Shown here: positions 1 to 64,000 of the stretch, piece after piece | How the letters are laid out: each line of letters opens with the position of its first letter | Position numbering within the stretch: position 1 is the stretch's first letter | NCBI RefSeq assembly: GCF_002554705.1 | Contig: NZ_PDEP01000001.1 | Coordinates: 434,001-498,000, forward strand | From: Longimonas halophila | GTDB lineage: Bacteria > Bacteroidota > Rhodothermia > Rhodothermales > Salinibacteraceae | DNA: 64,000 nt | Direction: 5' to 3' | Position numbers and translations under genes: made by a program | The notes under the pieces: model-generated | What the model was told of the DNA's origin: nothing | What the model saw: the letters and a program-made list of their open reading frames with translations, nothing else | The model's database searches: none

Positions 1-321
1 ATGGAGAGCGAAGACTGGGATCACAACCACCTTACCACCTTCGGGTTTATCTTACACGGCACGCTGGTGCAAAAAGACAGCCGCGGCAAGGCCATCCGGG
101 ATGACACGTTCTTCATCGTTATGAACCAGGGCGAGGATCAGCAGGTGGTGCATCTGCCCGAAAAGGACGCTCTGCAGCAGACCTGTGTGCGGTGGACGGT
201 GGTGTCAGAGCTGCGCGAAGGGCTGGCTACTGCGCAGACCAAGTACGCCCCTGGCGGCATTCTGCGCTTGCCTGGACATACCCTTACCGCTCTGAAAGCC
301 GAGCTGGAACCGAAGTCTTGA
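1..321 (+). CDS. glgX: Glycogen debranching enzyme GlgX, C-terminal end (partial)
   Basis: Only the last 106 or so residues are in the window; the gene begins upstream, and the ATG at base 1 is just an in-frame Met because the complete enzyme is usually near 700 residues. What is visible is the C-terminal beta-sandwich that closes isoamylase-type glycogen debranching enzymes: a short hydrophobic 'FGFILHG' strand, then 'DDTFFIVMNQ', then 'VVHLPE' and a late Trp ('VRWTVV'), which is the usual order in this domain. Such enzymes hydrolyse alpha-1,6 branch points of phosphorylase-trimmed glycogen in the cytoplasm. The catalytic TIM barrel cannot be checked. It could also be the closely related TreX. 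The stop is TGA at 319-321. Confidence 0.72.
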   Translation: MESEDWDHNHLTTFGFILHGTLVQKDSRGKAIRDDTFFIVMNQGEDQQVVHLPEKDALQQTCVRWTVVSELREGLATAQTKYAPGGILRLPGHTLTALKAELEPKS

Positions 322-665
322 TCAGCGTAATGAAGGCGCATGAAGCCCGAATGGGCACACGAGTAACGGTCTAATGCTAAGTGACGAAAGGAATGGGCCT
401 GTAGCCGGAGACTGGGAGTGCCCCGGCGCGGACGTCTCCGGTAGGAGCGAGTGGGGGACTGTTCGCCCCAGGGAAGGCTTTCAGTACAGGTAAAGTCGTT
501 CCAGAGGTATGATAGACATGCCCTGCCTGCTCTACCCCATTTTGCTATTGGGATGCATACGGCTCCCGTTTTCTCCACAGGAAATAACGGAACAAATTAC
601 ACGGTTCCTCATAGGATGCGGCTGCTTATAGCTTATACTTTACGCTCCTACGGATTACGTGCTCC
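322..665. other. Intergenic spacer with a hairpin repeat
   Basis: No gene is supported here. Bases 405-441 hold an inverted repeat with 8-base arms (CCGGAGAC / GTCTCCGG) around a GC-rich loop. Its right half (CCGGCGCGGA then GTCTC) recurs almost unchanged at 51655-51675, so it belongs to a dispersed intergenic repeat. The last 60 bases before the gene at 666 are AT-richer and are the likely promoter region, but no clear -35/-10 pair can be named. Confidence 0.5.
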
Positions 666-1061
666 ATGACGCAGAACGTGCAGACCATCCCGCTGGATGA
701 ACTCTCCGACGATGTACAGCTCTCGAAGCAGACCATCGTGCGGTGGATTGACCGCCACCTGATTGATGCAGAGTTAGACTGGGCCCTTTCGGACGAAAAC
801 GAGGAGGTGCGCATGATCACGCTGACCGACGACTCGCTGGATTTCCTGCGGTCGTTTGCTGAAGACTACCGCGAAGACGTGGTAAGTCGTACGGAAGCGC
901 GCCACATCCTGAAACAGATCGACCGGAAGAAGATCAAGAAGCTCATCCGGGCGGGCGACGTGAAGGATGTCGAAGTCGACGAAGAGACGCGCATCGTGGT
1001 GGGCAGCATCGAAGACTATATGCGCCGCCGCGAAGGCAATGGCGAAGAGGAAGAAGAATAG
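666..1061 (+). CDS. Small hypothetical protein with two HTH/excisionase-like modules
   Basis: A 131-residue soluble acidic protein of unknown function. Residues about 18-60 ('LSKQTIVRWIDRHLIDAELD' onward) and about 78-122 ('TEARHILKQIDRKKIKKLI' to 'GSIEDYMRRRE') each look like the compact helix-turn-helix plus wing of MerR/excisionase folds: a helix, a second helix carrying the Arg/Lys residues, then a short beta hairpin and a final helix. The C-terminus is a run of five Glu. A DNA-binding role is an inference from this pattern; no ligand or catalytic domain is present. It stands alone and is closed by a strong hairpin at 1095-1136. The start is the ATG at 666; the upstream frame is short. 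Confidence 0.6.
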   Translation: MTQNVQTIPLDELSDDVQLSKQTIVRWIDRHLIDAELDWALSDENEEVRMITLTDDSLDFLRSFAEDYREDVVSRTEARHILKQIDRKKIKKLIRAGDVKDVEVDEETRIVVGSIEDYMRRREGNGEEEEE

Positions 1062-1094
1062 CACGCCCCGCTACCATGTCGGCTGTGCTGAACG

Positions 1095-1136
1095 AAAACG
1101 CTCGACTGCCACACTATGTGGAGGGTCGAGCGTTTT
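1095..1136 (+). terminator. Intrinsic terminator after the HTH-like gene
   Basis: A 12-base perfect inverted repeat (AAAACGCTCGAC / GTCGAGCGTTTT) encloses a smaller CCAC/GTGG stem. The right arm ends in TTTT on the + strand and the left arm begins with AAAA, so it can act in both directions. It lies 34 bases after the stop of the gene ending at 1061. Confidence 0.75.
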
Positions 1137-1288
1137 GCTGTTGAAGAAAAGGGCTACTTCCCGTGCTTCGTTACGAATAAGTTGCAATTCCGACTTGAAA
1201 ATTAGATTGGGGGGGTAAATGCGAGTGCGTGATGATCAGTCATCTTCGTACGCACTTCATTATAATCCTCTCAAAGTGCATAACCGCT

Positions 1289-1522
1289 ATGATTCGTGTG
1301 GCGAGTGTATTATTCGGTCTTCTTTTATTCGTGACTGTTGCAAGTATTAGTGGCCATGAAGCCGGGGAAACAATGGTTTCAACGAGCTGTGCAGCAGTTC
1401 AATCATCAGACGTGCGAATGTCATCACCAGATTGCCCAGACGCAGAAGACTGGTGCTTGGCTGAAGTTTATGAAAATAAGATCGTCTTTTATCTCGGTCA
1501 GCCAGTTACGGTGACTCCTTAG
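1289..1522 (+). CDS. Small secreted three-cysteine protein of unknown function
   Basis: A 77-residue product when started at the ATG at 1289. An upstream in-frame start at 1229 is possible, but it would bury the signal peptide. Residues 1-20 (positive N-terminus, then 'VLFGLLLFVTVA') form a signal peptide, and the predicted mature part has three Cys in about 25 residues and ends 'YLGQPVTVTP'. I do not recognise a family. It lies 53 bases upstream of a beta-propeller lipoprotein on the same strand, an arrangement that resembles the small exported peptides next to 6-bladed propeller proteins in Bacteroidales; that parallel is inference. The reading frame is AT-richer than its neighbours. Confidence 0.5.
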   Translation: MIRVASVLFGLLLFVTVASISGHEAGETMVSTSCAAVQSSDVRMSSPDCPDAEDWCLAEVYENKIVFYLGQPVTVTP

Positions 1523-1575
1523 TAGTGCGTGATGAGGGGTTGTATTAAACTGAGGCAAAACGATAAAAGACGCGC

Positions 1576-2592
1576 ATGTTGAGTCGAAAAATATTGATAA
1601 TTGTGGTTGGCCTGCTGCTCGCCGCCTGTGGTACTGAGCAGCAGGCCAGCGAGGTGCATTCCGAGGGTACCTGGGAGCCGCTTCCAAATCTTGAACTGAG
1701 CGAATATGGTCTTTATGCAAGTTTCGATGCCAATGACCGGTATCTTGCCTGGATCGAAATGTATGAAAATCAGGTGTTTGTGTATGATCTCAATGCGGAT
1801 AGCTTAGCCCATCAAATCAGCATTCCGAGAGGAGAAGGGCCTGGAGAAGCCGAGCAGATGTTCAGTCTGGCTATAAGCCCAGACAACCGTATTTTTATTA
1901 CGCGTCCCAACGACCCGCGTGTGCTCCGTCTAAATGCAGCCCAGTTTGAAGGGGTTGAAACAGTGCAACTTGCAGAAATACCTGCACGGATAAAAGCAGC
2001 GGGCCATGACCTGGTAGCCCTAACGCTCAATGCGCCTGATAAGCTCATGGTACGATTGCCCACCGATGGAGGCCGTGAGATTGCGCTCGGCGGAGACGAA
2101 CTGGATATAGATGACGTCTTCGGGCCCAATCCGTTTCTGCAAGCGGGGCACATCACGACCTCTGATGAGCACGCGGTGTTTAGCGCGCAGTACATGCCCA
2201 TGCATGTGGTATACACTCTCGATTCCAACGCGCATAACCAGACGATTACCTACGAAGATGTGAGCGATGTGCGCTCGAACGCATCCAGTGCGCAGAGCGA
2301 GAGCGGAATGCGGGCAGTTGTCCCTCCTGGGGAAGTAGATCTGCTGCTCCATAATACTGCAGGCGTTCCCAACGAGCCTACACGTTTGGCAAAACTGTTG
2401 GAAGGAGAGGGCGGACGCAACGGCTCTTACTCGCTGGATAATCTTTACATCTATGACTGGACCGCCAACGAAATTTTGAACTCGATCGCCTTGCCTGCCA
2501 AGGGAAAGCAAGTAGTCAGCAATTCCAGCGACCTATTCCTATACAGCGAAGAAAACTACACCGTGTACCGATATCTGCCTGAACGGGAATAA
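1576..2592 (+). CDS. 6-bladed beta-propeller lipoprotein
   Basis: A 338-residue exported lipoprotein. Residues 1-18 are a signal peptide ending in a lipobox ('LLLAAC', Cys18). The rest shows repeated strands of the NHL/6-bladed propeller type common in Bacteroidota: 'DRYLAWIEMYENQVFVYDL', then the family-typical 'GEGPGE' turn near residue 92, 'ISPDNRIFITRP', and a last strand 'LFLYSEENYTVYRYLPE'. The family is a cell-surface or periplasmic scaffold with no assigned reaction. It probably forms a unit with the small secreted protein ending 53 bases upstream. Base and codon use (AUA, AAU, GAU) are less GC-biased than in flanking housekeeping genes, which hints at a transferred pair. The start is the ATG directly before the signal peptide. 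Confidence 0.75.
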   Translation: MLSRKILIIVVGLLLAACGTEQQASEVHSEGTWEPLPNLELSEYGLYASFDANDRYLAWIEMYENQVFVYDLNADSLAHQISIPRGEGPGEAEQMFSLAISPDNRIFITRPNDPRVLRLNAAQFEGVETVQLAEIPARIKAAGHDLVALTLNAPDKLMVRLPTDGGREIALGGDELDIDDVFGPNPFLQAGHITTSDEHAVFSAQYMPMHVVYTLDSNAHNQTITYEDVSDVRSNASSAQSESGMRAVVPPGEVDLLLHNTAGVPNEPTRLAKLLEGEGGRNGSYSLDNLYIYDWTANEILNSIALPAKGKQVVSNSSDLFLYSEENYTVYRYLPERE

Positions 2593-2735
2593 CGTATCAG
2601 CTATTCTCGCCTCCACATATCCACACGGTTTAAACCGGGTTAGTGGTTGTATTGTTAAGGGACTGCTGCCTTCAGCATACGGTCTTCGCCATGCAGCTTG
2701 GGAATCCCCTGATACTGAAGAGCCCTCATCGGCAG

Positions 2736-2775
2736 GTCATCCTGACCTCCGACGACTGTCGGAGGGAAGGATCTC
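2736..2775. repeat. GTCATCCTGA...GGATCTC palindromic repeat
   Basis: The ends GTCATCCTGA and GAAGGATCTC flank a perfect 8-base stem (CCTCCGAC / GTCGGAGG, 2746-2765). Related copies in this window lie at 2871-2893, 43839-43876 and 45241-45275. The type is a widespread non-coding repeat of bacterial chromosomes. Confidence 0.65.
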
Positions 2776-2991
2776 AACGCTGACCTTGCACGCTCGGAAT
2801 CACGCCTCCCGCTGGAGCGCCCATCGCGCGTCTATGAGGTAGGCCCTCTGACCGCGTGACCTGAGCTGCTTCACTGACTGCGTTCAGCATGACGGTAGCG
2901 GACGGCTCGGTGGAAAAATCCCGTGTGCATGAAATTACTTAGCGCCTGATACCAGGTGCGAGACTTCGATGTACACGTTAGGTTGGAGGCC

Positions 2992-3069
2992 GCCCGGGAT
3001 ATCCGCTTCGCTCCTGATCCCGGGCTAAGGATTTGCAGCCCATAGCCGGGGACCGCTTGCGTCCCCGGC
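2992..3069. repeat. Double-hairpin repeat
   Basis: Two adjacent inverted repeats: GCCCGGGAT / ATCCCGGGC (2992-3000 and 3017-3025), and GCCGGGGAC / GTCCCCGGC (3045-3053 and 3061-3069) with a 7-base loop. There is no T-run, so it is more likely a mobile palindrome than an intrinsic terminator, although it lies just past the end of the redox gene at 3165. Confidence 0.6.
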
Positions 3070-3164
3070 GACATAAAGGCGAGTTTCGTCGCTCACCGAT
3101 TGCAAACACCTGTATGATGATTAAGCGCAGATGGTATGACTACTCCGTTTGCCTCTCTCAACCC

Positions 3165-3803
3165 TCACGACCGGTCGGCCACGGCCTCTTCCGCGTCGAT
3201 CCATGCATCCAGCTGATCGCGAAGCGAATCTACGTCGAACAGGCCCATGACGCTGTGCGTGACCTGGCCCTCAGGGCTGATGAGCACGGTCGTGGGCAGG
3301 GCGTACACCGTGCCGAGCGTCTCCTCCAGCTGGTTGTCCTTTTCGACCACAATTGGGTAGTTGATCTCCATGTCTTCTACAAAGGGCGTAACTACCGATT
3401 CGCCCTCCTGATCGCGCGAAACGCCGACGAGCGTAAGCCCGCGATCGCCGTACTCGTTCTGGAGATCAATGAGATCCGGAATCTCTTTGCGGCACGGGGG
3501 GCACCACGTTGCCCAGAAGTTGAGCACGACGGGCCCCTCGGTGTTGCGCAGCGCAATCTCTTCGCCCTCCAACGTGGTGAGCGTCAGGTCAGGGGCCGGA
3601 AACGGATCGTTGAGGGCCGACTCGTCAATCGACGGGTAGCCCTGGGCCGTGTCGCTTGGGGCGCTAATCCGCGGGGCTTCTGCGGGGTCAATGCGGTCGG
3701 ATGTATCGCCTCCGCATCCCCCCATAGCAAGTAGGAGGGCGAGCAGACATGTGGGGACTGCAGCACGCAAAGGATGTACCGTAGAGAAAAGACGCATATC
3801 CAT
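3165..3803 (-). CDS. TlpA-family thiol-disulfide oxidoreductase lipoprotein
   Basis: A 212-residue exported thioredoxin-fold protein. The N-terminus is a signal sequence with a probable lipobox Cys at residue 30 ('AMGGC'), then an acidic linker and the AhpC/TSA-Redoxin-type domain from about residue 68. The active site is 'WATWCPPC' (Cys101 and Cys104), and the cis-Pro loop is 'YALPTT' (Pro170). The family reduces disulfides in exported proteins, for example apocytochrome c, on the outer face of the inner membrane. The start codon overlaps the stop of the upstream YtxJ-like gene by one base (TAATG), so the pair is probably one coupled transcript. An alternative start lies two codons downstream. 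Confidence 0.85.
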   Translation of the reverse strand: MDMRLFSTVHPLRAAVPTCLLALLLAMGGCGGDTSDRIDPAEAPRISAPSDTAQGYPSIDESALNDPFPAPDLTLTTLEGEEIALRNTEGPVVLNFWATWCPPCRKEIPDLIDLQNEYGDRGLTLVGVSRDQEGESVVTPFVEDMEINYPIVVEKDNQLEETLGTVYALPTTVLISPEGQVTHSVMGLFDVDSLRDQLDAWIDAEEAVADRS

Positions 3804-4150
3804 TACGCGGGCAGGTCAAGTTTGTGGAGGGCATCGGAGAGGCGATCTGGCGACACGCGGTTGTGGTTCAGATGCTGTACCACCTTGCCGTTATGCACAA
3901 TGATTGCCTGAGGCGTTTCATGGCGCAGGCTTAAATCCTCTGCAATCTGGTTCGATACCGGGCGCGACGACTGCACCGTAACGCGGTACACCGGCCAGTC
4001 GGCATGGTCATCGCTCCATGTGTCAATGTTGCGCTGCGCCCAGGCACTGGTGGGGCACGTAGCGCTGTGCTTGTACACCAACACAGGATATTCAAAAGAC
4101 GCCTCACGCGCAGCGTTCCAGTCCGCTACCGAAGTCATTTCAGAAACCAT
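3803..4150 (-). CDS. ytxJ: YtxJ-like monothiol redox protein
   Basis: About 115 residues with a thioredoxin-like layout: 'PVLVYKHSATCPTSAWAQ' carries the single catalytic Cys in a CPTS motif, followed by 'VYRVTVQSSRPVSNQIAEDL', and 'ETPQAIIVHNGKVV' contains the cis-Pro. This is the pattern of the bacillithiol-associated YtxJ family, cytoplasmic proteins proposed to remove bacillithiol from mixed disulfides. No bshA/B/C genes are in the window to confirm that thiol. The ATG at 4150 is preferred because earlier in-frame codons add a non-conserved extension; the ATG at 4138 is also possible. It is coupled to the TlpA-like gene by a one-base overlap. Confidence 0.8.
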   Translation of the reverse strand: MVSEMTSVADWNAAREASFEYPVLVYKHSATCPTSAWAQRNIDTWSDDHADWPVYRVTVQSSRPVSNQIAEDLSLRHETPQAIIVHNGKVVQHLNHNRVSPDRLSDALHKLDLPA

Positions 4151-4265
4151 AGAAAAAGAAGTCAATCTCAAAAACCAATCAACAAAGCGTAGCAATAAAC
4201 GTTGTGTATCACTACCCTGGTGGGGACGATCTAACCATGCTTATCTTTAGGCGCTCAATTTGATC

Positions 4266-6065
4266 ATGGCACAACGTACGAATTCTGCGAATACGGTGCA
4301 GTGGGAACTCGGCGACCTCTATGCCACCCCCGATGCGTTACGCGCTGATATGGAGGCGTTACAGGCGGATGCAGAGGCGTTTGCCGATGCGCATCGCGGA
4401 CAGATCGCAGATTGTGAGGCCCCGGCGCTTGCCGAACTGCTCGATACGTACGAGACCTTGCTCGACCGCGCCGGACGCGCCCATGCCTACGCCTTTCTGC
4501 GCTGGGCCACCAACACCGGCGACGAAAAGCGTGGGGCCCTGCTCCAGCATGTGCGCGAGCAGTATGCGCAGTTGCAGCAGCAGCTCTTGTTTGTGGAGGT
4601 CGAGTGGACGCGTGTTGACGACGAGCGTGTCGCCCAGCTTTTGGAGCACGACGCGCTGGCCCCCTACACACACTACCTGGAGGTGGAGCATGCTCGCGCC
4701 GATCACGTGCTCACCGAGCGCGAGGAGCAGGTGCTCTCCGAGAAAAATGTGACCGGCCACAGCGCCTGGACGCGCTTCTTCGACGAAACCCTCGGCGATC
4801 AGCGCTACACCGTTGACGGCGAGGCGCTCTCGCAGCAAGAAATTCTCTCCAATCTCTACGAGCCCGACCGCGACACGCGCCGCACGGCGGCCCTGGCCTT
4901 CACCGATGGACTCACCGAACTGCAGCGTCCGCTTACCTTCGTCTTCAACACCGTGCTGGCCGACAAAGCCTCCACCGACCGCCTCCGCGACTACGATCAC
5001 TGGCTGCAGTCGCGCAACGAGTCGAATCAGGTGGAGCACGAGATGGTCGAGGCGCTCATCGACGCGGTAACCGGGCGCTACGATCTGGCCGGGCGCTTCT
5101 ACCGGCTCAAAAAGAAGCTCCTGGGTCTCGACACGCTCTACGATTACGACCGCTACGCACCTATCCAAGAGGCCACCACCACATACGAGTGGGACCGCGC
5201 CCGCTCGCTTGTGCTGGATGCGTATGGCACCTTCCACCCGCGCATGGCCGACGTAGCGCGCCGCTTCTTTAAGGAAAACTGGATCGACGCGGCCCTGAGC
5301 GAGGGCAAGCGCAGCGGGGCGTTCAGCCACAGCACCGTGCCGAGTGCGCATCCATACGTGCTGCTCAACTACACCGAGCGGGCCCGCGATGTGCAGACCC
5401 TGGCGCACGAGCTGGGCCACGGCGTGCATCAGTACCTGGCGCGGGGGCAGGGCGCGCTGCAACAGAGCACACCGCTGACCACCGCCGAAACCGCCTCCGT
5501 CTTTGGCGAGATGCTTGTCTTCCAGGAGCTGATGCAGACGCAAGACACGCCCGAAGACGAGCTGGCGCTGCTCATCAGCAAGATCGACGACACTATGGCC
5601 ACGGTCTTCCGTCAGGTGGCCATGAACCGCTTCGAAGACCGCATCCACACGCACCGCCGCACCGAGGGGGAGCTTTCGGCTGATGACTTTTCTGCGCACT
5701 GGATGGAGACCCAGCGCGCCATGTTCGACGGCAGTGTGACGCTTGGCGATCATTACCGCCACTGGTGGAGCTACATCCCGCACTTTCTGCACACGCCGGG
5801 CTACGTCTACGCCTATGCCTTTGGCGAACTGCTTGTGCTGGCGCTCCACGCCCGCTACCAGGACGCCCCCGACGGATTCGCTGACCGCTATCTGTCGGTG
5901 CTCGAAGCAGGCGGATCCGAGTGGCCGCATCGCCTTATGGAGCGCATGGGCGTAGACCTTACGAATCCTGCGTTCTGGGAAGAGGGACTGCGCGAGATTG
6001 AGGCCCTCATCGATCGAGCCGAATCGCTTGCCGAATCTGCATCTACTCCTGCTCATGCCGGATAA
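4266..6065 (+). CDS. pepF: Oligoendopeptidase F (M3B metallopeptidase)
   Basis: A 599-residue cytoplasmic zinc peptidase, the normal length for PepF. The M3 zinc site is complete: 'HELGH' at 381-385 supplies two His ligands and the catalytic Glu, and Glu408 in 'TTAETAS' is the third ligand. An N-terminal helical domain (about 10-200) and the late 'GYVYAYAFGELLVLAL' segment are typical of the M3B subfamily. It degrades oligopeptides of roughly 7-17 residues in peptide recycling. An in-frame TTG at 4260 precedes the ATG at 4266; the ATG is preferred. The end overlaps the methyltransferase start by 11 bases, so the two are probably co-transcribed. Confidence 0.93.
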   Translation: MAQRTNSANTVQWELGDLYATPDALRADMEALQADAEAFADAHRGQIADCEAPALAELLDTYETLLDRAGRAHAYAFLRWATNTGDEKRGALLQHVREQYAQLQQQLLFVEVEWTRVDDERVAQLLEHDALAPYTHYLEVEHARADHVLTEREEQVLSEKNVTGHSAWTRFFDETLGDQRYTVDGEALSQQEILSNLYEPDRDTRRTAALAFTDGLTELQRPLTFVFNTVLADKASTDRLRDYDHWLQSRNESNQVEHEMVEALIDAVTGRYDLAGRFYRLKKKLLGLDTLYDYDRYAPIQEATTTYEWDRARSLVLDAYGTFHPRMADVARRFFKENWIDAALSEGKRSGAFSHSTVPSAHPYVLLNYTERARDVQTLAHELGHGVHQYLARGQGALQQSTPLTTAETASVFGEMLVFQELMQTQDTPEDELALLISKIDDTMATVFRQVAMNRFEDRIHTHRRTEGELSADDFSAHWMETQRAMFDGSVTLGDHYRHWWSYIPHFLHTPGYVYAYAFGELLVLALHARYQDAPDGFADRYLSVLEAGGSEWPHRLMERMGVDLTNPAFWEEGLREIEALIDRAESLAESASTPAHAG

Positions 6066-6729
6066 TCCTGCTGCATCCCCCCAAAACAGTAGCTCACGCG
6101 CCAGTAGCCAGCCGGCGTTCTGGGACGAACGCTACCAGGCGCATGATCGCCTCTTTGGCACCGCCCCCGATCCGTTCTTGGCGGATGCGCTGAGCAGTCT
6201 TCCATCTGGGGCTTCTGTGCTGGATGTAGGAGGCGGCGATGGGCGCAACACCCTTCCCCTGGCGCACGAGCATGGTTTTGAGGTGACGGTGCTCGACTTT
6301 GCACCGCATGCGCTCGACACGGCGGCGGCCTACGCGAGCGCGCACGGCATCGCCACTACCGCGCTTCATGCCGACGTGCGCACGTGGACGCCCCAGCGCC
6401 GCTACGATGCGGCTGTCGTTGCCTTCGTACAACTCCTGCCGGATGAGCGCATCCGGCTCTACGATCAGCTGCGGGCAGCGGTGCGTCCGGGGGGCGCAAT
6501 CATCGGACTGTGGTTTCGCGATGGGCACGGCGGCGACGCATACGACCGCATCGGACCGTCGAAGCCCGACCGGTATGTGCATGAGCGCGAGATCCGCGAA
6601 GCGTTCGCCGCCGACACCGTGCACACCTGCGCGCCGGTAGACCGCACGGTGCAGCAGGGACCGGTGCTGCGTGGGCATGCCGCGCTGGTACAGGTGCATG
6701 TGGAGCGTGGACCAGACGAAGGCCAATGA
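6055..6729 (+). CDS. Class I SAM-dependent methyltransferase (TehB-like)
   Basis: 224 residues from the ATG at 6055, inside the last codons of pepF. After an 'FWDERYQ' N-terminal motif, SAM-binding motif I is 'VLDVGGGDGRN' (residues 55-65), followed by 'VTVLDFAPHAL' with the acidic residue after strand 2, and the later 'LRAAVRPGGAIIGLWF' that marks motif III. This architecture is shared by TehB-like and UbiE-type small-molecule methyltransferases; the substrate cannot be read from the sequence. An upstream frame extends to 5998, but it is inside pepF and adds residues without similarity to the family. Confidence 0.8.
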   Translation: MPDNPAASPQNSSSRASSQPAFWDERYQAHDRLFGTAPDPFLADALSSLPSGASVLDVGGGDGRNTLPLAHEHGFEVTVLDFAPHALDTAAAYASAHGIATTALHADVRTWTPQRRYDAAVVAFVQLLPDERIRLYDQLRAAVRPGGAIIGLWFRDGHGGDAYDRIGPSKPDRYVHEREIREAFAADTVHTCAPVDRTVQQGPVLRGHAALVQVHVERGPDEGQ

Positions 6730-6887
6730 ACATACCGAAGCAATCGACCCACACGTCCAGTCGGGGAATCCCCCACGACACAGCACGGGATAACAGCGGC
6801 CTCACCTATTGCAAAACAGGAGTCTACGCACTATCATGAGGCTATAACGTACCATTCGTCTATTGTGTCATAAGGCGCTTCATTGGC

Positions 6888-7826
6888 ATGCTTGACATTG
6901 ACCGGATTCTCGTTCCTCGCGATTTCTCTTCGACCTCAAATCGTGCTGTGCAGTACGCGGTTGATTGGGCCCGTCGCACAGGAGCAACATTGCATGTCGT
7001 GCATGCCGAAGTCTTACACCAAACCCTGGATGAGGAAACGGTACAGGGTGAGCGGGAAACCATGGAGCGCCTGCGCGAGCGGCTACGCCATCTACAGGGC
7101 GATGCGATGACCGACCGCGAGATGGAACTTGAGGAGGCGGTGGTGCGCGACGTGGCTGCTGCTCCCGCCATTCTCGACTATGCCGATGATCACGACATTG
7201 ACCTGATCGTGATGGGCACGCACGGACGCCGGGGCATGCGTCGCATGATCCTGGGCAGCGTGTCGGAGGAGGTCGTGCGCTATGCCTCTTGCCCCGTACT
7301 CACAGTGCGCGGAGACGGCTCTACTGACTTGGCCGACGCCCCGGCTCCAGTGCGCACGATTGGCGTGCCCGTCGATTTCTCGAAGCATGCGCGTGAGGCG
7401 CTGCACCACGCCGCCGCTGCTGCACACCTGCTAAATGCCGACCTGTTTGCGCATCATGTGCTTGAAGATACGCTGCACCCGGCATTTTACGTAGGGGGTG
7501 TGCAATCGGTGCACGACATTGATCCCGACATTGAGACCAAAGCGCAGTCGAAGCTCGATCGCTTTGTGAACGAGGCGCTTCATACGCCTGAGCACAAAGC
7601 CCTTACGGTGCGTACCCGCGTGGATGTGGGACGGGCGTCGCGTGTCATCCCTAAAGTGGCTGAAGACGAAGGCGTTGACCTGATTACCATGGCCACCCAT
7701 GGGCGTACCGGGGGGACCGACTTTAAACTCGGCAGCGTCACGGAAAAAGTGGTGCGCCATGTGGCATGCCCGGTACTCACGGTAAAAGTACACGGACGGA
7801 GCCTGCTGGCCGCCGAACCAGCGTAG
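6888..7826 (+). CDS. Universal stress protein, tandem UspA domains (copy 1)
   Basis: 312 residues with two UspA domains (about 3-140 and 153-302). Domain 1 has the complete ATP-binding pattern G-2x-G-9x-G-S ('MGTHGRRG' then 'LGSVSE'); domain 2 has 'MATHGRTG' then 'LGSVTE', so its first Gly is Ala. Both end in 'CPVLTV', the usual closing strand. Such proteins are cytoplasmic, bind ATP or AMP and accumulate in stress or growth arrest. It is the first of three paralogues in a row. The 158-base upstream gap contains CTATTGCAAA (6806-6815), a relative of the GTTATTGC motif found before other genes. Confidence 0.9.
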   Translation: MLDIDRILVPRDFSSTSNRAVQYAVDWARRTGATLHVVHAEVLHQTLDEETVQGERETMERLRERLRHLQGDAMTDREMELEEAVVRDVAAAPAILDYADDHDIDLIVMGTHGRRGMRRMILGSVSEEVVRYASCPVLTVRGDGSTDLADAPAPVRTIGVPVDFSKHAREALHHAAAAAHLLNADLFAHHVLEDTLHPAFYVGGVQSVHDIDPDIETKAQSKLDRFVNEALHTPEHKALTVRTRVDVGRASRVIPKVAEDEGVDLITMATHGRTGGTDFKLGSVTEKVVRHVACPVLTVKVHGRSLLAAEPA

Positions 7827-7898
7827 GAAGGTCGCTCAAGTGACCTTCTTGATGCTACGCTCGCACCTCCTTCATATATTCATTTAGCCCCCAGCCCC

Positions 7899-8798
7899 AT
7901 GCTTGCCATTGACCGCATCCTGCATCCCACCGACCTCTCAGAAGGCGCACGCCGGGCGTTTGCATACGCGGCATCGCTTGCAAACTGGCACGATGCTGAG
8001 CTGCACATGCTTAACGTAGCAGGCCGCCACCAGCACAACTTTGAGGAGTTGCGTGATAGCTACCCGATTGACGGTGATACGCTTAATACCTGGGTACAAG
8101 ATGCGGGCATCAGTCAGTTTGCCGCCGCCGACCTGGCAATTGTGCAGGTACAAGAAGAAGGTGCGGCTCCAGGCACCAACATTCTGTCGTATGCTAAAGA
8201 AACCCCTGCCGACCTGATTGTGATGGGTACACACGGGCGGCGCGGCGTAGACCGCATGCTGCTGGGCAGCGTAGCCGAAGAAGTGGTGCGGCAGGCGTCT
8301 TGCCCGGTCTGCACGGTGCGCAATGCCCTCGAAACGGCCCCCTCCGATGCCGTACGGCGCATTATGGTGCCTATCGATTTTTCGGATGCATCGAAGCGAG
8401 CACTCAAGCATGCACGCGAGTTGGCGCTTACGTATGGGGCCGAAATCGTGGCGATGCATGCCATTGAGGAGGTTGTGCTGCCCATGGCTTACGGCATGGC
8501 CCCCAAACAGGTAGATGCAGAAGCGGTGCGTCCCAACGTCGAAACCGCTCTGGCCGACCTGCTGGCCGAGCATGTGGGGGTAGAGCACGCGCGGGCCGAG
8601 ATTCGGGTGGGCTACCCGCCGCAAGAAATACTGGATACCATCACCGACGAGTCGATCGACTGGGTTGTGATGGGCACGCACGGGCGGCAGGGCCTTAACC
8701 GGCTCCTCATGGGCAGCGTAGCCGAACGTATTGTACGGCACGCCCCATGTCCTGTGCTTACGTTGCAAGAAAACAGCCGTTCTATTCTCCCCGCATAA
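7899..8798 (+). CDS. Universal stress protein, tandem UspA domains (copy 2)
   Basis: 299 residues with two UspA domains (about 3-141 and 151-292). Both domains have intact nucleotide motifs: 'MGTHGRRGVDRMLLGS' and 'MGTHGRQGLNRLLMGS'. This is therefore the copy with two apparently functional ATP sites. Each domain starts with the Asp-containing strand ('RILHPTDLSE' and 'RIMVPIDFSD'). It lies 72 bases after copy 1 and 48 bases before copy 3, which suggests one transcript for all three. The function beyond stress resistance is unknown. Confidence 0.9.
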   Translation: MLAIDRILHPTDLSEGARRAFAYAASLANWHDAELHMLNVAGRHQHNFEELRDSYPIDGDTLNTWVQDAGISQFAAADLAIVQVQEEGAAPGTNILSYAKETPADLIVMGTHGRRGVDRMLLGSVAEEVVRQASCPVCTVRNALETAPSDAVRRIMVPIDFSDASKRALKHARELALTYGAEIVAMHAIEEVVLPMAYGMAPKQVDAEAVRPNVETALADLLAEHVGVEHARAEIRVGYPPQEILDTITDESIDWVVMGTHGRQGLNRLLMGSVAERIVRHAPCPVLTLQENSRSILPA

Positions 8799-8846
8799 GC
8801 TGGCCGAGGAGATTCACTGCTACCGTAGACTTGACTTTACCACGCT

Positions 8847-9782
8847 ATGACCATAGAAAACATCCTCATTGCCACCGACTTTTCTGACGCCTCTCAGTCG
8901 GCCTTGAAGCAGGCCCTGCGCTTTGCAAATACCTTTGGCGCAACCGTTCACATTCTGCATGTGGTAGACGAGTTGGAGCCCGGCTGGTATGGCGTTGACG
9001 ACGCGAAAAAACGGGCCGATGCGCTCCGAGGTGCAATCAAGCAGGAGGCGCAGTCGATGCTGGTCGAGATGGTGCCCGATGATGCAGGGGTTGCGGTAAA
9101 CACGCATGTGTCGATGCAGCTCAGCTTCGATGTGTCGGCCACAATCAACGAATATGCTTCCGAGCGCGACATCGATCTGATCGTGATAGGGAGTCGCGGG
9201 CAGACCGACCGCAGTGCATATGCGCTGGGCCGGGTAGCCAGCCAGGTGATCGAGGAGGCCCCATGCCCGGTGCTTGCCGTAGCTGAAACCGCACCGTGGA
9301 TGGGGGCGAGCGAGCCGCTAAGCGACATTGTAGCCCCGATTGACTTCTCGAAGCCGTCGTACCAGGCGTATGCGCATGCTCGGTACCTGGCAGCAGCGTT
9401 CGGAGCACGATTGCATCTGGTCTTTGTCGCCGAGTCGCGGACAGTCCCGCTATTTAGCGACACCGGGCTGCCCGGACTTCGGACGATAGACATGCCTTCT
9501 GAAATCGTCGACAACAGCCGGGCGGCGCTTCAGCACATGATCGATCATGCCGACGGTCCCTCCGTTGAGCACAAGATCCACATTGAGAAGGGCGAACCTG
9601 CTGCCGCGGTGCTCGACCTTATCGAGCGAAAGGGCATTGGACTGGCCGTCATTGCAACGCGTGGCCACTCGGCGCTTGAGCGGCTACTTTTAGGCAGTAC
9701 CACCCGGCGACTGCTGCGCATGGCTTCGTGTCCGGTGCTTACCTTGCGTACCCCCGCCAACAATGAGGCGAACGAAGCATAG
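8847..9782 (+). CDS. Universal stress protein, tandem UspA domains (copy 3, divergent)
   Basis: 311 residues, the most divergent of the trio. Domain 1 reads 'IGSRGQTDRSAYALGR': the final Ser/Thr of the ATP motif is replaced by Arg, so nucleotide binding is doubtful. Domain 2 has 'IATRGHSALERLLLGS' with Ala for the first Gly. The overall fold is clear from the strands 'NILIATDFSD' and 'DIVAPIDFSK' and from 'CPVLAV'/'CPVLTL' endings. It closes the three-gene usp run. Replacement of motif residues suggests it serves as a non-ATP or regulatory partner; that is inference. Confidence 0.88.
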   Translation: MTIENILIATDFSDASQSALKQALRFANTFGATVHILHVVDELEPGWYGVDDAKKRADALRGAIKQEAQSMLVEMVPDDAGVAVNTHVSMQLSFDVSATINEYASERDIDLIVIGSRGQTDRSAYALGRVASQVIEEAPCPVLAVAETAPWMGASEPLSDIVAPIDFSKPSYQAYAHARYLAAAFGARLHLVFVAESRTVPLFSDTGLPGLRTIDMPSEIVDNSRAALQHMIDHADGPSVEHKIHIEKGEPAAAVLDLIERKGIGLAVIATRGHSALERLLLGSTTRRLLRMASCPVLTLRTPANNEANEA

Positions 9783-9818
9783 TCGCGCGTCTCAACGACG
9801 GGGGCAGATGTAAGCTGC

Positions 9819-10388
9819 TTATCGCATAGCCTGTTCGGGCGCGTCTGGGGACGCAGAGCGCGAGGCATCGGGCTCGTCCGTGTACGGCCAGTCGAGCTCC
9901 TTTTCGTCTTCGGGGGCTTTCGGTAGGTCCGACAGCGAGAACGGCAGAGCCTCCTCTTCAATAAACGGCTCGGCCTCTTCAGGAGCAGGCATCTGCTGAT
10001 ACGTACGCAATCCACGCATGAAAATGAGGATCGGCGCGGTAATTGCAGCAACAGCGAAGGCCCCAATGCCGATGTTTATCCAGCTCGTGTTTACGCCGCC
10101 CAGGATAATCTGCATTACGCTGAACAAGAAGACCGCAAACGCGGCAATCGGAATAATGCTGAGCCACGCCAGAACGGGGGATGCATCTGTTTGCGGCTGC
10201 GCACTGTCTTTCATCTGGCGCGACAGCAGATAAAGGTATGTAGGGGCCCAGAACAAGACCAAAATAATACTAACGCTGAACCCGGTAGCCCAAAACGAGA
10301 TGTTTGCTCCGTCGGCGAACATGCCAAGCAGCGACACAAGGGCCGACAAGCCCAGGAAAAGGCCGACCGTGCTAAGTATACGATTCAT
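9819..10388 (-). CDS. Four-helix membrane protein with acidic C-terminal tail
   Basis: 189 residues from the ATG at 10388; an extended frame upstream to 10568 is not hydrophobic or conserved-looking and is left out. Four membrane segments can be seen at about 5-25, 33-55, 73-97 and 104-124, followed by a 60-residue cytoplasmic or periplasmic tail rich in Pro, Glu and Asp ('EEAEPFIEEEALPFS'). No family is recognised. It is convergent with the usp genes and divergent from hemA. Confidence 0.6.
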   Translation of the reverse strand: MNRILSTVGLFLGLSALVSLLGMFADGANISFWATGFSVSIILVLFWAPTYLYLLSRQMKDSAQPQTDASPVLAWLSIIPIAAFAVFLFSVMQIILGGVNTSWINIGIGAFAVAAITAPILIFMRGLRTYQQMPAPEEAEPFIEEEALPFSLSDLPKAPEDEKELDWPYTDEPDASRSASPDAPEQAMR

Positions 10389-10839
10389 AGGAGTCAGGGG
10401 GTCAATGCGTTGGGGGATGCAAAGCCCAGCGTATGTGCAGCGAGTTGGGTAACGAATGCTGCATTGCGTAGGCCTTGGAGCCGGTTGGTCCGGCTTATTC
10501 TGTTGCTTCCCAACATACAACGCTCCTGTGTATGCATGCATGCGCCAACTGAACTTGCGAAGATGCATAGTTAGTACCTAAAGAACTCATCCATTGGCGC
10601 ATACAGTGGTCTACTTTCAGGGTGTACACGCAGATAATTTGAGTGCAGGGGCGGGACGGCTACATCCTGCCCATGCTTTCCCTGCAATCCTGAATAAGGC
10701 AGCCCATAGGCATGTATCACCAAAAAACACATTATATATGCCCGTTCATTTTTTATTCACCCCGGCCTATTGAACCTGGTTTTTTCCAAGACCGTTGTCA
10801 TCTATACCATCTTCTGTACTCTATCCACACTCCTGTTGC
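10389..10839. other. Divergent spacer upstream of hemA
   Basis: 451 bases between the membrane protein (reverse) and hemA (forward). No gene is supported. The segment 10725-10765 is strikingly AT-rich (CACATTATATATG, CATTTTTTATTC) and is the most plausible hemA promoter zone, but spacing to a -35 box is not convincing. I see no riboswitch-like fold. Confidence 0.45.
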
Positions 10840-12309
10840 ATGACGTTTTACGCGTTCGGCATTAACCATAGCTCGTCGGCGGTAGCTGTTGCGGAGGCGT
10901 TTCGAGCATCGCCCGCAGACCAGGATCGCATGTATGAGCGCTTCGACCTAAGCTCTGATGCAGAGGTTGTGCTGCTTTCGACATGCAACCGTACCGAGGT
11001 ATATCTTTACGGCCGTTTCCGCGATTGCATGCACATCCAGCATGTATTAGCCGAGGCAGCTGGACGGGACTCGTGGCCCTCGGGGGATGCGTTTATGGTG
11101 CAAGACGAGGCGGCCATTCGGCACGTCCTTCACGTAGCCAGTGGGCTGCAGTCAGTTGTGCTGGGAGATGCGCAGATTCTTTCGCAGATGAAAGAAGCGT
11201 ACCAGCGCGCCATTGACCACGACAGCGTGCATTCGCTCATGCATCGCCTCATGCATACCGCCTTCCGAGCGGCAAAGCGGGTGGTGCACGAAACCGAACT
11301 CGCAAGCGGGTCAGCGTCGATCTCAACAGCGGCGGTGGCCATGGCTGAGTCGTTCTGCGCCCAGTACGGCTTTTCCGACCTTGAAAGTCAGCATGTGCTG
11401 GTACTGGGAGCCGGTAAAATGGGCGCTCTGGCCTTGCACGCGCTCACGAATTATGCGCCCGAATCGGTTGTGCTATCGAACCGCACCCACGAATCGGCGC
11501 AGTCGCTTGCGGCTGAGCATGACGCAACGGTGGTGGACTGGAGTGGCCGCTACGACGCGCTGCAAGAGGCCGATGTGGTGATTGTGGCTACTGGCGCCCC
11601 GGACCCTGTGCTCGCATCCGATGATGCGCCTGCGCGTCCATACAAGCCGCTCCCAGCGCTTGTCGTTGATGTGGCGGTGCCGCGCAACGTGGCGCCAACG
11701 CTTAACGACCATCCGGACTACACGGTGCGCGATATGGATGCACTCGAAGCCTGGACCGCCGAGGTGCATGCACAGCGCCGCTCCGAAGTCCCCGACGCAG
11801 AGGCCATCTGCGAAGAGCTGCTCAGTGACTTTGTGACGTGGGTATTCCATCAGCAGGCGCTACAGCCTGCCATCCAGGCCATTCGCCACACGTTCGAGGG
11901 CATTCGAGCCAAAGAAGTCGAACGCCATGCGCATCGCATCGACAGCATGGACCGCGAAGAGGTCGAGCGCCTCACGCAGTCTATTATGCAGAAGCTGCTG
12001 GCTGTGCCTATTGTGCGCCTGAAGAACGTGGACCCAGATAGCATCGACTTTGTGCATGGCATCAAGCTGCTCCATGCGCTCTTCACCCGTGCTGACGACC
12101 ACGAAGCGGACGAGATACTCCCTGAACGTTCGGCAGGGGGCCATCCGTCGCTTTCCGACCGCCCGCGCCACGCAAGCCGTGCAAACGGAGAAGACCCGAC
12201 CGAACCCGCGTCCGCAACCGACGAGGCCGCCCCGCGTTGTCCCTACGAAGCGGCTATGTCTGATGCCGCCGACGAAATCAGCGCTCTTCTCCGCTCTCCG
12301 CACTCCTGA
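10840..12309 (+). CDS. hemA: Glutamyl-tRNA reductase
   Basis: 489 residues from the ATG at 10840. It catalyses the NADPH-dependent reduction of Glu-tRNA to glutamate-1-semialdehyde, the first committed step of the C5 tetrapyrrole pathway. The catalytic Cys49 lies in 'LLSTCNRTEVY'; the NADPH-binding loop is 'VLGAGKMG' near residues 188-195; the C-terminal dimerisation helices run to about residue 420. It continues about 65 residues further as an acidic, low-complexity tail ('ANGEDPTEPASATDE') absent from typical enzymes of 420 or so residues. hemC starts 10 bases after the stop, so hemA-hemC-hemD form an operon. Confidence 0.95.
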   Translation: MTFYAFGINHSSSAVAVAEAFRASPADQDRMYERFDLSSDAEVVLLSTCNRTEVYLYGRFRDCMHIQHVLAEAAGRDSWPSGDAFMVQDEAAIRHVLHVASGLQSVVLGDAQILSQMKEAYQRAIDHDSVHSLMHRLMHTAFRAAKRVVHETELASGSASISTAAVAMAESFCAQYGFSDLESQHVLVLGAGKMGALALHALTNYAPESVVLSNRTHESAQSLAAEHDATVVDWSGRYDALQEADVVIVATGAPDPVLASDDAPARPYKPLPALVVDVAVPRNVAPTLNDHPDYTVRDMDALEAWTAEVHAQRRSEVPDAEAICEELLSDFVTWVFHQQALQPAIQAIRHTFEGIRAKEVERHAHRIDSMDREEVERLTQSIMQKLLAVPIVRLKNVDPDSIDFVHGIKLLHALFTRADDHEADEILPERSAGGHPSLSDRPRHASRANGEDPTEPASATDEAAPRCPYEAAMSDAADEISALLRSPHS

Positions 12310-12319
12310 TCCCCACTGT

Positions 12320-13267
12320 ATGTCTGACTCCGCCCCGCTGGTTATTGGCACGCGTGGCAGCGCCCTGGCGCTGTGGCAGGCCCGCCGCATTCAGCAGCAA
12401 CTGCGTCGCCACGACCACGACAGCACGTTGCAACGCATCTCAACACGCGGCGACCGCGTGCAAGACGTGCCCATCTCAGAGATTGGGGATGAGTCGGTAT
12501 TCACCAAAGAGCTCGACCGGGCCCTGCTCGATGGGCGAATCGACTGCGCGGTGCACTCGCTCAAAGATCTACCGTCGCGGCTGCCCAGTGGCATCGTGCT
12601 GGCGGCGGTGGGGCAGCGAGCATCGCCGTTCGATGCCTTCGTCGGTCATCCTGATACAACAACAACCCTACAAGACCTCCCCCAAGGTGCAGTCGTCGCC
12701 ACGGCCTCGCTGCGCCGTCGGGCCCAACTGTTGGCATGGCGATCGGACCTGACCGTGGTGCCTGTGCGCGGCAATGTGGATTCGCGTCTCGAAACCCTGG
12801 CCGAAAGCGACTGGCACGGCATGGTCCTGGCCGTAGCCGGGCTTGAACGTCTTGATCGGGGCGATGTCATCCGAACGGTTATTCCCCACGACATCATGGT
12901 GCCGGCTGTGGGACAAGGAGCGCTCGGAATTACGTGTCGTACCGAAGACAGCGCACTGCGCACCCTCTTGCGCGGCACGGTGCACGACCTGGAGACGGCC
13001 ACAGCCGTTACGGCAGAGCGCAGCTTTATGAAACGTATTGAAGGCGGATGCCAGGTGCCTACGGGGGCCTGGGCCCGTCTCAATGCAGCCCACCAGCTTG
13101 TCATTGACGGATGCGTGGCCGCGCTGGACGGCAGCGAGTCGTTCCGTGATCGGCGAACAGTCCCGCTCGACAAGGCGAGAGCCGCGGGATCCGAGCTTGC
13201 CCAAGACCTGTTGGATGTGGGCGGCGCCGAAGTGCTCGATGGCATTCGCACCTCTGAATTCTCCTGA
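12320..13267 (+). CDS. hemC: Porphobilinogen deaminase (hydroxymethylbilane synthase)
   Basis: 315 residues. It polymerises four porphobilinogen units into hydroxymethylbilane. Family landmarks are 'IGTRGSALALWQ' at the N-terminus, 'STRGDRVQD', 'AVHSLKDLP' with the catalytic Asp, 'ASLRRRAQL', and the dipyrromethane cofactor attachment Cys244 in 'EGGCQVP'. The ATG at 12320 is chosen because the family begins within ten residues of 'VIGTRGS'; the longer open frame upstream is inside hemA. It is the second gene of the hemACD operon. Confidence 0.96.
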   Translation: MSDSAPLVIGTRGSALALWQARRIQQQLRRHDHDSTLQRISTRGDRVQDVPISEIGDESVFTKELDRALLDGRIDCAVHSLKDLPSRLPSGIVLAAVGQRASPFDAFVGHPDTTTTLQDLPQGAVVATASLRRRAQLLAWRSDLTVVPVRGNVDSRLETLAESDWHGMVLAVAGLERLDRGDVIRTVIPHDIMVPAVGQGALGITCRTEDSALRTLLRGTVHDLETATAVTAERSFMKRIEGGCQVPTGAWARLNAAHQLVIDGCVAALDGSESFRDRRTVPLDKARAAGSELAQDLLDVGGAEVLDGIRTSEFS

Positions 13268-13295
13268 CTCGTGCTTCTCTATCCTACCGCGTGCC

Positions 13296-14039
13296 ATGAT
13301 GGCTGACTCTGTCGTTCTGCTTCGGCATCCGCGTGGCACCCCCGACCCGTACGAGCACGCGCTTGCTGGCGAGGGGGCCACAGTGCAGTGCACGCCGGTG
13401 CTGGCATTTGACATCGACCCGCCGCCAACGCTCTCGGTGTTACTGAATCGCGCTGCGGCCTACGGAGCACTCGTGTGTACCAGTCCGCGCGCTGTGCAGG
13501 CACTGAGGCAAGCACTTCCCCCAGATCATCCGCTCTACGCCGCGTGGGCCAATAAGCCAACGTACGTGGTTGGACCGCGTACCGCAGGGGCGGTGTCGGA
13601 ATGGGGAGGGCAGCCAACTGGTGCAGAGGCAGGAGATGCAGCAGCGCTTGCAGACCGCATTGTGGCGGATGCGCCAGGACGCTTGCTGTTTCTTTCTGGA
13701 AACCGGCGGCGCGATACGCTGCCGCGAGCACTCGTAGAAGCCGGACAGGTGTTCGACGAGGTCGAGGTCTACCGCACGCGCCTGCGAAGCAACATCACGC
13801 TCCCGGACCCGCCTGCTTGGTTGGCGTTCTTTAGCCCCTCGGGCATCGAAGCGGTGCGGGCCTCCGGCTACGCGCTCGACGCCTACGCCTGTGCTGCCAT
13901 CGGCTCCACCACCGCCGCCGCGCTGCGCGACGAAGGCGCCTCGGTCCAGGCGGTAGCTGCTTCTCCAACGCCCGATGCACTGGCTGCAGCGATCCGAGAT
14001 GTCCAGGCGTCAGGGCAGAGTCGTCCTTCATCCCCCTGA
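13296..14039 (+). CDS. hemD: Uroporphyrinogen-III synthase
   Basis: 247 residues from the first of two adjacent ATG codons (13296, 13299). It cyclises hydroxymethylbilane with inversion of ring D. HemD proteins are poorly conserved; support comes from length, the two-lobed pattern with 'GALVCTSPRAVQAL' in lobe 1, 'VVGPRTAGAV', 'LLFLSGNRRRDTLPRAL' joining the lobes, 'VEVYRTRL', 'LAFFSPSGIEAV' and the closing 'AIGSTTAAALRDEG', all in the expected order, plus position 28 bases behind hemC. Confidence 0.9.
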   Translation: MMADSVVLLRHPRGTPDPYEHALAGEGATVQCTPVLAFDIDPPPTLSVLLNRAAAYGALVCTSPRAVQALRQALPPDHPLYAAWANKPTYVVGPRTAGAVSEWGGQPTGAEAGDAAALADRIVADAPGRLLFLSGNRRRDTLPRALVEAGQVFDEVEVYRTRLRSNITLPDPPAWLAFFSPSGIEAVRASGYALDAYACAAIGSTTAAALRDEGASVQAVAASPTPDALAAAIRDVQASGQSRPSSP

Positions 14040-14051
14040 TTGCACAGCAAC

Positions 14052-14699
14052 CTACAGCGCCTCGTCGATAGCCAGGCGGAGGCGGCGTGTGGCGCGGCGG
14101 GGGTTCGCGGCGGTAGCCACAGCCGAAAGCACCGCTATGCCGTATGCTCCTGCGTCCAGAACCGCCTCCACGTGCCGGTGCGTGATCCCTCCAATGGCAA
14201 TGACCGGGCACGTCACTGCATCGCAGCAATCCCGAAGCCGATCCAGCCCCTGCGTGGCTCCGGCATTGGCCTTTGAGCGGGTCGGGTAGATGGGGCCAAA
14301 ACCGATGTACGTGGCCCCAGCAGCCTCGGCCTGTTGGGCCTGTGCAATCGTAGAGGCTGAGGCCCCCAGCACAGGAGCGGGGCCAAGCACGCGGCGCGCC
14401 ATCGCCACCGGGATATCCTCCTGCCCTACATGCAGGCCCCGAGCACGCACGCCCAGAGCCACATCAAGGCGGTCGTTCACGATGAGCGGAACGTCAGACG
14501 TCTCGCACACGGACTGCACGCGCTCAGCGGCAATCAACTGGTTGCGGATGCCGCCGTGCTTCTCGCGGAACTGGATGGTGTCGGCTCCGCCTGCAATGGC
14601 ACGAACAGCCAAATCTGCGTGCGAAAAGCGCTGCTGCAGACGAAAATCGGTAATAACGTGCAGGCGTCCAACCGCCGAGGGGGGAAGCGAAGTCGACAT
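14052..14699 (-). CDS. thiE: Thiamine-phosphate synthase
   Basis: 215 residues. It joins HMP-pyrophosphate and the thiazole phosphate to form thiamine monophosphate. The TIM-barrel motifs are complete: 'TIQFREK' (41-47), 'LIVNDRLDVAL' (72-82), 'GLHVGQED' (88-95), 'GFGPIYPTRSK' (133-143) and the phosphate-binding 'AIGGI' (168-172). It is convergent with hemD, with 12 bases between the two stops. No TPP riboswitch is visible in the 98 bases before its start. Confidence 0.94.
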   Translation of the reverse strand: MSTSLPPSAVGRLHVITDFRLQQRFSHADLAVRAIAGGADTIQFREKHGGIRNQLIAAERVQSVCETSDVPLIVNDRLDVALGVRARGLHVGQEDIPVAMARRVLGPAPVLGASASTIAQAQQAEAAGATYIGFGPIYPTRSKANAGATQGLDRLRDCCDAVTCPVIAIGGITHRHVEAVLDAGAYGIAVLSAVATAANPRRATRRLRLAIDEAL

Positions 14700-14797
14700 G
14701 AGGCGTCAATCGATGTTCAAGGGAACCGGAAAGAGGGATGCGTAGATGCATACACGATATCTGCGTGTTCGTTGCCTGATCAAAGAGGACCGTTGCT

Positions 14798-16096
14798 ATG
14801 TCAATAACTACGCTGATCCGTGATGCGCGGGTGGCCGTTGAAGCAGGCGTACAGGCGGTGCATCCGTCAACGCTTATGCAGCACGACCGAAGCAGAGCGC
14901 TGCTTGAACGAGCACGCCAGGCACCGCGTGTGTTTGTGGCTACGATTGGAAAGGCTGCCGCGCCGTGGGGACGCTGGTGGGCGGCTCAAGAGGTAGCCGA
15001 TGCCGGACTCATCATCGTGCCTGCGGGCTATGACACACACGAGAAAGACACGCTTCCGGCATCATGGCGTCGGGTGGAGGCGGGGCATCCGCATCCTACC
15101 GACGCCAGTGCACGCGCCGGACGGCTCCTGCTCGACATGGCATCGGCGTGCACGCGCAGCGACGTGCTGGTAATCGGACTGTCGGGCGGCGGATCGGCAT
15201 GCACCGCGTATCCCCCCGATGGCGTGTCCATGCAGGCGGTGCGTCGGCTCAACGCGCTGCTCTTGCGCAGCGGATGTGCCATCGACGCGGTGAACGCGGT
15301 GCGTAAGCATGTGCTGCAGGTGGGCGGTGGACGCCTGGCGGCTGCTGCCCACCCGGCTCGTGTGTGGTGCCAGGCCATCTCGGACGTGCCGGGCAACGAC
15401 CTGTCGACCATCGCCAGTGGGCCCACCGTGGGCGACCCGACCACGTATGCTGATGCCGTTGCCGTGCTCCAGCGCGCCGAGGTGTGGGCAGAGGTGCCGT
15501 CTACGATTCGCACCTATTTGCGAGAAGGCGTGCAAGGTAAGCATCCCGAAACTATGGCTCCAGACGACGAGCGGCTCCGCCGTGCCCATACTGCCGTTAT
15601 TGCAAGCAATGAAAATGCACGTGCCGCTACCGCCTCCCACTTGGCGGATTGTGGATACACAACCCGCACGTCCAACACGCTCATGAAAGGAGAAGCCCGC
15701 ACAGTGGGGCGCGCCCATGCGCAGCAGCTTACCGGGGTAGACGGGCGGTGTGCGTTTGTGTGGGGCGGCGAACCCACCGTGCAGGTAACAGGCACCGGCA
15801 CCGGAGGACGCAACCAGGAAGCCGCATTAGCGGCAGTGCGTCCGTTAGCGCAGCAATCGGCTCCTGCTGTGCTGCTTTGCGCCGGGACCGACGGCATTGA
15901 CGGGCCCACCGACGCTGCCGGAGCCTGGGTCACGCCTCATACGCTACGCTACGCATCGGGGCAGGGGCTATCCCCTGAATCCCACCTGACTGATAACAAC
16001 AGCTACGCCTTCTTTGAGCAGGTCGACAGTTTGTATCGACCCGGACCCACAGGCACTAACGTCATGGATCTACATGTGGGGCTGATTGATGCGTAG
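14798..16096 (+). CDS. Glycerate 2-kinase (MOFRL family)
   Basis: 432 residues, the family's normal size. It phosphorylates D-glycerate to 2-phosphoglycerate, linking serine or glyoxylate carbon to glycolysis. It shows the two-domain MOFRL layout: 'TIGKAAAPW' (49-57), nucleotide loop 'GLSGGGSACTAYP' (127-139), 'NAVRKHVLQVGGGRLA', 'SDVPGNDLSTIASGPT', and in the MOFRL domain 'WGGEPTVQVTGTGTGGRNQE' and 'AGTDGIDGPTDAAGAW'. It is divergent from thiE with 98 bases between starts. Tartronate-associated TtuD enzymes share this architecture, so the physiological substrate is inferred. Confidence 0.88.
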   Translation: MSITTLIRDARVAVEAGVQAVHPSTLMQHDRSRALLERARQAPRVFVATIGKAAAPWGRWWAAQEVADAGLIIVPAGYDTHEKDTLPASWRRVEAGHPHPTDASARAGRLLLDMASACTRSDVLVIGLSGGGSACTAYPPDGVSMQAVRRLNALLLRSGCAIDAVNAVRKHVLQVGGGRLAAAAHPARVWCQAISDVPGNDLSTIASGPTVGDPTTYADAVAVLQRAEVWAEVPSTIRTYLREGVQGKHPETMAPDDERLRRAHTAVIASNENARAATASHLADCGYTTRTSNTLMKGEARTVGRAHAQQLTGVDGRCAFVWGGEPTVQVTGTGTGGRNQEAALAAVRPLAQQSAPAVLLCAGTDGIDGPTDAAGAWVTPHTLRYASGQGLSPESHLTDNNSYAFFEQVDSLYRPGPTGTNVMDLHVGLIDA

Positions 16097-16244
16097 GGTG
16101 GAAGCGCAGAACGGCTGCATCTCTCATTTGGCTTTTGTAGCTTGCAAGGCATCAATCGTGCCGTTGTAGGCGGTACAGTTGTAGTTCATGGTACCGTGCC
16201 ATGTGCACCTTCGAAATAACCGATTTCAAAGCAACATACCATCA

Positions 16245-16730
16245 ATGAGGAATCGTACTCATCAGGCGGCGTGGATGCTGCTGCTCTTAATTCTCGCAAC
16301 CGGCGCTGCGCCGTCCACGACCCGCGCGCAGGATTCGTCTGAAGCGGTTGAGGCGGTGCGCAACGCAGAAGAAGAGATGCGGCAGGCGATTGTAGAGGGC
16401 GATCTGCAGACGCTGGAGCAGTTGTGGCAGCCCGATTTCATAGTGAATGCCCCGCGCAATGTTGTCGTGCCTAATCGCCAAGCCGTGCTGGAGGTGTTTC
16501 AGGCAGGCATTGCCTCGTACAGCCACTATGCACAGACGCGCGATACCATTCGTGTGCAGGGCAACCGCGCTGTTGTGATGGGCAGCGAGTCCGTTCGCCC
16601 CGACGGTAACGAAGCCCCTCATGCAGGCCAGACGGTGCATCGACGCTACACGCATGTGTGGGAGGCGACCGACGAGGGCTGGCGCCTGGCTGTGCGTCAT
16701 GCGCACATTGCCCAGGTGGAAATGGATTAG
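16245..16730 (+). CDS. Secreted SnoaL/DUF4440-like NTF2-fold protein
   Basis: 161 residues starting at the ATG at 16245, which precedes a signal peptide ('AWMLLLLILATGAAP', cleaved near 'TRAQ'). The mature part follows the NTF2/DUF4440 pattern: a long helix 'AVRNAEEEMRQAIVEGDLQTLEQLW', then 'FIVNAPRN', 'VVPNRQAVLEVFQAG', and paired strands ending 'RRYTHVWEATDEGWRLAVRHA'. Such exported NTF2-like proteins have no assigned reaction. An upstream in-frame GTG/ATG at 16188 would extend the N-terminus before the signal and is not preferred. Confidence 0.75.
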   Translation: MRNRTHQAAWMLLLLILATGAAPSTTRAQDSSEAVEAVRNAEEEMRQAIVEGDLQTLEQLWQPDFIVNAPRNVVVPNRQAVLEVFQAGIASYSHYAQTRDTIRVQGNRAVVMGSESVRPDGNEAPHAGQTVHRRYTHVWEATDEGWRLAVRHAHIAQVEMD

Positions 16731-16909
16731 GCCACGTAACACAGCATTGATACGAATTCGGGTAGCTGGAGAACGTGTGCCGAATGCGTTCGGTGCGGGC
16801 GTGCCTCCAGACGCGGACCGCTTCGGTGTCTGACCCCACTTTGCTTTAACATAGTCCAGTGCAGATACATCTGCCACGTGACGTATAGCCTCCAAACAGT
16901 TTGAATCCC

Positions 16910-17491
16910 ATGGTGAAGACATCCGCCACCAGCAGTCCATCTTCGAACAGAGCATCGCTTGATGCATCGTCGGCCTGTACGTCGTTAGGCCGGTATGCCG
17001 CCCTGGGCGATGCACGACAGGCCAAGACGCGCTTGCAGGCTGCCGGATTGTGGGTTGTTTTCGAGACGGAGACAGACCATGAGGAGGGGGGCGCAGACGA
17101 CGGTTCAACGCAGCGCAACGTCCCTCCTGCCGTGCTATATGTGCGTAACCGCGATGTGCGCAAGGCGCGCGGCATACTCCGTGCCTTTCATGTGTTGCCC
17201 GATGACACACTGGCTCCCCCACAAACGTCACCGAACGAGCGCCCCTCCAAGCCGAACGCACGCAAAGAGGCTGCGTCAGGCAATGGAGAAGGCAGCGCCG
17301 GGGCATCCCCCGAAACGGCCCAAGAGCGTATTTCGGAGGAAGAAAATGGAGGTGCAGAAGTATCTGAAGAAGAAGGGGCAGTCGCCGACTGGATGCCGCG
17401 TATTCGTTTTGTGCACATGGTAATAGGCGGGGCGGTGCTGCTGGCGCTTGCTACGGCTCTTTTCCTGTGGCTGAGCGCTTCGGCGGGATGA
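16910..17491 (+). CDS. Membrane-anchored DUF2007-like protein
   Basis: 193 residues from the ATG at 16910. Residues about 30-95 resemble the small DUF2007 ('putative signal transducing') fold: 'GDARQAKTRLQAAGLWVVFE' and the closing 'AVLYVRNRDVRKARGILRAF', with a low-complexity insert between. A hydrophilic Glu/Pro/Ser-rich linker (about 105-163) leads to one C-terminal membrane helix ('VIGGAVLLALATALFLWLS', about 171-189). The family assignment is tentative; no function is known. It stands alone between the NTF2-like gene and the histidine kinase. Confidence 0.5.
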   Translation: MVKTSATSSPSSNRASLDASSACTSLGRYAALGDARQAKTRLQAAGLWVVFETETDHEEGGADDGSTQRNVPPAVLYVRNRDVRKARGILRAFHVLPDDTLAPPQTSPNERPSKPNARKEAASGNGEGSAGASPETAQERISEEENGGAEVSEEEGAVADWMPRIRFVHMVIGGAVLLALATALFLWLSASAG

Positions 17492-17705
17492 GGCACGGCT
17501 GCACAACCAAGACCCATGACACAGATACGGCGTTTTCTAAGCACCGTTCACGCGTCCCACCGTTGCCGAAAGAGATACAGGATTCGTAACAGTTCCGCGC
17601 GACTGGTTTGATGGCCTGCATCGTATAAGGACACATGTATGGGCCTCTTGCCTCGATACGAACGTCGAAGCAGCGATTCTCTTCTGCACCCCCTGCGTTG
17701 CTATT

Positions 17706-19790
17706 ATGCCATACCTACTTGTGCTTGTCGCCCGGTTTGGGGTATGGGTCGATCTCTTGGAGCATGTGCTCAGCGGGTGGGGCGTGGGCGTGCTTGGAGG
17801 GGCAGTAGGGCTGCTTCTCATTGTCGGCTTCTTGCTTCGGGACCGTCTGTGGCGTTGGCTCCAGCATGCAACGCAAACGAGGTTTGCATCTCTTGGCCTC
17901 CCCAGCAACCTTGAACCGAGAGATACTAAGTCAGGGAGTCCCGAGTCAGAGAATCCCGAGCGGAATCGTGCTCAGTCACAGGCGCCTCAACCAATCGATG
18001 CTGAGTGGGTCGATGCGCTACAGGCGGGTTTTGTTGTGGTCGACAGCACATACCGCATTGAGCATATCAACACGGCAGCTTGCAGGCTGCTTAACACGCC
18101 CACACTGCAGTCCGGTGCGGTGCTGCCCCACGCACTGGTGGAGCAGTTGCCCGACGGCAGCGAGCCCGCTTCGGTGCGCTGGCCGCGGGGCGAGCAGGCC
18201 GCCCTCCATATTCGGGTGCGTGCCGTGCGGCGCGCTACCGGATTGTACCGCGTGCTCACGCTCCACGACACCACCGCCTTTCAGCACGCCAAAGCCACAC
18301 TGCGTAGCACCGACCGCCTCTTGCGCGCTATTGTGCAGACCAGCGTAGCTGCTGTGGCCGTGGTAAATGCAAATGGAACCATCACGTATGCAAACCAGCA
18401 GGCCGAATCTATCTTGGGCTTGCAGAGTGGTTCGCACGGCACGTGGACCTACAACCAGATTGGCTGGACCCTTGCACCCATTGACGCAGAAACGACCACC
18501 CCGCTCCACGATGTGCTGTCTACTGGCACGTCTATTCGGGGCATGCGTTGCGCCATCACCTGGCCCGACGGCACCCGTAAGTACCTTCTGCTGAACGCTG
18601 CACCGCTCGGTGCATCCGGCGACGTACCGCAAGTCGTCTTTTCGGTGCAAGATATCACCGAACGCCATCAGGCGGCACAGCAGCTCAAAGACGAACAGCG
18701 TTTCTTCACCGCGGCCATCAACAGCCTGCCCGGTTTATTCTTTATGGTGGATGCGGAGGGACGGCATCAGCGGTGGAATGCTCCCCTCGAATCCGTTACC
18801 GGATACACCAAACACGAGTTAGCCCACCGCACACTGGCGGATCTCGTGGTGCCTGCCGATGCTTCACGAGTCCGAGAGGCCGTGCACGAGTCGCTTGCCG
18901 ACGGCACCGGCTTCACGCTTGAAGTGGAGCTAACCACGCAGCAGGGCACCGCTACGCCATACGTGTTCACCGCAGCCTCGCTCACGGTCGATGATACGCC
19001 CTACCTCGCAGGTATGGGCCTGGACATCACCAGGCAGCGTGAGCGTGAGCAGGCCCTTCGCCAGGCGCGCCAGCAAGCCGATGAAGCCCGCAGCGAGGCT
19101 GAGCGCATGAGCGCGCTCAAAACATCGTTCCTGACCAACATGAGCCACGAAATTCGGACGCCGCTCACCACCATGATTGGGTATGCCCGCATTCTGGCCG
19201 AAGACGAGGACCCGCCCCGTCGGTTTGCCGATCATATCGTAAACGGAGGACAGCGTCTGCTCCGCACGCTCGATAACATCCTTACGTTCTCGCAGCTCGA
19301 CACCGGCGCATATACGCTAACTCCCACACTCACAGACGTGGAAGAGGCCGTGCGCACAGCGATTCGCAAGGTTGAGCCGGACGCCCGCGCCGCAATTCGC
19401 GTGACGGCGCCCGCCACAGCGTCCCCTATGCGCCTCGATGCACAGGCGGTGACGGCGATTGCAACGCATCTGCTGCAGAATGCAGTAGCTTTTACCGGAG
19501 CAGACGATACGATTACGGTGCAGATCGACATGGAAGACGCAGGTGTTCGCCTTTCTGTTGCAGATACCGGGCAGGGCATGCCCACCGACTACGTGCCGCA
19601 TGCGACCGAGCCGTTTACCCAGGCCGCCGATGGAGCAACGCGTCCGCATGAAGGCAGCGGGCTGGGACTGGCGATTGTGCAGGGGCTGGTAGACGTGATG
19701 GATGGGACGGTCGCTATTGAAACTGAACGGGGGGTGGGTACGACCGTGTCGGTGTGGATACCACCGGCGGAGCCAGATGCCCCTTCGTAG
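17706..19790 (+). CDS. PAS-domain sensor histidine kinase
   Basis: 694 residues. One membrane helix (about 28-46) is followed by three PAS-like modules (about 98-195, 205-320, 325-445), a coiled-coil linker ('RQAREQ'-type heptads near 445-475) and the kinase core. The phosphoacceptor is His481 in 'MSHEIRTPL'; the N box is 'LLQNAVAF'; G1 is 'DTGQGMP' near 620 and G2 'GSGLGLAI' near 650, so the catalytic domain looks complete. There is no receiver domain and no adjacent response regulator gene, so it is an orphan kinase. The next gene is a kinase-less paralogue of its PAS array. Confidence 0.9.
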
Positions 19791-19986
19791 ACGGGCAGTG
19801 CACAGAGGGGAAAACTAAAATTGGGGGAAAGTATACGCCTCTGGCACATCAGCCGTACGACCCTGCACAACGTAAGACATCGATCAACCGTTACGCCTTG
19901 TATCTGTGCCGTTATCCATATTCTCTTCCATCAATCCCTTGTGCTCTGTGCTCTACCTGGCCAATGAGCTGCTGCTTGTTAACGAT

Positions 19987-21183
19987 ATGATAGGCGCCAT
20001 TCCGGCGCTGGGAGCCGCGTGTATGCTGGCGGCGGTGTGGGGGCATGTGCCTCCATCAGATGATGCGGTGGAGAAAACTGCCCTTCCGTCACAGGTGCCT
20101 ACCGGGCTCCTGAATCACATAGATGGGGCCGTGCTTGTGGTAGATAGCACCTATCGGATTGAGCACTTCAACGAACAGGCCCACGCGTTCTTTCCCAATC
20201 AGACCATTGAGCAAGGGGCCGTGCTCCCCCGTGCGTTTGCTGACGAGCTGCCCGAACCGGGCGCCAATGCCGTGATTGCATGGCCGCCGTCTGATGATAC
20301 TGTAATGCGGGTGCATGTGAAGGCGGTGCGCGGACCTGCAGGGGTGTCGCGTGTGCTTACCGTGCGCGATGTAACCCAAACAGCGACCCAAAAAGCCAGA
20401 TTGCGCAGCACCGACCGCCTCTTGCGGGCTATTTTGGAGACCGATGTGGCTGCTATCGCTGTTGTGAATGAGCAGGGCCGCGTAACCTATGCGAACGAGC
20501 AGGCCGAGTTGCTGCTGGGGCTACAGCGCACCGACGAGGCCGAAGACACGCCGCATGGCGTGGGAGCCTGGCGCTACAAGCAGCTTGGGTGGCGCATGGA
20601 GCCGTTAGATGCAGAGGATGGCACCCGCACTCCTCTCCGCGACGTGATCGACACGCACGAGCCGATCCAGGATCTTCGGTGCAAAGTGACGTGGCCCGAT
20701 GAGGGACATCGGTATTTGAGCTTAAACGCGGCCCATCTGCCCGCAGGAGCCGAGCGTCCGTCGCAGGTGGTGTTTGCGATGAAAGACATCACCGAGCGCT
20801 ACCGGGTGCAGCAAGAACTGCTGGCCAAGGTGCGCCGCTTTGAATCCACACGCAACGCCATGCCGGCGCTTTTCTACATGACTGACCACGCCGGGCATGC
20901 GCGCACCTGGAACGAGACGCTACGCCGGTATACCGGCTACACCGACGACGAACTGGCGGGCTCTGCGTTGCCGCATCTCTTTCACCCTGACGACCGCCTG
21001 CGTATCCGCAAAGCGGTCAATGCAGTGTTTGCGGAGCAGTCGGAGTTCGGGGTGGCGGCGCGTCTGCAGGCGAAAGACGGGACGCTGCGTCCGTGCATGC
21101 TCAACGGGGCGGTGCGCACCATTGAGGGGACCGATTACTTGATAGCGGTAGGGCTGGATGTGTCGGCACAGGGGGCTCCCTGA
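19987..21183 (+). CDS. PAS-array protein, kinase-less paralogue of the upstream sensor
   Basis: About 398 residues from the ATG at 19987 (a GTG at 19906 is an alternative). It repeats the same three PAS-like modules as the preceding kinase, with near-identical landmarks ('STYRIEH', 'GAVLP', '[11 protein letters not shown]', 'YANEQAE', 'DITERY'), and ends right after the third module at 'LDVSAQ', where the kinase continues into its coiled coil and His box. There is no catalytic or DNA-binding output domain. A short hydrophobic segment starts the protein. Most likely it arose by tandem duplication and truncation and works, if at all, through PAS-PAS contacts with the kinase; that is inference. 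Confidence 0.75.
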   Translation: MIGAIPALGAACMLAAVWGHVPPSDDAVEKTALPSQVPTGLLNHIDGAVLVVDSTYRIEHFNEQAHAFFPNQTIEQGAVLPRAFADELPEPGANAVIAWPPSDDTVMRVHVKAVRGPAGVSRVLTVRDVTQTATQKARLRSTDRLLRAILETDVAAIAVVNEQGRVTYANEQAELLLGLQRTDEAEDTPHGVGAWRYKQLGWRMEPLDAEDGTRTPLRDVIDTHEPIQDLRCKVTWPDEGHRYLSLNAAHLPAGAERPSQVVFAMKDITERYRVQQELLAKVRRFESTRNAMPALFYMTDHAGHARTWNETLRRYTGYTDDELAGSALPHLFHPDDRLRIRKAVNAVFAEQSEFGVAARLQAKDGTLRPCMLNGAVRTIEGTDYLIAVGLDVSAQGAP

Positions 21184-21211
21184 GCGGGGCAGCCCGAATT
21201 TGTATTCGCCG

Positions 21212-22504
21212 CTACCACCCAATACGCCCCGAGCGCGACCGGGTAGAAGCCGATGAAGCGGGGGGCGGCTCTTCAGGATCCGTCTCGTCAAGCGCAAGCT
21301 GGGCGGGGGGCTGCTCGGCGTTGTCGAGCTGAGTGAGCGTGGCGCCCTGGTAGTAGAACGCCAAGATGTCGCGATAGGAGCGCCCGGCCTGCGCCATGCC
21401 ATGAGCGCCCCACTGGCTCATGCCCACCCCGTGCCCGTAGCCGCGTCCGTCGAACACGTAGCGGCTGCCCTGGCGCCGAGCCTCGAACCACGTGCTACGC
21501 AGCACCTCGCGACCCGCGGCCCGGTTTACGGCCCGGCGGAACGCACCCGCCTCAACCGACTCCCGATCTCCGCTGGGACGAAGCAGCTCCAGCGTCAGCA
21601 ACCGCCCGCTGGGCGATGCATCGCCCAGATAAAACCCGCGTACCGACCCGCCAAACTGCCGCTCCAGCCCACGAAGTACAGCCGCCCGGCTGACGGAGGT
21701 CTGCCACGTATGATGCGGGGCCACCGAGTCGTACGGATCCTGGCGTCCACGCAGATACGGGAGCTCTTCGCTGGCATCCCACACGTTTTCGTTGTTGGCG
21801 GTGTGGCCGCCGCTGCTCGAAAAGTACACCGCCTCAATAAGGTGCGAGTTGTATGTAAGCACTTCTCCCTCTGTGGCCTGCGCTGCCGCTCGCGAGGCGT
21901 CGGTGATGGCCGACAGGCCGCGATAGACCTGCGAGATAGTGTGGTCAACATGCGTGTACGCGCCGTCGAACTTGTCGCTGCCCCGCACGGCATAGGTACG
22001 CGCCACCACGGCCATGGCTTTGGCCCCTTCTACGTCGTCAAGGCCATACTCGCTGGCCACCACGCTGGCCACATACTGCTCCAGCGGCACCGCATTCACA
22101 ACCTCCAGCGTCTCGCCGTCGGGGCGAACCTCGAACGCACCGGTGTATGACCGCTGTGCGCCTGCCGTACGCATGGTCGTTGCTGCGCGCGAGGGGGCGT
22201 TCAGGTACAGTGTCGATGCAGCTATGCGATGCGACCCATGCTCAATGCGCACATCGCCTCGGTACAGGCTTAGCTGTGCAATCGACCCGGGTTCGATGTG
22301 AAAGAGCGGCGCACGTTCGGGACTCGTGTGCACCGGGATGCGGCGGGAGCTGACCAGCTCCACCTGACGCGGCGAAAGCCGGTCGAAGATGCGCACGCGT
22401 ACGTCTTGCGCCTGGGCCACCGGAGCACTGCCAACGAGCAGAAGCCCCACAGCGCCCACTGCTATCGCACTGCATCCCAGCCAGCGTGCAGGAGTGCGCA
22501 GCAT
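21212..22504 (-). CDS. SpoIID/LytB-domain exported protein
   Basis: 430 residues from the ATG at 22504, which gives a good signal peptide ('AIAVGAVGLLLVGSAPVAQAQ'). The mature protein has an N-terminal beta region and then the SpoIID/LytB (Amidase II-like) domain from about residue 125: 'VPLEQYVASVVASEY', 'EGAKAMAVVARTYA', 'SSSGGHTANNENVW', 'LPYLRG', and the signature near residue 370 'RGYGHGVGMSQWGAHGMA'. SpoIID proteins are lytic transglycosylases acting on denuded peptidoglycan in spore formers; non-sporulating bacteria carry such versions for cell-wall remodelling. The longer frame to 22582 is not preferred. It is divergent from tatD. Confidence 0.88.
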   Translation of the reverse strand: MLRTPARWLGCSAIAVGAVGLLLVGSAPVAQAQDVRVRIFDRLSPRQVELVSSRRIPVHTSPERAPLFHIEPGSIAQLSLYRGDVRIEHGSHRIAASTLYLNAPSRAATTMRTAGAQRSYTGAFEVRPDGETLEVVNAVPLEQYVASVVASEYGLDDVEGAKAMAVVARTYAVRGSDKFDGAYTHVDHTISQVYRGLSAITDASRAAAQATEGEVLTYNSHLIEAVYFSSSGGHTANNENVWDASEELPYLRGRQDPYDSVAPHHTWQTSVSRAAVLRGLERQFGGSVRGFYLGDASPSGRLLTLELLRPSGDRESVEAGAFRRAVNRAAGREVLRSTWFEARRQGSRYVFDGRGYGHGVGMSQWGAHGMAQAGRSYRDILAFYYQGATLTQLDNAEQPPAQLALDETDPEEPPPASSASTRSRSGRIGW

Positions 22505-22691
22505 GTATGTAAAGGCAAGCCAGAAAGCCACGGAAATAGAGCAGTTCGTGGATAGGTGCATGAAGCGATGACGAGGCGGCAACCTCGGAATCTACAGTAT
22601 ATACAACGACACGCGAAGTTGCATCCGCTCTGCACGTGGATATGCAGCCCCGCACCGTTTCACTGTTTCATTGCTGGTTTCCGCCGATTCT

Positions 22692-23486
22692 ATGCTTGTG
22701 GATACGCACGCTCATCTCTACCTCGACCGTTTCGACGACGACCGCGACGCCGTGCTCACCCGCATGCGAAACGCGGACGTAGAAGCCGTTGTCCTTCCGG
22801 CCATTGACCTCAACTCCATTGAGCAGGCGGTGGCCCTCTCGGAAGCAAATACCGACGTGTTTGCGATGACCGGGCTGCATCCGTCTACTACAGAAGACGC
22901 CTCCAACGACGCGATGGCAACGGTGGCCGAGTGGTGCGCCCACGAGCAGGTCGTGGCCATTGGCGAGAGTGGACTCGACTACTACTGGGACCGCTCGTTC
23001 GACGATCGCCAGCAGCACTTCTTTCGAGAGCACATCCGTCTGGCCATTGAAACGGAACTGCCGCTGGTGATCCACAACCGGGAGGCCACCGACGATGTGC
23101 TGACGATTCTGGAAGAGGAACGCGCGGCACACCCACAGGGCGAGCGCCTGCACGGCATCTTGCACTGCTTTGTAGACGACGCTGCCACGGCTCAGCGCGC
23201 GTGGGATCTCGGGTTTTACGTAGGCATCGGCGGCATTGCCACGTTCAAAAACAGCGACCACGACGCGATGCTGCAGTCCATACCGCTGGAGCGCATCGTG
23301 CTGGAGACCGACGCGCCGTATCTGGCCCCACAGGCCGAGCGGGGCAACCGTAACGAGCCTGCATTCGTGCGCCACGTGGCCACGTATCTGGCCGACGTCA
23401 CTGACTACACGCTCGACGAAATTGCCACCCAGACCACCGCGAATGCACGGGCTGTGTATGGGCTGCCTGAACCGCAGCGCACATAG
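22692..23486 (+). CDS. tatD: TatD-family metal-dependent hydrolase/DNase
   Basis: 264 residues from the ATG at 22692 (a TTG at 22671 lies in frame upstream). Metal ligands are in the expected places: 'DTHAHL' (His6, His8), the Glu of 'GESGLDYYWDR', the His of 'PLVIHNREA', the His of 'GILHCF', and the Asp of 'ETDAPYLAP'. The family hydrolyses DNA 3'-ends with divalent metal ions and has also been linked to D-aminoacyl-tRNA editing. It starts about 190 bases from the divergent SpoIID gene. Confidence 0.92.
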   Translation: MLVDTHAHLYLDRFDDDRDAVLTRMRNADVEAVVLPAIDLNSIEQAVALSEANTDVFAMTGLHPSTTEDASNDAMATVAEWCAHEQVVAIGESGLDYYWDRSFDDRQQHFFREHIRLAIETELPLVIHNREATDDVLTILEEERAAHPQGERLHGILHCFVDDAATAQRAWDLGFYVGIGGIATFKNSDHDAMLQSIPLERIVLETDAPYLAPQAERGNRNEPAFVRHVATYLADVTDYTLDEIATQTTANARAVYGLPEPQRT

Positions 23487-23573
23487 CTTGGTGCTTCGTC
23501 GCATCGGCACACGTAAGACGCGTTGCCGTAGGAGGGAGCACGTATCGATAATCGCCGCCGGACTGCCTGCTGC

Positions 23574-24590
23574 ATGCCCAACTTGCGCGCCCATCTTTCC
23601 ACTGTTGTCAAAGCCGTGCTTGCAGTGGCAGTGGTGGGCTACCTGGTCCTGTTCGTCGATCCGGCCTCCATCTGGGCCACGGCGCAGGCCGCCAATCCGT
23701 GGCTACTGATGCTTGCCGCGCTCATGGTGGTCCCAAACCTGTGGGCTGATGGCCGCACATGGCGGGTGCTTATGGCACCGCTGATGCCCAACCTCAACCC
23801 ACGTACCATGTGGCGCGCGGTGATGGCGGGCTTTGCGGTTGGGTTCTTTACCCCGGCACGTGTGGGTGAGTATGCCGGGCGGGCGTTCAGCGTGTCGTAT
23901 CCCAACAAATGGTCGGTAACGGCTACCGTGCTGTTGCAGCGCCTCATTGATCTGGTGGTTGGGCTGTGGATGGGCACCGCTGTACTGGCCGCAAGCTGGT
24001 ACAGCGGGATGCTCCCCACACAGGTGGGTTGGGGCGTGTCGTGGGGCGTAGTGCTGGGCGGGGGCATCGGGTTTGCCACGGTTGTCACGTTGGGACTGCT
24101 GGTGCCTACGCAGGTGCTTCGTATCGCAAAGCGGCTGCCGGAGCGGTGGGTGGCATGGAGTGCACACCTCTCGTTTCTGAATCGGCTCTCGCGTCGGCAA
24201 GTGGCTGGTGCCACGGCGTGGGCGGCATTTCGCTACGTCGTATTCATTGGGCAGATGGCACTTCTCGTGCAGGCGTTTGATGCTACCGTTGCCTTCACCG
24301 GAGCCGCGGCGGGAGCAGCGCTGGCCTACTACATCCGCTACCTGCTGCCCTCGCCCACGCTCATGGATCTGGGCGTGCGTGAGGGGGCAGCGGTGTTCTT
24401 TCTGCCGTTCTTTGGGGCGGATCCGGCAGCGGCGCTCAATGCTTCACTTTCGATCTTTGCACTGAACATCGCGGCGCCCTCGCTGGTTGGGGCGGTGTTC
24501 GTGCGGGGCCTTTCGCTTCAGCACACCGCCGTCTCGGTGGCCGAGGCGGTGCCTTCGTCGTCTACAAACGAGTCTTCTTCGCCTGCATGA
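23574..24590 (+). CDS. YbhN/UPF0104-type membrane protein (lysylphosphatidylglycerol-flippase-like)
   Basis: 338 residues with about eight membrane segments. The family signature is present: 'GFAVGFFTPARVGEYAGRAF' (about 83-102) with the conserved Pro, Gly and Glu residues, and later 'YYIRYLLPSPTLMDLGVREGA'. Members include the membrane part of MprF and stand-alone proteins next to glycosyltransferases, where lipid or glycan transport has been suggested. The stop overlaps the next gene's start by four bases (ATGA), so it is translationally coupled to the GT2 gene and likely acts with it. Confidence 0.85.
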   Translation: MPNLRAHLSTVVKAVLAVAVVGYLVLFVDPASIWATAQAANPWLLMLAALMVVPNLWADGRTWRVLMAPLMPNLNPRTMWRAVMAGFAVGFFTPARVGEYAGRAFSVSYPNKWSVTATVLLQRLIDLVVGLWMGTAVLAASWYSGMLPTQVGWGVSWGVVLGGGIGFATVVTLGLLVPTQVLRIAKRLPERWVAWSAHLSFLNRLSRRQVAGATAWAAFRYVVFIGQMALLVQAFDATVAFTGAAAGAALAYYIRYLLPSPTLMDLGVREGAAVFFLPFFGADPAAALNASLSIFALNIAAPSLVGAVFVRGLSLQHTAVSVAEAVPSSSTNESSSPA

Positions 24591-25744
24591 CGGTTTCTCT
24601 GCTCTGGTGGATCGTTGGGGGGGTGTGCACGCTCTACGGACTGGGCATGGCGGCCCTGGCCTACGGGCGGATGCGCAGTGCCCGCGCCCTACCTGATCGC
24701 GCACTACCCAACCGCCTCTCTGTCGTCGTTCCGGCCCGCAACGAGGCCGATGCGATCCCCCACTGCCTCGATGCGCTGCAGAACCAGACGCTGCCTGCAC
24801 ACACCACGCTGGAGATCATCGTGGTCGACGACCAGTCGAACGATGCGACGTTTGTACGCGCCCAACGCGGCCTGCGCACCGCCGTTGTGGCAGGAGGCGA
24901 TGAGGCTGCGGACCCAGTTCACCAGGTGCATACGCTGCCCGATGCGTGGGGCGCAGGCAAAGAAGCCGCCGTGGCATACGGCGCCGAGCAGGCTACCGGC
25001 ACCGTCGTCCTCGTCCTGGATGCCGACTGCGTGCCGTCGCCGTCGTGGGCGGCTACGCTGGCCCGTGCCTGCACGGCAGAAACGCCTGTGGTGTGCGGCC
25101 CGGTCCGCTACGACGTGGACGCTGAGCGCTGGATAGAGCGCTTTCAGGCACTGGAGTTCCTGGGGCTCAACGCGTATGGCGCAGGCACGGCCGGACTCGG
25201 GTGGCCCACGATCTGCAATGGGGGCAACATGGCGGTGCATCGGTCGCTGATTGCGGCGCTTCCGGATGAGCAGATCGCTGCGCATCTGGCCGCTGATGAA
25301 TTACTCCTGCAGCATGTGGCGTACCGGACTGACGACTCGGTACGCTACGTGTGGCACGAGACGGCATGTGTAACGACAACTCCGGCGTCGTCGTGGACGG
25401 CATTCTGGCAGCAGCGTAAGCGCTGGGCGCATGCCACGCGTTCCTACCATGCAGTCCCCTGGCTCTGCACACTCGGCATTTTCGTAGTGCACGCGGTCTT
25501 GCTGGGCGTCTGCCTGGTTGGCGCTACCGACCCCGACGCTCTCTCTCAGCCTGCCGTAACCGGACTGCTCGCCAAGATGGGGGCCGACCTGCTTCTGTTG
25601 CTTCCGGCATCGCACACCGTGGGTCACCGCGACCTGATGCGCTCCTACATTCCCGCCTCGTTGCTGCAATTGGGCTACGTGGTCGGGGCCGGGTTGCACG
25701 GCGTGTTCGGCGCGATTCACTGGAAAGGACGAACCGTGGATTAG
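24587..25744 (+). CDS. Membrane-associated family 2 glycosyltransferase
   Basis: 385 residues. One N-terminal helix (3-23) precedes a GT-A domain: 'LSVVVPARNEADAIPHCLDAL' (44-64), 'IIVVDDQSND', 'VLVLDADCVP' (the DxD-type metal site), and the processive-type 'QQRKRWAHATR' (QRxRW-like) near residue 280. C-terminal helices follow. GT2 enzymes of this layout transfer sugars to lipid or polysaccharide acceptors at the inner membrane. It is coupled to the YbhN-type gene by an ATGA overlap and heads toward the convergent glycan cluster at 25.9-30.1 kb. The sugar donor cannot be read from the sequence. Confidence 0.88.
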   Translation: MTVSLLWWIVGGVCTLYGLGMAALAYGRMRSARALPDRALPNRLSVVVPARNEADAIPHCLDALQNQTLPAHTTLEIIVVDDQSNDATFVRAQRGLRTAVVAGGDEAADPVHQVHTLPDAWGAGKEAAVAYGAEQATGTVVLVLDADCVPSPSWAATLARACTAETPVVCGPVRYDVDAERWIERFQALEFLGLNAYGAGTAGLGWPTICNGGNMAVHRSLIAALPDEQIAAHLAADELLLQHVAYRTDDSVRYVWHETACVTTTPASSWTAFWQQRKRWAHATRSYHAVPWLCTLGIFVVHAVLLGVCLVGATDPDALSQPAVTGLLAKMGADLLLLLPASHTVGHRDLMRSYIPASLLQLGYVVGAGLHGVFGAIHWKGRTVD

Positions 25745-25924
25745 ATGGCGCAGGAAAACGTGTCGCGGGCGGCGCGCCACCGGGGATGAGAGGATGCGAT
25801 GCAGTGCTAAGGCGAAGAGGGCAATCCCGATCTTTGAGGCAGCGGTGTTGAGCCCCGTCTGCCTGGGCGCCGGGTCTGTTCGGGCTTACGCAAGATGCAG
25901 CTTTGAGTCCTTCGTTTGGGGCAT

Positions 25925-26956
25925 CTACTTTTGAGGGGCGACACGCAGCGTATTCGGCAGATGAGATCGAAGCCAATGGCGAATTGGGCGTGTAGAGGTG
26001 CGGGCATGGTGAGAAGTCCAGCCCCATGCATGCTGCAAAGCAAATACAACAACCGAACGCCACCGCTCTAACGGGGCATGCCAGGCGCTTTTCCACAGGT
26101 ATCGATACCATCGGTACTGCATGGGATGATACGTTCCGTGCAACGTCCAGGGCTTTGCATGTCCTGCAAAGTGCAGGACCTGAGCATCCTGAAGCAACCG
26201 CGGGCGGGCTGACAGCGCACTGCGGATGGTGGAAGGCGGGAGGTGCTTGACGTCTTTGGGCGTTACAAACACATTCCAGCCAGGGTCGAGAGATTTCCAG
26301 TTTCCAGCAATCACGGCATTGAGCCCCTCCTGGTCATGAAAATTGAGCTGGTCACGATACCGCTGGACATGATGAAGGGCTGCTTGTCCGGTCCCCTCCT
26401 CGCGCCAATGCGCAAGATTAATAACCATAAGACCTGTGTTGAAGTATGGCGTACGGGGATCCATACCGAGCGTCTCATAATAGTTGAGCCCCCATTTTGA
26501 TGACACATAGGGGATAAAATAGTCCTGAACAGCACAGAGCGCAGCCCCCTCGAACGGCTCCGTCCAGAGTGCTGACAGGCTGGACGTGATCAGCATGTCG
26601 CTATCCAAGTAGATGACACGCTCACACGTTTCAGGAAGCAAGTCTGGTAAATAGAGCCGTAAGTACGCGCTGGTACTCACCCATTCGTTAACCACAGGTA
26701 AGTCCCGTACTCGTTCATGGTCGGAAGTTAGCCAGTGAAGCATCGCAGGTGCGGGGGCTTCTTCAACCATTCGGGCGATGCGAGCACGGTTTTCGGTTGA
26801 AATACCGCCATCGATAATATACACGTCGGCGGACCAGTCAGGGTGTAGATGGACCAGTGCAGAGTATGCCGTCACGGCCAGCGGACGTGCATACGCGTCA
26901 TCGGCACTTAGGACAAGGGTGAGCCTACGCGAAGAAGAACTTGATGTAGCGGTCAT
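25925..26956 (-). CDS. Family 8 glycosyltransferase
   Basis: 343 residues. The GT8 landmarks are in order: 'LVLSADDAYARPLAVTAYSAL' (14-34), 'AYLRLYLPDLLP', the metal-binding 'YLDSDM' (DxD, 118-120), 'YFNTGLMVINL' (171-181), 'FHDQEGLNAV' and the C-terminal 'HFAGHAKPW' (262-270). GT8 enzymes are retaining transferases using UDP-glucose or UDP-galactose, often in LPS core and surface glycan synthesis. It is the last gene of a reverse-strand set (GT2, HAD, GT8) with only 63 bases to the HAD gene. Confidence 0.9.
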   Translation of the reverse strand: MTATSSSSSRRLTLVLSADDAYARPLAVTAYSALVHLHPDWSADVYIIDGGISTENRARIARMVEEAPAPAMLHWLTSDHERVRDLPVVNEWVSTSAYLRLYLPDLLPETCERVIYLDSDMLITSSLSALWTEPFEGAALCAVQDYFIPYVSSKWGLNYYETLGMDPRTPYFNTGLMVINLAHWREEGTGQAALHHVQRYRDQLNFHDQEGLNAVIAGNWKSLDPGWNVFVTPKDVKHLPPSTIRSALSARPRLLQDAQVLHFAGHAKPWTLHGTYHPMQYRWYRYLWKSAWHAPLERWRSVVVFALQHAWGWTSHHARTSTRPIRHWLRSHLPNTLRVAPQK

Positions 26957-27019
26957 AGACGAGTGGAGATAAGGATTTATTTGGCGTGTACGCCTGGCAA
27001 CGTCTGGTGCGTAAACAAG

Positions 27020-28990
27020 TTAGCGGTGTGGAATTACCCCCCGACGACGCAATGCGTGGTAGACCCACCTGGCTTTTTCACGCATTGCTAAGACTTTTTC
27101 TATGCTACGACGTATGGCAGGAGATGACCGTTGTAGCGATGCCGCAGGCCATGAAAACTTATGTGTGAGCCGCTCATGAGCCGATGAGCCATAGCGTGCG
27201 AACGCGGCCGGAGCGCTCCACGTGTAGCGTGGCGCCAGCGGCTTAGGATCCTTTTCGTGAGCTCCTCCTTGTTCGCGCGGAAACTGTCCCCAGGCTTCGG
27301 CCTCAGCGGCAGTCGGCGTGTCCCAAAAAAGTTGAATACACTTCGCCAATGCCGGTCGCATATCAGCAGTGGCATTGAAGAGAGCCGGGTGTTGCGTTAA
27401 CCCCTCAAGAAAAGCGTCCACAGCATTGCGGACGATAGGCAATCCCCATGCCTCCATTCGTGCGGGCCAGGCGGGTTCGAGGACAGGCCGCACGCTGTTG
27501 TCTTTATGCTCGTATCCGATGACCGACCCATGATCGGCGGTGCAAAACGTTTCGAGGAGCGTGTACATCCCGCTTCCCTGTAGTACGTTTCGATATCCCG
27601 CATCTCTGTGTGCATCGAAAAAATAAGCGGTACGATGAGCCTTGTGGGGCTCCTGTTGTTTGGCACTGAGACCAAAGAAAAAGCCTGGCAGAGGCGTATC
27701 AATCATGCCTTCGTCGAGCAGTACGTCATTGAGTAAGCTGTGCACCGTTCCCTTCCATCCCACATCAACAAACCCTGAGCGTGGCGGGGCGTCGAGGCCC
27801 TCCTGGCGCAGGTATTCACAGAGCAACTGACGACGTTCGTGGGCGTGTGCGTCGGCTTGAAGGCCACTCGTCTTAACGGAGGGCTCCATCATCGATTTTT
27901 GAGCTGCGATGCCGGAAGATAGCGCACCAATGCGCTGTGTCACGGTGTCCATGCCAACCTTGTCAAACTCGAACGATCGATCCCACACGTCAGGGTCGTG
28001 ATATGCAGCCGCCACAGCCGACCGACTGACATACAGATACCGAATCTCACACTCTACCTCCATGAGTGAGGCCAGATAACGAAATATGGGAAGCAGCACA
28101 TGGCCATCACGAGCAGTCACATAAAGCCGTGTGAGCTGATGGGCTTTCGCCTGCTGAAGGAGCCACATGGCAAACGAGGTGCAAACTGGGGCCAGTACGC
28201 CAGACGCAACGGAGCGGAGCGCTCGCTCGTGCGGACTGTTCGCCGACTGATGCAGCCGCGCGTAGCGGCTGGCTCCAGCCATTAGGGCGCTAAGCCCGTT
28301 CGTTTGGTCGCTCCACTGGCCGAGAGCCGCCTCATACCGACTTGGATTGGCTGCTGTAACGTGGACGCCGGTACCTCCCCGTGTTTGCATGCCTTGCACG
28401 TCGGCGTGCGGGCAATTGCCGTAATGCGTGAGGTGTGTCGGGCTTATATCCAGGGTTTCGCACACTACATCGAACAGACCGTGCCCCTTTTTGCACCCGT
28501 AGTCGCACGAGACGAACAGCCGGTCGGCTGGCATCCACAGTCCATGATGGTCCAACTGGGTCTGGATAAAAGCATGAGGCAGGTACATGTCCGATACGAA
28601 GACAACTGCGTGGCCTCTTTTGCGGCAGTTTTCAAGCAACTTTTGCCCATCAGGTACCGGGATAAGAAGCTCGTGCTCGACCTCCAACTCAATCTCTTTG
28701 ATGCGCGCCCAGTCCGCCGTATGAATTGTGTGCTCCAGCTCACGATAAATAGCGTCAAGCGTCATATGAGCGCCATGCCAGCGCAATACCCGTTGCTCGG
28801 CTGCCTGGCGAGCTTCAGCAAAAGCGCGTGGCGTATATCCAGGCGGCAGCAACTCGGCTGCACGCCTGCCGACCAGCATAAACGCAGCCGTGGGCGGGCT
28901 TACCGTACGCGTCAGAACAGTATCGAACACGTCGAAGGAGCACACCACGGGGGCGGCAGACGTAGAGGACGGTACGGGCAAATTCGTCAT
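27020..28990 (-). CDS. COG5610-type HAD-superfamily protein of glycan loci
   Basis: 656 residues from the ATG at 28990; an in-frame start at 29059 adds 23 residues without clear similarity. The N-terminal third is a HAD domain: nucleophile motif 'FDVFDTVLTR' (Asp20), motif II 'VVFVSDMYLP', a Lys/Gly loop 'GCKKGHGLFDVV', and motif IV 'YGNCPHADVQG', where the usual Gly-Asp is Gly-Asn. The C-terminal two thirds, starting around 'LYVTARDGHVLLPIF' and including 'FVDVGWKGTVHSLLN', are typical of a little-studied family found beside glycosyltransferases. No reaction is established. Here it sits between GT8 and GT2 genes on the same strand. Confidence 0.78.
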   Translation of the reverse strand: MTNLPVPSSTSAAPVVCSFDVFDTVLTRTVSPPTAAFMLVGRRAAELLPPGYTPRAFAEARQAAEQRVLRWHGAHMTLDAIYRELEHTIHTADWARIKEIELEVEHELLIPVPDGQKLLENCRKRGHAVVFVSDMYLPHAFIQTQLDHHGLWMPADRLFVSCDYGCKKGHGLFDVVCETLDISPTHLTHYGNCPHADVQGMQTRGGTGVHVTAANPSRYEAALGQWSDQTNGLSALMAGASRYARLHQSANSPHERALRSVASGVLAPVCTSFAMWLLQQAKAHQLTRLYVTARDGHVLLPIFRYLASLMEVECEIRYLYVSRSAVAAAYHDPDVWDRSFEFDKVGMDTVTQRIGALSSGIAAQKSMMEPSVKTSGLQADAHAHERRQLLCEYLRQEGLDAPPRSGFVDVGWKGTVHSLLNDVLLDEGMIDTPLPGFFFGLSAKQQEPHKAHRTAYFFDAHRDAGYRNVLQGSGMYTLLETFCTADHGSVIGYEHKDNSVRPVLEPAWPARMEAWGLPIVRNAVDAFLEGLTQHPALFNATADMRPALAKCIQLFWDTPTAAEAEAWGQFPREQGGAHEKDPKPLAPRYTWSAPAAFARYGSSAHERLTHKFSWPAASLQRSSPAIRRSIEKVLAMREKARWVYHALRRRGVIPHR

Positions 28991-29107
28991 GGTTGAAGGG
29001 GGATGGCTACCAGAAGAAAGATACGCTGTGTCTGAAAAAGCCTCGCGCTTGCCCGACATGCTGGCTTACCAGATGTGTGTCTTGCGGAGAGCTCTCTGAA
29101 TTAAGGA

Positions 29108-30127
29108 TCATTGACCAGGAGGGCATGGCTGCATCGCTGGGGCTTTGTGATGATCAGGGCGCGCAGGTACGGATCCGCGCGGCTGTTTGGCCGCATATTT
29201 CCGAGGATGGCCGAGTTCGGTAAGCAACTGGCGCCGGTGATAGATCTGCATGAGCAGACTCACTTCCCATAGCGGGAGGCCCTCATCCTGAAGATCGGGT
29301 CGCTCGAGTGCACGTCTGAGTCCTAACTTGAAGTACCGCGAGACCAGTCCGCTGACAAGCCGAATCGGAGAGACGGAGACGCAATTCCAGTGGTAGTCGA
29401 TGTATCCTTGTGAGCGTCCAACCCGTTCCACGGCCTGGAGGTAGCTTCTTCGAGAGAGGCGATCCGCGCTGCAGTGGTGTTCGACAGCCACATCGAACGC
29501 AGACCTCACGCGAAAGCCAGCGTGTTTGATTTGCTGTGTAAGAAGGGTTTCTTCCCCTAACCCCAGTACGGACCCGGGACCGAGATTTACGTCAAAACCG
29601 GACACGGTGTCGAAGACGCGTCGGGCAATGGCCATATTGGCACCTACAAGACGCCGGGGCGAGGCGTCGCTGAGGGCCGAAGTGGAGGCCAGCAATGCTG
29701 TCATCCAGGGATTTCCCTGCTGCCAGGAACGCTCAAGGTGGGGAGCAAGGGCTACGCCGCCAGCTACAGCATCGGCCCGCCCCGAGCGAATTGGCTCCGT
29801 CATGCCAACAATCCAGTCGGCTGGGACGCGCACGTCGTCGTCTGTGAAAAGCAAGATTTCGCCGCGGGCCTGGCTCAGAGCGGTATTGGCCGCGTAGGCT
29901 TTCCCCAGATGTTCTTCCTTAACGGTGTGGACATCAAACTGACTGGTTTTGAATGCCGCAATCACCTGTGGCGTGGCATCGGTTGAAGCATTATCCACAA
30001 TAATGCACTCAACGATCCATCCAATGGGGATATAAACGTTGGCCAGTGACCGCAGGGTGTCGCGCAGGTCCGTGGCCCGGTTTCGTGTGCATATAATTAT
30101 GCTTACATTGGCAGTCGCTGACTTCAT
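29108..30127 (-). CDS. Family 2 glycosyltransferase
   Basis: 339 residues. GT-A landmarks: 'VSIIICTRNRATDLRDTLRSL' (8-28), 'IIVDNASTDATPQVI', 'LGKAYAANTALSQARGEILLF', the DxD-type 'FTDDDVRVPADWI', and 'FDVNLGPGSVLGLGEETLL' with the acidic catalytic region. It lacks membrane helices and resembles rhamnosyl- and other cell-surface glycan transferases; the donor is not identifiable. It is the first gene of the reverse-strand set; 318 bases separate it from the divergent deacetylase. Confidence 0.88.
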   Translation of the reverse strand: MKSATANVSIIICTRNRATDLRDTLRSLANVYIPIGWIVECIIVDNASTDATPQVIAAFKTSQFDVHTVKEEHLGKAYAANTALSQARGEILLFTDDDVRVPADWIVGMTEPIRSGRADAVAGGVALAPHLERSWQQGNPWMTALLASTSALSDASPRRLVGANMAIARRVFDTVSGFDVNLGPGSVLGLGEETLLTQQIKHAGFRVRSAFDVAVEHHCSADRLSRRSYLQAVERVGRSQGYIDYHWNCVSVSPIRLVSGLVSRYFKLGLRRALERPDLQDEGLPLWEVSLLMQIYHRRQLLTELGHPRKYAAKQPRGSVPARPDHHKAPAMQPCPPGQ

Positions 30128-30445
30128 ATTACTTCGTTATGTAAAGCCGAGTGGAAGACCTGGACACGAGAGCAGTCGTGCAGAGCCCTTAGGGAGTGAT
30201 TAGCGTCTGGACCAAGAAGTTAAGTGGATCTAATGTCACTGCAACAAAGGTAGTACAAGCACCGAAGCAGGGGAGCGGCACTAACCGATGCACATAATAG
30301 ATTGTAGGCTTCCTACTATGAATGGGGCTTGGCGCATGTCGATGTCGCTTTTGGCGCATGCAGGCCAACGGGCTTTCACCCCAAGATGGACGCGCCCGGT
30401 GCAAGGATCTGCAAGGCGTTTTTTTTGACCGCATCCCCTGTACCC
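30128..30445. other. Divergent spacer between GT2 and deacetylase genes
   Basis: 318 bases between divergent starts, so it must hold promoters for both directions, but no consensus pair is clear. It is AT-richer than the surrounding genes. An open frame runs upstream of the deacetylase from 30329, but it codes for a Cys/Pro/Thr-rich non-conserved stretch, so it was not used as the start. No repeat or RNA fold is evident. Confidence 0.4.
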
Positions 30446-31141
30446 ATGATTTTACCCCCTGTATCGCATAGCTGGCTGCCTTGGTGGACCAGTGTGGCCA
30501 CGCGTCCGCTACGCCCGTGGTGGCCGCACACCTGGTGGCGTATGGAGGCATCGCCCGCGCATCCCCCCACTGTCTACCTCACGTTCGACGACGGGCCCAC
30601 CGCCATTGCAACCGAGGCGCTCCTACGCATCCTGCGCCACTACGACGCCCGCGCCACGTTCTTTCTGATTGGGCATCACGTACAGGCGCACCCGCAGCGC
30701 GTGCGCCGCATCGTAGAAGCTGGACATGCTGTGGGAAACCACACATTTACGCATGTGGATGCGTGGCAGACTGCACGCTCTACCGTGATTCGCGAACTGG
30801 AAGATACTGCCCGGGTCATTAGAGCGCACACCGGAGGCCCTGTGCCGCTGCTTCGCCCTCCCTACGGGCACCTGACGCCCGCGCTCTGCCGCTGGGCCGG
30901 ACGCCACGGCGCCCGCGTAGTTATGTGGGACGTGATGCCTGCCGACTTTCAGCGCGGGGCGTCGCCCACATCGGTGGCGCGCTTTACGACCGCGCATGTG
31001 CGGTCCGGTAGCATTGTGGTGCTGCACGACAACCCAATGACCGAGCCCGTCACGCTACAGGCACTGGAGGCCATCCTGCGCTGGGGCACGGCCCGCGGCT
31101 GGCGTTTTGAAGCGCTGCCCACACCCACGACAGGGCCCTGA
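30446..31141 (+). CDS. Polysaccharide deacetylase (NodB domain)
   Basis: 231 residues from the ATG at 30446. The carbohydrate esterase 4 motifs are clear: motif 1 'TFDDGP' (46-51; catalytic base Asp48, metal Asp49), motif 2 'HTFTH' (His99 and His103 metal ligands), motif 3 'LLRPPYG', motif 4-type 'MWDVMPADF' and motif 5 'IVVLHDN'. It removes N- or O-acetyl groups from chitin-like, peptidoglycan or exopolysaccharide chains. A Trp-rich N-terminus without a clean signal peptide suggests membrane association or a cytoplasmic form. Its placement next to the glycan genes suggests a role in tailoring that polymer. Confidence 0.88.
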   Translation: MILPPVSHSWLPWWTSVATRPLRPWWPHTWWRMEASPAHPPTVYLTFDDGPTAIATEALLRILRHYDARATFFLIGHHVQAHPQRVRRIVEAGHAVGNHTFTHVDAWQTARSTVIRELEDTARVIRAHTGGPVPLLRPPYGHLTPALCRWAGRHGARVVMWDVMPADFQRGASPTSVARFTTAHVRSGSIVVLHDNPMTEPVTLQALEAILRWGTARGWRFEALPTPTTGP

Positions 31142-31161
31142 GAACAGGTCTGTGCACTTGT

Positions 31162-31899
31162 TTACTGTAACTGATCTTTCAGCGTCTGTGCGCGGCGACG
31201 GCTCATGGAAAGCACCGTCTCGCTGCCGTCCACAAATACCTCGAACGTGTTGTTGGGCTGTCGATTGATGCGGGCCACGTGGTTTACGTTCACGATAGTA
31301 GAGCGATGGATACGGACGAAGTGCGCCTCAGGCAGTTGGGCCGTCCACTCGTTGAGGGTGGTCGTAGTCAGCGCGTTGGCTCCGCCGTCAAGGTAAAGAG
31401 TCGTGTAGTTCCCCGATGCACCGATGTAGCGAATGTCGGCAATACGGATGAAGCGAGGCTGGTGGCCTTCCTCGTAGAAGAACAGATCGTCGTACCGGAA
31501 TGACGCACCGGATTCGGCATCGTCCTGCGGAAGTGCGTCGTCCGTGGCACGCACGCGGCGGAGCGCTTCGGCGAGACGGTCGGGCGCCACGGGTTTGAGG
31601 AGATAATCCAGCGCATTCACCTCGAACGCGCGCACGGCATACTGGTCGTGCGCCGTCACAAACACTACCTGCACGGGTGTGTCAATGCGAGCGAGCAAGT
31701 CAAAGCCGGTTTCGCCGCGCATCTGCACATCCAGTAGCACCACGTCGGGGGCCGCCTCATCAATCAGCGTGGCGGCTTTGTCAACAGTACCGGCCTCGCC
31801 GACCACCGTTGCGTGGTCCTGCTCAGAAACCGTGTTGCGAAGGGCCTTGCGGGCGAGCCGCTCGTCGTCTACAATGAGGATGCGGAGAGCATCAGCCAT
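31162..31899 (-). CDS. LytTR-type response regulator
   Basis: 245 residues from the ATG at 31899. The receiver domain (about 6-122) has Asp11-Asp12, phosphoacceptor Asp57 in 'VVLLDVQM', the Thr of 'VFVTAHD' and Lys in 'YLLKPV'. The LytTR DNA-binding domain follows (about 145-245), with 'IRYIGASGNYTTLYL' and 'FVRIHRSTIVNVNHV'. It regulates genes through LytTR sites, often cell-envelope genes. Its start overlaps the histidine kinase stop by eight bases, so the kinase and regulator are translated together. A longer frame to 31938 is inside the kinase gene and not preferred. Confidence 0.92.
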   Translation of the reverse strand: MADALRILIVDDERLARKALRNTVSEQDHATVVGEAGTVDKAATLIDEAAPDVVLLDVQMRGETGFDLLARIDTPVQVVFVTAHDQYAVRAFEVNALDYLLKPVAPDRLAEALRRVRATDDALPQDDAESGASFRYDDLFFYEEGHQPRFIRIADIRYIGASGNYTTLYLDGGANALTTTTLNEWTAQLPEAHFVRIHRSTIVNVNHVARINRQPNNTFEVFVDGSETVLSMSRRRAQTLKDQLQ

Positions 31900-32998
31900 G
31901 GTTTGTGCTGTTTGTTCGTGCAGTGGGGTCAATCTCAATGCGGGCGTGCACCCAGCCGTCGTCCTCTGTTAACGTAAAGCGATGAGCCGTAGGATATTGC
32001 GCCTGGAGACGGGCTCGTACGTTGCTGAGTCCGGTGTCGGTGCTCTCGTCAGTGGGCGCATCTGTACGTAGATGACCGGTGTTGGCGACTTCGATACGGA
32101 GGCCGCTCTCAGCCATTGAGGCCGTCAGGTGGATGCGCAGTGGGAATGGGCTCGTATGCTGGCCGTGCTTGATAGCGTTCTCGATCAGGGGGAGCACCAG
32201 AAACGCGGGGACAGTCTGATGCGCCGCTTCCGGATCCACGTCGACCGTGACTTGAAGATCGTCTTCAAAGCGCATGGTTTCAATCGCGAAATAATGCTTC
32301 ACGGCCTGGACCTCCTCATCGAGCGATACCATGAGCGTGTCCTCGTCGAGGAGCGAGTATCGCAGAAAGCCCGATAGCTCGTGGACGGCCTCCTTCACGC
32401 GGCGTGGACTCTCATCAGCGAGGGCGTTGATGGTGTTGAGCGCATTGAAGAAGAAATGCGGATTGAGCTGGTAGCGAAGCATCTGCAGTCGAGCGCGCTG
32501 GGCCTCGGCATCCGCCTGTAAAACACGCTGTTGCTGCACCTGTCGCTCGTACCAGAAGGTAATGCCCAGATAGCTGCCGCTCCATACGAGTAGCACCATC
32601 GGAAAGGCCGCCGGGTGCGAAAGCAGAGAGCCCTGTCCGGGTAGTATTCCAACGTAGGAGAGCACAGGCAGTGCAAACGGATCGATGCGGGTTGCGCCCC
32701 AGTGATTTACGCCCGCCCACGCCAGTCCAGCGCCGATGGAGCCGAGCCCGAGAGACAGGCTTTGCCACCCCAGATGCCACTGAGATACGCCCAGCATGTA
32801 GTAGGACCAGCCCAGTAGTGAACTGAAGAGCAGGCCCGACCCGGTCGCCCAGAGCGCCTGCTGCAGCACGATGCCGGGAAACGGGTTGTAGGGCTGCAGT
32901 GTGACGTAATAGACGGTCCCGTAGACCAGCCAGCCCATAAGCTGTAGGGTGCCGAGTCCGATCCAGCGTGCGCGTTCATTGCGCAGGGAAAGTGGCAT
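31892..32998 (-). CDS. LytS-type sensor histidine kinase
   Basis: 368 residues. Four membrane segments (about 14-32, 44-66, 78-98, 132-148) precede a coiled coil and the His_kinase domain, whose phosphoacceptor is His181 in 'QLNPHFFFNALNTI'. The catalytic N box is 'PLIENAIKHG', and a shortened G region 'DTGLSNVRARL' follows, as in LytS/YehU kinases. There is no extracytoplasmic sensor domain, so the signal is sensed in or near the membrane. It pairs with the LytTR regulator downstream. Confidence 0.92.
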   Translation of the reverse strand: MPLSLRNERARWIGLGTLQLMGWLVYGTVYYVTLQPYNPFPGIVLQQALWATGSGLLFSSLLGWSYYMLGVSQWHLGWQSLSLGLGSIGAGLAWAGVNHWGATRIDPFALPVLSYVGILPGQGSLLSHPAAFPMVLLVWSGSYLGITFWYERQVQQQRVLQADAEAQRARLQMLRYQLNPHFFFNALNTINALADESPRRVKEAVHELSGFLRYSLLDEDTLMVSLDEEVQAVKHYFAIETMRFEDDLQVTVDVDPEAAHQTVPAFLVLPLIENAIKHGQHTSPFPLRIHLTASMAESGLRIEVANTGHLRTDAPTDESTDTGLSNVRARLQAQYPTAHRFTLTEDDGWVHARIEIDPTARTNSTNHG

Positions 32999-33178
32999 AA
33001 GCGATAGGAAAACTATAGAAAGCGGGGTGTGCGCATCCTAAACATGACAACGCGAGCCGATAGATACGACATTGAATTGGGTGAGCGGTTCGTATGCTGG
33101 ACGAACGGTGCATCTGATCGCTGATAGGTAGATACAACACATAGTCATTATTCACTGACCTGCCCGAGAGCTTTAGCT

Positions 33179-33661
33179 ATGCGGATTCGACAGATTATGT
33201 ACGGGTGCGGGTGGCTGGTGCTGTGCAGCATGCTGGCAGCCTGCGGGCCATCGGAGGAGGAACAGGCCTACGCAGAGGAAGCCCAAGAGTCCGCCACTGA
33301 ATGGCTTGCGCTGGTCGATGCCAAGAAATACGAGGCTTCATGGTCAGAAGCAGCTGGTTTCTTCAAGACCCAGATTACAGCGGAACAGTGGGCTCAGATC
33401 GTTGAACAGGGCCAACGTCAGCTTGACCTCGGATCGTTTGAGGGCCGCACGCTAATTGCCGCCCGCTACACCGATTCGCCGCCGGAGCAGCCGCAAATGA
33501 GCGAGCTATCCGGACAGGCACCGGAGGAGTACGTGGCGATTCAGTATCGGGCCGACTATGGCAAGACAGTGATCGAAACGATAAAGCTTACGCGAGAGGA
33601 TGGTGCATGGCGCGTTATAGGATACCACATCCGACCGAAAGATGGGTGGCCGGGTCCGTAA
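33179..33661 (+). CDS. DUF4019 lipoprotein
   Basis: 160 residues. A signal peptide with lipobox 'MLAAC' puts the lipid-modified Cys at residue 22. The mature part follows DUF4019: a helix 'QESATEWLALVDAKKYEASWSEA', then 'ITAEQWAQIVEQ', 'LGSFEGRTLIAARYTD', and the last strands 'VAIQYRADYGKTVIETIKL' and 'GAWRVIGYHIRP'. The function of the family is unknown. The next gene starts 53 bases downstream in the same direction. Confidence 0.82.
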   Translation: MRIRQIMYGCGWLVLCSMLAACGPSEEEQAYAEEAQESATEWLALVDAKKYEASWSEAAGFFKTQITAEQWAQIVEQGQRQLDLGSFEGRTLIAARYTDSPPEQPQMSELSGQAPEEYVAIQYRADYGKTVIETIKLTREDGAWRVIGYHIRPKDGWPGP

Positions 33662-33713
33662 GCGGCTGTGTATCGTGCATCTACACATTGCATCCCAAAA
33701 ACGAAACCAACCC

Positions 33714-35120
33714 ATGCAAATTATACAACGACTTATAATTGTTCTGGCCCTCGCTACACTCATGCCGTGGACGTTGCCTGTGCACGCCCAATCGTCCGAT
33801 GCCGTTGTTGGTTCATGGCAGGGGCAGTTGGAGGCGGGGGGCACCGAGCTTCGCGTGCTATTTCATATCGAACAGGAGGACGATAGCCTCTTTGCCACCA
33901 TGGACAGTCCCGATCAGGGCGTTACAGGCATTGCCGTACCGGAGGTGCATGTGCAGGATGACAGGCTCATGTTTGACGTGCCTGAGATCAACGGAGAGTA
34001 TGTGGGCACGATGACGAATGCGGAGACCATTGAGGGCTCGTGGACGCAATCGGGGCAGTCGTTCCCGCTAACGCTAACGCCGACCGATGAAAGCACGTCG
34101 GAGGCACCGGAGCGTCCGCAGCACCCCGAGCCGCCGTATCCGTATGTGGAAGAAGAGGTACGCTTCCCAAACGCCGAGGACGACTTCACGCTGGCGGGCA
34201 CGCTCACCTATCCAGAAGACGAGGGGCCGCATCCGGCCGTGGTGCTGGTAAGTGGATCGGGGCCGCAAGACCGCAACTCTGAGTTGATGGGGCATCGGCT
34301 GTTCCATGTGCTGGCTGATCACCTGACGCGGCAGGGCATTGCAGTACTGCGCTACGACGAGCGCGGGGTAGGCGAATCGGAGGGGCCGTCGTTTCCGGCA
34401 TCGACCACCGAAGCGTATGCACGTGATGCGGCTTCCGCGGCGCGGTTTCTGAAAGAGCATTCGCGCGTGGATGCCGAGCGCGTGGGTCTGATTGGACTGA
34501 GCGAAGGTGGACTGGTAGGGCCCATGGTGCACACCCAGCACGAGCCGCTCGCATTTCTGGTGATGATGGCCGGACCAGCGGTGCCGGGGCGCGACATCCT
34601 TGTTGAGCAGACGGCGCTCATGGCCGAAGCCCAGGGCGCGTCAGCATCGGCGGTCGATTCGATGCGCACGACACAGCAGCGTATGCTAAACGCGGCACAG
34701 AGCACGCCCGATTCCGCGGCCGTTGCCGACACGCTACGAACGTTGTTTGAGGCGCAGGGCGTGCCTGAAGAGCAGCGCGAGACGCAGATTGAGCGACTCA
34801 CTACACCGTGGTTTACGTTCTTCCTGAAGTACGATCCCCAGCCCGTGCTCACCCAGCTCGACATTCCGGTGCTTGCGCTGTTTGGCTCGAAGGACTTGCA
34901 GGTGCCCCCCGAGCAGAACGCCGAAATTATGCGTAATGCCTTAGGGGAGAGTGCAAGTCCCAACGCCACGGTCGAAGTGATCGACGGACTGAACCATCTG
35001 TTCCAGCCTGCTGATACAGGTGCATTCAGCGAGTATTCCCAGATCGAAACGACAATGGCGCCCAAGGCGCTGCAACGTGTGTCAGGCTGGATACGAGGGC
35101 AGGCGGAGGAGCAACAGTAG
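33714..35120 (+). CDS. Exported alpha/beta hydrolase
   Basis: 468 residues from the ATG at 33714, which opens a signal peptide ('LIIVLALATLMPW', cleaved near 'HAQS'). Residues about 28-145 are an extra beta-rich domain ('GSWQGQLEAGGTELRVLFHI') common in this subfamily. The alpha/beta-hydrolase core follows: 'PAVVLVSGSGPQDRN', 'GIAVLRYDERGVGESEG', nucleophile Ser263 in 'GLSEGGLV', acid Asp in 'LFGSKDLQVPPEQN', and catalytic His in 'GLNHLFQ'. It resembles esterases of the BAAT/dienelactone hydrolase group; the substrate is unknown. It is likely co-transcribed with the DUF4019 gene. Confidence 0.87.
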   Translation: MQIIQRLIIVLALATLMPWTLPVHAQSSDAVVGSWQGQLEAGGTELRVLFHIEQEDDSLFATMDSPDQGVTGIAVPEVHVQDDRLMFDVPEINGEYVGTMTNAETIEGSWTQSGQSFPLTLTPTDESTSEAPERPQHPEPPYPYVEEEVRFPNAEDDFTLAGTLTYPEDEGPHPAVVLVSGSGPQDRNSELMGHRLFHVLADHLTRQGIAVLRYDERGVGESEGPSFPASTTEAYARDAASAARFLKEHSRVDAERVGLIGLSEGGLVGPMVHTQHEPLAFLVMMAGPAVPGRDILVEQTALMAEAQGASASAVDSMRTTQQRMLNAAQSTPDSAAVADTLRTLFEAQGVPEEQRETQIERLTTPWFTFFLKYDPQPVLTQLDIPVLALFGSKDLQVPPEQNAEIMRNALGESASPNATVEVIDGLNHLFQPADTGAFSEYSQIETTMAPKALQRVSGWIRGQAEEQQ

Positions 35121-35458
35121 AGGGCACGCATAAGAGTTGCACACTTGGTTTCGATTGTCTTAAGTTCTTGAATAAGGATGAGGCAGAGCCGTTGGGGAGC
35201 ACCACACACATTCCCCTTCAACCGAAGGGAGAGACAAACGAAAGAGCCCTGCCTCCACCTTCTCCCCTGGAGAGGGGAGCTGTCGCGCCACCGACTGAGG
35301 GGTGGATACGTAGATGTCCGGCTTATGAGGATGGCTAAACAGGTGCGGGCCTCGCAATGAGATGATATTCGTGAGCCGCAACTGCGCAAGTCCTACAGAA
35401 TTGAGCACGGTGCCGTGGCCGACACGCCAGTATCGTTGTCACGAACTTATTCACCGCT
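35121..35458. other. Spacer with hairpin repeat
   Basis: 338 bases without a gene. Bases 35262-35279 form a compact hairpin (CTCCCCT, loop GGAG, AGGGGAG). The surrounding sequence from about 35210 to 35305 has the look of a dispersed element (runs of purine-rich and pyrimidine-rich blocks, then a matching GAGGGGTGG end). The last 120 bases before the next start give no clear promoter. Confidence 0.5.
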
Positions 35459-35938
35459 ATGAATACGCAAACATCAAAGTCGGATCACACTCCTGTACAC
35501 TACCGCCATACCCAGCCGGGCTACGTAACAGTTACTGCATTACTGGCAGGAATGCTTATCACGTATAGCAGCTTCATGAGTGAAGAAGGCCAACTGGGGA
35601 TGTATGGTATTGCTCTGACCAGTGGCCTGGGGCTGCTCACCGTGTTGTTTTCGAGCCTGATCACAGAAGTTACTGACCAAGAATTCCGGTTCTACTTCGG
35701 TCCGGGCTTCTGGACGCGCACGTTTCCGCTTGATACAATCCAGAGCGTGGAGGTCGTACGCAATCCCATCTGGTACGGCTGGGGCATCCGCTACACGCCT
35801 GCAGGGTGGCTCTACAACGTGTCGGGGCGCTCGGCGGTCGAGATTGACTTGGGCACCGAAGGAGTGATTCGCGTGGGCACGGACGAGCCCGAGCAACTGG
35901 CGCAGGTCCTGACGCGGCACGTTCCAACTGAATCATAG
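35459..35938 (+). CDS. Two-helix membrane protein with PH-like domain
   Basis: 159 residues. Two closely spaced membrane helices lie at about 22-42 and 48-68, followed by a small beta-rich domain ('EFRFYFGPGFWTRTFPLDTIQSVEVVRNPIWYGWGIRY'-like order: strand, Trp turn, Leu-Asp-Thr-Ile, strand) that resembles bacterial PH (DUF304-type) domains. No function is assigned. It appears monocistronic; the following gene is on the opposite strand. A start a few codons earlier is not available. Confidence 0.65.
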   Translation: MNTQTSKSDHTPVHYRHTQPGYVTVTALLAGMLITYSSFMSEEGQLGMYGIALTSGLGLLTVLFSSLITEVTDQEFRFYFGPGFWTRTFPLDTIQSVEVVRNPIWYGWGIRYTPAGWLYNVSGRSAVEIDLGTEGVIRVGTDEPEQLAQVLTRHVPTES

Positions 35939-35989
35939 GTTCAACCCAAGTTGGATTCTGCGATTTTATGTTCACACAAAGCGATGGCG

Positions 35990-36520
35990 TCATCCCCCTG
36001 GGCCACGGGTGCCGTGAAACGTGCCGCGCGGGGCCTCAAACGTGCCCGTAATGGTGCCGCCCATCAGGTTGGTGACCTGAAACGTGCCTTCGATGCGGTC
36101 CTCGGTCACACTCCGGATGGTAAGCAACCCCTCCGATGTGGACACGAGCATCGTCAGGCGCTCGCTATCCGCAGCATTGAGTTCACCACCCAGGGTAAAG
36201 TCCTCATCGTCGAGAGGTCCCCCACGCGACAGGGTGCTGAAGCGATGGGTTCCTGTTGACGGCACCCCACCGGTACGGGCGATCCACATCCAGTCTGCGC
36301 TTTCCTCGTACGACTCGTCGTAAAGATACAAAGCGAAGGCCTCCGTCCCACCGCGTAGGCTGTCGATGCCTGTAGCAAAATGGGCGTTGAGCGTGACGGA
36401 GCGGTCTATCTCGGGGCTCTCCAATTGGAGTTCTGCCGAGCCTTGCGCCTGGGCGGACCCAAAAGTCAGGAGGAGAACAAGGAACGCGAAGCCGATACCC
36501 GTTTGAGTATGATGAGACAT
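35990..36520 (-). CDS. Secreted hypothetical protein
   Basis: 176 residues from the ATG at 36520; an in-frame ATG six codons upstream is also possible. A signal peptide ('GFAFLVLLLTFGSAQAQ') is followed by a beta-rich mature domain ending in Gly-rich strands ('VTNLMGGTITGTFEAPRG'). Central segments such as 'FTLGGELNAADSERLTMLVS' and 'DRIEGTFQVTNL' suggest a small lipocalin- or DUF6252-like barrel, but I cannot name the family with confidence. It is convergent with the PH-like gene. Confidence 0.6.
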   Translation of the reverse strand: MSHHTQTGIGFAFLVLLLTFGSAQAQGSAELQLESPEIDRSVTLNAHFATGIDSLRGGTEAFALYLYDESYEESADWMWIARTGGVPSTGTHRFSTLSRGGPLDDEDFTLGGELNAADSERLTMLVSTSEGLLTIRSVTEDRIEGTFQVTNLMGGTITGTFEAPRGTFHGTRGPGG

Positions 36521-36928
36521 AGAGAAATCCTTGGTCATGTTAAGGGATATGCAAATGAGCGATTAAGGACAACGTGCAAGACAGCGTGCACGGTATAGAG
36601 TCTATACACGTAAATGTGAAGGTTTGGCATAGGGTGGCATTGTTGTTTCAGTGTGTTGTTTCGAGATAGGCATTACGACGAAGTATGACGAGGCCATCAG
36701 GTAAGCCGCCTCGTACCCGATCCTACTGTCAGGCAACTCTTGGAAGTCTGCTCGGCAGATACAGTGGGGCGGGTCTTGATGAATGTCCAGAGCTAAATAT
36801 TCCATCTTGGATATCCCTACGCGAAAAGCGCGCAAACCCTTGTATCCCCAGAAACTAAATGTTACGACAACGTAGAAATAAAATCCCAATGCGATCTGAC
36901 CGACCCCTGTACCATCCTTCCACGTCCT
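36521..36928. other. Spacer upstream of aconitase
   Basis: 408 bases between the divergent secreted protein and acnA. It is AT-richer than the genes. A reverse-strand open frame (36602-37051) begins inside acnA but contains a hydrophobic stretch near 36815-36900 ('[19 protein letters not shown]'); I do not call it a gene, though it could be the relic of one. No repeat or promoter consensus is evident before acnA. Confidence 0.4.
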
Positions 36929-39679
36929 ATGCCTAACTTTCAACTGAACGACGACCCGTTCGACGCCCGCGACACGTTTGATACGGGCTCGGGCGAGGCG
37001 TATCTCTATCGCCTGAGTGCCCTTGAAGATGAAGGGTACAAGCTCGACCATCTGCCGGTGTCTATTCGCGTCCTGCTGGAGGCGATGCTCCGCGAGTGCG
37101 ACGGTACGCTCATCACCGAAGACAATGTGCGCCGCTTCGCGCAGTATGACCCGAGTGCGCCTGCCGAAGAAGAGATTCCGTTCGTGCCTTCACGCGTGCT
37201 GCTTCAGGACTTTACCGGCGTGCCCGCTGTCGTTGACCTGGCGGCGCTGCGCTCGGCGATGGACCGTCTGGGCGGCGACCCGAACGAGATCAATCCGCAG
37301 GTGCCCGTACATCTCATCATCGACCACTCGGTGCAGGTCGATCACTTCGGCACCACCGAAGCGATCAAGCTCAACTCCGAGATCGAGTTCAAGCGCAACC
37401 GCGAGCGCTACGAGTTTCTGCGCTGGGGGAGTGAGGCCTTTGAAAACTTCTCGGTGGTACCGCCGGCCAGCGGCATCTGTCACCAGGTGAATCTGGAGTA
37501 TGTGGCCCGAGGAGTGTGGACGCGTCCCACCAACACGGGCATCGACCTGGCGTATCCCGACTCACTTGTGGGTACCGACAGCCACACCACCATGATTAAC
37601 GGCCTGGGGGTGCTGGGCTGGGGCGTGGGCGGCATTGAAGCCGAAGCCGCCATGCTCGGTCAGCCCATCTACATGCTGATGCCGGAAGTCATCGGTGTGA
37701 ACATGACGGGCGAGTTGGCCGAAGGCGCCACTGCGACCGACCTGGTGCTCACCGTCACCGAAATGCTGCGCGACTACGGCGTCGTGGGGCGCTTCGTGGA
37801 GTTCTTTGGGCCGGGGATGCAGACGCTCACGGTGCCCGACCGCGCCACCATCGCAAACATGTCGCCCGAGTACGGCGCTACGATGGGCTTCTTCCCCATC
37901 GACAACGAGGCGCTCAACTACATGCGTCGCACCAACCGCTCGGAAGAGCAGGTGCAGCTCGTGGAGCGCTACTGCAAGGAGCAGGGCCTCTTCCACACGC
38001 CCGACACACCCGCGCCTGAGTGCCTCGACGTGCTGGAGCTCGACCTGAGCAGCATCACGCCGAGCGTAGCCGGACCGAAGCGTCCGCAGGACCGCATTAC
38101 GGTGCCGGAGCTGCCGTATGAGTTCAACGAATCGCTCACCCGCGAGGCCGGGCCCGTCGGCTTCGGGCTCGACGAGGACACGCTCGACAGCACCGGCGCG
38201 TACGACGATGGCGAACACCAGCTCGACCTGACACACGGCGACACCGTCATTGCGGCCATTACCAGTTGCACGAATACGAGCAATCCTTCGGTGATGCTCG
38301 GGGCCGGACTTATCGCGAAGAAGGCGGTCGAGAAAGGGCTTACCGTGCCGCCGTACGTGAAAACCAGTCTGGCGCCCGGATCCAAGGTCGTTACCGACTA
38401 CCTGGTGGAAGGTAACCTGATGCCGTATCTCGACCAACTCGGGTTCAACACGGTAGGATACGGATGCACCACCTGCATCGGCAACTCGGGACCACTCCCG
38501 GAGCCCGTCGAGAACGCCATCAAAGACGGCAACCTCATTGTGAGCGGTGTGCTTTCGGGCAACCGCAACTTCGAGGGCCGCATCCATTCGCTCGTGCAGG
38601 CCAACTACCTCGCCTCCCCCCCGCTCGTGGTGGCCTACGCCCTGGCCGGCACGGTGGACATCGACCTGACGAACGATCCCATTGGCACCGATAACGCCGG
38701 TGAGCCGGTCTATCTGGAAGACATCTGGCCCTCCAGCGACGAGATCAAGGCGCTGGTGGACACCGTTGTGAAGCCCGAGTTCTACAAGGAGGAATACGAG
38801 GGCATCGAAGAATCGAACGAAACGTGGAATAACATCTCGATTCCCGAAGGCTCGGTGTACGACTGGGACGACGAATCCACCTACATCCAGGAGCCGCCGT
38901 TTTTCATGGACCTGACTCCTGAGGTGCCGCCGATTACGTCGGTCGAAGGCGCACGCGTCCTCGTGAAAGCAGGCGACTCCACCACGACCGATCATATTTC
39001 GCCAGCCGGTGCGATCCCGGAAGAGTACCCGGCGGGTGAGTACCTCAAAGAGCGGGGCGTGAAGCCGTACGAGTTCAACTCCTACGGTGCACGGCGCGGA
39101 AACCACGAGGTGATGATGCGCGGCACGTTTGCCAACATCCGCATCAAGAACGAGCTGGTGCGCGATGAAGATGGCAACGTTCAGGAAGGTGGTGTTACCC
39201 GCAACTTTCTGAACGACGGCGAAATCACGACCGTCTTCGATGCCGCAATGGACTACATCGACAACGACGTGCCGCTGGTTGTGCTTGGTGGCAAGGACTA
39301 CGGCATGGGCTCCAGCCGCGACTGGGCCGCGAAGGGCACCATCCTGCTCGGCGTCGATGCCGTGATCGTAGAGAGCTACGAGCGCATCCACCGGTCGAAC
39401 CTGATCGGCATGGGCGTGCTGCCGCTCCAGTACAAAGACGGCGACACCGCCGAATCGCTCGGCCTCGATGGCACCGAAACGTTCGACATCCCGCTTAACG
39501 ACGACCTCGAAGCGGGGCAGGATGTGGAGGTCATTGCGACGAAGGAAGACGGCACGGAAGTCCGCTTCACGGCGGTCAATCGCTGCGATACGCCGATTGA
39601 GGTAGAATACTACCGCCACGGCGGCATTCTGCACTACGTGCTGCGCGACTACCTGAGCAATGCACCGGTGGCTGCGTAA
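36929..39679 (+). CDS. acnA: Aconitate hydratase A
   Basis: 916 residues, full length for the IRP/AcnA type. It interconverts citrate and isocitrate via cis-aconitate in the TCA cycle. The 4Fe-4S ligands are Cys447 ('SCTNTSNPS') and Cys513/Cys516 ('[12 protein letters not shown]'), with the same spacing (66 and 3) as in cytosolic aconitases. Substrate-binding segments '[22 protein letters not shown]', '[13 protein letters not shown]' and, in the swivel domain, '[17 protein letters not shown]' are intact. It is transcribed alone and followed by a good terminator at 39718. Confidence 0.97.
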
Positions 39680-39717
39680 CACGGGTCCATGCAGCAAACG
39701 CTGCACATGCGATACAC

Positions 39718-39762
39718 AAAAAAACGCCCTGCTTCTCGTCATGAGAGGCGGGGCGCTTTTTT
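39718..39762 (+). terminator. Intrinsic terminator after acnA
   Basis: An inverted repeat (AACGCCCTGCTTCTC / GAGAGGCGGGGCGCTT) with loop GTCAT is followed by TTTTTTG on the + strand and preceded by a run of A. One bulged position interrupts the stem. It starts about 38 bases after the acnA stop. Confidence 0.85.
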
Positions 39763-39861
39763 GTTGGGGTGCTTCAATGTTTTCGTTGGAGGCGGCTGAA
39801 CGATGCATTCAGATTAGGAACAAGCTCGTTCTCATCTATTCTAATTGCATCGAGCAACTAT

Positions 39862-39877
39862 TCAATTGATCAATTGA
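39862..39877. promoter_or_regulatory. Perfect 16-base palindrome before arsR-like gene (likely operator)
   Basis: TCAATTGATCAATTGA is a perfect palindrome ending three bases before the ATG at 39881. ArsR/SmtB repressors bind AT-rich 12-2-12-type inverted repeats close to the start of their own gene, so autoregulation is the simple reading. No other copy is seen in this window. Confidence 0.6.
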
Positions 39878-39880
39878 CAA

Positions 39881-40558
39881 ATGAAAATTGAAGCTAAGCG
39901 CGCCTTCAAAGACGAGATCTATGAGCAGTTTGCGCGTATCGGTAAGGCGTTTTCGAGCGCCTCGCGGCTGGAGCTGATCGACCTGCTGGCGCAGCGCGAA
40001 CGCCGCGTGGACGATCTGGCTGAGGAGACGGGCATGTCGGTTGCAAATACCTCGCGTCACCTGCAAGTGCTGCGCCGTGAGCGCCTCGTGCAGCGTCGTA
40101 AGGACGGCACGCGTGCGTTCTACACCCTGGCTGATCCGTCAGTCTACCGGGCGTGGCGGGCGCTGCGCGCGCTGGCAGAGACGCGGCTGGCCGAGGTGGA
40201 GACCACGGTGCAGCACTACCTGACGGACCGTGCGTCTATGACGGCGCTCTCGGCAGAGGAGCTTAAGACGCGGCTGGAGCGCGACGATGTGATTCTGCTC
40301 GACGTGCGTCCGGAGCCTGAGTACGACGCCGGGCACATTCCCGGAGCCCGCTCTCTACCCATTGACGAACTCGCCGCGCACATCGAGGCGCTACCCGGGG
40401 GGCACGAGGTGGTGGCGTACTGCCGTGGACCGTACTGTGTCTACTCGGATGAGGCCGTGCGTCGTCTGCGTGATCGCGGATATGAGGCGCACCGTCTGGC
40501 CGGAGGACTCCCCGACTGGGCGGCGGCGGGCCATCCGGTTGAGCGCACCGCGGCATAG
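39881..40558 (+). CDS. ArsR-family regulator fused to a rhodanese domain
   Basis: 225 residues. Residues about 14-88 are a winged helix of the ArsR/SmtB type, with the recognition helix in 'MSVANTSRHLQVLRRERLV' and the wing 'RRKDGTRAFYTLAD'. Residues about 120-222 form a rhodanese domain with 'LLDVRPEPEYDAGHIPGARSLP' and the active loop 'YCRGPYCVYSD' (Cys181, Cys186). These are the only two Cys in the protein: the DNA-binding part has none, so the metal or persulfide Cys pairs of ArsR, CadC or SqrR are missing. Sensing of sulfane sulfur through the rhodanese loop is a plausible inference. The MFS gene follows 55 bases downstream. Confidence 0.88.
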   Translation: MKIEAKRAFKDEIYEQFARIGKAFSSASRLELIDLLAQRERRVDDLAEETGMSVANTSRHLQVLRRERLVQRRKDGTRAFYTLADPSVYRAWRALRALAETRLAEVETTVQHYLTDRASMTALSAEELKTRLERDDVILLDVRPEPEYDAGHIPGARSLPIDELAAHIEALPGGHEVVAYCRGPYCVYSDEAVRRLRDRGYEAHRLAGGLPDWAAAGHPVERTAA

Positions 40559-40613
40559 GGCCCTGCCCTAACGAATCCACCATCGCTGCACTCCCACTAT
40601 CACGCCACGTCCT

Positions 40614-41885
40614 GTGGATACTGTAAAACAAGGCATTCGTACAAACTGGAAGCAATTTGCGCTTCAGATCGTCACTGTGTTCGCGGTTGGACTCACCATG
40701 GGTGCAGAGCGCAACGTGGTGCCCATTATGGGCGAGGAGCTCTTTGGCGTCACTTCGTTCCTGGTAATCGGCTCTTTTGTGGTGAGCTTCGGCATCGTGA
40801 AAGCCGTTCTCAACCTCTACTCGGGCAAGTGGGCCGATGTCTACGGGCGCAAGCCGGTGCTCATTGCCGGGTGGCTGTCGGCGCTCCCCATTCCGTTCCT
40901 GCTGATCTATGCGCCCAGCTGGTGGTGGGTGGCCGCCGGTAATGTGCTGCTTGGGGTGAACCAGGGCGTAGCCTGGAGCATGAGCATGACCTCGAAGATC
41001 GAACTGGCCACTCCTGAGGAGCGGGGCCTGGCAGCGGGTATCGACGAAGCGTTTGGATACACCGGCGTAGCCATTGGCGCATGGCTCACCGGCGTCATTG
41101 CCACGCACTACACCCTGCGTCCAGAGCCGTTTTACTTTCTGGCTGGCGTTATTGTGGTAGCCCTGCTCATCGCGCTCTTCCTGATCCAGGAAACCCTTCC
41201 GTACGCTCAGCCCGAAGCCGCCCGCGAGGCCGAGCGTGACGACGCCCGCACCGACGCCGACCTTCCGTTCTGGGAGATCGTGAAGCGCGCCACGTACAAA
41301 GATCTCACGCTGTTTGCAGCAGCGCAGGCCGGACACGTCGAAAACTTTGTCGATACGCTGGTGTGGATTGCCTTTCCGCTGTTTCTTATCGGACAAGGGC
41401 TTGATCCGGCACAAGTTGGTGTTGTTGTGGGGATACACAGCGGCGCCTATTTCCTGCAAGTGTATACCGGACGCCTGGGCGATCAGATCGGGCGGAAGCC
41501 GCCCATTGTGGCGGGGTTCTTCCTGGCCGGCGCCGGTATCGCGGGCATGATGTGGGTCGACAGCTACGCCGGCTGGATGCTCTTCTCGGGCCTATCGGGC
41601 ATTGGTATGGCACTGCACTACCCGAACCTGATTTCGGTGGCGAGCGATGCCGCCCACCCGCTGTGGCGGTCGACCGGACTCGGGGTCTATCGCATGTGGC
41701 GTGATCTCGGATACGCGGTGGGGGCGGTTCTCATCGGGATTACGGTGGATGTGTTCTCGATCGAAGCGGCGTTCTATGGCACCGCTGCTGCCATGTTTAT
41801 CTCGGGGGCGTATGTGGTCTGGCGCATGGAAGAGACCCATCCGGTGTTCGGGACGCATGCGTCGTCGGAGCGGTTGAGCGCCTGA
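40614..41885 (+). CDS. MFS transporter
   Basis: 423 residues with 12 predicted membrane segments and a hydrophilic central loop (about 200-220). The MFS motif A-like loop 'GKWADVYGRKPVL' after helix 2 and its second-half partner 'GRLGDQIGRKPPIV' are clear. The start is GTG at 40614; the next in-frame ATG would remove part of helix 1. It is most likely co-transcribed with and controlled by the ArsR-rhodanese gene 55 bases upstream. The substrate is unknown: drug, sulfur compound or oxyanion export all fit the context. Confidence 0.87.
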   Translation: MDTVKQGIRTNWKQFALQIVTVFAVGLTMGAERNVVPIMGEELFGVTSFLVIGSFVVSFGIVKAVLNLYSGKWADVYGRKPVLIAGWLSALPIPFLLIYAPSWWWVAAGNVLLGVNQGVAWSMSMTSKIELATPEERGLAAGIDEAFGYTGVAIGAWLTGVIATHYTLRPEPFYFLAGVIVVALLIALFLIQETLPYAQPEAAREAERDDARTDADLPFWEIVKRATYKDLTLFAAAQAGHVENFVDTLVWIAFPLFLIGQGLDPAQVGVVVGIHSGAYFLQVYTGRLGDQIGRKPPIVAGFFLAGAGIAGMMWVDSYAGWMLFSGLSGIGMALHYPNLISVASDAAHPLWRSTGLGVYRMWRDLGYAVGAVLIGITVDVFSIEAAFYGTAAAMFISGAYVVWRMEETHPVFGTHASSERLSA

Positions 41886-42036
41886 GTGTTGAAGCTGGTA
41901 CGCACGTTGTTCACTGCATCCAAGCGATGCGGAAATGGGGAATGGTGCAGGGGGCATGGTGCCTTCAATGTTGCGACGTATGGGGGAAGGAAGACGCTGT
42001 GTCGCATCCTCCTGAAACCGTGCGGATGTGCATAAC

Positions 42037-42071
42037 AAAAAAACGCCTCGCTTCGAAGTGGAACGAGGCGT
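42037..42071 (-). terminator. Intrinsic terminator serving the aldehyde dehydrogenase gene
   Basis: Read on the minus strand: stem ACGCCTCG / CGAGGCGT with a 13-base loop, then TTTTTTTG. It lies about 65 bases past the stop of the reverse-strand gene ending at 42135. Confidence 0.8.
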
Positions 42072-42092
42072 CTGGAAATAGCAGCCTAATAG

Positions 42093-42125
42093 AAACCTGA
42101 CAGGTCTGCGAGACCTGTCAGGTTT
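42093..42125. repeat. AACCTGACAGGT palindromic repeat
   Basis: A perfect 15-base stem (AAACCTGACAGGTCT / AGACCTGTCAGGTTT) with loop GCG, only nine bases from the stop of the aldehyde dehydrogenase gene. This sequence type is a common dispersed intergenic palindrome of bacteria. It has a T-run only of three and is probably not the main terminator. Confidence 0.75.
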
Positions 42126-42134
42126 GAAAGTGAC

Positions 42135-43631
42135 TTACTCCGCATCCGGCGCGTTATCCATCTGTGCTTTCTGGAGTTGGCCGGAGTAGTCGACGTACAC
42201 CGTTTTCGTCTCCGTATAAAAATCGAAGACCTCCCAACCGCCGTCGCGGTGGCCGTTGCCGGTGCCTTTCACGCCGCCGAACGGCATGTGGGCTTCGGCG
42301 CCGATAGTGGGGCCGTTCACGTAGGTGATGCCCGCCTCCAGGTCGTGCATGGCACGGAAGGCGTTGCGCACGTTTTCGGTGTAGATGCTGGAGGAGAGTC
42401 CGTAGTCGGTGTTGTTGGCGACCTCAACGGCCTCCTCGTACGACGATACCGTGAGCACGCTGAGCACAGGGCCGAAGATTTCCTCCTGAGCCAGTCGCAT
42501 GTTAGGCGTCACGTCGGTGAAGAGCGTGGGTTGGAAGAAGTAGCCGTCGTCAAGCGTCGGATCATCGGGCGTGTCGCCGCCAAAGACGAGCGTGGCGCCT
42601 TCGTCGGGGCCGATCTCCATGTAGGACTGTACCTTCTTGAGGGCATCCTCGTTGATGAGCGGGCCCACATCGACGCCGTCTTCGCGTCCGTCGCCGAGCG
42701 TGAGGTCTTCGGCGGCCTCCTGGATGCGGCTAACGAGCTTGTCGTGCACGTCTTCGTGGACAATGAGGCGGCTGGTGGCGGTGCAGCGCTGTCCGGTGGT
42801 GCCGTACGCGCCCCAGAGCACGCCTTCAAGGGCCAAGTCGAGGTCGGCATCCTCCATCACGATCATGGGATTTTTGCCGCCCATTTCGAGCGACAGCTTC
42901 TTGTTGAGGCGTCCGCACGTTTCGCCGATCTTCGTGCCGACTTCGGTGGAGCCGGTGAACGAGATGGCATCGACCGAGGGATGCTCAACCAGTGCGCCGC
43001 CGACGGTGCCGTCGCCCTGCACCAGGTTCACGACGCCGGCGGGGAGCCCCGCATCCGCAAATACCTGAAGCAAGAGCGCGCCGCAGTGGGGCGACTCCTC
43101 GCTCGGCTTGAACACGACGGTGTTGCCCGAGGCAATCGCCGGAAAGATCTTCCACGTGGGCACAGCCACCGGGAAATTCCAGGCCGTGATGATGCCGCAT
43201 ACGCCCACGGGACGGCGGATGCTCATGTTGAACTTGTCGGGCAGCTCGCTCGGCACGGTGTGTCCGAACAGGCGGCGCGTTTCGGACGCAGCGTAGTAGG
43301 CGGTGTCGATGGCTTCTTGCACGTCGCCGCGCGTTTCGCTGAGGGGCTTGCCCATCTCGCGCGTCATGGCATCGGCAAGGTCGTCCTTACGCGCCAGGAG
43401 CAGGTCGCCAATGCGTTTCAAGATGCGTCCACGCTCGGGAGCAGGCGTGCTCGACCAGCCGTCGAACGCGCGCTGAGCAGCGGCCACGGCGTCGTCTACA
43501 TCCGCCGGACCCGAAGCCGGAAAGTGTCCCACCACGTCTTGAAATGACGCCGGATTGCGGCTGGCAAACGTCTTGCCGGTTGCAGCAGCCTGCCAGGTGC
43601 CATCGATGTAGTTTTGAAAGAGGTCAGCCAT
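42135..43631 (-). CDS. NAD(P)-dependent aldehyde dehydrogenase
   Basis: 498 residues from the ATG at 43631; the open frame continues upstream to 43901 but without family similarity. Catalytic residues are Cys283 in 'GQRCTATSR' and Glu249 in 'SLEMGGKNP', with Asn in 'ITAWNFPVAVP'. The GQRCTATSR and 'TVYVDYSGQLQKAQ' C-terminus resemble 2-oxoglutarate-semialdehyde and related semialdehyde dehydrogenases, so oxidation of a carboxylated aldehyde is plausible but the substrate is not established. It is transcribed alone, toward the MFS gene, and followed by a hairpin repeat and a terminator. Confidence 0.9.
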   Translation of the reverse strand: MADLFQNYIDGTWQAAATGKTFASRNPASFQDVVGHFPASGPADVDDAVAAAQRAFDGWSSTPAPERGRILKRIGDLLLARKDDLADAMTREMGKPLSETRGDVQEAIDTAYYAASETRRLFGHTVPSELPDKFNMSIRRPVGVCGIITAWNFPVAVPTWKIFPAIASGNTVVFKPSEESPHCGALLLQVFADAGLPAGVVNLVQGDGTVGGALVEHPSVDAISFTGSTEVGTKIGETCGRLNKKLSLEMGGKNPMIVMEDADLDLALEGVLWGAYGTTGQRCTATSRLIVHEDVHDKLVSRIQEAAEDLTLGDGREDGVDVGPLINEDALKKVQSYMEIGPDEGATLVFGGDTPDDPTLDDGYFFQPTLFTDVTPNMRLAQEEIFGPVLSVLTVSSYEEAVEVANNTDYGLSSSIYTENVRNAFRAMHDLEAGITYVNGPTIGAEAHMPFGGVKGTGNGHRDGGWEVFDFYTETKTVYVDYSGQLQKAQMDNAPDAE

Positions 43632-43997
43632 AAGCAAAATAGAATGTAGCAATGAGGATACGAACGGTAGCTGCAGTATAGCCGATGCCGGATGCGTTCT
43701 CAATGGAGGCGTTCGGATTATGCACGAAAAGCGCTTTTGGAGGTCAGGGCTGATGTCTAACGTCCGAGAGCGCTTCTCATCTCGGCAGGTGTCTGTCAAC
43801 CGAGCCGGAGATGGTTCCACGACATCCACTCCGTAGGCTGTCATCTTGAGAGAGGCGCAGCCGAACCGAAAGATTTCCCTGGAGCCGGCAGAGCGTGCCA
43901 CACCAGCACACGCATGTACAAACCGCCCGGATCTCCCTACCGTAGCAGCGGTACATCACATGCTTTGTGCTTTTCCCCAACCCCCACGCCGCTGCTT
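43632..43997. other. Divergent spacer with a TGTCAT repeat
   Basis: 366 bases between the divergent aldehyde dehydrogenase and aminotransferase genes. Bases 43839-43876 (TGTCATCTTGAG ... GAAAGATTTC) are a member of the GTCATCCTGA-type repeat. Open frames running through the region from the two genes are not conserved-looking and are disregarded. No promoter consensus is clear. Confidence 0.45.
43839..43876. repeat. GTCATCTTGAG-type repeat
   Basis: Begins TGTCATCTTGAGAGAGGCG and ends CCGAAAGATTTC. It is related to the elements at 2736-2775 and 45241-45275 and sits between divergent genes. Confidence 0.55.
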
Positions 43998-45203
43998 ATG
44001 TCTGATGCCGCTGTCACCGCCGATCTGGAAACCTACCTCTCCGAACGCGTGCGCTCCACGCCGCCCAGCGGCATCCGGCGCTTCTTTGAGATTGCGGCGA
44101 CGATGGACGACGTGATCTCGCTCGGTATCGGCGAGCCGGACTTCGTGACGCCGCAGCCCGCCGTGCAGGCCGGCATCGACGCGCTCAACGACGGCCAAAC
44201 CAGCTACACTGCGAACGCCGGACGCGCCGACCTGCGCACGGCCATCTCCGAGGAGCTGTCCAGCCGCTACGGCGTGTCGTACGATGCCGAAGACGAAATC
44301 CTGAGCACGGTGGGCGTGAGCGAGGCCATGCAGCTTACCATGCTCTCGGTGCTCGACCCCGGCGATGAGATTCTCATCCCCGAGCCCTGCTTCGTCTCCT
44401 ACGCGCCCACCGCGCGGTTTGCGGAGGCCAATGTGGTGCACGTACCCACGAGCGTAGAGAACAACTTTCAGGTGACCGCCGAAACGCTCGAATCCTACAT
44501 CACGCCCAACACGAAAGCACTCTTCCTGGGGTATCCCAACAACCCCACCGGCGCCGTGCTGCGGCGCGACACGCTCGAAGACATCGCTGCGCTGGTGCAA
44601 GAGCACGACCTGCTCGTCATCTCCGACGAAATCTATGACCGCCTGGTTTACGGCGAAGCTCACGAGCGCGGCCACGTCTGCGTGCCCTCCATCGACGGAC
44701 TGCGCGAGCGCACTATCCTGCTGGGCGGCTTCTCAAAAGGTTACGCCATGACGGGGTGGCGCATCGGCTATGCCTGCGCTCCGGCACCCATCCTGCGTGG
44801 ACTCTACAAGGTGCATCAGTACATGATTATGAGCGCGCCCACCGTGTCCCAAATCGCCGCGCACACCGCCATCACCGAGTGCCAGGACGAGGTCGAAACC
44901 ATGCGCCAGGCCTACGACGAACGCCGCCGCGTGCTGGTCGACGGACTCAACGAGGCGGGGCTCCCGACCTTTGAGCCCGAAGGCGCCTTCTACTGCTTCC
45001 CCGACATCCGCTCCACCGGGCTCACCTCCGAGGAGTTCGTGCAGCAGCTCCTCGAAGAAGAGCACGTGGCCTGCGTGCCGGGCGATGCGTTTGGTCCGAG
45101 CGGAGCCGGATATGTGCGCTGCTCCTACGCGACCGGGCTCGACGACGTCAAAGAGGCGGTCCGTCGGATTCAGCGCTTTGCCGCCAAGCATCAGAACGGA
45201 TAA
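43998..45203 (+). CDS. Class I/II (fold-type I) PLP aminotransferase
   Basis: 401 residues from the ATG at 43998; the upstream open frame is spacer. PLP landmarks: 'GIGEPDFVTP' near the N-terminus, 'STVGVSEAMQL', 'NPNNPTG'-type 'YPNNPTGAVLRR', 'ISDEIYDRLVY' with the PLP-ring Asp and Tyr, Schiff-base Lys247 in 'GGFSKGYAMTGWRIGY', and Arg in the C-terminus 'RCSYATG'. This is the general aspartate/aromatic aminotransferase subgroup (Iγ); the amino acid specificity is not readable. It is monocistronic as far as can be seen. Confidence 0.93.
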   Translation: MSDAAVTADLETYLSERVRSTPPSGIRRFFEIAATMDDVISLGIGEPDFVTPQPAVQAGIDALNDGQTSYTANAGRADLRTAISEELSSRYGVSYDAEDEILSTVGVSEAMQLTMLSVLDPGDEILIPEPCFVSYAPTARFAEANVVHVPTSVENNFQVTAETLESYITPNTKALFLGYPNNPTGAVLRRDTLEDIAALVQEHDLLVISDEIYDRLVYGEAHERGHVCVPSIDGLRERTILLGGFSKGYAMTGWRIGYACAPAPILRGLYKVHQYMIMSAPTVSQIAAHTAITECQDEVETMRQAYDERRRVLVDGLNEAGLPTFEPEGAFYCFPDIRSTGLTSEEFVQQLLEEEHVACVPGDAFGPSGAGYVRCSYATGLDDVKEAVRRIQRFAAKHQNG

Positions 45204-45240
45204 TTCAAGTTGCGCAGTACAGCACTAACCTTCCACACTC

Positions 45241-45275
45241 TGTCATTCTGAGGAGCGAAGTGACGAAGAATCTCC
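45241..45275. repeat. TGTCATTCTGAG...GAATCTC repeat
   Basis: Begins TGTCATTCTGAGGAGCG and ends GACGAAGAATCTC, an imperfect palindrome in the 242-base gap behind the aminotransferase. This is the classical form of a non-coding repeat found in many bacterial phyla; related copies are at 2736 and 43839. Confidence 0.65.
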
Positions 45276-45445
45276 CCCACTGACAGCAAAACAGGTGCGA
45301 TAAGGAGATCTACTCGTCAGTCGCTCTGCTCGTGTTTCGACTCCTACCGACCGTTGTCGGTATCCGCTCAAAATGGCATCCCTGTAGGTTGCAACTTGGG
45401 TTGAATAATCGGACTCTGCAGATCCCTTTGCATCCCCAACCTGCT

Positions 45446-45787
45446 ATGCGAACCGTACTGTACGTTCTGGGAGTGGCCGGACTTGCCGCCGGGCTGCATG
45501 TGCTCATTGGCTGGCCCGCTACCGCGCTGGCGGGAATGGCTGCCGCTGGGGCGCGCTACCCGGCTGTGGTGGGTGCGCTCGGCGTGGGATTGGCATGGAC
45601 GGGCGGCGTGGCGTACACATTTGTGGTGAGCGATGCCGGAACGCTTGCGCTCCTCACATTTTTGGCGGATGCGACAGGCGGGGTGCCCCAGCTGGTGCTT
45701 GCGTTGCTTCCCACAGGCATCGGCGCGGTGTGGGGCGCGGCCAGCGGCGCACTGGGATCGGCGCTGTACGCCTGGATGAACGCATAG
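45446..45787 (+). CDS. Small hydrophobic membrane protein of unknown function
   Basis: 113 residues from the ATG at 45446. Four hydrophobic segments can be outlined (about 3-20, 25-55, 65-85, 88-110), rich in Ala, Gly and Val ('GLAAGLHVLIGWPATALAGM', 'GVGLAWTGGVAYTFVV'). No family is recognised. A longer frame from 45332 is repeat-derived and is not used. It is followed 136 bases later by prfB. Confidence 0.55.
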   Translation: MRTVLYVLGVAGLAAGLHVLIGWPATALAGMAAAGARYPAVVGALGVGLAWTGGVAYTFVVSDAGTLALLTFLADATGGVPQLVLALLPTGIGAVWGAASGALGSALYAWMNA

Positions 45788-45885
45788 CCGGTGCGCTTGC
45801 AACTTGAGTTCGCTGTGATTAGGGAACGCACGGGTCGGCCCATCCATCCGAACACACGGCGACCGCATGGCGCATCCGCCAGCAA

Positions 45886-45901
45886 GAATCCGTTATTGCA
45901 A
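45886..45901 (+). promoter_or_regulatory. GAATCCGTTATTGCAA motif upstream of prfB
   Basis: Identical over all 16 bases to 51560-51575. It ends 22 bases before the prfB ATG. Core GTTATTGC recurs at 54099-54106, 62475-62482 and 63426-63433. A promoter or leader role is inference. Confidence 0.4.
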
Positions 45902-45923
45902 ATAAAACCAGTTGCATTCATCT

Positions 45924-47061
45924 ATGAGCCAGTACAACGAGCAAGACCTGGTCACCCTCTATGAGCGCACGGATGCGCTCGGGGGCTATCTTTGACCCGG
46001 CTGAGCGCGAAGCCCGCATAGCCGAACTGAATCAGGAGCGCCTCGACCCGTCGTTCTGGGACGACCCGGAACGCGCCCGTACTGTTGAGCAGCAGATTGC
46101 CCGTGAGGAGGAATGGCTCGATGCGTGGCAGGAGCTCCAGGAGCATGTAGAGACGCTCGAAACGCTTCAGCTGTTGGCCTCGGAAGAAGACGAGGACCTG
46201 AGCAACGAAATCGACGCCGAAGCCCGCACGTTAGAGCAGAAGCTCGACGACCTCGAAATGAGGAGCCTGCTCGACGGCCCCGACGACCACCGCGACGCCA
46301 TCGTGACGATCAATCCGGGCGCGGGCGGTACCGAGAGTCAGGACTGGGCCAGCATGCTGCTGCGCATGTACAGCCGCTGGGCCGAAAAGGAAGGCTACGA
46401 AACCGAGATGTTAGGCTATCAGCCTGCCGAGGCCGCTGGCATCAAGAGCGCGACGTTTCGCGTTGCCGGCGACCATGCGTACGGCTACCTGAAATCGGAG
46501 CGCGGCGTGCACCGCCTGGTCCGCATCTCCCCGTTCGACTCCGACGGACGCCGCCACACCTCCTTTGCCAGTGTGTTCGTGTATCCCGAAGTGGATGACA
46601 CCATCGAAGTGGACCTGAGCACCGGATCTACCGAGCTGCAAACTTTCCGCTCCGGCGGGAAAGGGGGACAGCACGTGAACAAGGTGGCCACCGGCGTGCG
46701 TCTCATCTGGAACGGCACGCTCTCGAATGGCGACGACATTGAGCTCGTGGCTGAATGCACCGAGGAGCGCAGTCAGATGCAGAACCGCGAGCGTGCCGAG
46801 AAGATGCTCAAGAGCCGTCTGTATCAGGCGGAGCAGGAGCTTCAGGAGCAGGCCCGCGAAGAGGTCGAAGCTTCGAAGAAGAGCATTGAGTGGGGCAGCC
46901 AGATTCGCTCGTATGTGCTGCATCCGTACACCATGGTGAACGATCATCGCACGGAGACAAAGTTCTCAAATGCCGAGGCGATTCTGGAAGGCGAAATTGA
47001 CCCGCTCATCCAGGCGTACCTGACGCACGGCAAAAAGGGCATCAACCCGGTGGAGTCGTGA
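45924..47061 (+). CDS. prfB: Peptide chain release factor 2 (programmed +1 frameshift)
   Basis: 378 residues, translated from two frames. The first 23 codons (45924-45992) end in CTT, immediately followed by an in-frame TGA (45993-45995); translation must slip +1 to read GAC and continue to the stop at 47061. The site CTT-TGA-C and the upstream GGGGG (45981-45985) are the canonical RF2 autoregulatory arrangement. The main part shows the RF2 tripeptide context 'ISPFDSDGRRHTSFA', the catalytic 'GGKGGQHVNK' (GGQ) and the family C-terminus. It releases chains at UGA and UAA. Low RF2 lets the ribosome pause and shift, raising synthesis; high RF2 stops it. If only the downstream frame is read, the N-terminus is lost. 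Confidence 0.96.
45981..45996 (+). promoter_or_regulatory. prfB programmed frameshift site
   Basis: Sequence GGGGGCTATCTTTGAC: an SD-like G-run, a slippery CTT codon, then the TGA stop and C. The window's stop codon for RF2 (TGA) is thus the sensor of RF2 activity. Confidence 0.95.
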
Positions 47062-47202
47062 GTAATACGGGCTTCGTCGTGCTGGACAGTCGTGCTCCGT
47101 GACAGGGTGTGCATCGCAACTGCGTATGTCCTCACCGCAATGCCGCAACCGAATTTAGTATGCGTTGGTTACCAGCAAAACCCAGCACGCTCCTCGTCTG
47201 AA

Positions 47203-47229
47203 GTCATCCCGGACGTGATCCGGGATCCA
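47203..47229. repeat. GTCATCCCGG...CCGGGATCC repeat
   Basis: A palindrome ATCCCGG ACGTG ATCCGGGAT with flanking GTC and CCAG, inside the 220-base gap between prfB and nadB. This 'GTCATCCCGG' form is a common dispersed intergenic element. Confidence 0.55.
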
Positions 47230-47281
47230 GAATGTCCACCGCAGAACAAACCCTACGCATCCCCCTAACGAACAACGGGAT

Positions 47282-48883
47282 ATGGATACGATCACTCCAC
47301 AGACCGACTTCCTCGTCATCGGCAGCGGTGTGGCCGGGCTTACGTTTGCGGTGAAAGCCGCCGCGTACGGACGCGTCACGGTCATCACGAAAGACGACCT
47401 CAGCGAAACCAACACCTCGTACGCACAAGGAGGGATTGCTGCAGTCGTTGATGAATCCGATAGTCCCGAGCAGCATCTCGAAGACACGCTGGATGCGGGC
47501 GCAGGGTTGTGTAATCCAGAGATTGTGTCAATCGTCGTGAACGAGGGGCCCAAGCGGCTCCACGAACTCATCGAGTGGGGGGCGCACTTCACCCGCACAA
47601 ACGGCTCTGATGCGCTCCACCTGGGACGCGAGGGCGGCCACTCGGCCAACCGCATTGTGCATGCCGACGACGCCACCGGCGCCGAGGTGCAGCGCGCGCT
47701 CATGGAGCAGGTGCAGGCGCATCCGTCCATTGACCTGCACCCGCAGCACACCGCTGTGGATCTGCTCACCGAGCACCATCTGGGACAACACGTCAACCGC
47801 ATGCGTCCGGATGTGCACTGCTTTGGTGCGTACGTGCTCGACCGCACTACGGGCACCGTGCACACCGTGCAGGCGCAGGCCACCGTTCTGGCGGCAGGAG
47901 GATGCGGACAAGTCTACCAGCATACCACGAATCCGCCCGTTGCCACTGGAGACGGCGTGGCGATGGCGTATCGGGCGAAAGCGCGGGTATCCAACATGGA
48001 GTTCGTGCAGTTTCATCCAACCTCGCTCTACCATCCTGATGCGGATTCCTTTCTCATCTCCGAGGCCGTGCGCGGCGAGGGCGGACGCCTCTACAACCGA
48101 CAGGGCGAGCGCTTCATGCCCGAGTACGACGACCGCGCCGAACTGGCCCCGCGCGACATCGTGGCCCGCGCCATTGACGACCAGATGAAGCGCCACGGCG
48201 ATGACCACGTCTGGCTCGACATCTCCCACAAGTCTGCCGAGGCAATCCGCGGGCACTTCCCCATGATTGCAGAGACGTGCCAGCAGTACGGCATCGACAT
48301 TACCGAAGAGCCCATTCCCGTTGTGCCCGCTGCGCACTACATGTGTGGCGGCGTACAGACGGATGCCCATGGGCGCACCTCGATCAATCAGCTCTACGCC
48401 ATCGGCGAGGTGGCGTGCACCGGACTCCACGGCGCCAACCGCCTGGCCAGTAACTCACTGGTTGAGGGGCTGGTGTTCGGACACCGCGCCATGCAGGTTG
48501 CAAAAGACGACCTCGATAACGCCCACACGCCGAAGTCCATTCCGGACTGGGACCACAGCGGCACGGAAGCGCCCGGCGAGGAAATCCTGATGACCCACAA
48601 CCGCGACGAGTTGAAGCGCGTGATGTCGAACTACGTCGGCATTGTGCGCTCGGATGTCCGCCTGAAACGCGCCGCCCGCCGCATCCACCTGCTCTACGAA
48701 GAAACCGAAGCCTTCTACCAGGAGGCACACGTCTCCACGCGTCTCTGCGAGCTCCGCAACATGATCACCACCTGCTACCTCATCGTGCGAAGCGCCCGCA
48801 TGCGCCGCGAGAGCCGCGGACTGCACTACACCGTCGACTATCCCGAAGCCGAGGCCACCGAGCAGCGCGCCACGCGGCTGTAG
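47282..48883 (+). CDS. nadB: L-aspartate oxidase
   Basis: 533 residues, the usual size. It oxidises L-aspartate to iminoaspartate, the first step of de novo NAD synthesis. The FAD-binding motif is 'VIGSGVAGL' (12-20), followed by the succinate dehydrogenase-type active-site segments 'TNTSYAQGGIAA', 'REGGHSANRIVHADDATG', 'NMEFVQFHPTSLYHP', 'SEAVRGEGGRLYN', 'HYMCGGVQTDAHGRTS' and 'GLHGANRLASNSLVEGLVFG'. The C-terminal helical domain is complete. No nadA or nadC gene is in the window. A 28-base palindrome follows. Confidence 0.95.
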   Translation: MDTITPQTDFLVIGSGVAGLTFAVKAAAYGRVTVITKDDLSETNTSYAQGGIAAVVDESDSPEQHLEDTLDAGAGLCNPEIVSIVVNEGPKRLHELIEWGAHFTRTNGSDALHLGREGGHSANRIVHADDATGAEVQRALMEQVQAHPSIDLHPQHTAVDLLTEHHLGQHVNRMRPDVHCFGAYVLDRTTGTVHTVQAQATVLAAGGCGQVYQHTTNPPVATGDGVAMAYRAKARVSNMEFVQFHPTSLYHPDADSFLISEAVRGEGGRLYNRQGERFMPEYDDRAELAPRDIVARAIDDQMKRHGDDHVWLDISHKSAEAIRGHFPMIAETCQQYGIDITEEPIPVVPAAHYMCGGVQTDAHGRTSINQLYAIGEVACTGLHGANRLASNSLVEGLVFGHRAMQVAKDDLDNAHTPKSIPDWDHSGTEAPGEEILMTHNRDELKRVMSNYVGIVRSDVRLKRAARRIHLLYEETEAFYQEAHVSTRLCELRNMITTCYLIVRSARMRRESRGLHYTVDYPEAEATEQRATRL

Positions 48884-48924
48884 GAAGGTAAGGTCAGGCC
48901 GGTGCGGGCCCTGCCCTCACCTGC

Positions 48925-48952
48925 GTAGGGACACGGCGCGCCGTGTCCCTAC
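48925..48952. repeat. Perfect 28-base palindrome (GTAGGGACACGG family)
   Basis: A perfect palindrome whose half is GTAGGGACACGGCG, lying between nadB and proB. The outer GTAGGG...CCCTAC also frames the hairpin at 62404-62435, so both belong to one repeat family with variable middle sequence. It has no T-run, so it is not an ordinary terminator. Confidence 0.8.
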
Positions 48953-48994
48953 CTCTGTCTGTTCGTCAGTCCCCGAACGTGCCCTGTTCGCAGT

Positions 48995-50122
48995 ATGCCC
49001 ATGCTTCCCGATTGGCAAACCGCTGTCGCAAAAGTCGGGAGCGCCCTCGTAGCCCCCGATGCCCGCGGCTGCTCCACGCGTTACCTGCTGCCTATTGCGC
49101 AGTGGATTCGGGAGCAGCGCGCACAGGGCAAAACCGTCATCGTGGTGTCGTCGGGGGCCGTAGCTGCCGGACGCGCCGCGCAGGGCCGCATGGATACGAC
49201 CACGCCGCTCACCATCCCCGAGAAGCAGGCGCTGGCCGCCATTGGGCAGTCGCTCCTCATGCAGCATTGGAGCCGCCTCTTCGACGTACCGTGCGCGCAG
49301 GTCCTGCTCACGTACGACGATCTGCGCCGCCGCACGCGCTTCGTGAACGCCAAGAACACGCTCTCCGCGCTCATCGATACCGGCGCGCTGCCTATCGTGA
49401 ACGAGAACGACACCGTAGCCACCGACGAGCTGCGCGTGGGCGACAACGACAACCTCGCAGCGTTTGTGGCGGTGCTTGCCGAGGCCGACCTCCTCGTGAT
49501 GTGCTCCGACGTTGACGGACTCTACGACGCCGATCCCCACACCACGCCAAACGCCACCCGCATCCCCCGGGTCAACGCTATCGATGCATCCGTTCACGCA
49601 CTGGCTGGAGGCAGTCATCACGCCGCCGCCACTGGCGGGATGCGCACCAAGATCGAGGCTGCCGAAAAAGCCACCGACCGCGGCATCCCCACTATCATCA
49701 TCAACGGCAAAAAGCGCGCGTACCTCGACGCCCTGCGCAACGGACAGGTGCCAGGCACGCTCTTCACCGGAGCCGCACCTGCTCAGCAGCTCTCCAGCCG
49801 CAAGCACTGGATGCGCCACGCCCTGCCCGCCATCGGCAGGCTCTTCGTGGACGAGGGCGCTGCCCACGCGCTCCAGGAACAGGGCGCGTCACTGCTCCCA
49901 TCAGGGATCATAGACGTGGAGGGCTCCTTTGCGCCGGGCGATGCTGTCATCGTAGCACGGCGAAGCGAAGGCACCACACAGCCCATCGCCAAAGGCATCG
50001 TCCAGTACAGCGCCGCCGATGTGCGAGCCATCCAGGGCAAGCACAGCACCAACATCGCCCGCGTGCTCAGTACCGCGCCCACCGACCACATCATCCACCG
50101 CGATGACCTCGTGTTGTTGTAG
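48995..50122 (+). CDS. proB: Glutamate 5-kinase
   Basis: 375 residues from the ATG at 48995. It phosphorylates glutamate in the first step of proline synthesis and is feedback-controlled in many bacteria. The amino-acid-kinase fold is shown by 'VAKVGSALV', 'VIVVSSGAVAAGR', 'NENDTVATDELRVGDND', 'VMCSDVDGLYDADP' and 'GTGGM'-like 'ATGGMRTKIEAAEKA'. A C-terminal PUA domain (about 285-370) begins 'GRLFVDEGAAHALQ'. It lies 125 bases before proA. In halotolerant bacteria proline is also a compatible solute, which gives the pair added importance here; that is inference. Confidence 0.95.
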   Translation: MPMLPDWQTAVAKVGSALVAPDARGCSTRYLLPIAQWIREQRAQGKTVIVVSSGAVAAGRAAQGRMDTTTPLTIPEKQALAAIGQSLLMQHWSRLFDVPCAQVLLTYDDLRRRTRFVNAKNTLSALIDTGALPIVNENDTVATDELRVGDNDNLAAFVAVLAEADLLVMCSDVDGLYDADPHTTPNATRIPRVNAIDASVHALAGGSHHAAATGGMRTKIEAAEKATDRGIPTIIINGKKRAYLDALRNGQVPGTLFTGAAPAQQLSSRKHWMRHALPAIGRLFVDEGAAHALQEQGASLLPSGIIDVEGSFAPGDAVIVARRSEGTTQPIAKGIVQYSAADVRAIQGKHSTNIARVLSTAPTDHIIHRDDLVLL

Positions 50123-50247
50123 CACGTATGGATACAAAAGCAAGGGGATACGCAGCAGCGCCTGCTTCGTGCAAACACAGCGGCACAAGAGCGGACGCGC
50201 TGGGTACGGACATATAGCGTTCTCGCGTACAATCAGCGCCCAAACCC

Positions 50248-51540
50248 ATGGCAGAGGCATCCCCCACAACCCATCGTTCCATCGAATCGCTCGCAGCGGA
50301 ATGCAGTCAGGCCGCACGGCAGGTGGCAAACCTCTCCACCGCCCGCAAAAACCGCGTGCTGCAGCACATGGCCGATGCGCTGCTCGACCACCAGGCGTCC
50401 ATCTTAGACGCCAACAACACCGACGTCTCCGGCGCCCGTGATGACGGACTCCCCGAGGCCATGATCGACCGGCTCGTGCTCAACGAGAAGCGCCTCCAGA
50501 AGATGGCCGCCGCCCTCCGCGAAGTCGCCAGCTTCTCGGATCCCGTCGGACAGATGTCGGCCACCACCACGCGTCCCAGCGGCATCGAAGTGGGGCGCAT
50601 GCGCATCCCACTGGGGGTCATCGGCATGATCTACGAAGCACGCCCCAACGTTACCTCCGACGCCGCCGGGCTCTGCTTCAAAGCCGGAAACGCCGTGTTC
50701 TTGCGGGGCGGCTCCGAAGCCTTCCACGCCAACCACGCCATCGCCGATGCGCTGCACGAAGCGCTCGAAGCCGAAGACGTAGACCCCGCGGCCATTACGC
50801 TGGTGCCCACCACCGACCGCGCCGCTGTGCAAGAGATGCTCACATTGAACCAGCACATCGACCTCGTCATCCCACGCGGCGGCGAAGGGCTCATCCGTTT
50901 CGTCGACGAAACCAGCCGCATCCCCGTCATCAAGCACTACAAAGGCGTCTGCCATCTCTATGTGGATGCGCAGGCCGACCTTGACATTGCCGACGACCTG
51001 CTCATCGACGGCAAGACCTCGCGTCCGAGCGTGTGCAATGCACTGGAGACGCTGCTCGTGCACGAAGACGTTGCCGACACGTACGTGCCCCGGGCCTGCG
51101 CGCTACTCCGCGAGGCGGGCGTAACCGTGCGCGGCGATGAACAGGTGCAGGCTCGCGTACCCGATGTAGAACCGGCCACCGAAGACGACTACGCGGCCGA
51201 GTACCTCGACCTTACCATCGCGATGCGCGTGGTGGATAGCGCCGACACTGCCCAAGACCACATCGCCACCTACGGATCCAACCACACCGAGGTGATCGTG
51301 ACCGACGATCTGCCTACGGCCCGCCACTTTGCACGTACTGTTGACGCCTCGGTCGTGCTCGTCAACGCGTCATCGCGCTTCTCAGATGGAGGCGAACTCG
51401 GGCTGGGCGCCGAGATTGGCATCTCAACCACCAAGCTGCACGCGTACGGTCCGATGGGCCTGCAGGCGCTGACCACGCAGAAGTTTGTGGTGTACGGAGC
51501 CGGAGAAACGCGCCACCCGGTGCCTGAGCGCACAGCATAG
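50248..51540 (+). CDS. proA: Glutamate-5-semialdehyde dehydrogenase (gamma-glutamyl phosphate reductase)
   Basis: 430 residues. It reduces glutamyl phosphate with NADPH to glutamate-5-semialdehyde, the second step of proline synthesis. Landmarks: 'PLGVIGMIYEARPNVTSDAAGLC', 'GNAVFLRGGSEAFHAN', the catalytic Cys263 in 'RPSVCNALETLLV', 'NASSRFSDGGELGLGAEIGIST' and 'HAYGPMGLQALTT'. Just downstream of proB in the same direction. The start ATG at 50248 is chosen from the family N-terminus. Confidence 0.95.
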   Translation: MAEASPTTHRSIESLAAECSQAARQVANLSTARKNRVLQHMADALLDHQASILDANNTDVSGARDDGLPEAMIDRLVLNEKRLQKMAAALREVASFSDPVGQMSATTTRPSGIEVGRMRIPLGVIGMIYEARPNVTSDAAGLCFKAGNAVFLRGGSEAFHANHAIADALHEALEAEDVDPAAITLVPTTDRAAVQEMLTLNQHIDLVIPRGGEGLIRFVDETSRIPVIKHYKGVCHLYVDAQADLDIADDLLIDGKTSRPSVCNALETLLVHEDVADTYVPRACALLREAGVTVRGDEQVQARVPDVEPATEDDYAAEYLDLTIAMRVVDSADTAQDHIATYGSNHTEVIVTDDLPTARHFARTVDASVVLVNASSRFSDGGELGLGAEIGISTTKLHAYGPMGLQALTTQKFVVYGAGETRHPVPERTA

Positions 51541-51559
51541 TGGAACAGGCTGCCCCTAT

Positions 51560-51575
51560 GAATCCGTTATTGCAA
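51560..51575 (+). promoter_or_regulatory. GAATCCGTTATTGCAA motif downstream of proA
   Basis: Identical over 16 bases to 45886-45901. Here it starts 20 bases after the proA stop and lies 351 bases before rimP, so if it is a promoter it could drive a short transcript ending at the terminator at 51833. Confidence 0.35.
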
Positions 51576-51832
51576 TAAGAATGATCACTGACAGCTAACA
51601 ATTCAACACTGCACAATGAAGTGAACACCCGAGAGCCGTAAAATGGGGAGCGCCGCCCGGCGCGGATGTCTCTGGCACGAAGGGTAAAGGCGTGGCCAAT
51701 ACCACACACGTATGTGCAAATCAGTGTAACTGTGAGCAAACCTGTGCCCCGTCAGAAACAACCGGTGGGCAGGTAAAGTATTCGCTATCCACTGGGACCG
51801 AAATCCATCGAGCCATTGTGGTGAGATGCCTG

Positions 51833-51858
51833 GGGTGGCTGCGGAGCCGCCCTTTTTT
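51833..51858 (+). terminator. Intrinsic terminator ahead of rimP
   Basis: An 8-base stem (GGGTGGCT / AGCCGCCC, one G-T pair) with loop GCGG is followed by TTTTTTG. It ends about 70 bases before the rimP start, so it terminates transcripts coming from upstream, or acts as an attenuator for the rimP operon. Confidence 0.75.
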
Positions 51859-51926
51859 GTTGTTATACAACCATGCTGTGCCCGAGTGCATTGTGCACTT
51901 AGCCCCTGAACTCGAATTGCCTACCC

Positions 51927-52409
51927 ATGCCCAACGACGCGTCTGCTCCGACAACGCTCGACGAAAAGATCCGTGCCGTGGTGGCTTCGGTGCTACGCCC
52001 AACCGAGTACTTCTTGGTTGATATTGAGATTCGCGGACACCGGGGGACGCGCGTCGTCGAAATCTTTGTGGATGGCGATGACGGCATCGGACACGACGAC
52101 CTGGCAGCGATCAGTCGTGACGTAGGGTTTGAACTTGATGTTGACGAGGTGGTGCCCGGATCGTACACGCTTGATGTGTCATCGCCTGGTATCAAACGCC
52201 CTCTTACAGCCCCTCGTCAGTACCAAAAGAACGTTGGGCGCGAGCTACGCATTAAGTACGACGATCCCGATGATGGATCCACCCAGTACGACGTTGTGAC
52301 GTTGACCGCTGCCGACAACGAAACGGTGACCATTGAATTGCCGTCGGGGTCGACCCACACGTTGCCTTACCATGCGATTGAACGGGCTAAGATCGAACTG
52401 CCCTGGTAG
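51927..52409 (+). CDS. rimP: Ribosome maturation factor RimP
   Basis: 160 residues, the usual size. RimP assists 30S subunit maturation. The N-terminal domain has 'FLVDIEIRGHRGTRVVEIFVDGDDGIGHDDLAAIS' and the C-terminal SM-like domain 'YTLDVSSPGIKRPL' (the family signature SSPGxxRPL). It begins the rimP-nusA-infB-rbfA-truB-ribF-rpsO-pnp run; nusA starts 33 bases after its stop. The ATG at 51927 fits the family N-terminus. Confidence 0.93.
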   Translation: MPNDASAPTTLDEKIRAVVASVLRPTEYFLVDIEIRGHRGTRVVEIFVDGDDGIGHDDLAAISRDVGFELDVDEVVPGSYTLDVSSPGIKRPLTAPRQYQKNVGRELRIKYDDPDDGSTQYDVVTLTAADNETVTIELPSGSTHTLPYHAIERAKIELPW

Positions 52410-52442
52410 TCGCCTCTTCCTCATGCAACCCCGCACCCCATT

Positions 52443-53960
52443 ATGCGAAGTGCCGATCTCGTTTCTTCATTTGGAGAGATCGCCCGCGTCAAAGACATCG
52501 ACCGGGCGACGTTGCAGATTATTGTCGAGGATGTGATCAAGGCAATGATCCAAAAGCGGTATGGGGCCGATGAAGCGTTCGAGATCATCTTTAACCCCAA
52601 CCAAGGCGACATCCAGATCCTACACATTCAGGAAGTAGTCGACGATTGGGATCTGGTCGACCCCGTTACGGAGATCGAGCTTAGCGATGCGCGTACGGTG
52701 GATCCCGATCTGGAAGTTGGCGAAGAAGTAGCCAGCGAGATGAACATTGAGGAGTTTGGCCGCCGGGCGGTGATGACGGCGCGACAGACGTTCCAGCAAC
52801 GTATCCGCGACATCGAGAAGGAGCAGATTTACAAGGAGTACTCCGAGATGATCGGGGAGATCGTAGTCGGTGAGATTCGGCAGATTCGCCGTCACGAAAC
52901 GCTGCTCGTGCACGACGATAGCGTCGAGATGGTACTCCCCCGGCGCGAGCAGATCCCTGACGAGCGCCACCGCAAAGGAGATATGCTGCGCGCCGTCGTG
53001 AAGGAAGTCCGACGCGACTCGGGGAGCGACCCGCAGGTTGTGGTCAGCCGCGCCGCAGAGACGTTCATGGAGCGCCTCTTTGAGCTTGAGGTGCCCGAGG
53101 TATACGACGGCATTGTTGAAATCAAGAAGGTGGCGCGCATCCCCGGAGATCGCGCGAAAGTGGCCGTCACCAGCCACGACGAGCGCGTTGATCCAGTAGG
53201 GGCCTGCGTTGGCGTGAAGGGCGTACGTATCCACGCCGTAGTGCGTGAGCTGAACGATGAAAACATCGACGTCATGGAGTGGTCCGACGACGCCCACACG
53301 CTCATCAAGCGTGCGCTCTCCCCTGCTGAGCCGGTGAGCGTCAAGATAAACGAGGACGTGGACCCGCCCCGAGCGCGCGCCGAGGTTGTTGCCGACGAAG
53401 TAAGCCAGGCCATTGGCCGCAAGGGCGTGAACATCAAGCTGGCTGTGAAGCTTACGGGATACGAGATTGACGTCTACCGCGAAATTCCAGCGGACGAAGA
53501 GGATATCGAGATCGAAGAGTTTGCCGACGAGCTGGATCCAGAGGTTATCGAACAGCTGAAAGAGATCGGGTGCGATACCGGAAAGGCGGTGCTTGAACTG
53601 TCGTCAGGCGCCCTAACGCGCCGTACGGGCATGAATCGCAGCACAGCAGACCATGTGATCGAGGTGATTCGCACCGAGTTTCAGCGCGGGCCTACGGTGC
53701 CCGACTTCCTTGCTGAAGGGGCGTTCCAGGTTGAAGCGATGGAGGCTTCTGCCGTAGACAGCGTGCCCGTAGATGAAGGAGCCGAACCGATGGCGGAGCC
53801 TGCAGCTCCCCAGTCGCCTCCAGATAGCGATGCTAACGTGGATGAGGATGATGCGGAAGCCGAGGAGGAGCCCGAGGCAGAAGAGGCTCCCGATGCTTCC
53901 GTCGATCCAGAAACGCGACCCGATCCGTCGGCCCCTGGCATGCAGGTGGATCGCGAGTAG
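52443..53960 (+). CDS. nusA: Transcription termination/antitermination factor NusA
   Basis: 505 residues. Domains in order: N-terminal RNA-polymerase-binding domain (1-130), S1 (about 133-200), KH1 (about 220-280) and KH2 (about 290-350) with 'AIGRKGVNIKLAVKLTGYEIDV', then two further regions. The last 75 or so residues form an Asp/Glu/Pro/Ala-rich tail ('DDAEAEEEPEAEEAPDASVD') that is not part of the standard fold and fits a halophilic proteome. NusA controls pausing, termination and rRNA antitermination. infB begins 242 bases downstream. Confidence 0.94.
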   Translation: MRSADLVSSFGEIARVKDIDRATLQIIVEDVIKAMIQKRYGADEAFEIIFNPNQGDIQILHIQEVVDDWDLVDPVTEIELSDARTVDPDLEVGEEVASEMNIEEFGRRAVMTARQTFQQRIRDIEKEQIYKEYSEMIGEIVVGEIRQIRRHETLLVHDDSVEMVLPRREQIPDERHRKGDMLRAVVKEVRRDSGSDPQVVVSRAAETFMERLFELEVPEVYDGIVEIKKVARIPGDRAKVAVTSHDERVDPVGACVGVKGVRIHAVVRELNDENIDVMEWSDDAHTLIKRALSPAEPVSVKINEDVDPPRARAEVVADEVSQAIGRKGVNIKLAVKLTGYEIDVYREIPADEEDIEIEEFADELDPEVIEQLKEIGCDTGKAVLELSSGALTRRTGMNRSTADHVIEVIRTEFQRGPTVPDFLAEGAFQVEAMEASAVDSVPVDEGAEPMAEPAAPQSPPDSDANVDEDDAEAEEEPEAEEAPDASVDPETRPDPSAPGMQVDRE

Positions 53961-54094
53961 CTCGCCTGCAACCCCAAATTACCATCTGGAAGAGGGCCAA
54001 TGGCCAATCCACTGCTCCTATTTACTAAAGCCCTACCGAGTTTGATACAGGAGTCAGGACCACAACCCCGTTGCACCCGTTGCACTACTGCTGC

Positions 54095-54106
54095 AATCGT
54101 TATTGC
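54095..54106 (+). promoter_or_regulatory. AATCGTTATTGC motif before infB
   Basis: Core GTTATTGC as at 45893 and 62475. It lies 96 bases before the infB ATG. A five-codon frame (ATG AAT GAA CCC ACA TAA) begins at 54108, two bases after the motif. Function unproven. Confidence 0.35.
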
Positions 54107-54202
54107 TATGAATGAACCCACATAAAGAGCTTCCCATGCAGACTGCCTAACCGTTCCGCCTTCGGCCCCATTGCGGGGCATTGAGTAACTTAACACCACT
54201 TT

Positions 54203-57200
54203 ATGGCAACGACTGATCAAAACGCATTCAAGAAAAAGCGACTGTTCCGTGTCGCACAGGAGCTCAATATTTCGACCGATCGGGTCGAAGAGTTTCTGAA
54301 AGAAGAGGGATACGAGGACGCGCTCACCGGGTCGGGGTTAACCGCCAAGATCGCCGATGAGGAAGCGTACCTGGTATTGCGGGAGAAGTACGCCGATGAC
54401 GCGCAAGCGGCCGAGCGGATTCGCGAACTTCGAGCGAGCGATGCTGCCGATTCGGCAGATCGCGACGAAGTCGCCTCGATCGACGAATCGGAGGGTCCAT
54501 CCCCTGAGCCAACGGCGAAGGCGGAGTCGGCCCCGGAAGCGTCTTCTTCCGACCCTTCGGAAGCCGTCGAAGAAGAGGAGCCAGACGTGATTCGGGCCAA
54601 CGACCGCACCAAAAGCGGCGGCTTGACCGTTGTGGGCGATTCCGATGACGAAGAGACGCCTGAAGAGGCAAGCGAACCGGCTGATGCCACCGCCGACGCT
54701 GATGCGCAGGCCGAACCGGCTGCCGATGCAGAGGATGACACGCCCGTCGCTGACGGAAAAACCGCTGACGAACAGGCTGCAGATGACGCGGAGCACACCG
54801 ACGGAACTGAAGCAGATGCTGTTGCAGAAGAACCTGTGGCCGACGAACCGCCGACAGACGCCGACAGCCCTGCTGACGAAGCAGGTGCGGACGCGGATAC
54901 TTCCTCCTCTGTAGACACTCAAGACGCAGTGTCTGACGAAGAGCCCCTTGAAGAGGAGGAGGCTGCTGAAGCAGTTGCCGAAGATGCGGTTGCTGAAGCG
55001 GACGATGAGTCGACCGATGCTGCCGAAACGCCAGAAGAACCTGCTGCCGAGGCAACGGAAGCAGAGGCGGAAGATGACGTCCAGGCTGATACGGAAGCCC
55101 AAGAAGGTGTCGCAGACACATCAGAAGATGACGAAGCGTCAAGCGTTGACGCTGAAGCAGATACGGAAATGGAAGACGAAGCTGCCGTATCCGCTGACGC
55201 GACCGAGGACGAATCTGAAGAAGCTGATGCTGTAGCCTCTGATGAGGAGGTCAGTGACGAAGCGGACGGATCGGATGAGGCATCTGAAGGCGAATCGCCG
55301 AAAGACGAGACGCTGAAAGCAAATCGTTATCGTCTTACCGGAACGCAAGTCGTTGGTAAGGTCGACCTTTCGAAGATGCGCCGCCGCAAGCGCAAGCGGA
55401 AGCGCAAGAAAAAGGAGAAGAAAGAACAGAAAAAGAAAGAACGCCAACAGAAAAAGCAAAAACAGCGGCAGAAGAAAAAGCGCAAGAAGAAGAAAAGCCG
55501 CAAGCCGAAAGAAGAGGACGTCGAGAAGACGATCCAAGAGACGCTCCAGGAGCTCGAACAGGGCGCCAGCCGCGCGCGTCAGCGCCGCCGCCGCCGTCGC
55601 CGTCAGCGCCACGAAGAAGAGCGCAAGCGCGAGCGCGAGCGCAAGGCCGAGCAAGAAAGCGTGCTGCGCGTGACCGAGTACGTGTCGACTGGCGAGCTGG
55701 CCAATCTCATGGGCGAGCCCGTGAAGGAGGTCATCGCTTCGCTCTTTGATGCGGGCATGATGGTCTCGATCAACCAGCGCCTCGACCGCGATACGATTGA
55801 GTTCATCGCGGCGGAGTACGACATGGAGGTCGAGTTCATCGACGAGTTCAGCACCGACGCGATCGAAGTCCGCGAAGACGATCCAGAAGATCTGGAGAAG
55901 CGCGCTCCGGTTGTTACGGTGATGGGCCACGTTGATCACGGTAAGACGTCGCTGCTTGACTACATCCGCAGCGCTAATGTCGTTGCGGGCGAGGAAGGCG
56001 GCATTACACAGCACATTGGAGCACACCAGGTCGATCTGTCAGATCAGGAGGGATCCATTACCTTCCTTGATACGCCGGGCCACGAGGCCTTTACGGCCAT
56101 GCGTGCCCGCGGTGCAAAAGCCACCGATATTGTGATTCTGGTGGTGGCCGCCGACGATTCGGTGATGCCGCAGACCATTGAGGCCATCAACCACTCGCAA
56201 GCGGCGGACGTGCCCCTTGTGGTTGCAATTAACAAGATGGATAAGCCGGAAGCCGACGCACAGCGCGTGAAGGCTGAACTGGCCGAACACAACGTGCTCG
56301 TTGAGGAATACGGCGGAAACGTGCAGTCTGCCGAAGTATCTGCCGAAACCGGAGACGGCATCGACGACCTGCTGGAGAAGGTGCTCTTGCAGTCTGAACT
56401 GCTCGAACTGAAGGCCAACCCCGACCGCGAAGCTGATGGTGTGATCATCGAAAGCCGCCTGGAGAAGGGGCGTGGCAACGTGGTTACGGTGCTCGTGCAG
56501 AACGGCACGCTCGAAGTGGGCGATCCGTTTGTTGCGGGGATGTACAGCGGACGCGTCCGAGCTATGTTCGATGAGCGCGACAATCGCATCGAAGAGGTGG
56601 GGCCGTCACAGCCGGCTCTGATCCTGGGCTGCAACGGTTCGCCCGAAGTGGGCGACCAGTTTGTGGTGCTTGATGATGAGGGCGAGGCCCGCGAGATCGC
56701 GCAGAACCGTCAGCGTATTCACCGCGAGCAGGAGCTGCGTCGCAAGAGCCAACTCTCGCTCGACGAGATTGGCCGTCGCCTCTCCACTGGCGAATACAGC
56801 GAACTCAACCTCATTGTCAAAGCCGATGTGGGCGGTTCGGTCGAAGCCTTGGCCGATGCGCTCCTGAAGCTCCGTACCGACGAGGTCGCCGTACGTATCA
56901 TCCACAGCGGCGTTGGCGCGATCAACGAGAGCGACGTGATGCTGGCCCGTGCCTCCGAAGCCGTTATTATCGGCTTCCAGGTACGCCCAACCTCAGGCGC
57001 CCGCGACGCGGCCAAGCGCGAAGAAGTCGACATTCGCACATACTCGATTATCTACGACGCGATTGAAGACGTCCACGATGCGCTCGAGGGCATGTTGAGT
57101 CCTGAGAAGCGCGAAGAAGTGAAGGGACGTGCCGAAGTGCGCGAGATCTTCAAGGTGCCGGGTGTAGGCACGGTGGCCGGATCGTACGTCACCGACGGTG

Positions 57201-57415
57201 TCATCAGCCGCGACTTCCGTGTCCGCGTACTTCGCGAAGGCGTAGTCGTGTACGAAGGCGAATTGAGCTCGCTCAAACGCTTCCAAGACGATGTGAAGGA
57301 GGTGAAGACTGGATACGAATGCGGCATCTCCATTGAGAACTTCGACGATATCAAGGTTGGCGATGAGTTTGAATGCTACGTGGTCGTTGAAGAGCGACGC
57401 ACGCTGGAAGTCTAA
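54203..57415 (+). CDS. infB: Translation initiation factor IF-2 with expanded charged linker
   Basis: 1070 residues. It positions fMet-tRNA on the 30S subunit with GTP. An N-terminal IF2_N domain (about 10-60) is followed by an Asp/Glu/Ala linker (about residues 70-372), then a Lys/Arg-rich block (about 388-485) and a second IF2_N-like segment. The GTPase is intact: G1 'GHVDHGKT' (575-582), G3 'DTPGH' (623-627), G4 'NKMD' (677-680). C-terminal domains end in '[11 protein letters not shown]'. The linker makes the protein longer than the 880-890 residues typical of many IF2s. Located 242 bases after nusA. A hairpin without T-run follows. Confidence 0.96.
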
Positions 57416-57446
57416 TCGCTGCCTCTATCCACGCATCATGCATCAA

Positions 57447-57483
57447 GGCGCTCGGCCTGGCGGTTTCCCGCTGGCCGAGCGCC
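57447..57483 (+). other. Hairpin between infB and rbfA
   Basis: An 11-base perfect stem (GGCGCTCGGCC / GGCCGAGCGCC) encloses a 15-base loop 31 bases after the infB stop. It is not followed by a T-run, so it may act as an RNA-processing site or weak attenuator rather than a terminator. Confidence 0.5.
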
Positions 57484-57527
57484 GGTTGCATTGCCCGCTG
57501 CCTTCGTTCTGTTGTGTTGTTTCCCCT

Positions 57528-57923
57528 ATGAGTATCCGAACCGAACGCGTTGCTGCACTCATCCAGCGCGAGGTTGCCCAGATTCTGCAGCAAGATTACG
57601 CCGAGCGCCTTACCCCAATGGTAACGATCACCGACGCACGGGTCACGAAAGACCTCTCTATTGCGTATGTCTACGCCAGTGTAATGGGCGAGACGGAGGC
57701 CGAGCGCAAAGCTACGTTCAAGCAGTTGGAAGCTCTGAGCGATGAGGTGCGCTCCAGTCTGGCCAGTCGAATTCGCCATCAGATGCGCACGATTCCCGAA
57801 GTGCGCTTCTTTCTGGATGAATCGCTCCAGCGCGCTAAGCGCATGGAAAACCTGTTCGACCGCATCCGTGCCGAGCGTGAACGGCGGCTCTCCGACTCCG
57901 AAACGCCCGACGCTGCTCAGTAA
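57528..57923 (+). CDS. rbfA: Ribosome-binding factor A
   Basis: 131 residues from the ATG at 57528, which fits the family N-terminus '[17 protein letters not shown]'. The KH-like fold is shown by '[23 protein letters not shown]' and the final '[22 protein letters not shown]'. RbfA helps process the 5' end of 16S rRNA and cold adaptation. An upstream open frame to 57333 overlaps infB and is not used. truB begins about 60 bases downstream. Confidence 0.93.
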
Positions 57924-57982
57924 CTACTCGGGTGGATTCGCGTCTGCATCGCATCCCCTTCATTTTGTCCCGCACTGCCTTC

Positions 57983-58726
57983 ATGGTCACGGCTGCATCG
58001 CAGCGCCCCATTCCGCCCGATATTGTGGTGCGTGCGCCCGACTGCCCCAACCCGGCCCAGGCGGCGCTGCTTATCGACAAGCCCAATGGGCCCACCTCAC
58101 ATGATGTGGTGCACCGCGTACGGCGTCATTTTGGGGGATGCAAAACGGGGCACGCAGGCACGCTCGACCCACTGGCTACCGGACTACTCGTCTTGCTTTT
58201 GGGGAGGGCAACCAAGCTACAAGATGCATTCATGCATCTGGGTAAAACCTATCGCGGCACGTTGCGTCTGGGGGCCACCACGCCTACGTACGACCGCGAG
58301 CAGCCCGAAGATGCCACCTACCCGTGGCAGCACATCAGCGATTCGGATCTGAAAGCTGCTACCGCTCAGTTCAAGGGCACCATCACGCAGCGCCCGCCCA
58401 TGTATTCGGCCGTGCGTGTGAAAGGCGAGCGGCTCTACAAAAAAGCGCGCCGTGGCGAAACCGCCGTCCGTCCACCACGCCATGTTACCATCGATACATT
58501 CGATATTCTGCATCGTGAAGGCCGCGATGTGACGTTTGAGGTCGTCTGCTCTAAGGGCACGTACATCCGCTCGCTTGCAGACGACCTGGGACGAGCGCTC
58601 GATTCAGGGGCCTATCTGACGGCGCTTCGGCGGACCCACATTGGCTCATATGCCGTCGACACGGCCTGGTCTCTCGACGCACTGCTTCGCACCTGTCCCT
58701 CCCCAAGCACCGACTCCTCCTCATGA
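57983..58726 (+). CDS. truB: tRNA pseudouridine55 synthase
   Basis: 247 residues from the ATG at 57983; a GTG at 57932 in frame would add 17 residues. It makes the universal pseudouridine 55 in the T-loop. Motifs: 'LLIDKPNGPTSHDVVHRVR', catalytic Asp62 in 'HAGTLDPLATGLLVLLLG', 'KTYRGTLRLG', 'PPMYSAVRVKGERLYKKARRG' and 'CSKGTYIRSLADDLG'. The stop overlaps the ribF start by four bases (ATGA), giving translational coupling. Confidence 0.94.
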   Translation: MVTAASQRPIPPDIVVRAPDCPNPAQAALLIDKPNGPTSHDVVHRVRRHFGGCKTGHAGTLDPLATGLLVLLLGRATKLQDAFMHLGKTYRGTLRLGATTPTYDREQPEDATYPWQHISDSDLKAATAQFKGTITQRPPMYSAVRVKGERLYKKARRGETAVRPPRHVTIDTFDILHREGRDVTFEVVCSKGTYIRSLADDLGRALDSGAYLTALRRTHIGSYAVDTAWSLDALLRTCPSPSTDSSS

Positions 58727-59691
58727 CACGTGAGATTGGCTGGGCACAGATCCAGCGCGATGCGTCCTCGGTTGTCACGGTGGGCACGTTCGACGGCGTG
58801 CACCGTGGGCATCAGGCAATTCTTTCGTTCCTGTGCGAGCGGGCCGACGCGCTCGGAGGCACGCCAACCGTGCTCACGTTCGATCCGCACCCGCGCTCGG
58901 TTGTGCGCAACGCTGATGTCCCGCTGCTCACGACGATCGATGAGCGGGCCCGTGCGTTAGAACAGGCAGGTGTGGCGCGCATGGTGGTGCTTCCCTTTAC
59001 ACACAACCTTGCGCAGTACGACCCAGAAGCATACGTGCGTGAGGTGCTCTGGGAGACCATTGGGCTGCAGGCTATCGCTGTAGGCTACGACCATCGTTTT
59101 GGCCGCGATCGTGGGGGCGATGTGTCGCTGCTGCGGACTATGGGCACCGACCTCGGCTTCACTGTAGAAGAAATTCCGCCCCAGTCCGAAGACAATGCGG
59201 TGATCTCATCTACGCGTATCCGTACACAGATCGCGGAGGAGGGCGCTGTTGATGATGCCGCTCGGCTGCTGGGACGCCGGTACACGCTTACAGGTACCGT
59301 AGAGCAGGGCGACCAGCGGGGGCGCACTATTGGCTTCCCCACCGCGAATATTGGCGTACGGGATGCGCGCTCCTGCATCCCCAAAAATGGGGTGTATGCC
59401 ACCCGCGTGCATGGGACCGCGTTGGGGACGCCCCGCGTCGGGATGTGCAATATCGGGGTGCGGCCCACCTTCGACGGCAAAACGCCCACCATTGAAGTTC
59501 ACCTGCTCGACTTCGCAGGAGATTTGTACGATGAGACGCTATGCGTAGAGTTTGTGCAAAGACTGCGCGACGAGGTCAAATTTGATTCGGTGGATGCGCT
59601 GAAGGCGCAACTTTCGAAAGATCGAGCCCATTGCATACGTGTTATGGAAGCCGCACGCCCGCTTTCAACATCTAAAAGCGGGTGCGTGTAA
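58723..59691 (+). CDS. ribF: Bifunctional riboflavin kinase / FAD synthetase
   Basis: 322 residues. The N-terminal nucleotidyltransferase has 'VGTFDGVHRGHQAIL' (20-34) and 'GYDHRFGRDRGGD' before 'VISSTRIRTQI'; the C-terminal riboflavin kinase has 'TGTVEQGDQRGRTIGFPTANI' and 'PTFDGKTPTIEVHLLDF'. It converts riboflavin to FMN and then FAD. It is coupled to truB by a four-base overlap, and rpsO starts 96 bases downstream behind a possible -10 element. Confidence 0.95.
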   Translation: MTREIGWAQIQRDASSVVTVGTFDGVHRGHQAILSFLCERADALGGTPTVLTFDPHPRSVVRNADVPLLTTIDERARALEQAGVARMVVLPFTHNLAQYDPEAYVREVLWETIGLQAIAVGYDHRFGRDRGGDVSLLRTMGTDLGFTVEEIPPQSEDNAVISSTRIRTQIAEEGAVDDAARLLGRRYTLTGTVEQGDQRGRTIGFPTANIGVRDARSCIPKNGVYATRVHGTALGTPRVGMCNIGVRPTFDGKTPTIEVHLLDFAGDLYDETLCVEFVQRLRDEVKFDSVDALKAQLSKDRAHCIRVMEAARPLSTSKSGCV

Positions 59692-59706
59692 ATGCTGTGA
59701 TTGTAG

Positions 59707-59725
59707 CGTCCAGGTCGTCTGGACG
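59707..59725 (+). other. Short hairpin after ribF
   Basis: CGTCCAG / CTGGACG stem with a 5-base loop, 15 bases after the ribF stop. There is no T-run, so it is a weak candidate for a processing or attenuation structure. Confidence 0.4.
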
Positions 59726-59753
59726 ATGGAGTCCGGTATCTTCTTTAGCATGG

Positions 59754-59759
59754 TATAAT
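59754..59759 (+). promoter_or_regulatory. TATAAT -10-like box before rpsO
   Basis: TGGTATAAT resembles an extended -10 element (TGnTATAAT). It lies 28 bases before the rpsO ATG, giving a plausible independent rpsO-pnp promoter. A -35 box at the proper spacing (TTCTTT) is weak. Confidence 0.4.
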
Positions 59760-59787
59760 CTAAAGAGGAACTAACCCCCAAACCTGT

Positions 59788-60054
59788 ATGATTACAAAAG
59801 AGCGTAAGAGCGAGCTGGTCGAAGAATATGGCAACAGCCCAACCGATACGGGCACTGCTGAGGTACAAGTTGCCATCTTCAGCGAGCGGATTAGCAATCT
59901 GACCGAGCATTTGAAAGAGCATCCGAACGACCATTCTACGCGCCACGGGCTACTGAAACTGGTTGGCAAGCGCCGCCGCCTGCTCAACTACCTGAAAGAC
60001 AAGGACATTGAGCGGTACCGGACACTCATCCAAGACCTGGGGCTCCGTAAATAG
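59788..60054 (+). CDS. rpsO: 30S ribosomal protein S15
   Basis: 88 residues, the usual length. Primary 16S rRNA-binding protein that joins S6, S8 and S18 in the central domain. Family landmarks '[25 protein letters not shown]', '[23 protein letters not shown]' and '[12 protein letters not shown]' are complete. It may be transcribed from its own -10 box at 59754 and is followed by a 13-base hairpin and pnp, as in many bacteria. Confidence 0.97.
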
Positions 60055-60062
60055 ACACGTAC

Positions 60063-60093
60063 AGCGGCATCCTGCCCCGCGCAGGATGCCGCT
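60063..60093 (+). terminator. Strong hairpin/terminator between rpsO and pnp
   Basis: A perfect 13-base stem (AGCGGCATCCTGC / GCAGGATGCCGCT) with a 5-base loop CCCGC, followed by TTCGTTTG. The T-run is imperfect, so partial termination or an RNase III-type processing site controlling pnp is likely; both are known in rpsO-pnp operons. Confidence 0.75.
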
Positions 60094-60224
60094 TTCGTTT
60101 GCGCGTTGATGCCCAGCAGAAAGTCTCTGCCGGGCAGACGGGCTGTACCGGAGGGCGCACACGCGCACGGCGCCGCATCGCTCCGGGCCCATCACCAGTT
60201 GTTGACTGAACGAGATACCTATAC

Positions 60225-62351
60225 ATGCCAGACGCAACCATCCAATCTATCGAATTTGCTCCGGGACGATCGCTCTCGATCGAAACCGGACGCATTGCCC
60301 GCCAGGCCAACGGCTCTACCGTAGTCCGGCTGGGGGACACCATGGTGCTTTCCACCGCTACGCTGTCCGATTCCATTCAAGAAGGTAAGAACTTCTTTCC
60401 GCTGACTGTTGACTACCGCGAGAAGTTTGCGGCAGGCGGCAAAGTGCCCGGCGGCTTCATCAAGCGTGAGGGACGTCCTACTGATAAGGAAACCCTGACG
60501 GCTCGCCTCGTAGACCGGGCTGTTCGTCCGCTCTTCCCCGACGGGTTCTACCACAGCGTGCACCTTGTTAACTTTGTTATTTCGGCGGGGAATGACTACG
60601 ACGCCGATATTCTTGCGGGCGTGGGCTCGTCGGCAGCGCTTTTGCTGGCCGGTGCACCGTTCCAGGGACCCATGGCTGAAGTGCGCGTAGGCCGCGTTGA
60701 TGGCGAGTTTGTCATCAACCCTACGATGCAGCAGACCGCCGAGAGCGACATGAACCTCATTGTGGCGGGCAAGCAAGACGCGCTGGTCATGGTTGAGGGT
60801 GAGGCCGACGAGATCAGCGAAGACGAGATGATCGACGCGCTCGACACCGCGCACGTCGCCATCCGCAAGCTGTGCAACGGCCAAGAGCAGCTGGCCCGTG
60901 CCTTTGGCACCGCCGATGACTTCGAGTGGACGCAGCACGTTACGCCAGAAGCGGCCATCGAGAAGGTGCGCCAGCAGTTCGGCCAGCGCGTGGCCGACCA
61001 TGTGCGTGCGCCGTACAAGAAAGAAACCTTCTATGCGGGCATCGACACGATCAAAGACGAGGCTGTTGAAGCGCTTGTCTCTGACGATGAAGACGGATTC
61101 GACGCCGGTACCATCCGCGATGCGGTAAGTGCGGTGGAGAAGGAGTCGATGCGTGAGATGATCCTTGCCGACGGTAAGCGCGTTGACGGGCGCGACCTGA
61201 CGAGTGTGCGCGACCTTTCAATGGAAACGGGCTACCTGCCCCGCGTACATGGCTCAGCCATCTTTACCCGCGGCGAAACGCAAGTGCTGGGCTCCCTTAC
61301 GCTGGGCACCTCGAAAGACGTGCAGCCGGTCGATGAGGTGTTCGATGATGCTGACAAGTCGTTCTACCTACACTACCGCTTCCCGCCGTTCTCAGTTGGT
61401 GAGGCAAGCTACCTGCGGGGTCCGAAACGTCGCGAAATTGGACACGGCATGCTGGCCGAACGCGCCCTGCGCCCAGTCATCCCTGGACAGGACGAGTTCC
61501 CGTATGTCATCCGCATCAACGCGGATGTGATGGAGTCGAACGGCTCCTCCTCCATGGCCAGCGTCTGCGCCGGCTCCCTCGCACTTATGGACGCCGGGGT
61601 CCCGATCAAGAAACCGGTATCGGGCATCGCGATGGGACTCGTCACGGACGGCGAGCGGACGCAAGTCCTCACCGATATCCTCGGGCTGGAGGATCACCTC
61701 GGCGACATGGACTTCAAGATCACGGGCACGCGCGACGGCATTACGGCCTGTCAGATGGACATTAAGGTGGCTGGACTCTCGCGTGAGGTGCTTGCCAAGG
61801 CGCTGAAGCAGTCGAACGCAGCCCGCATGGAGATCTTGGACGCAATGGAGCAGTCGCTGCCTGCGCCGCGTCAGGATCTCTCAGAGTACGCACCGCGCCT
61901 TACGAAGCTTACGATCGATCCGGAGCATATCGGCGCCGTAATTGGCCCCGGTGGCAAGGTTGTGAAGAGCATCCAGAAGGAGACCAACACCGACGTCACC
62001 ATCGAAGAGGAAGATGGCGTGGGACTGGTCACCATCGCGGCCAAGAATCAGCAGGACGCTGAAGCCGCGATCGAACGCGTAAAGCAGATTGTGGCTGTTC
62101 CTGAAGAAGGCGAAGACTACGTGGGCACGGTGAAAACCATCCGCGACTTCGGTGCCTTCATTGAGATCATGCCTGAAAAGACTGGACTGCTGCACGTCTC
62201 CGAAATCGCCCATGACTACGTCGAAAACGTAGAGGACTACATGAAGGTGGGCGACAAAGTGAAAGTTCACCTGCTGGAGGTGCGCGATGACGGCAAGATG
62301 CGTCTGACGCGGAAGCCGTTCCTCGATAAGGAGAACGGAGCGGATCGCTAA
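60225..62351 (+). CDS. pnp: Polyribonucleotide nucleotidyltransferase (PNPase)
   Basis: 708 residues. It degrades RNA 3'-5' phosphorolytically. Two RNase PH cores (about 10-230 and 325-550) are joined by a helical domain; the second carries 'EIGHGMLAERAL' and 'MDFKITGTRDGITACQMDIK'. A KH domain with 'IGAVIGPGGKVVKSIQ' (about 565-620) and an S1 domain ('GTVKTIRDFGAFIEIMPEKTGLLHVSEIA', about 630-700) follow. It starts 131 bases behind the rpsO hairpin; autoregulation through 5' leader cleavage is known in other bacteria. Confidence 0.97.
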   Translation: MPDATIQSIEFAPGRSLSIETGRIARQANGSTVVRLGDTMVLSTATLSDSIQEGKNFFPLTVDYREKFAAGGKVPGGFIKREGRPTDKETLTARLVDRAVRPLFPDGFYHSVHLVNFVISAGNDYDADILAGVGSSAALLLAGAPFQGPMAEVRVGRVDGEFVINPTMQQTAESDMNLIVAGKQDALVMVEGEADEISEDEMIDALDTAHVAIRKLCNGQEQLARAFGTADDFEWTQHVTPEAAIEKVRQQFGQRVADHVRAPYKKETFYAGIDTIKDEAVEALVSDDEDGFDAGTIRDAVSAVEKESMREMILADGKRVDGRDLTSVRDLSMETGYLPRVHGSAIFTRGETQVLGSLTLGTSKDVQPVDEVFDDADKSFYLHYRFPPFSVGEASYLRGPKRREIGHGMLAERALRPVIPGQDEFPYVIRINADVMESNGSSSMASVCAGSLALMDAGVPIKKPVSGIAMGLVTDGERTQVLTDILGLEDHLGDMDFKITGTRDGITACQMDIKVAGLSREVLAKALKQSNAARMEILDAMEQSLPAPRQDLSEYAPRLTKLTIDPEHIGAVIGPGGKVVKSIQKETNTDVTIEEEDGVGLVTIAAKNQQDAEAAIERVKQIVAVPEEGEDYVGTVKTIRDFGAFIEIMPEKTGLLHVSEIAHDYVENVEDYMKVGDKVKVHLLEVRDDGKMRLTRKPFLDKENGADR

Positions 62352-62403
62352 GCAAGCACATCCACACGACCCATACGGTCTGTCTACAGGCTGTAACACA
62401 CTG

Positions 62404-62435
62404 CGTAGGGGCAATCACTTCCGATTGCCCCTACG
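62404..62435. repeat. GTAGGGGCAATC palindromic repeat
   Basis: A 13-base perfect stem (CGTAGGGGCAATC / GATTGCCCCTACG) with loop ACTTCC, between pnp and the epimerase gene. It shares the GTAGGG...CCCTAC ends with the palindrome at 48925-48952. Confidence 0.75.
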
Positions 62436-62472
62436 GTTGTATGGGGCGGAGGTCTTACAATTGTACAATAAA

Positions 62473-62484
62473 CCGTTATTGCAA
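62473..62484 (+). promoter_or_regulatory. CCGTTATTGCAA motif touching the epimerase start
   Basis: The motif's last A is the first base of the ATG at 62484. If it is a promoter element, the transcript would have to start inside or after the start codon, so a leader or initiation signal is an alternative. Confidence 0.4.
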
Positions 62485-63422
62485 TGAAATTACTTTGCAG
62501 TGGAGCTGCTGGATTTATCGGCTCCCATGTCGCCGAGGCATTTATCGAAGATGGACACGACGTACATATCGTTGATGACCTCTCAGGGGGAAAGCGATCC
62601 AACGTGCCGTCTGGAGCTACTTTTCATCATCTCGACATTCGGAGCGAGGAGGCTACAGCGCTCGTGCAGGCAGAACGCTTCGACATGCTCGTGCACCACG
62701 CCGCCCAGATGAACGTGCGGGAATCCGTAAAACATCCGCGTGAGGATGCATCTGTCAACGTTGACGGCCTGCTGAATCTGATGGAAGCTGGACGCGAGAA
62801 TGGCCTTCAGCGGGTGCTGTTTGCCTCAACCGGCGGGGCCATCTACGGCGATCCGGTGTACGCGCCCCAGGATGAAGAGCACCCGCTCTGTCCGGTATCG
62901 CCATACGGTGTAAGTAAGCTGGCATCGGAGAAGTATCTGGACTTCTACCGGGAAGAGTATGGCATTCCGTACGTGTCGCTGCGCTATGCGAACGTGTACG
63001 GGCCGCGCCAGAATCCGGCCGGAGAGGCCGGGGTCATTGCAATCTTTATTGAGCAGATGCTAAATGGAGAGACGCCGACCATCTACGGGGACGGGACGCA
63101 GACGCGCGATTACATCTACATCGACGATGTGGTGGCGATGAACCGTGCGGTGATGGAGTACGAAGGCACACGTATTTTCAACGTGGGTACAGGAGAAGAA
63201 ACCAGCCTGAACACGCTCTTCGAGTCCATTCAGAAGCATACAGATCCGAGTATCGACAACACGTACGGACCCGTGCAGCCCGGCGAGCAGATGCGGAGTG
63301 TGCTCGATATTTCGCGTGCGAAGAACGAACTTGGGTGGAGCCCGACTACCGATATGGATTACGGTATTGGGAAGACCGTCGAGTGGTTTGCGGCCCAGTT
63401 GACGTCTTCGCAATCTCAATAA
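62484..63422 (+). CDS. NAD-dependent sugar-nucleotide epimerase (UDP-glucose 4-epimerase-like)
   Basis: 312 residues of the extended SDR fold. NAD loop 'GAAGFIGSHVAEAF' (8-20), substrate-binding 'DDLSGGKRSN', catalytic 'FASTGGAIYG' (Ser115-Thr116) and 'YGVSKLASEK' (Tyr141, Lys145), then 'RYANVYGPRQNPAGEAGVIAIF' and 'YIYIDDVV'. This is the GalE-like group acting on UDP-glucose or UDP-GlcNAc; the exact sugar is not resolved. It lies between pnp and scpA, 18 bases before the latter. It may supply the sugar nucleotides for the glycan genes near 24-30 kb. Confidence 0.9.
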   Translation: MKLLCSGAAGFIGSHVAEAFIEDGHDVHIVDDLSGGKRSNVPSGATFHHLDIRSEEATALVQAERFDMLVHHAAQMNVRESVKHPREDASVNVDGLLNLMEAGRENGLQRVLFASTGGAIYGDPVYAPQDEEHPLCPVSPYGVSKLASEKYLDFYREEYGIPYVSLRYANVYGPRQNPAGEAGVIAIFIEQMLNGETPTIYGDGTQTRDYIYIDDVVAMNRAVMEYEGTRIFNVGTGEETSLNTLFESIQKHTDPSIDNTYGPVQPGEQMRSVLDISRAKNELGWSPTTDMDYGIGKTVEWFAAQLTSSQSQ

Positions 63423-63434
63423 TCTGTTATTGCA
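63421..63434 (+). promoter_or_regulatory. AATCTGTTATTGCA motif before scpA
   Basis: Core GTTATTGC as at 45893, 51567, 54099 and 62475. It overlaps the end of the epimerase stop and lies 6 bases before the scpA ATG. Confidence 0.4.
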
Positions 63435-63440
63435 TAATCA

Positions 63441-64000
63441 ATGTATCAAATTGAGCTTCAGCAGTTTGAGGGTCCGTTGGACCTGTTGCTGTTCTTCATT
63501 AAGCGCGATGAAATCGACATCTACAACATTCCCATCGCGAAGATCACAGATGAGTACCTGGCGTATGTCCGCGTGCTCGAAGAGATTGATCTGGATGGCG
63601 TAGCCGATTTCATTTACATGGCGGCGCTGCTGATCAACATCAAGGCGCAGATGCTCCTCCCGAACCCAAACGAAAATGAGGAGGGTGAGGAGGTCGACCC
63701 GCGGCGCGAGCTGGTAGAGCGGCTTCTGGAGTACGTGCGCTTTAAGGAAGGGGCCGATCAGCTGGCTGTGCGACGCGAGAAGCGAAACCGGCACGCTACG
63801 CGGGGCGATGCCTCGCCGGTGCGCCAGCAGTACGAGCAGCAGCCTGCCAAAGCGGTTGACCATACGGTGTACGATCTGATGGATGCGCTGGCGCACATGC
63901 TGCACGAGCCTCCCGAAGACGACGACTCCACCCACGAGGTGGCCCCGCTGGAGTACTCGGTTGACGAGCAGCAGCGCTATGTCATGGACCGACTGCGCCA
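63441..64000 (+). CDS. scpA: Segregation and condensation protein ScpA, N-terminal part
   Basis: The first 186 or so residues are in the window; the gene continues beyond the right edge. ScpA is the kleisin subunit that bridges SMC heads in chromosome condensation. The family start 'FEGPLDLLLFFIKRDEIDIYNIPIAKITDEYL' (9-40) and 'LINIKAQMLLP' (68-78) are present, followed by an acidic insert 'NENEEGEEVDPRRELV'. The kleisin C-terminal winged helix is outside the window. The start is the ATG at 63441, six bases behind a GTTATTGC motif. Confidence 0.9.
   Translation, partial: MYQIELQQFEGPLDLLLFFIKRDEIDIYNIPIAKITDEYLAYVRVLEEIDLDGVADFIYMAALLINIKAQMLLPNPNENEEGEEVDPRRELVERLLEYVRFKEGADQLAVRREKRNRHATRGDASPVRQQYEQQPAKAVDHTVYDLMDALAHMLHEPPEDDDSTHEVAPLEYSVDEQQRYVMDRLR

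Follow-up and report, generated by a model that had tools for sequence, protein, structure and literature searches.

Within the window, as we call the whole 64-kb stretch of Longimonas halophila DNA analyzed here, the locus consists of a regulator gene preceded by a palindrome and followed, after a gap of 55 bases, by the gene of an MFS transporter (Table 1). Every coordinate given in the first-pass annotation, an earlier reading of this DNA, was confirmed when the window sequence was read again, including the distance at which the MFS gene starts 3' of the regulator. A strong terminator-like stem-loop, predicted to end the upstream aconitase-like gene, sets the unit apart from that neighbor. 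The MFS gene appears to be the sole other gene that belongs to the regulator's unit.

Table 1. Features of the regulator and transporter locus, in window coordinates.
Feature	Position	Strand	Remarks
Terminator-like stem-loop with T tail, CTTTTTTGTT	39725..39755	+	14 pairs, 9 of them G-C; pattern match only
Predicted operator core	39860..39879		Encloses the perfect 16-bp palindrome at 39862-39877
ArsR-rhodanese regulator, putative repressor	39881..40558	+	225 aa; ATG at 39881
Codons of the rhodanese loop CRGPYC, proposed sensor	40421..40438	+	Residues 181-186
MFS transporter gene, proposed target of the repressor	40614..41885	+	423 aa; GTG start

The regulator had been described as an ArsR winged helix fused to a rhodanese domain, and both domains indeed score well above their Pfam cut-offs (HTH_5 (ArsR), 45.5 bits against 22; Rhodanese, 66.3 bits against 22.2). 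The winged helix covers residues ~3-102, a linker helix residues 104-113 and the rhodanese domain residues 122-222. AlphaFold models the monomer as two confident domains (pLDDT 94.8, pTM 0.88), the winged helix resembling PDB entry 3gw2 and the rhodanese domain 3gk5 (TMt 0.89 in each case). As originally reported, the protein contains only two cysteines, Cys181 and Cys186, both within CRGPYC. Cys181 lies at the head of the rhodanese loop, at the end of strand 176-181. No cysteine precedes it, and the metal- and sulfur-sensing cysteines of known ArsR sensors are thus absent, which also agrees with the earlier description.

Sixty-four ArsR-rhodanese loci were recovered from at least eight phyla (Rhodothermota/Bacteroidota, Acidobacteriota, Actinomycetota, Chloroflexota, Desulfobacterota, Gemmatimonadota, Pseudomonadota and Deinococcota). 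The window protein has the features of this family, namely ArsR and rhodanese domains in one chain of about 220 residues, a CRGxxC loop and a predicted operator of the type ATTCAA-N8-TTGAAT. At the E-value limits used, relatives are unevenly spread, turning up in 4 of the 27 same-family genomes and in 23 of the 396 genomes of the phylum sample. ArsR-rhodanese proteins are also found in 111 plasmid records, and among the plasmid matches listed they are mostly labeled ‘metalloregulator ArsR/SmtB family transcription factor’. The first-pass annotation had singled out the DNA-binding domain as free of cysteine. This is true of the window protein but is no peculiarity of it, as 35 of the 64 relatives likewise have no cysteine in residues 1-120; a single cysteine occurs there in 19 and two occur in 10, and their positions vary. 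CRGxxC, by comparison, is present in all 64, in 33 of them as CRGPYC, and the invariant columns in an alignment of 25 include D141, V142, R143, P144, E147, H152, Y180, C181, R182, G183 and C186. The second loop cysteine is missing from the other rhodanese domains inspected, those of the MBL-rhodanese of the same genome (HCGSGARA) and of a haloarchaeal one (VCAAGVVS). Its invariance thus speaks most clearly for an adapted loop, with the caveat that the relatives were gathered by similarity to the window protein. With the other cysteines not conserved, this pattern makes the rhodanese loop the best candidate for the sensor, in support of the earlier proposal.

The best sequence match in the PDB, and a top structural match as well, is Mb0332 of Mycobacterium bovis (2kko, 3gw2; E 3.9e-17). 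The solved fragment is the winged helix alone, without a rhodanese domain, but actinobacterial relatives with 57-76% identity to that winged helix join it to a rhodanese domain containing CRGxYC. We take Mb0332 to be the protein known as Rv0324 in M. tuberculosis. Published accounts of Rv0324 place it in modules linked to tolerance of bedaquiline, to nutrient limitation and to hypoxia (PMC9480834, PMC4916473), and we found no effector for it in the open literature examined.

Two better-known groups share the winged helix of the window regulator. The ArsR/SmtB metalloregulators (SmtB, CzrA, ArsR) resemble it in fold and in operator style, and the NCBIfam model HTH_metalloreg, named for this function, matches it with a score of 74.8 against a cut-off of 55. 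Their sites, however, are missing from residues 1-113: there is no alpha-3 cysteine motif, and a D-x-H motif, sought in the alpha-5 segment 86-102, is absent. The second group comprises SqrR, BigR, SoxR, sHdrR and HlyU. In known sulfane-sulfur repressors of the ArsR type, two cysteines of the ArsR domain become bridged by sulfur and the protein comes off the DNA (PMC12423496, PMC10509353); the neighbors of these repressors include sqr, pdo, rhodanese and TauE genes and efflux pumps (PMC12423496). In these sensors the cysteine pair lies within the ArsR domain (41/107 in SqrR, 50/116 in sHdrR), whereas the pair of the window protein lies in the fused rhodanese domain. In line with this, it scores 34 bits with the BigR model, for which the cut-off is 155. 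Because it lacks the cysteines of both groups, we file the regulator under neither. It is an ArsR/SmtB protein by fold and an ArsR-rhodanese protein of the Mb0332/Rv0324 type by architecture, and since ArsR sulfur sensors are already known, its rhodanese-borne cysteine pair is a variant feature. The CstR/CsoR-type persulfide regulators have similar target genes (cst-like operons), but their DNA-binding fold is unrelated. The SUL module carried by an Arthrobacter plasmid is comparable in gene content: besides its CsoR regulator it has genes for a sulfur dioxygenase, for rhodaneses, for TauE and for an MFS protein (PMC6305408).

The palindrome in front of the regulator, TCAATTGATCAATTGA, is a perfect, self-complementary 16-mer that ends three bases before the ATG, as first noted. 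Palindromy alone is weak and not significant, because perfect palindromes of at least 16 bases occur four times in the window (the other three, each of 16 bp, are at 21611-21626, 48931-48946 and 50897-50912). One might therefore dismiss the site as AT-rich DNA that is palindromic by chance, and the MFS gene as an incidental neighbor. This is contradicted by the recurrence of the site in the same position across phyla and by the conserved linkage to the MFS gene, and we give the idea almost no credence. The longer site reads ATTCAA-N8-TTGACA and matches 9 of the 10 core positions of TTCAA-N8-TTGAA. Among the 64 loci, which are not all independent, a core of TTCAA-N7..9-TTGAA with at least 9 of 10 positions occurs within 100 bp upstream in 41, compared with 4.3% of dinucleotide shuffles, and a perfect 10/10 core in 25, compared with 0.2%. 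The remaining 23 fall below 9/10, some apparently with other half-sites, and we count them against our main reading. It is position and conservation that make the predicted site significant.

A near-identical site, TTCAATTGA-N2-AATTGA, is found at four same-family loci (L001, L048, L049 and L050, the first and last of which appear to come from one organism or from two that are almost alike), where it stands 2 bp ahead of genes for regulators that are 71-73% identical to the window protein. Three named plasmids, examined after the motif had been defined and not used in defining it, agree. The site of Methylocystis rosea, ATTCAAGTGAATAATTGAAT, is flanked by the regulator gene on one side and by divergent MBL-MFS genes on the other. 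That of Deinococcus peraridilitoris, ATTCAAATAGTTTATTGAAT, lies upstream of the first gene of an operon MBL-MFS-regulator-SQR-like, and that of Thiothrix, ATTCAAGCAATTCATTGAAT, lies upstream of the regulator gene. We judge that the window's regulator very probably binds the predicted operator. In its own genome the strict site pattern is found once, at this locus, with one further match at three mismatches, the level of the reversed-pattern control; because of this single occurrence, the circuit looks strictly local. Together with the operator core conserved across phyla and the conserved MFS linkage, this bears out the earlier view of a self-contained unit of regulator, operator and transporter. 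The loose pattern, TTCAA-N8-TTGAA with one mismatch, gave 89 sites in the same genome and was discarded as useless for predicting a regulon.

The genes surrounding the relatives bear on the signal. In raw counts made without a random-gene control, over 64 loci of unequal length that include some near-duplicates, the same MFS stands near 25 regulators (window included; 38-83% identity in the others), an SQR-like flavoprotein near 19, an MBL-rhodanese near 17, DsrE near 10, TolC near 8, an ArsM-like methyltransferase near 7, SelD and a class-V aminotransferase of the desulfurase type near 3 each, and TauE near 1. At least one of SQR-like, MBL-rhodanese, DsrE, SelD, TauE and desulfurase-like genes is present at 42 of the 64 loci, and a frequent order is regulator, MBL-rhodanese, MFS. 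A Pfam tally of 107 neighboring ORFs returned MFS, methyltransferase, rhodanese, MBL and pyridine nucleotide-disulfide oxidoreductase families, and also DsrE, class-V aminotransferase, Cys/Met PLP enzyme and TauE. In a group of relatives from the same phylum (L067, L068, L072, L073, L074, L076 and L077), the regulator is followed by a TolC-type outer-membrane efflux protein, whose gene stands where other relatives have MFS or SQR. In some Bacteroidota (L060, L061 and L065), the ArsR-rhodanese and SQR-like genes are separated by a small ORF of ~98-109 aa that resembles a second winged helix.

ArsM-like methyltransferases (near L006, L007, L009, L011, L012, L022 and L029) and SelD genes, like the regulator's membership of the ArsR family and the name of its NCBIfam model, would suit a protein that uses its loop cysteines as ligands for a thiophilic metalloid or metal (arsenite, selenite-derived selenide, Hg or Cd), with the MFS as its efflux pump. 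We consider such a metalloid sensor unlikely. No metal efflux family is among the 25 commonest Pfam families of the 107 neighboring ORFs, ArsB/Acr3, ArsC and cation efflux all falling outside them, whereas MBL, rhodanese, SQR-like, DsrE and cysteine-metabolism families are included. Moreover, the one ArsM-like protein tested scored 215 bits, below the curated ArsM cut-off of 263, and the cysteine pair is placed at a rhodanese active site. These methyltransferases might act on a compound of sulfur or selenium. The first-pass annotation had left the effector open among polysulfide, thiosulfate, arsenite and cyanide; the neighborhoods favor sulfane sulfur as the candidate, and we hold a signal of the sulfur type to be quite likely. 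Against this reading, the only neighbor in the window regulator's own unit is the MFS gene. The MBL-rhodanese of the same genome, which is persulfide dioxygenase-like, is encoded elsewhere (L045 409-1866, contig C4); no operator was found at its gene, and it is therefore probably outside the regulator's control.

The transporter belongs to the MFS by a wide margin (Pfam MFS_1, 158 bits against a cut-off of 33.4). No curated NCBIfam model matched it above cut-off, so that by curated score it falls outside the TetA, MdtG and NorA drug exporters, and its similarity to NorA reaches only E 3.6e-5. Its role as an exporter is putative, and sulfite, thiosulfate or polysulfide as cargo are guesses drawn from the neighboring genes. 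Relatives on haloarchaeal plasmids (L085, L086, L087 and L088) are mostly 61-78% identical to it, and most bacterial ones are far below them at 38-45%. In three of the four haloarchaeal regions the MFS gene directly follows a rhodanese-like gene, itself divergent from a helix-turn-helix regulator. In the one region scanned, that of Halobacterium salinarum, the rhodanese-like gene encodes an MBL-rhodanese and the regulator is of the HTH_10 type; the MFS gene there also stands beside TauE, YeeE/YedE and thioredoxin genes. DsrE is likewise among the genes near the haloarchaeal MFS. In the fourth region, from Natrononativus, the gene before it encodes an FAD-dependent oxidoreductase, and genes for TauE and thioredoxin are close by. 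The MFS therefore keeps company with sulfur metabolism under an unrelated regulator as well. Such high identity across domains suggests horizontal transfer among halophiles, here between Salinibacteraceae and haloarchaea.

In the model that we prefer and consider probable, the protein is an autoregulated repressor responsive to sulfane sulfur, with Cys181 and Cys186 as its sensor, that controls only itself and the sulfur-linked MFS. An ArsR-rhodanese dimer would sit on the palindrome of the ATTCAA-N8-TTGAAT type abutting its own start codon and repress its own gene and the co-transcribed MFS gene; given the location of the operator, binding would block transcription or its start. When sulfane sulfur rises, as persulfide, polysulfide or a thiosulfate-derived species, Cys181 of the rhodanese domain would accept sulfur and Cys186 would then close a di- or polysulfide bridge with it. 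This change would be relayed through the linker helix, loosening the winged helix from the DNA, and the derepressed MFS would be made and would move a sulfur compound across the membrane. The conservation of the loop and of the operator core, the domain assignments and the linkage to the MFS and to sulfide and persulfide genes are computational observations, whereas we infer that the protein represses rather than activates, what it responds to, how its cysteines are bridged, how the signal reaches the winged helix, and what the MFS moves and in which direction. The regulator probably works like SqrR, and we lean slightly towards the specific bridge between Cys181 and Cys186.

Two vicinal cysteines that are invariant in 64 of 64 relatives might also form a general thiol-redox switch for peroxide, disulfide stress or electrophiles, the rhodanese fold being a mere scaffold, and ArsR peroxide sensors that use proximal cysteines do exist (PMC10509353). 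However, the first cysteine stands where a rhodanese accepts its sulfur, and the neighborhoods are those of sulfide and persulfide oxidation rather than peroxide defense, which makes such a switch improbable in our estimation. Rhodanese domains commonly pass persulfide between proteins. The domain might accordingly serve as an enzyme or docking domain that takes sulfur from a partner protein or hands it on to one, so that the partner and not a small molecule controls DNA binding, and DsrE, MBL-rhodanese and desulfurase-like genes near the relatives would fit this. As the unit has no gene for such a partner next to it in its own genome, we rate partner control as more doubtful still, and a small-molecule sulfane-sulfur signal remains our preferred reading.

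A study of 2025 pointed out that many ArsR regulators beside sulfur-oxidation genes lack the two known sensing cysteines and may act in other ways (PMC12423496). If our model is true, the ArsR-rhodanese family supplies one such mode. Regulators filed as metalloregulators in many phyla, including the Mb0332/Rv0324 group, would then respond to sulfane sulfur through a sensing site of a new kind, and an MFS family that has no substrate class would gain one. In the open literature, to which our search extended, we found no paper that names the ArsR-rhodanese fusion or treats it as a sensor. A broader proposal, on which we are evenly divided, is that these proteins are one-component sensors of sulfane sulfur that make up a separate and widespread class, their rhodanese active site, remodeled by the invariant second cysteine of CRGxxC, acting as an allosteric sensor and not as an enzyme, and that their target is an unrecognized MFS family of sulfur-compound transporters common to bacteria and haloarchaea.

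Inspection by eye also revealed apparent dialects of the operator. Relatives of the Mycobacteriales type (L036, L053, L055, L056 and L057) appear to use TTCCA-N8-TGGAA, and some of the Chloroflexota type (L013, L014, L018 and L021) appear to use TTGC-N8-GCAA. These dialects offer a possible handle on which residues of the recognition helix read the half-site.
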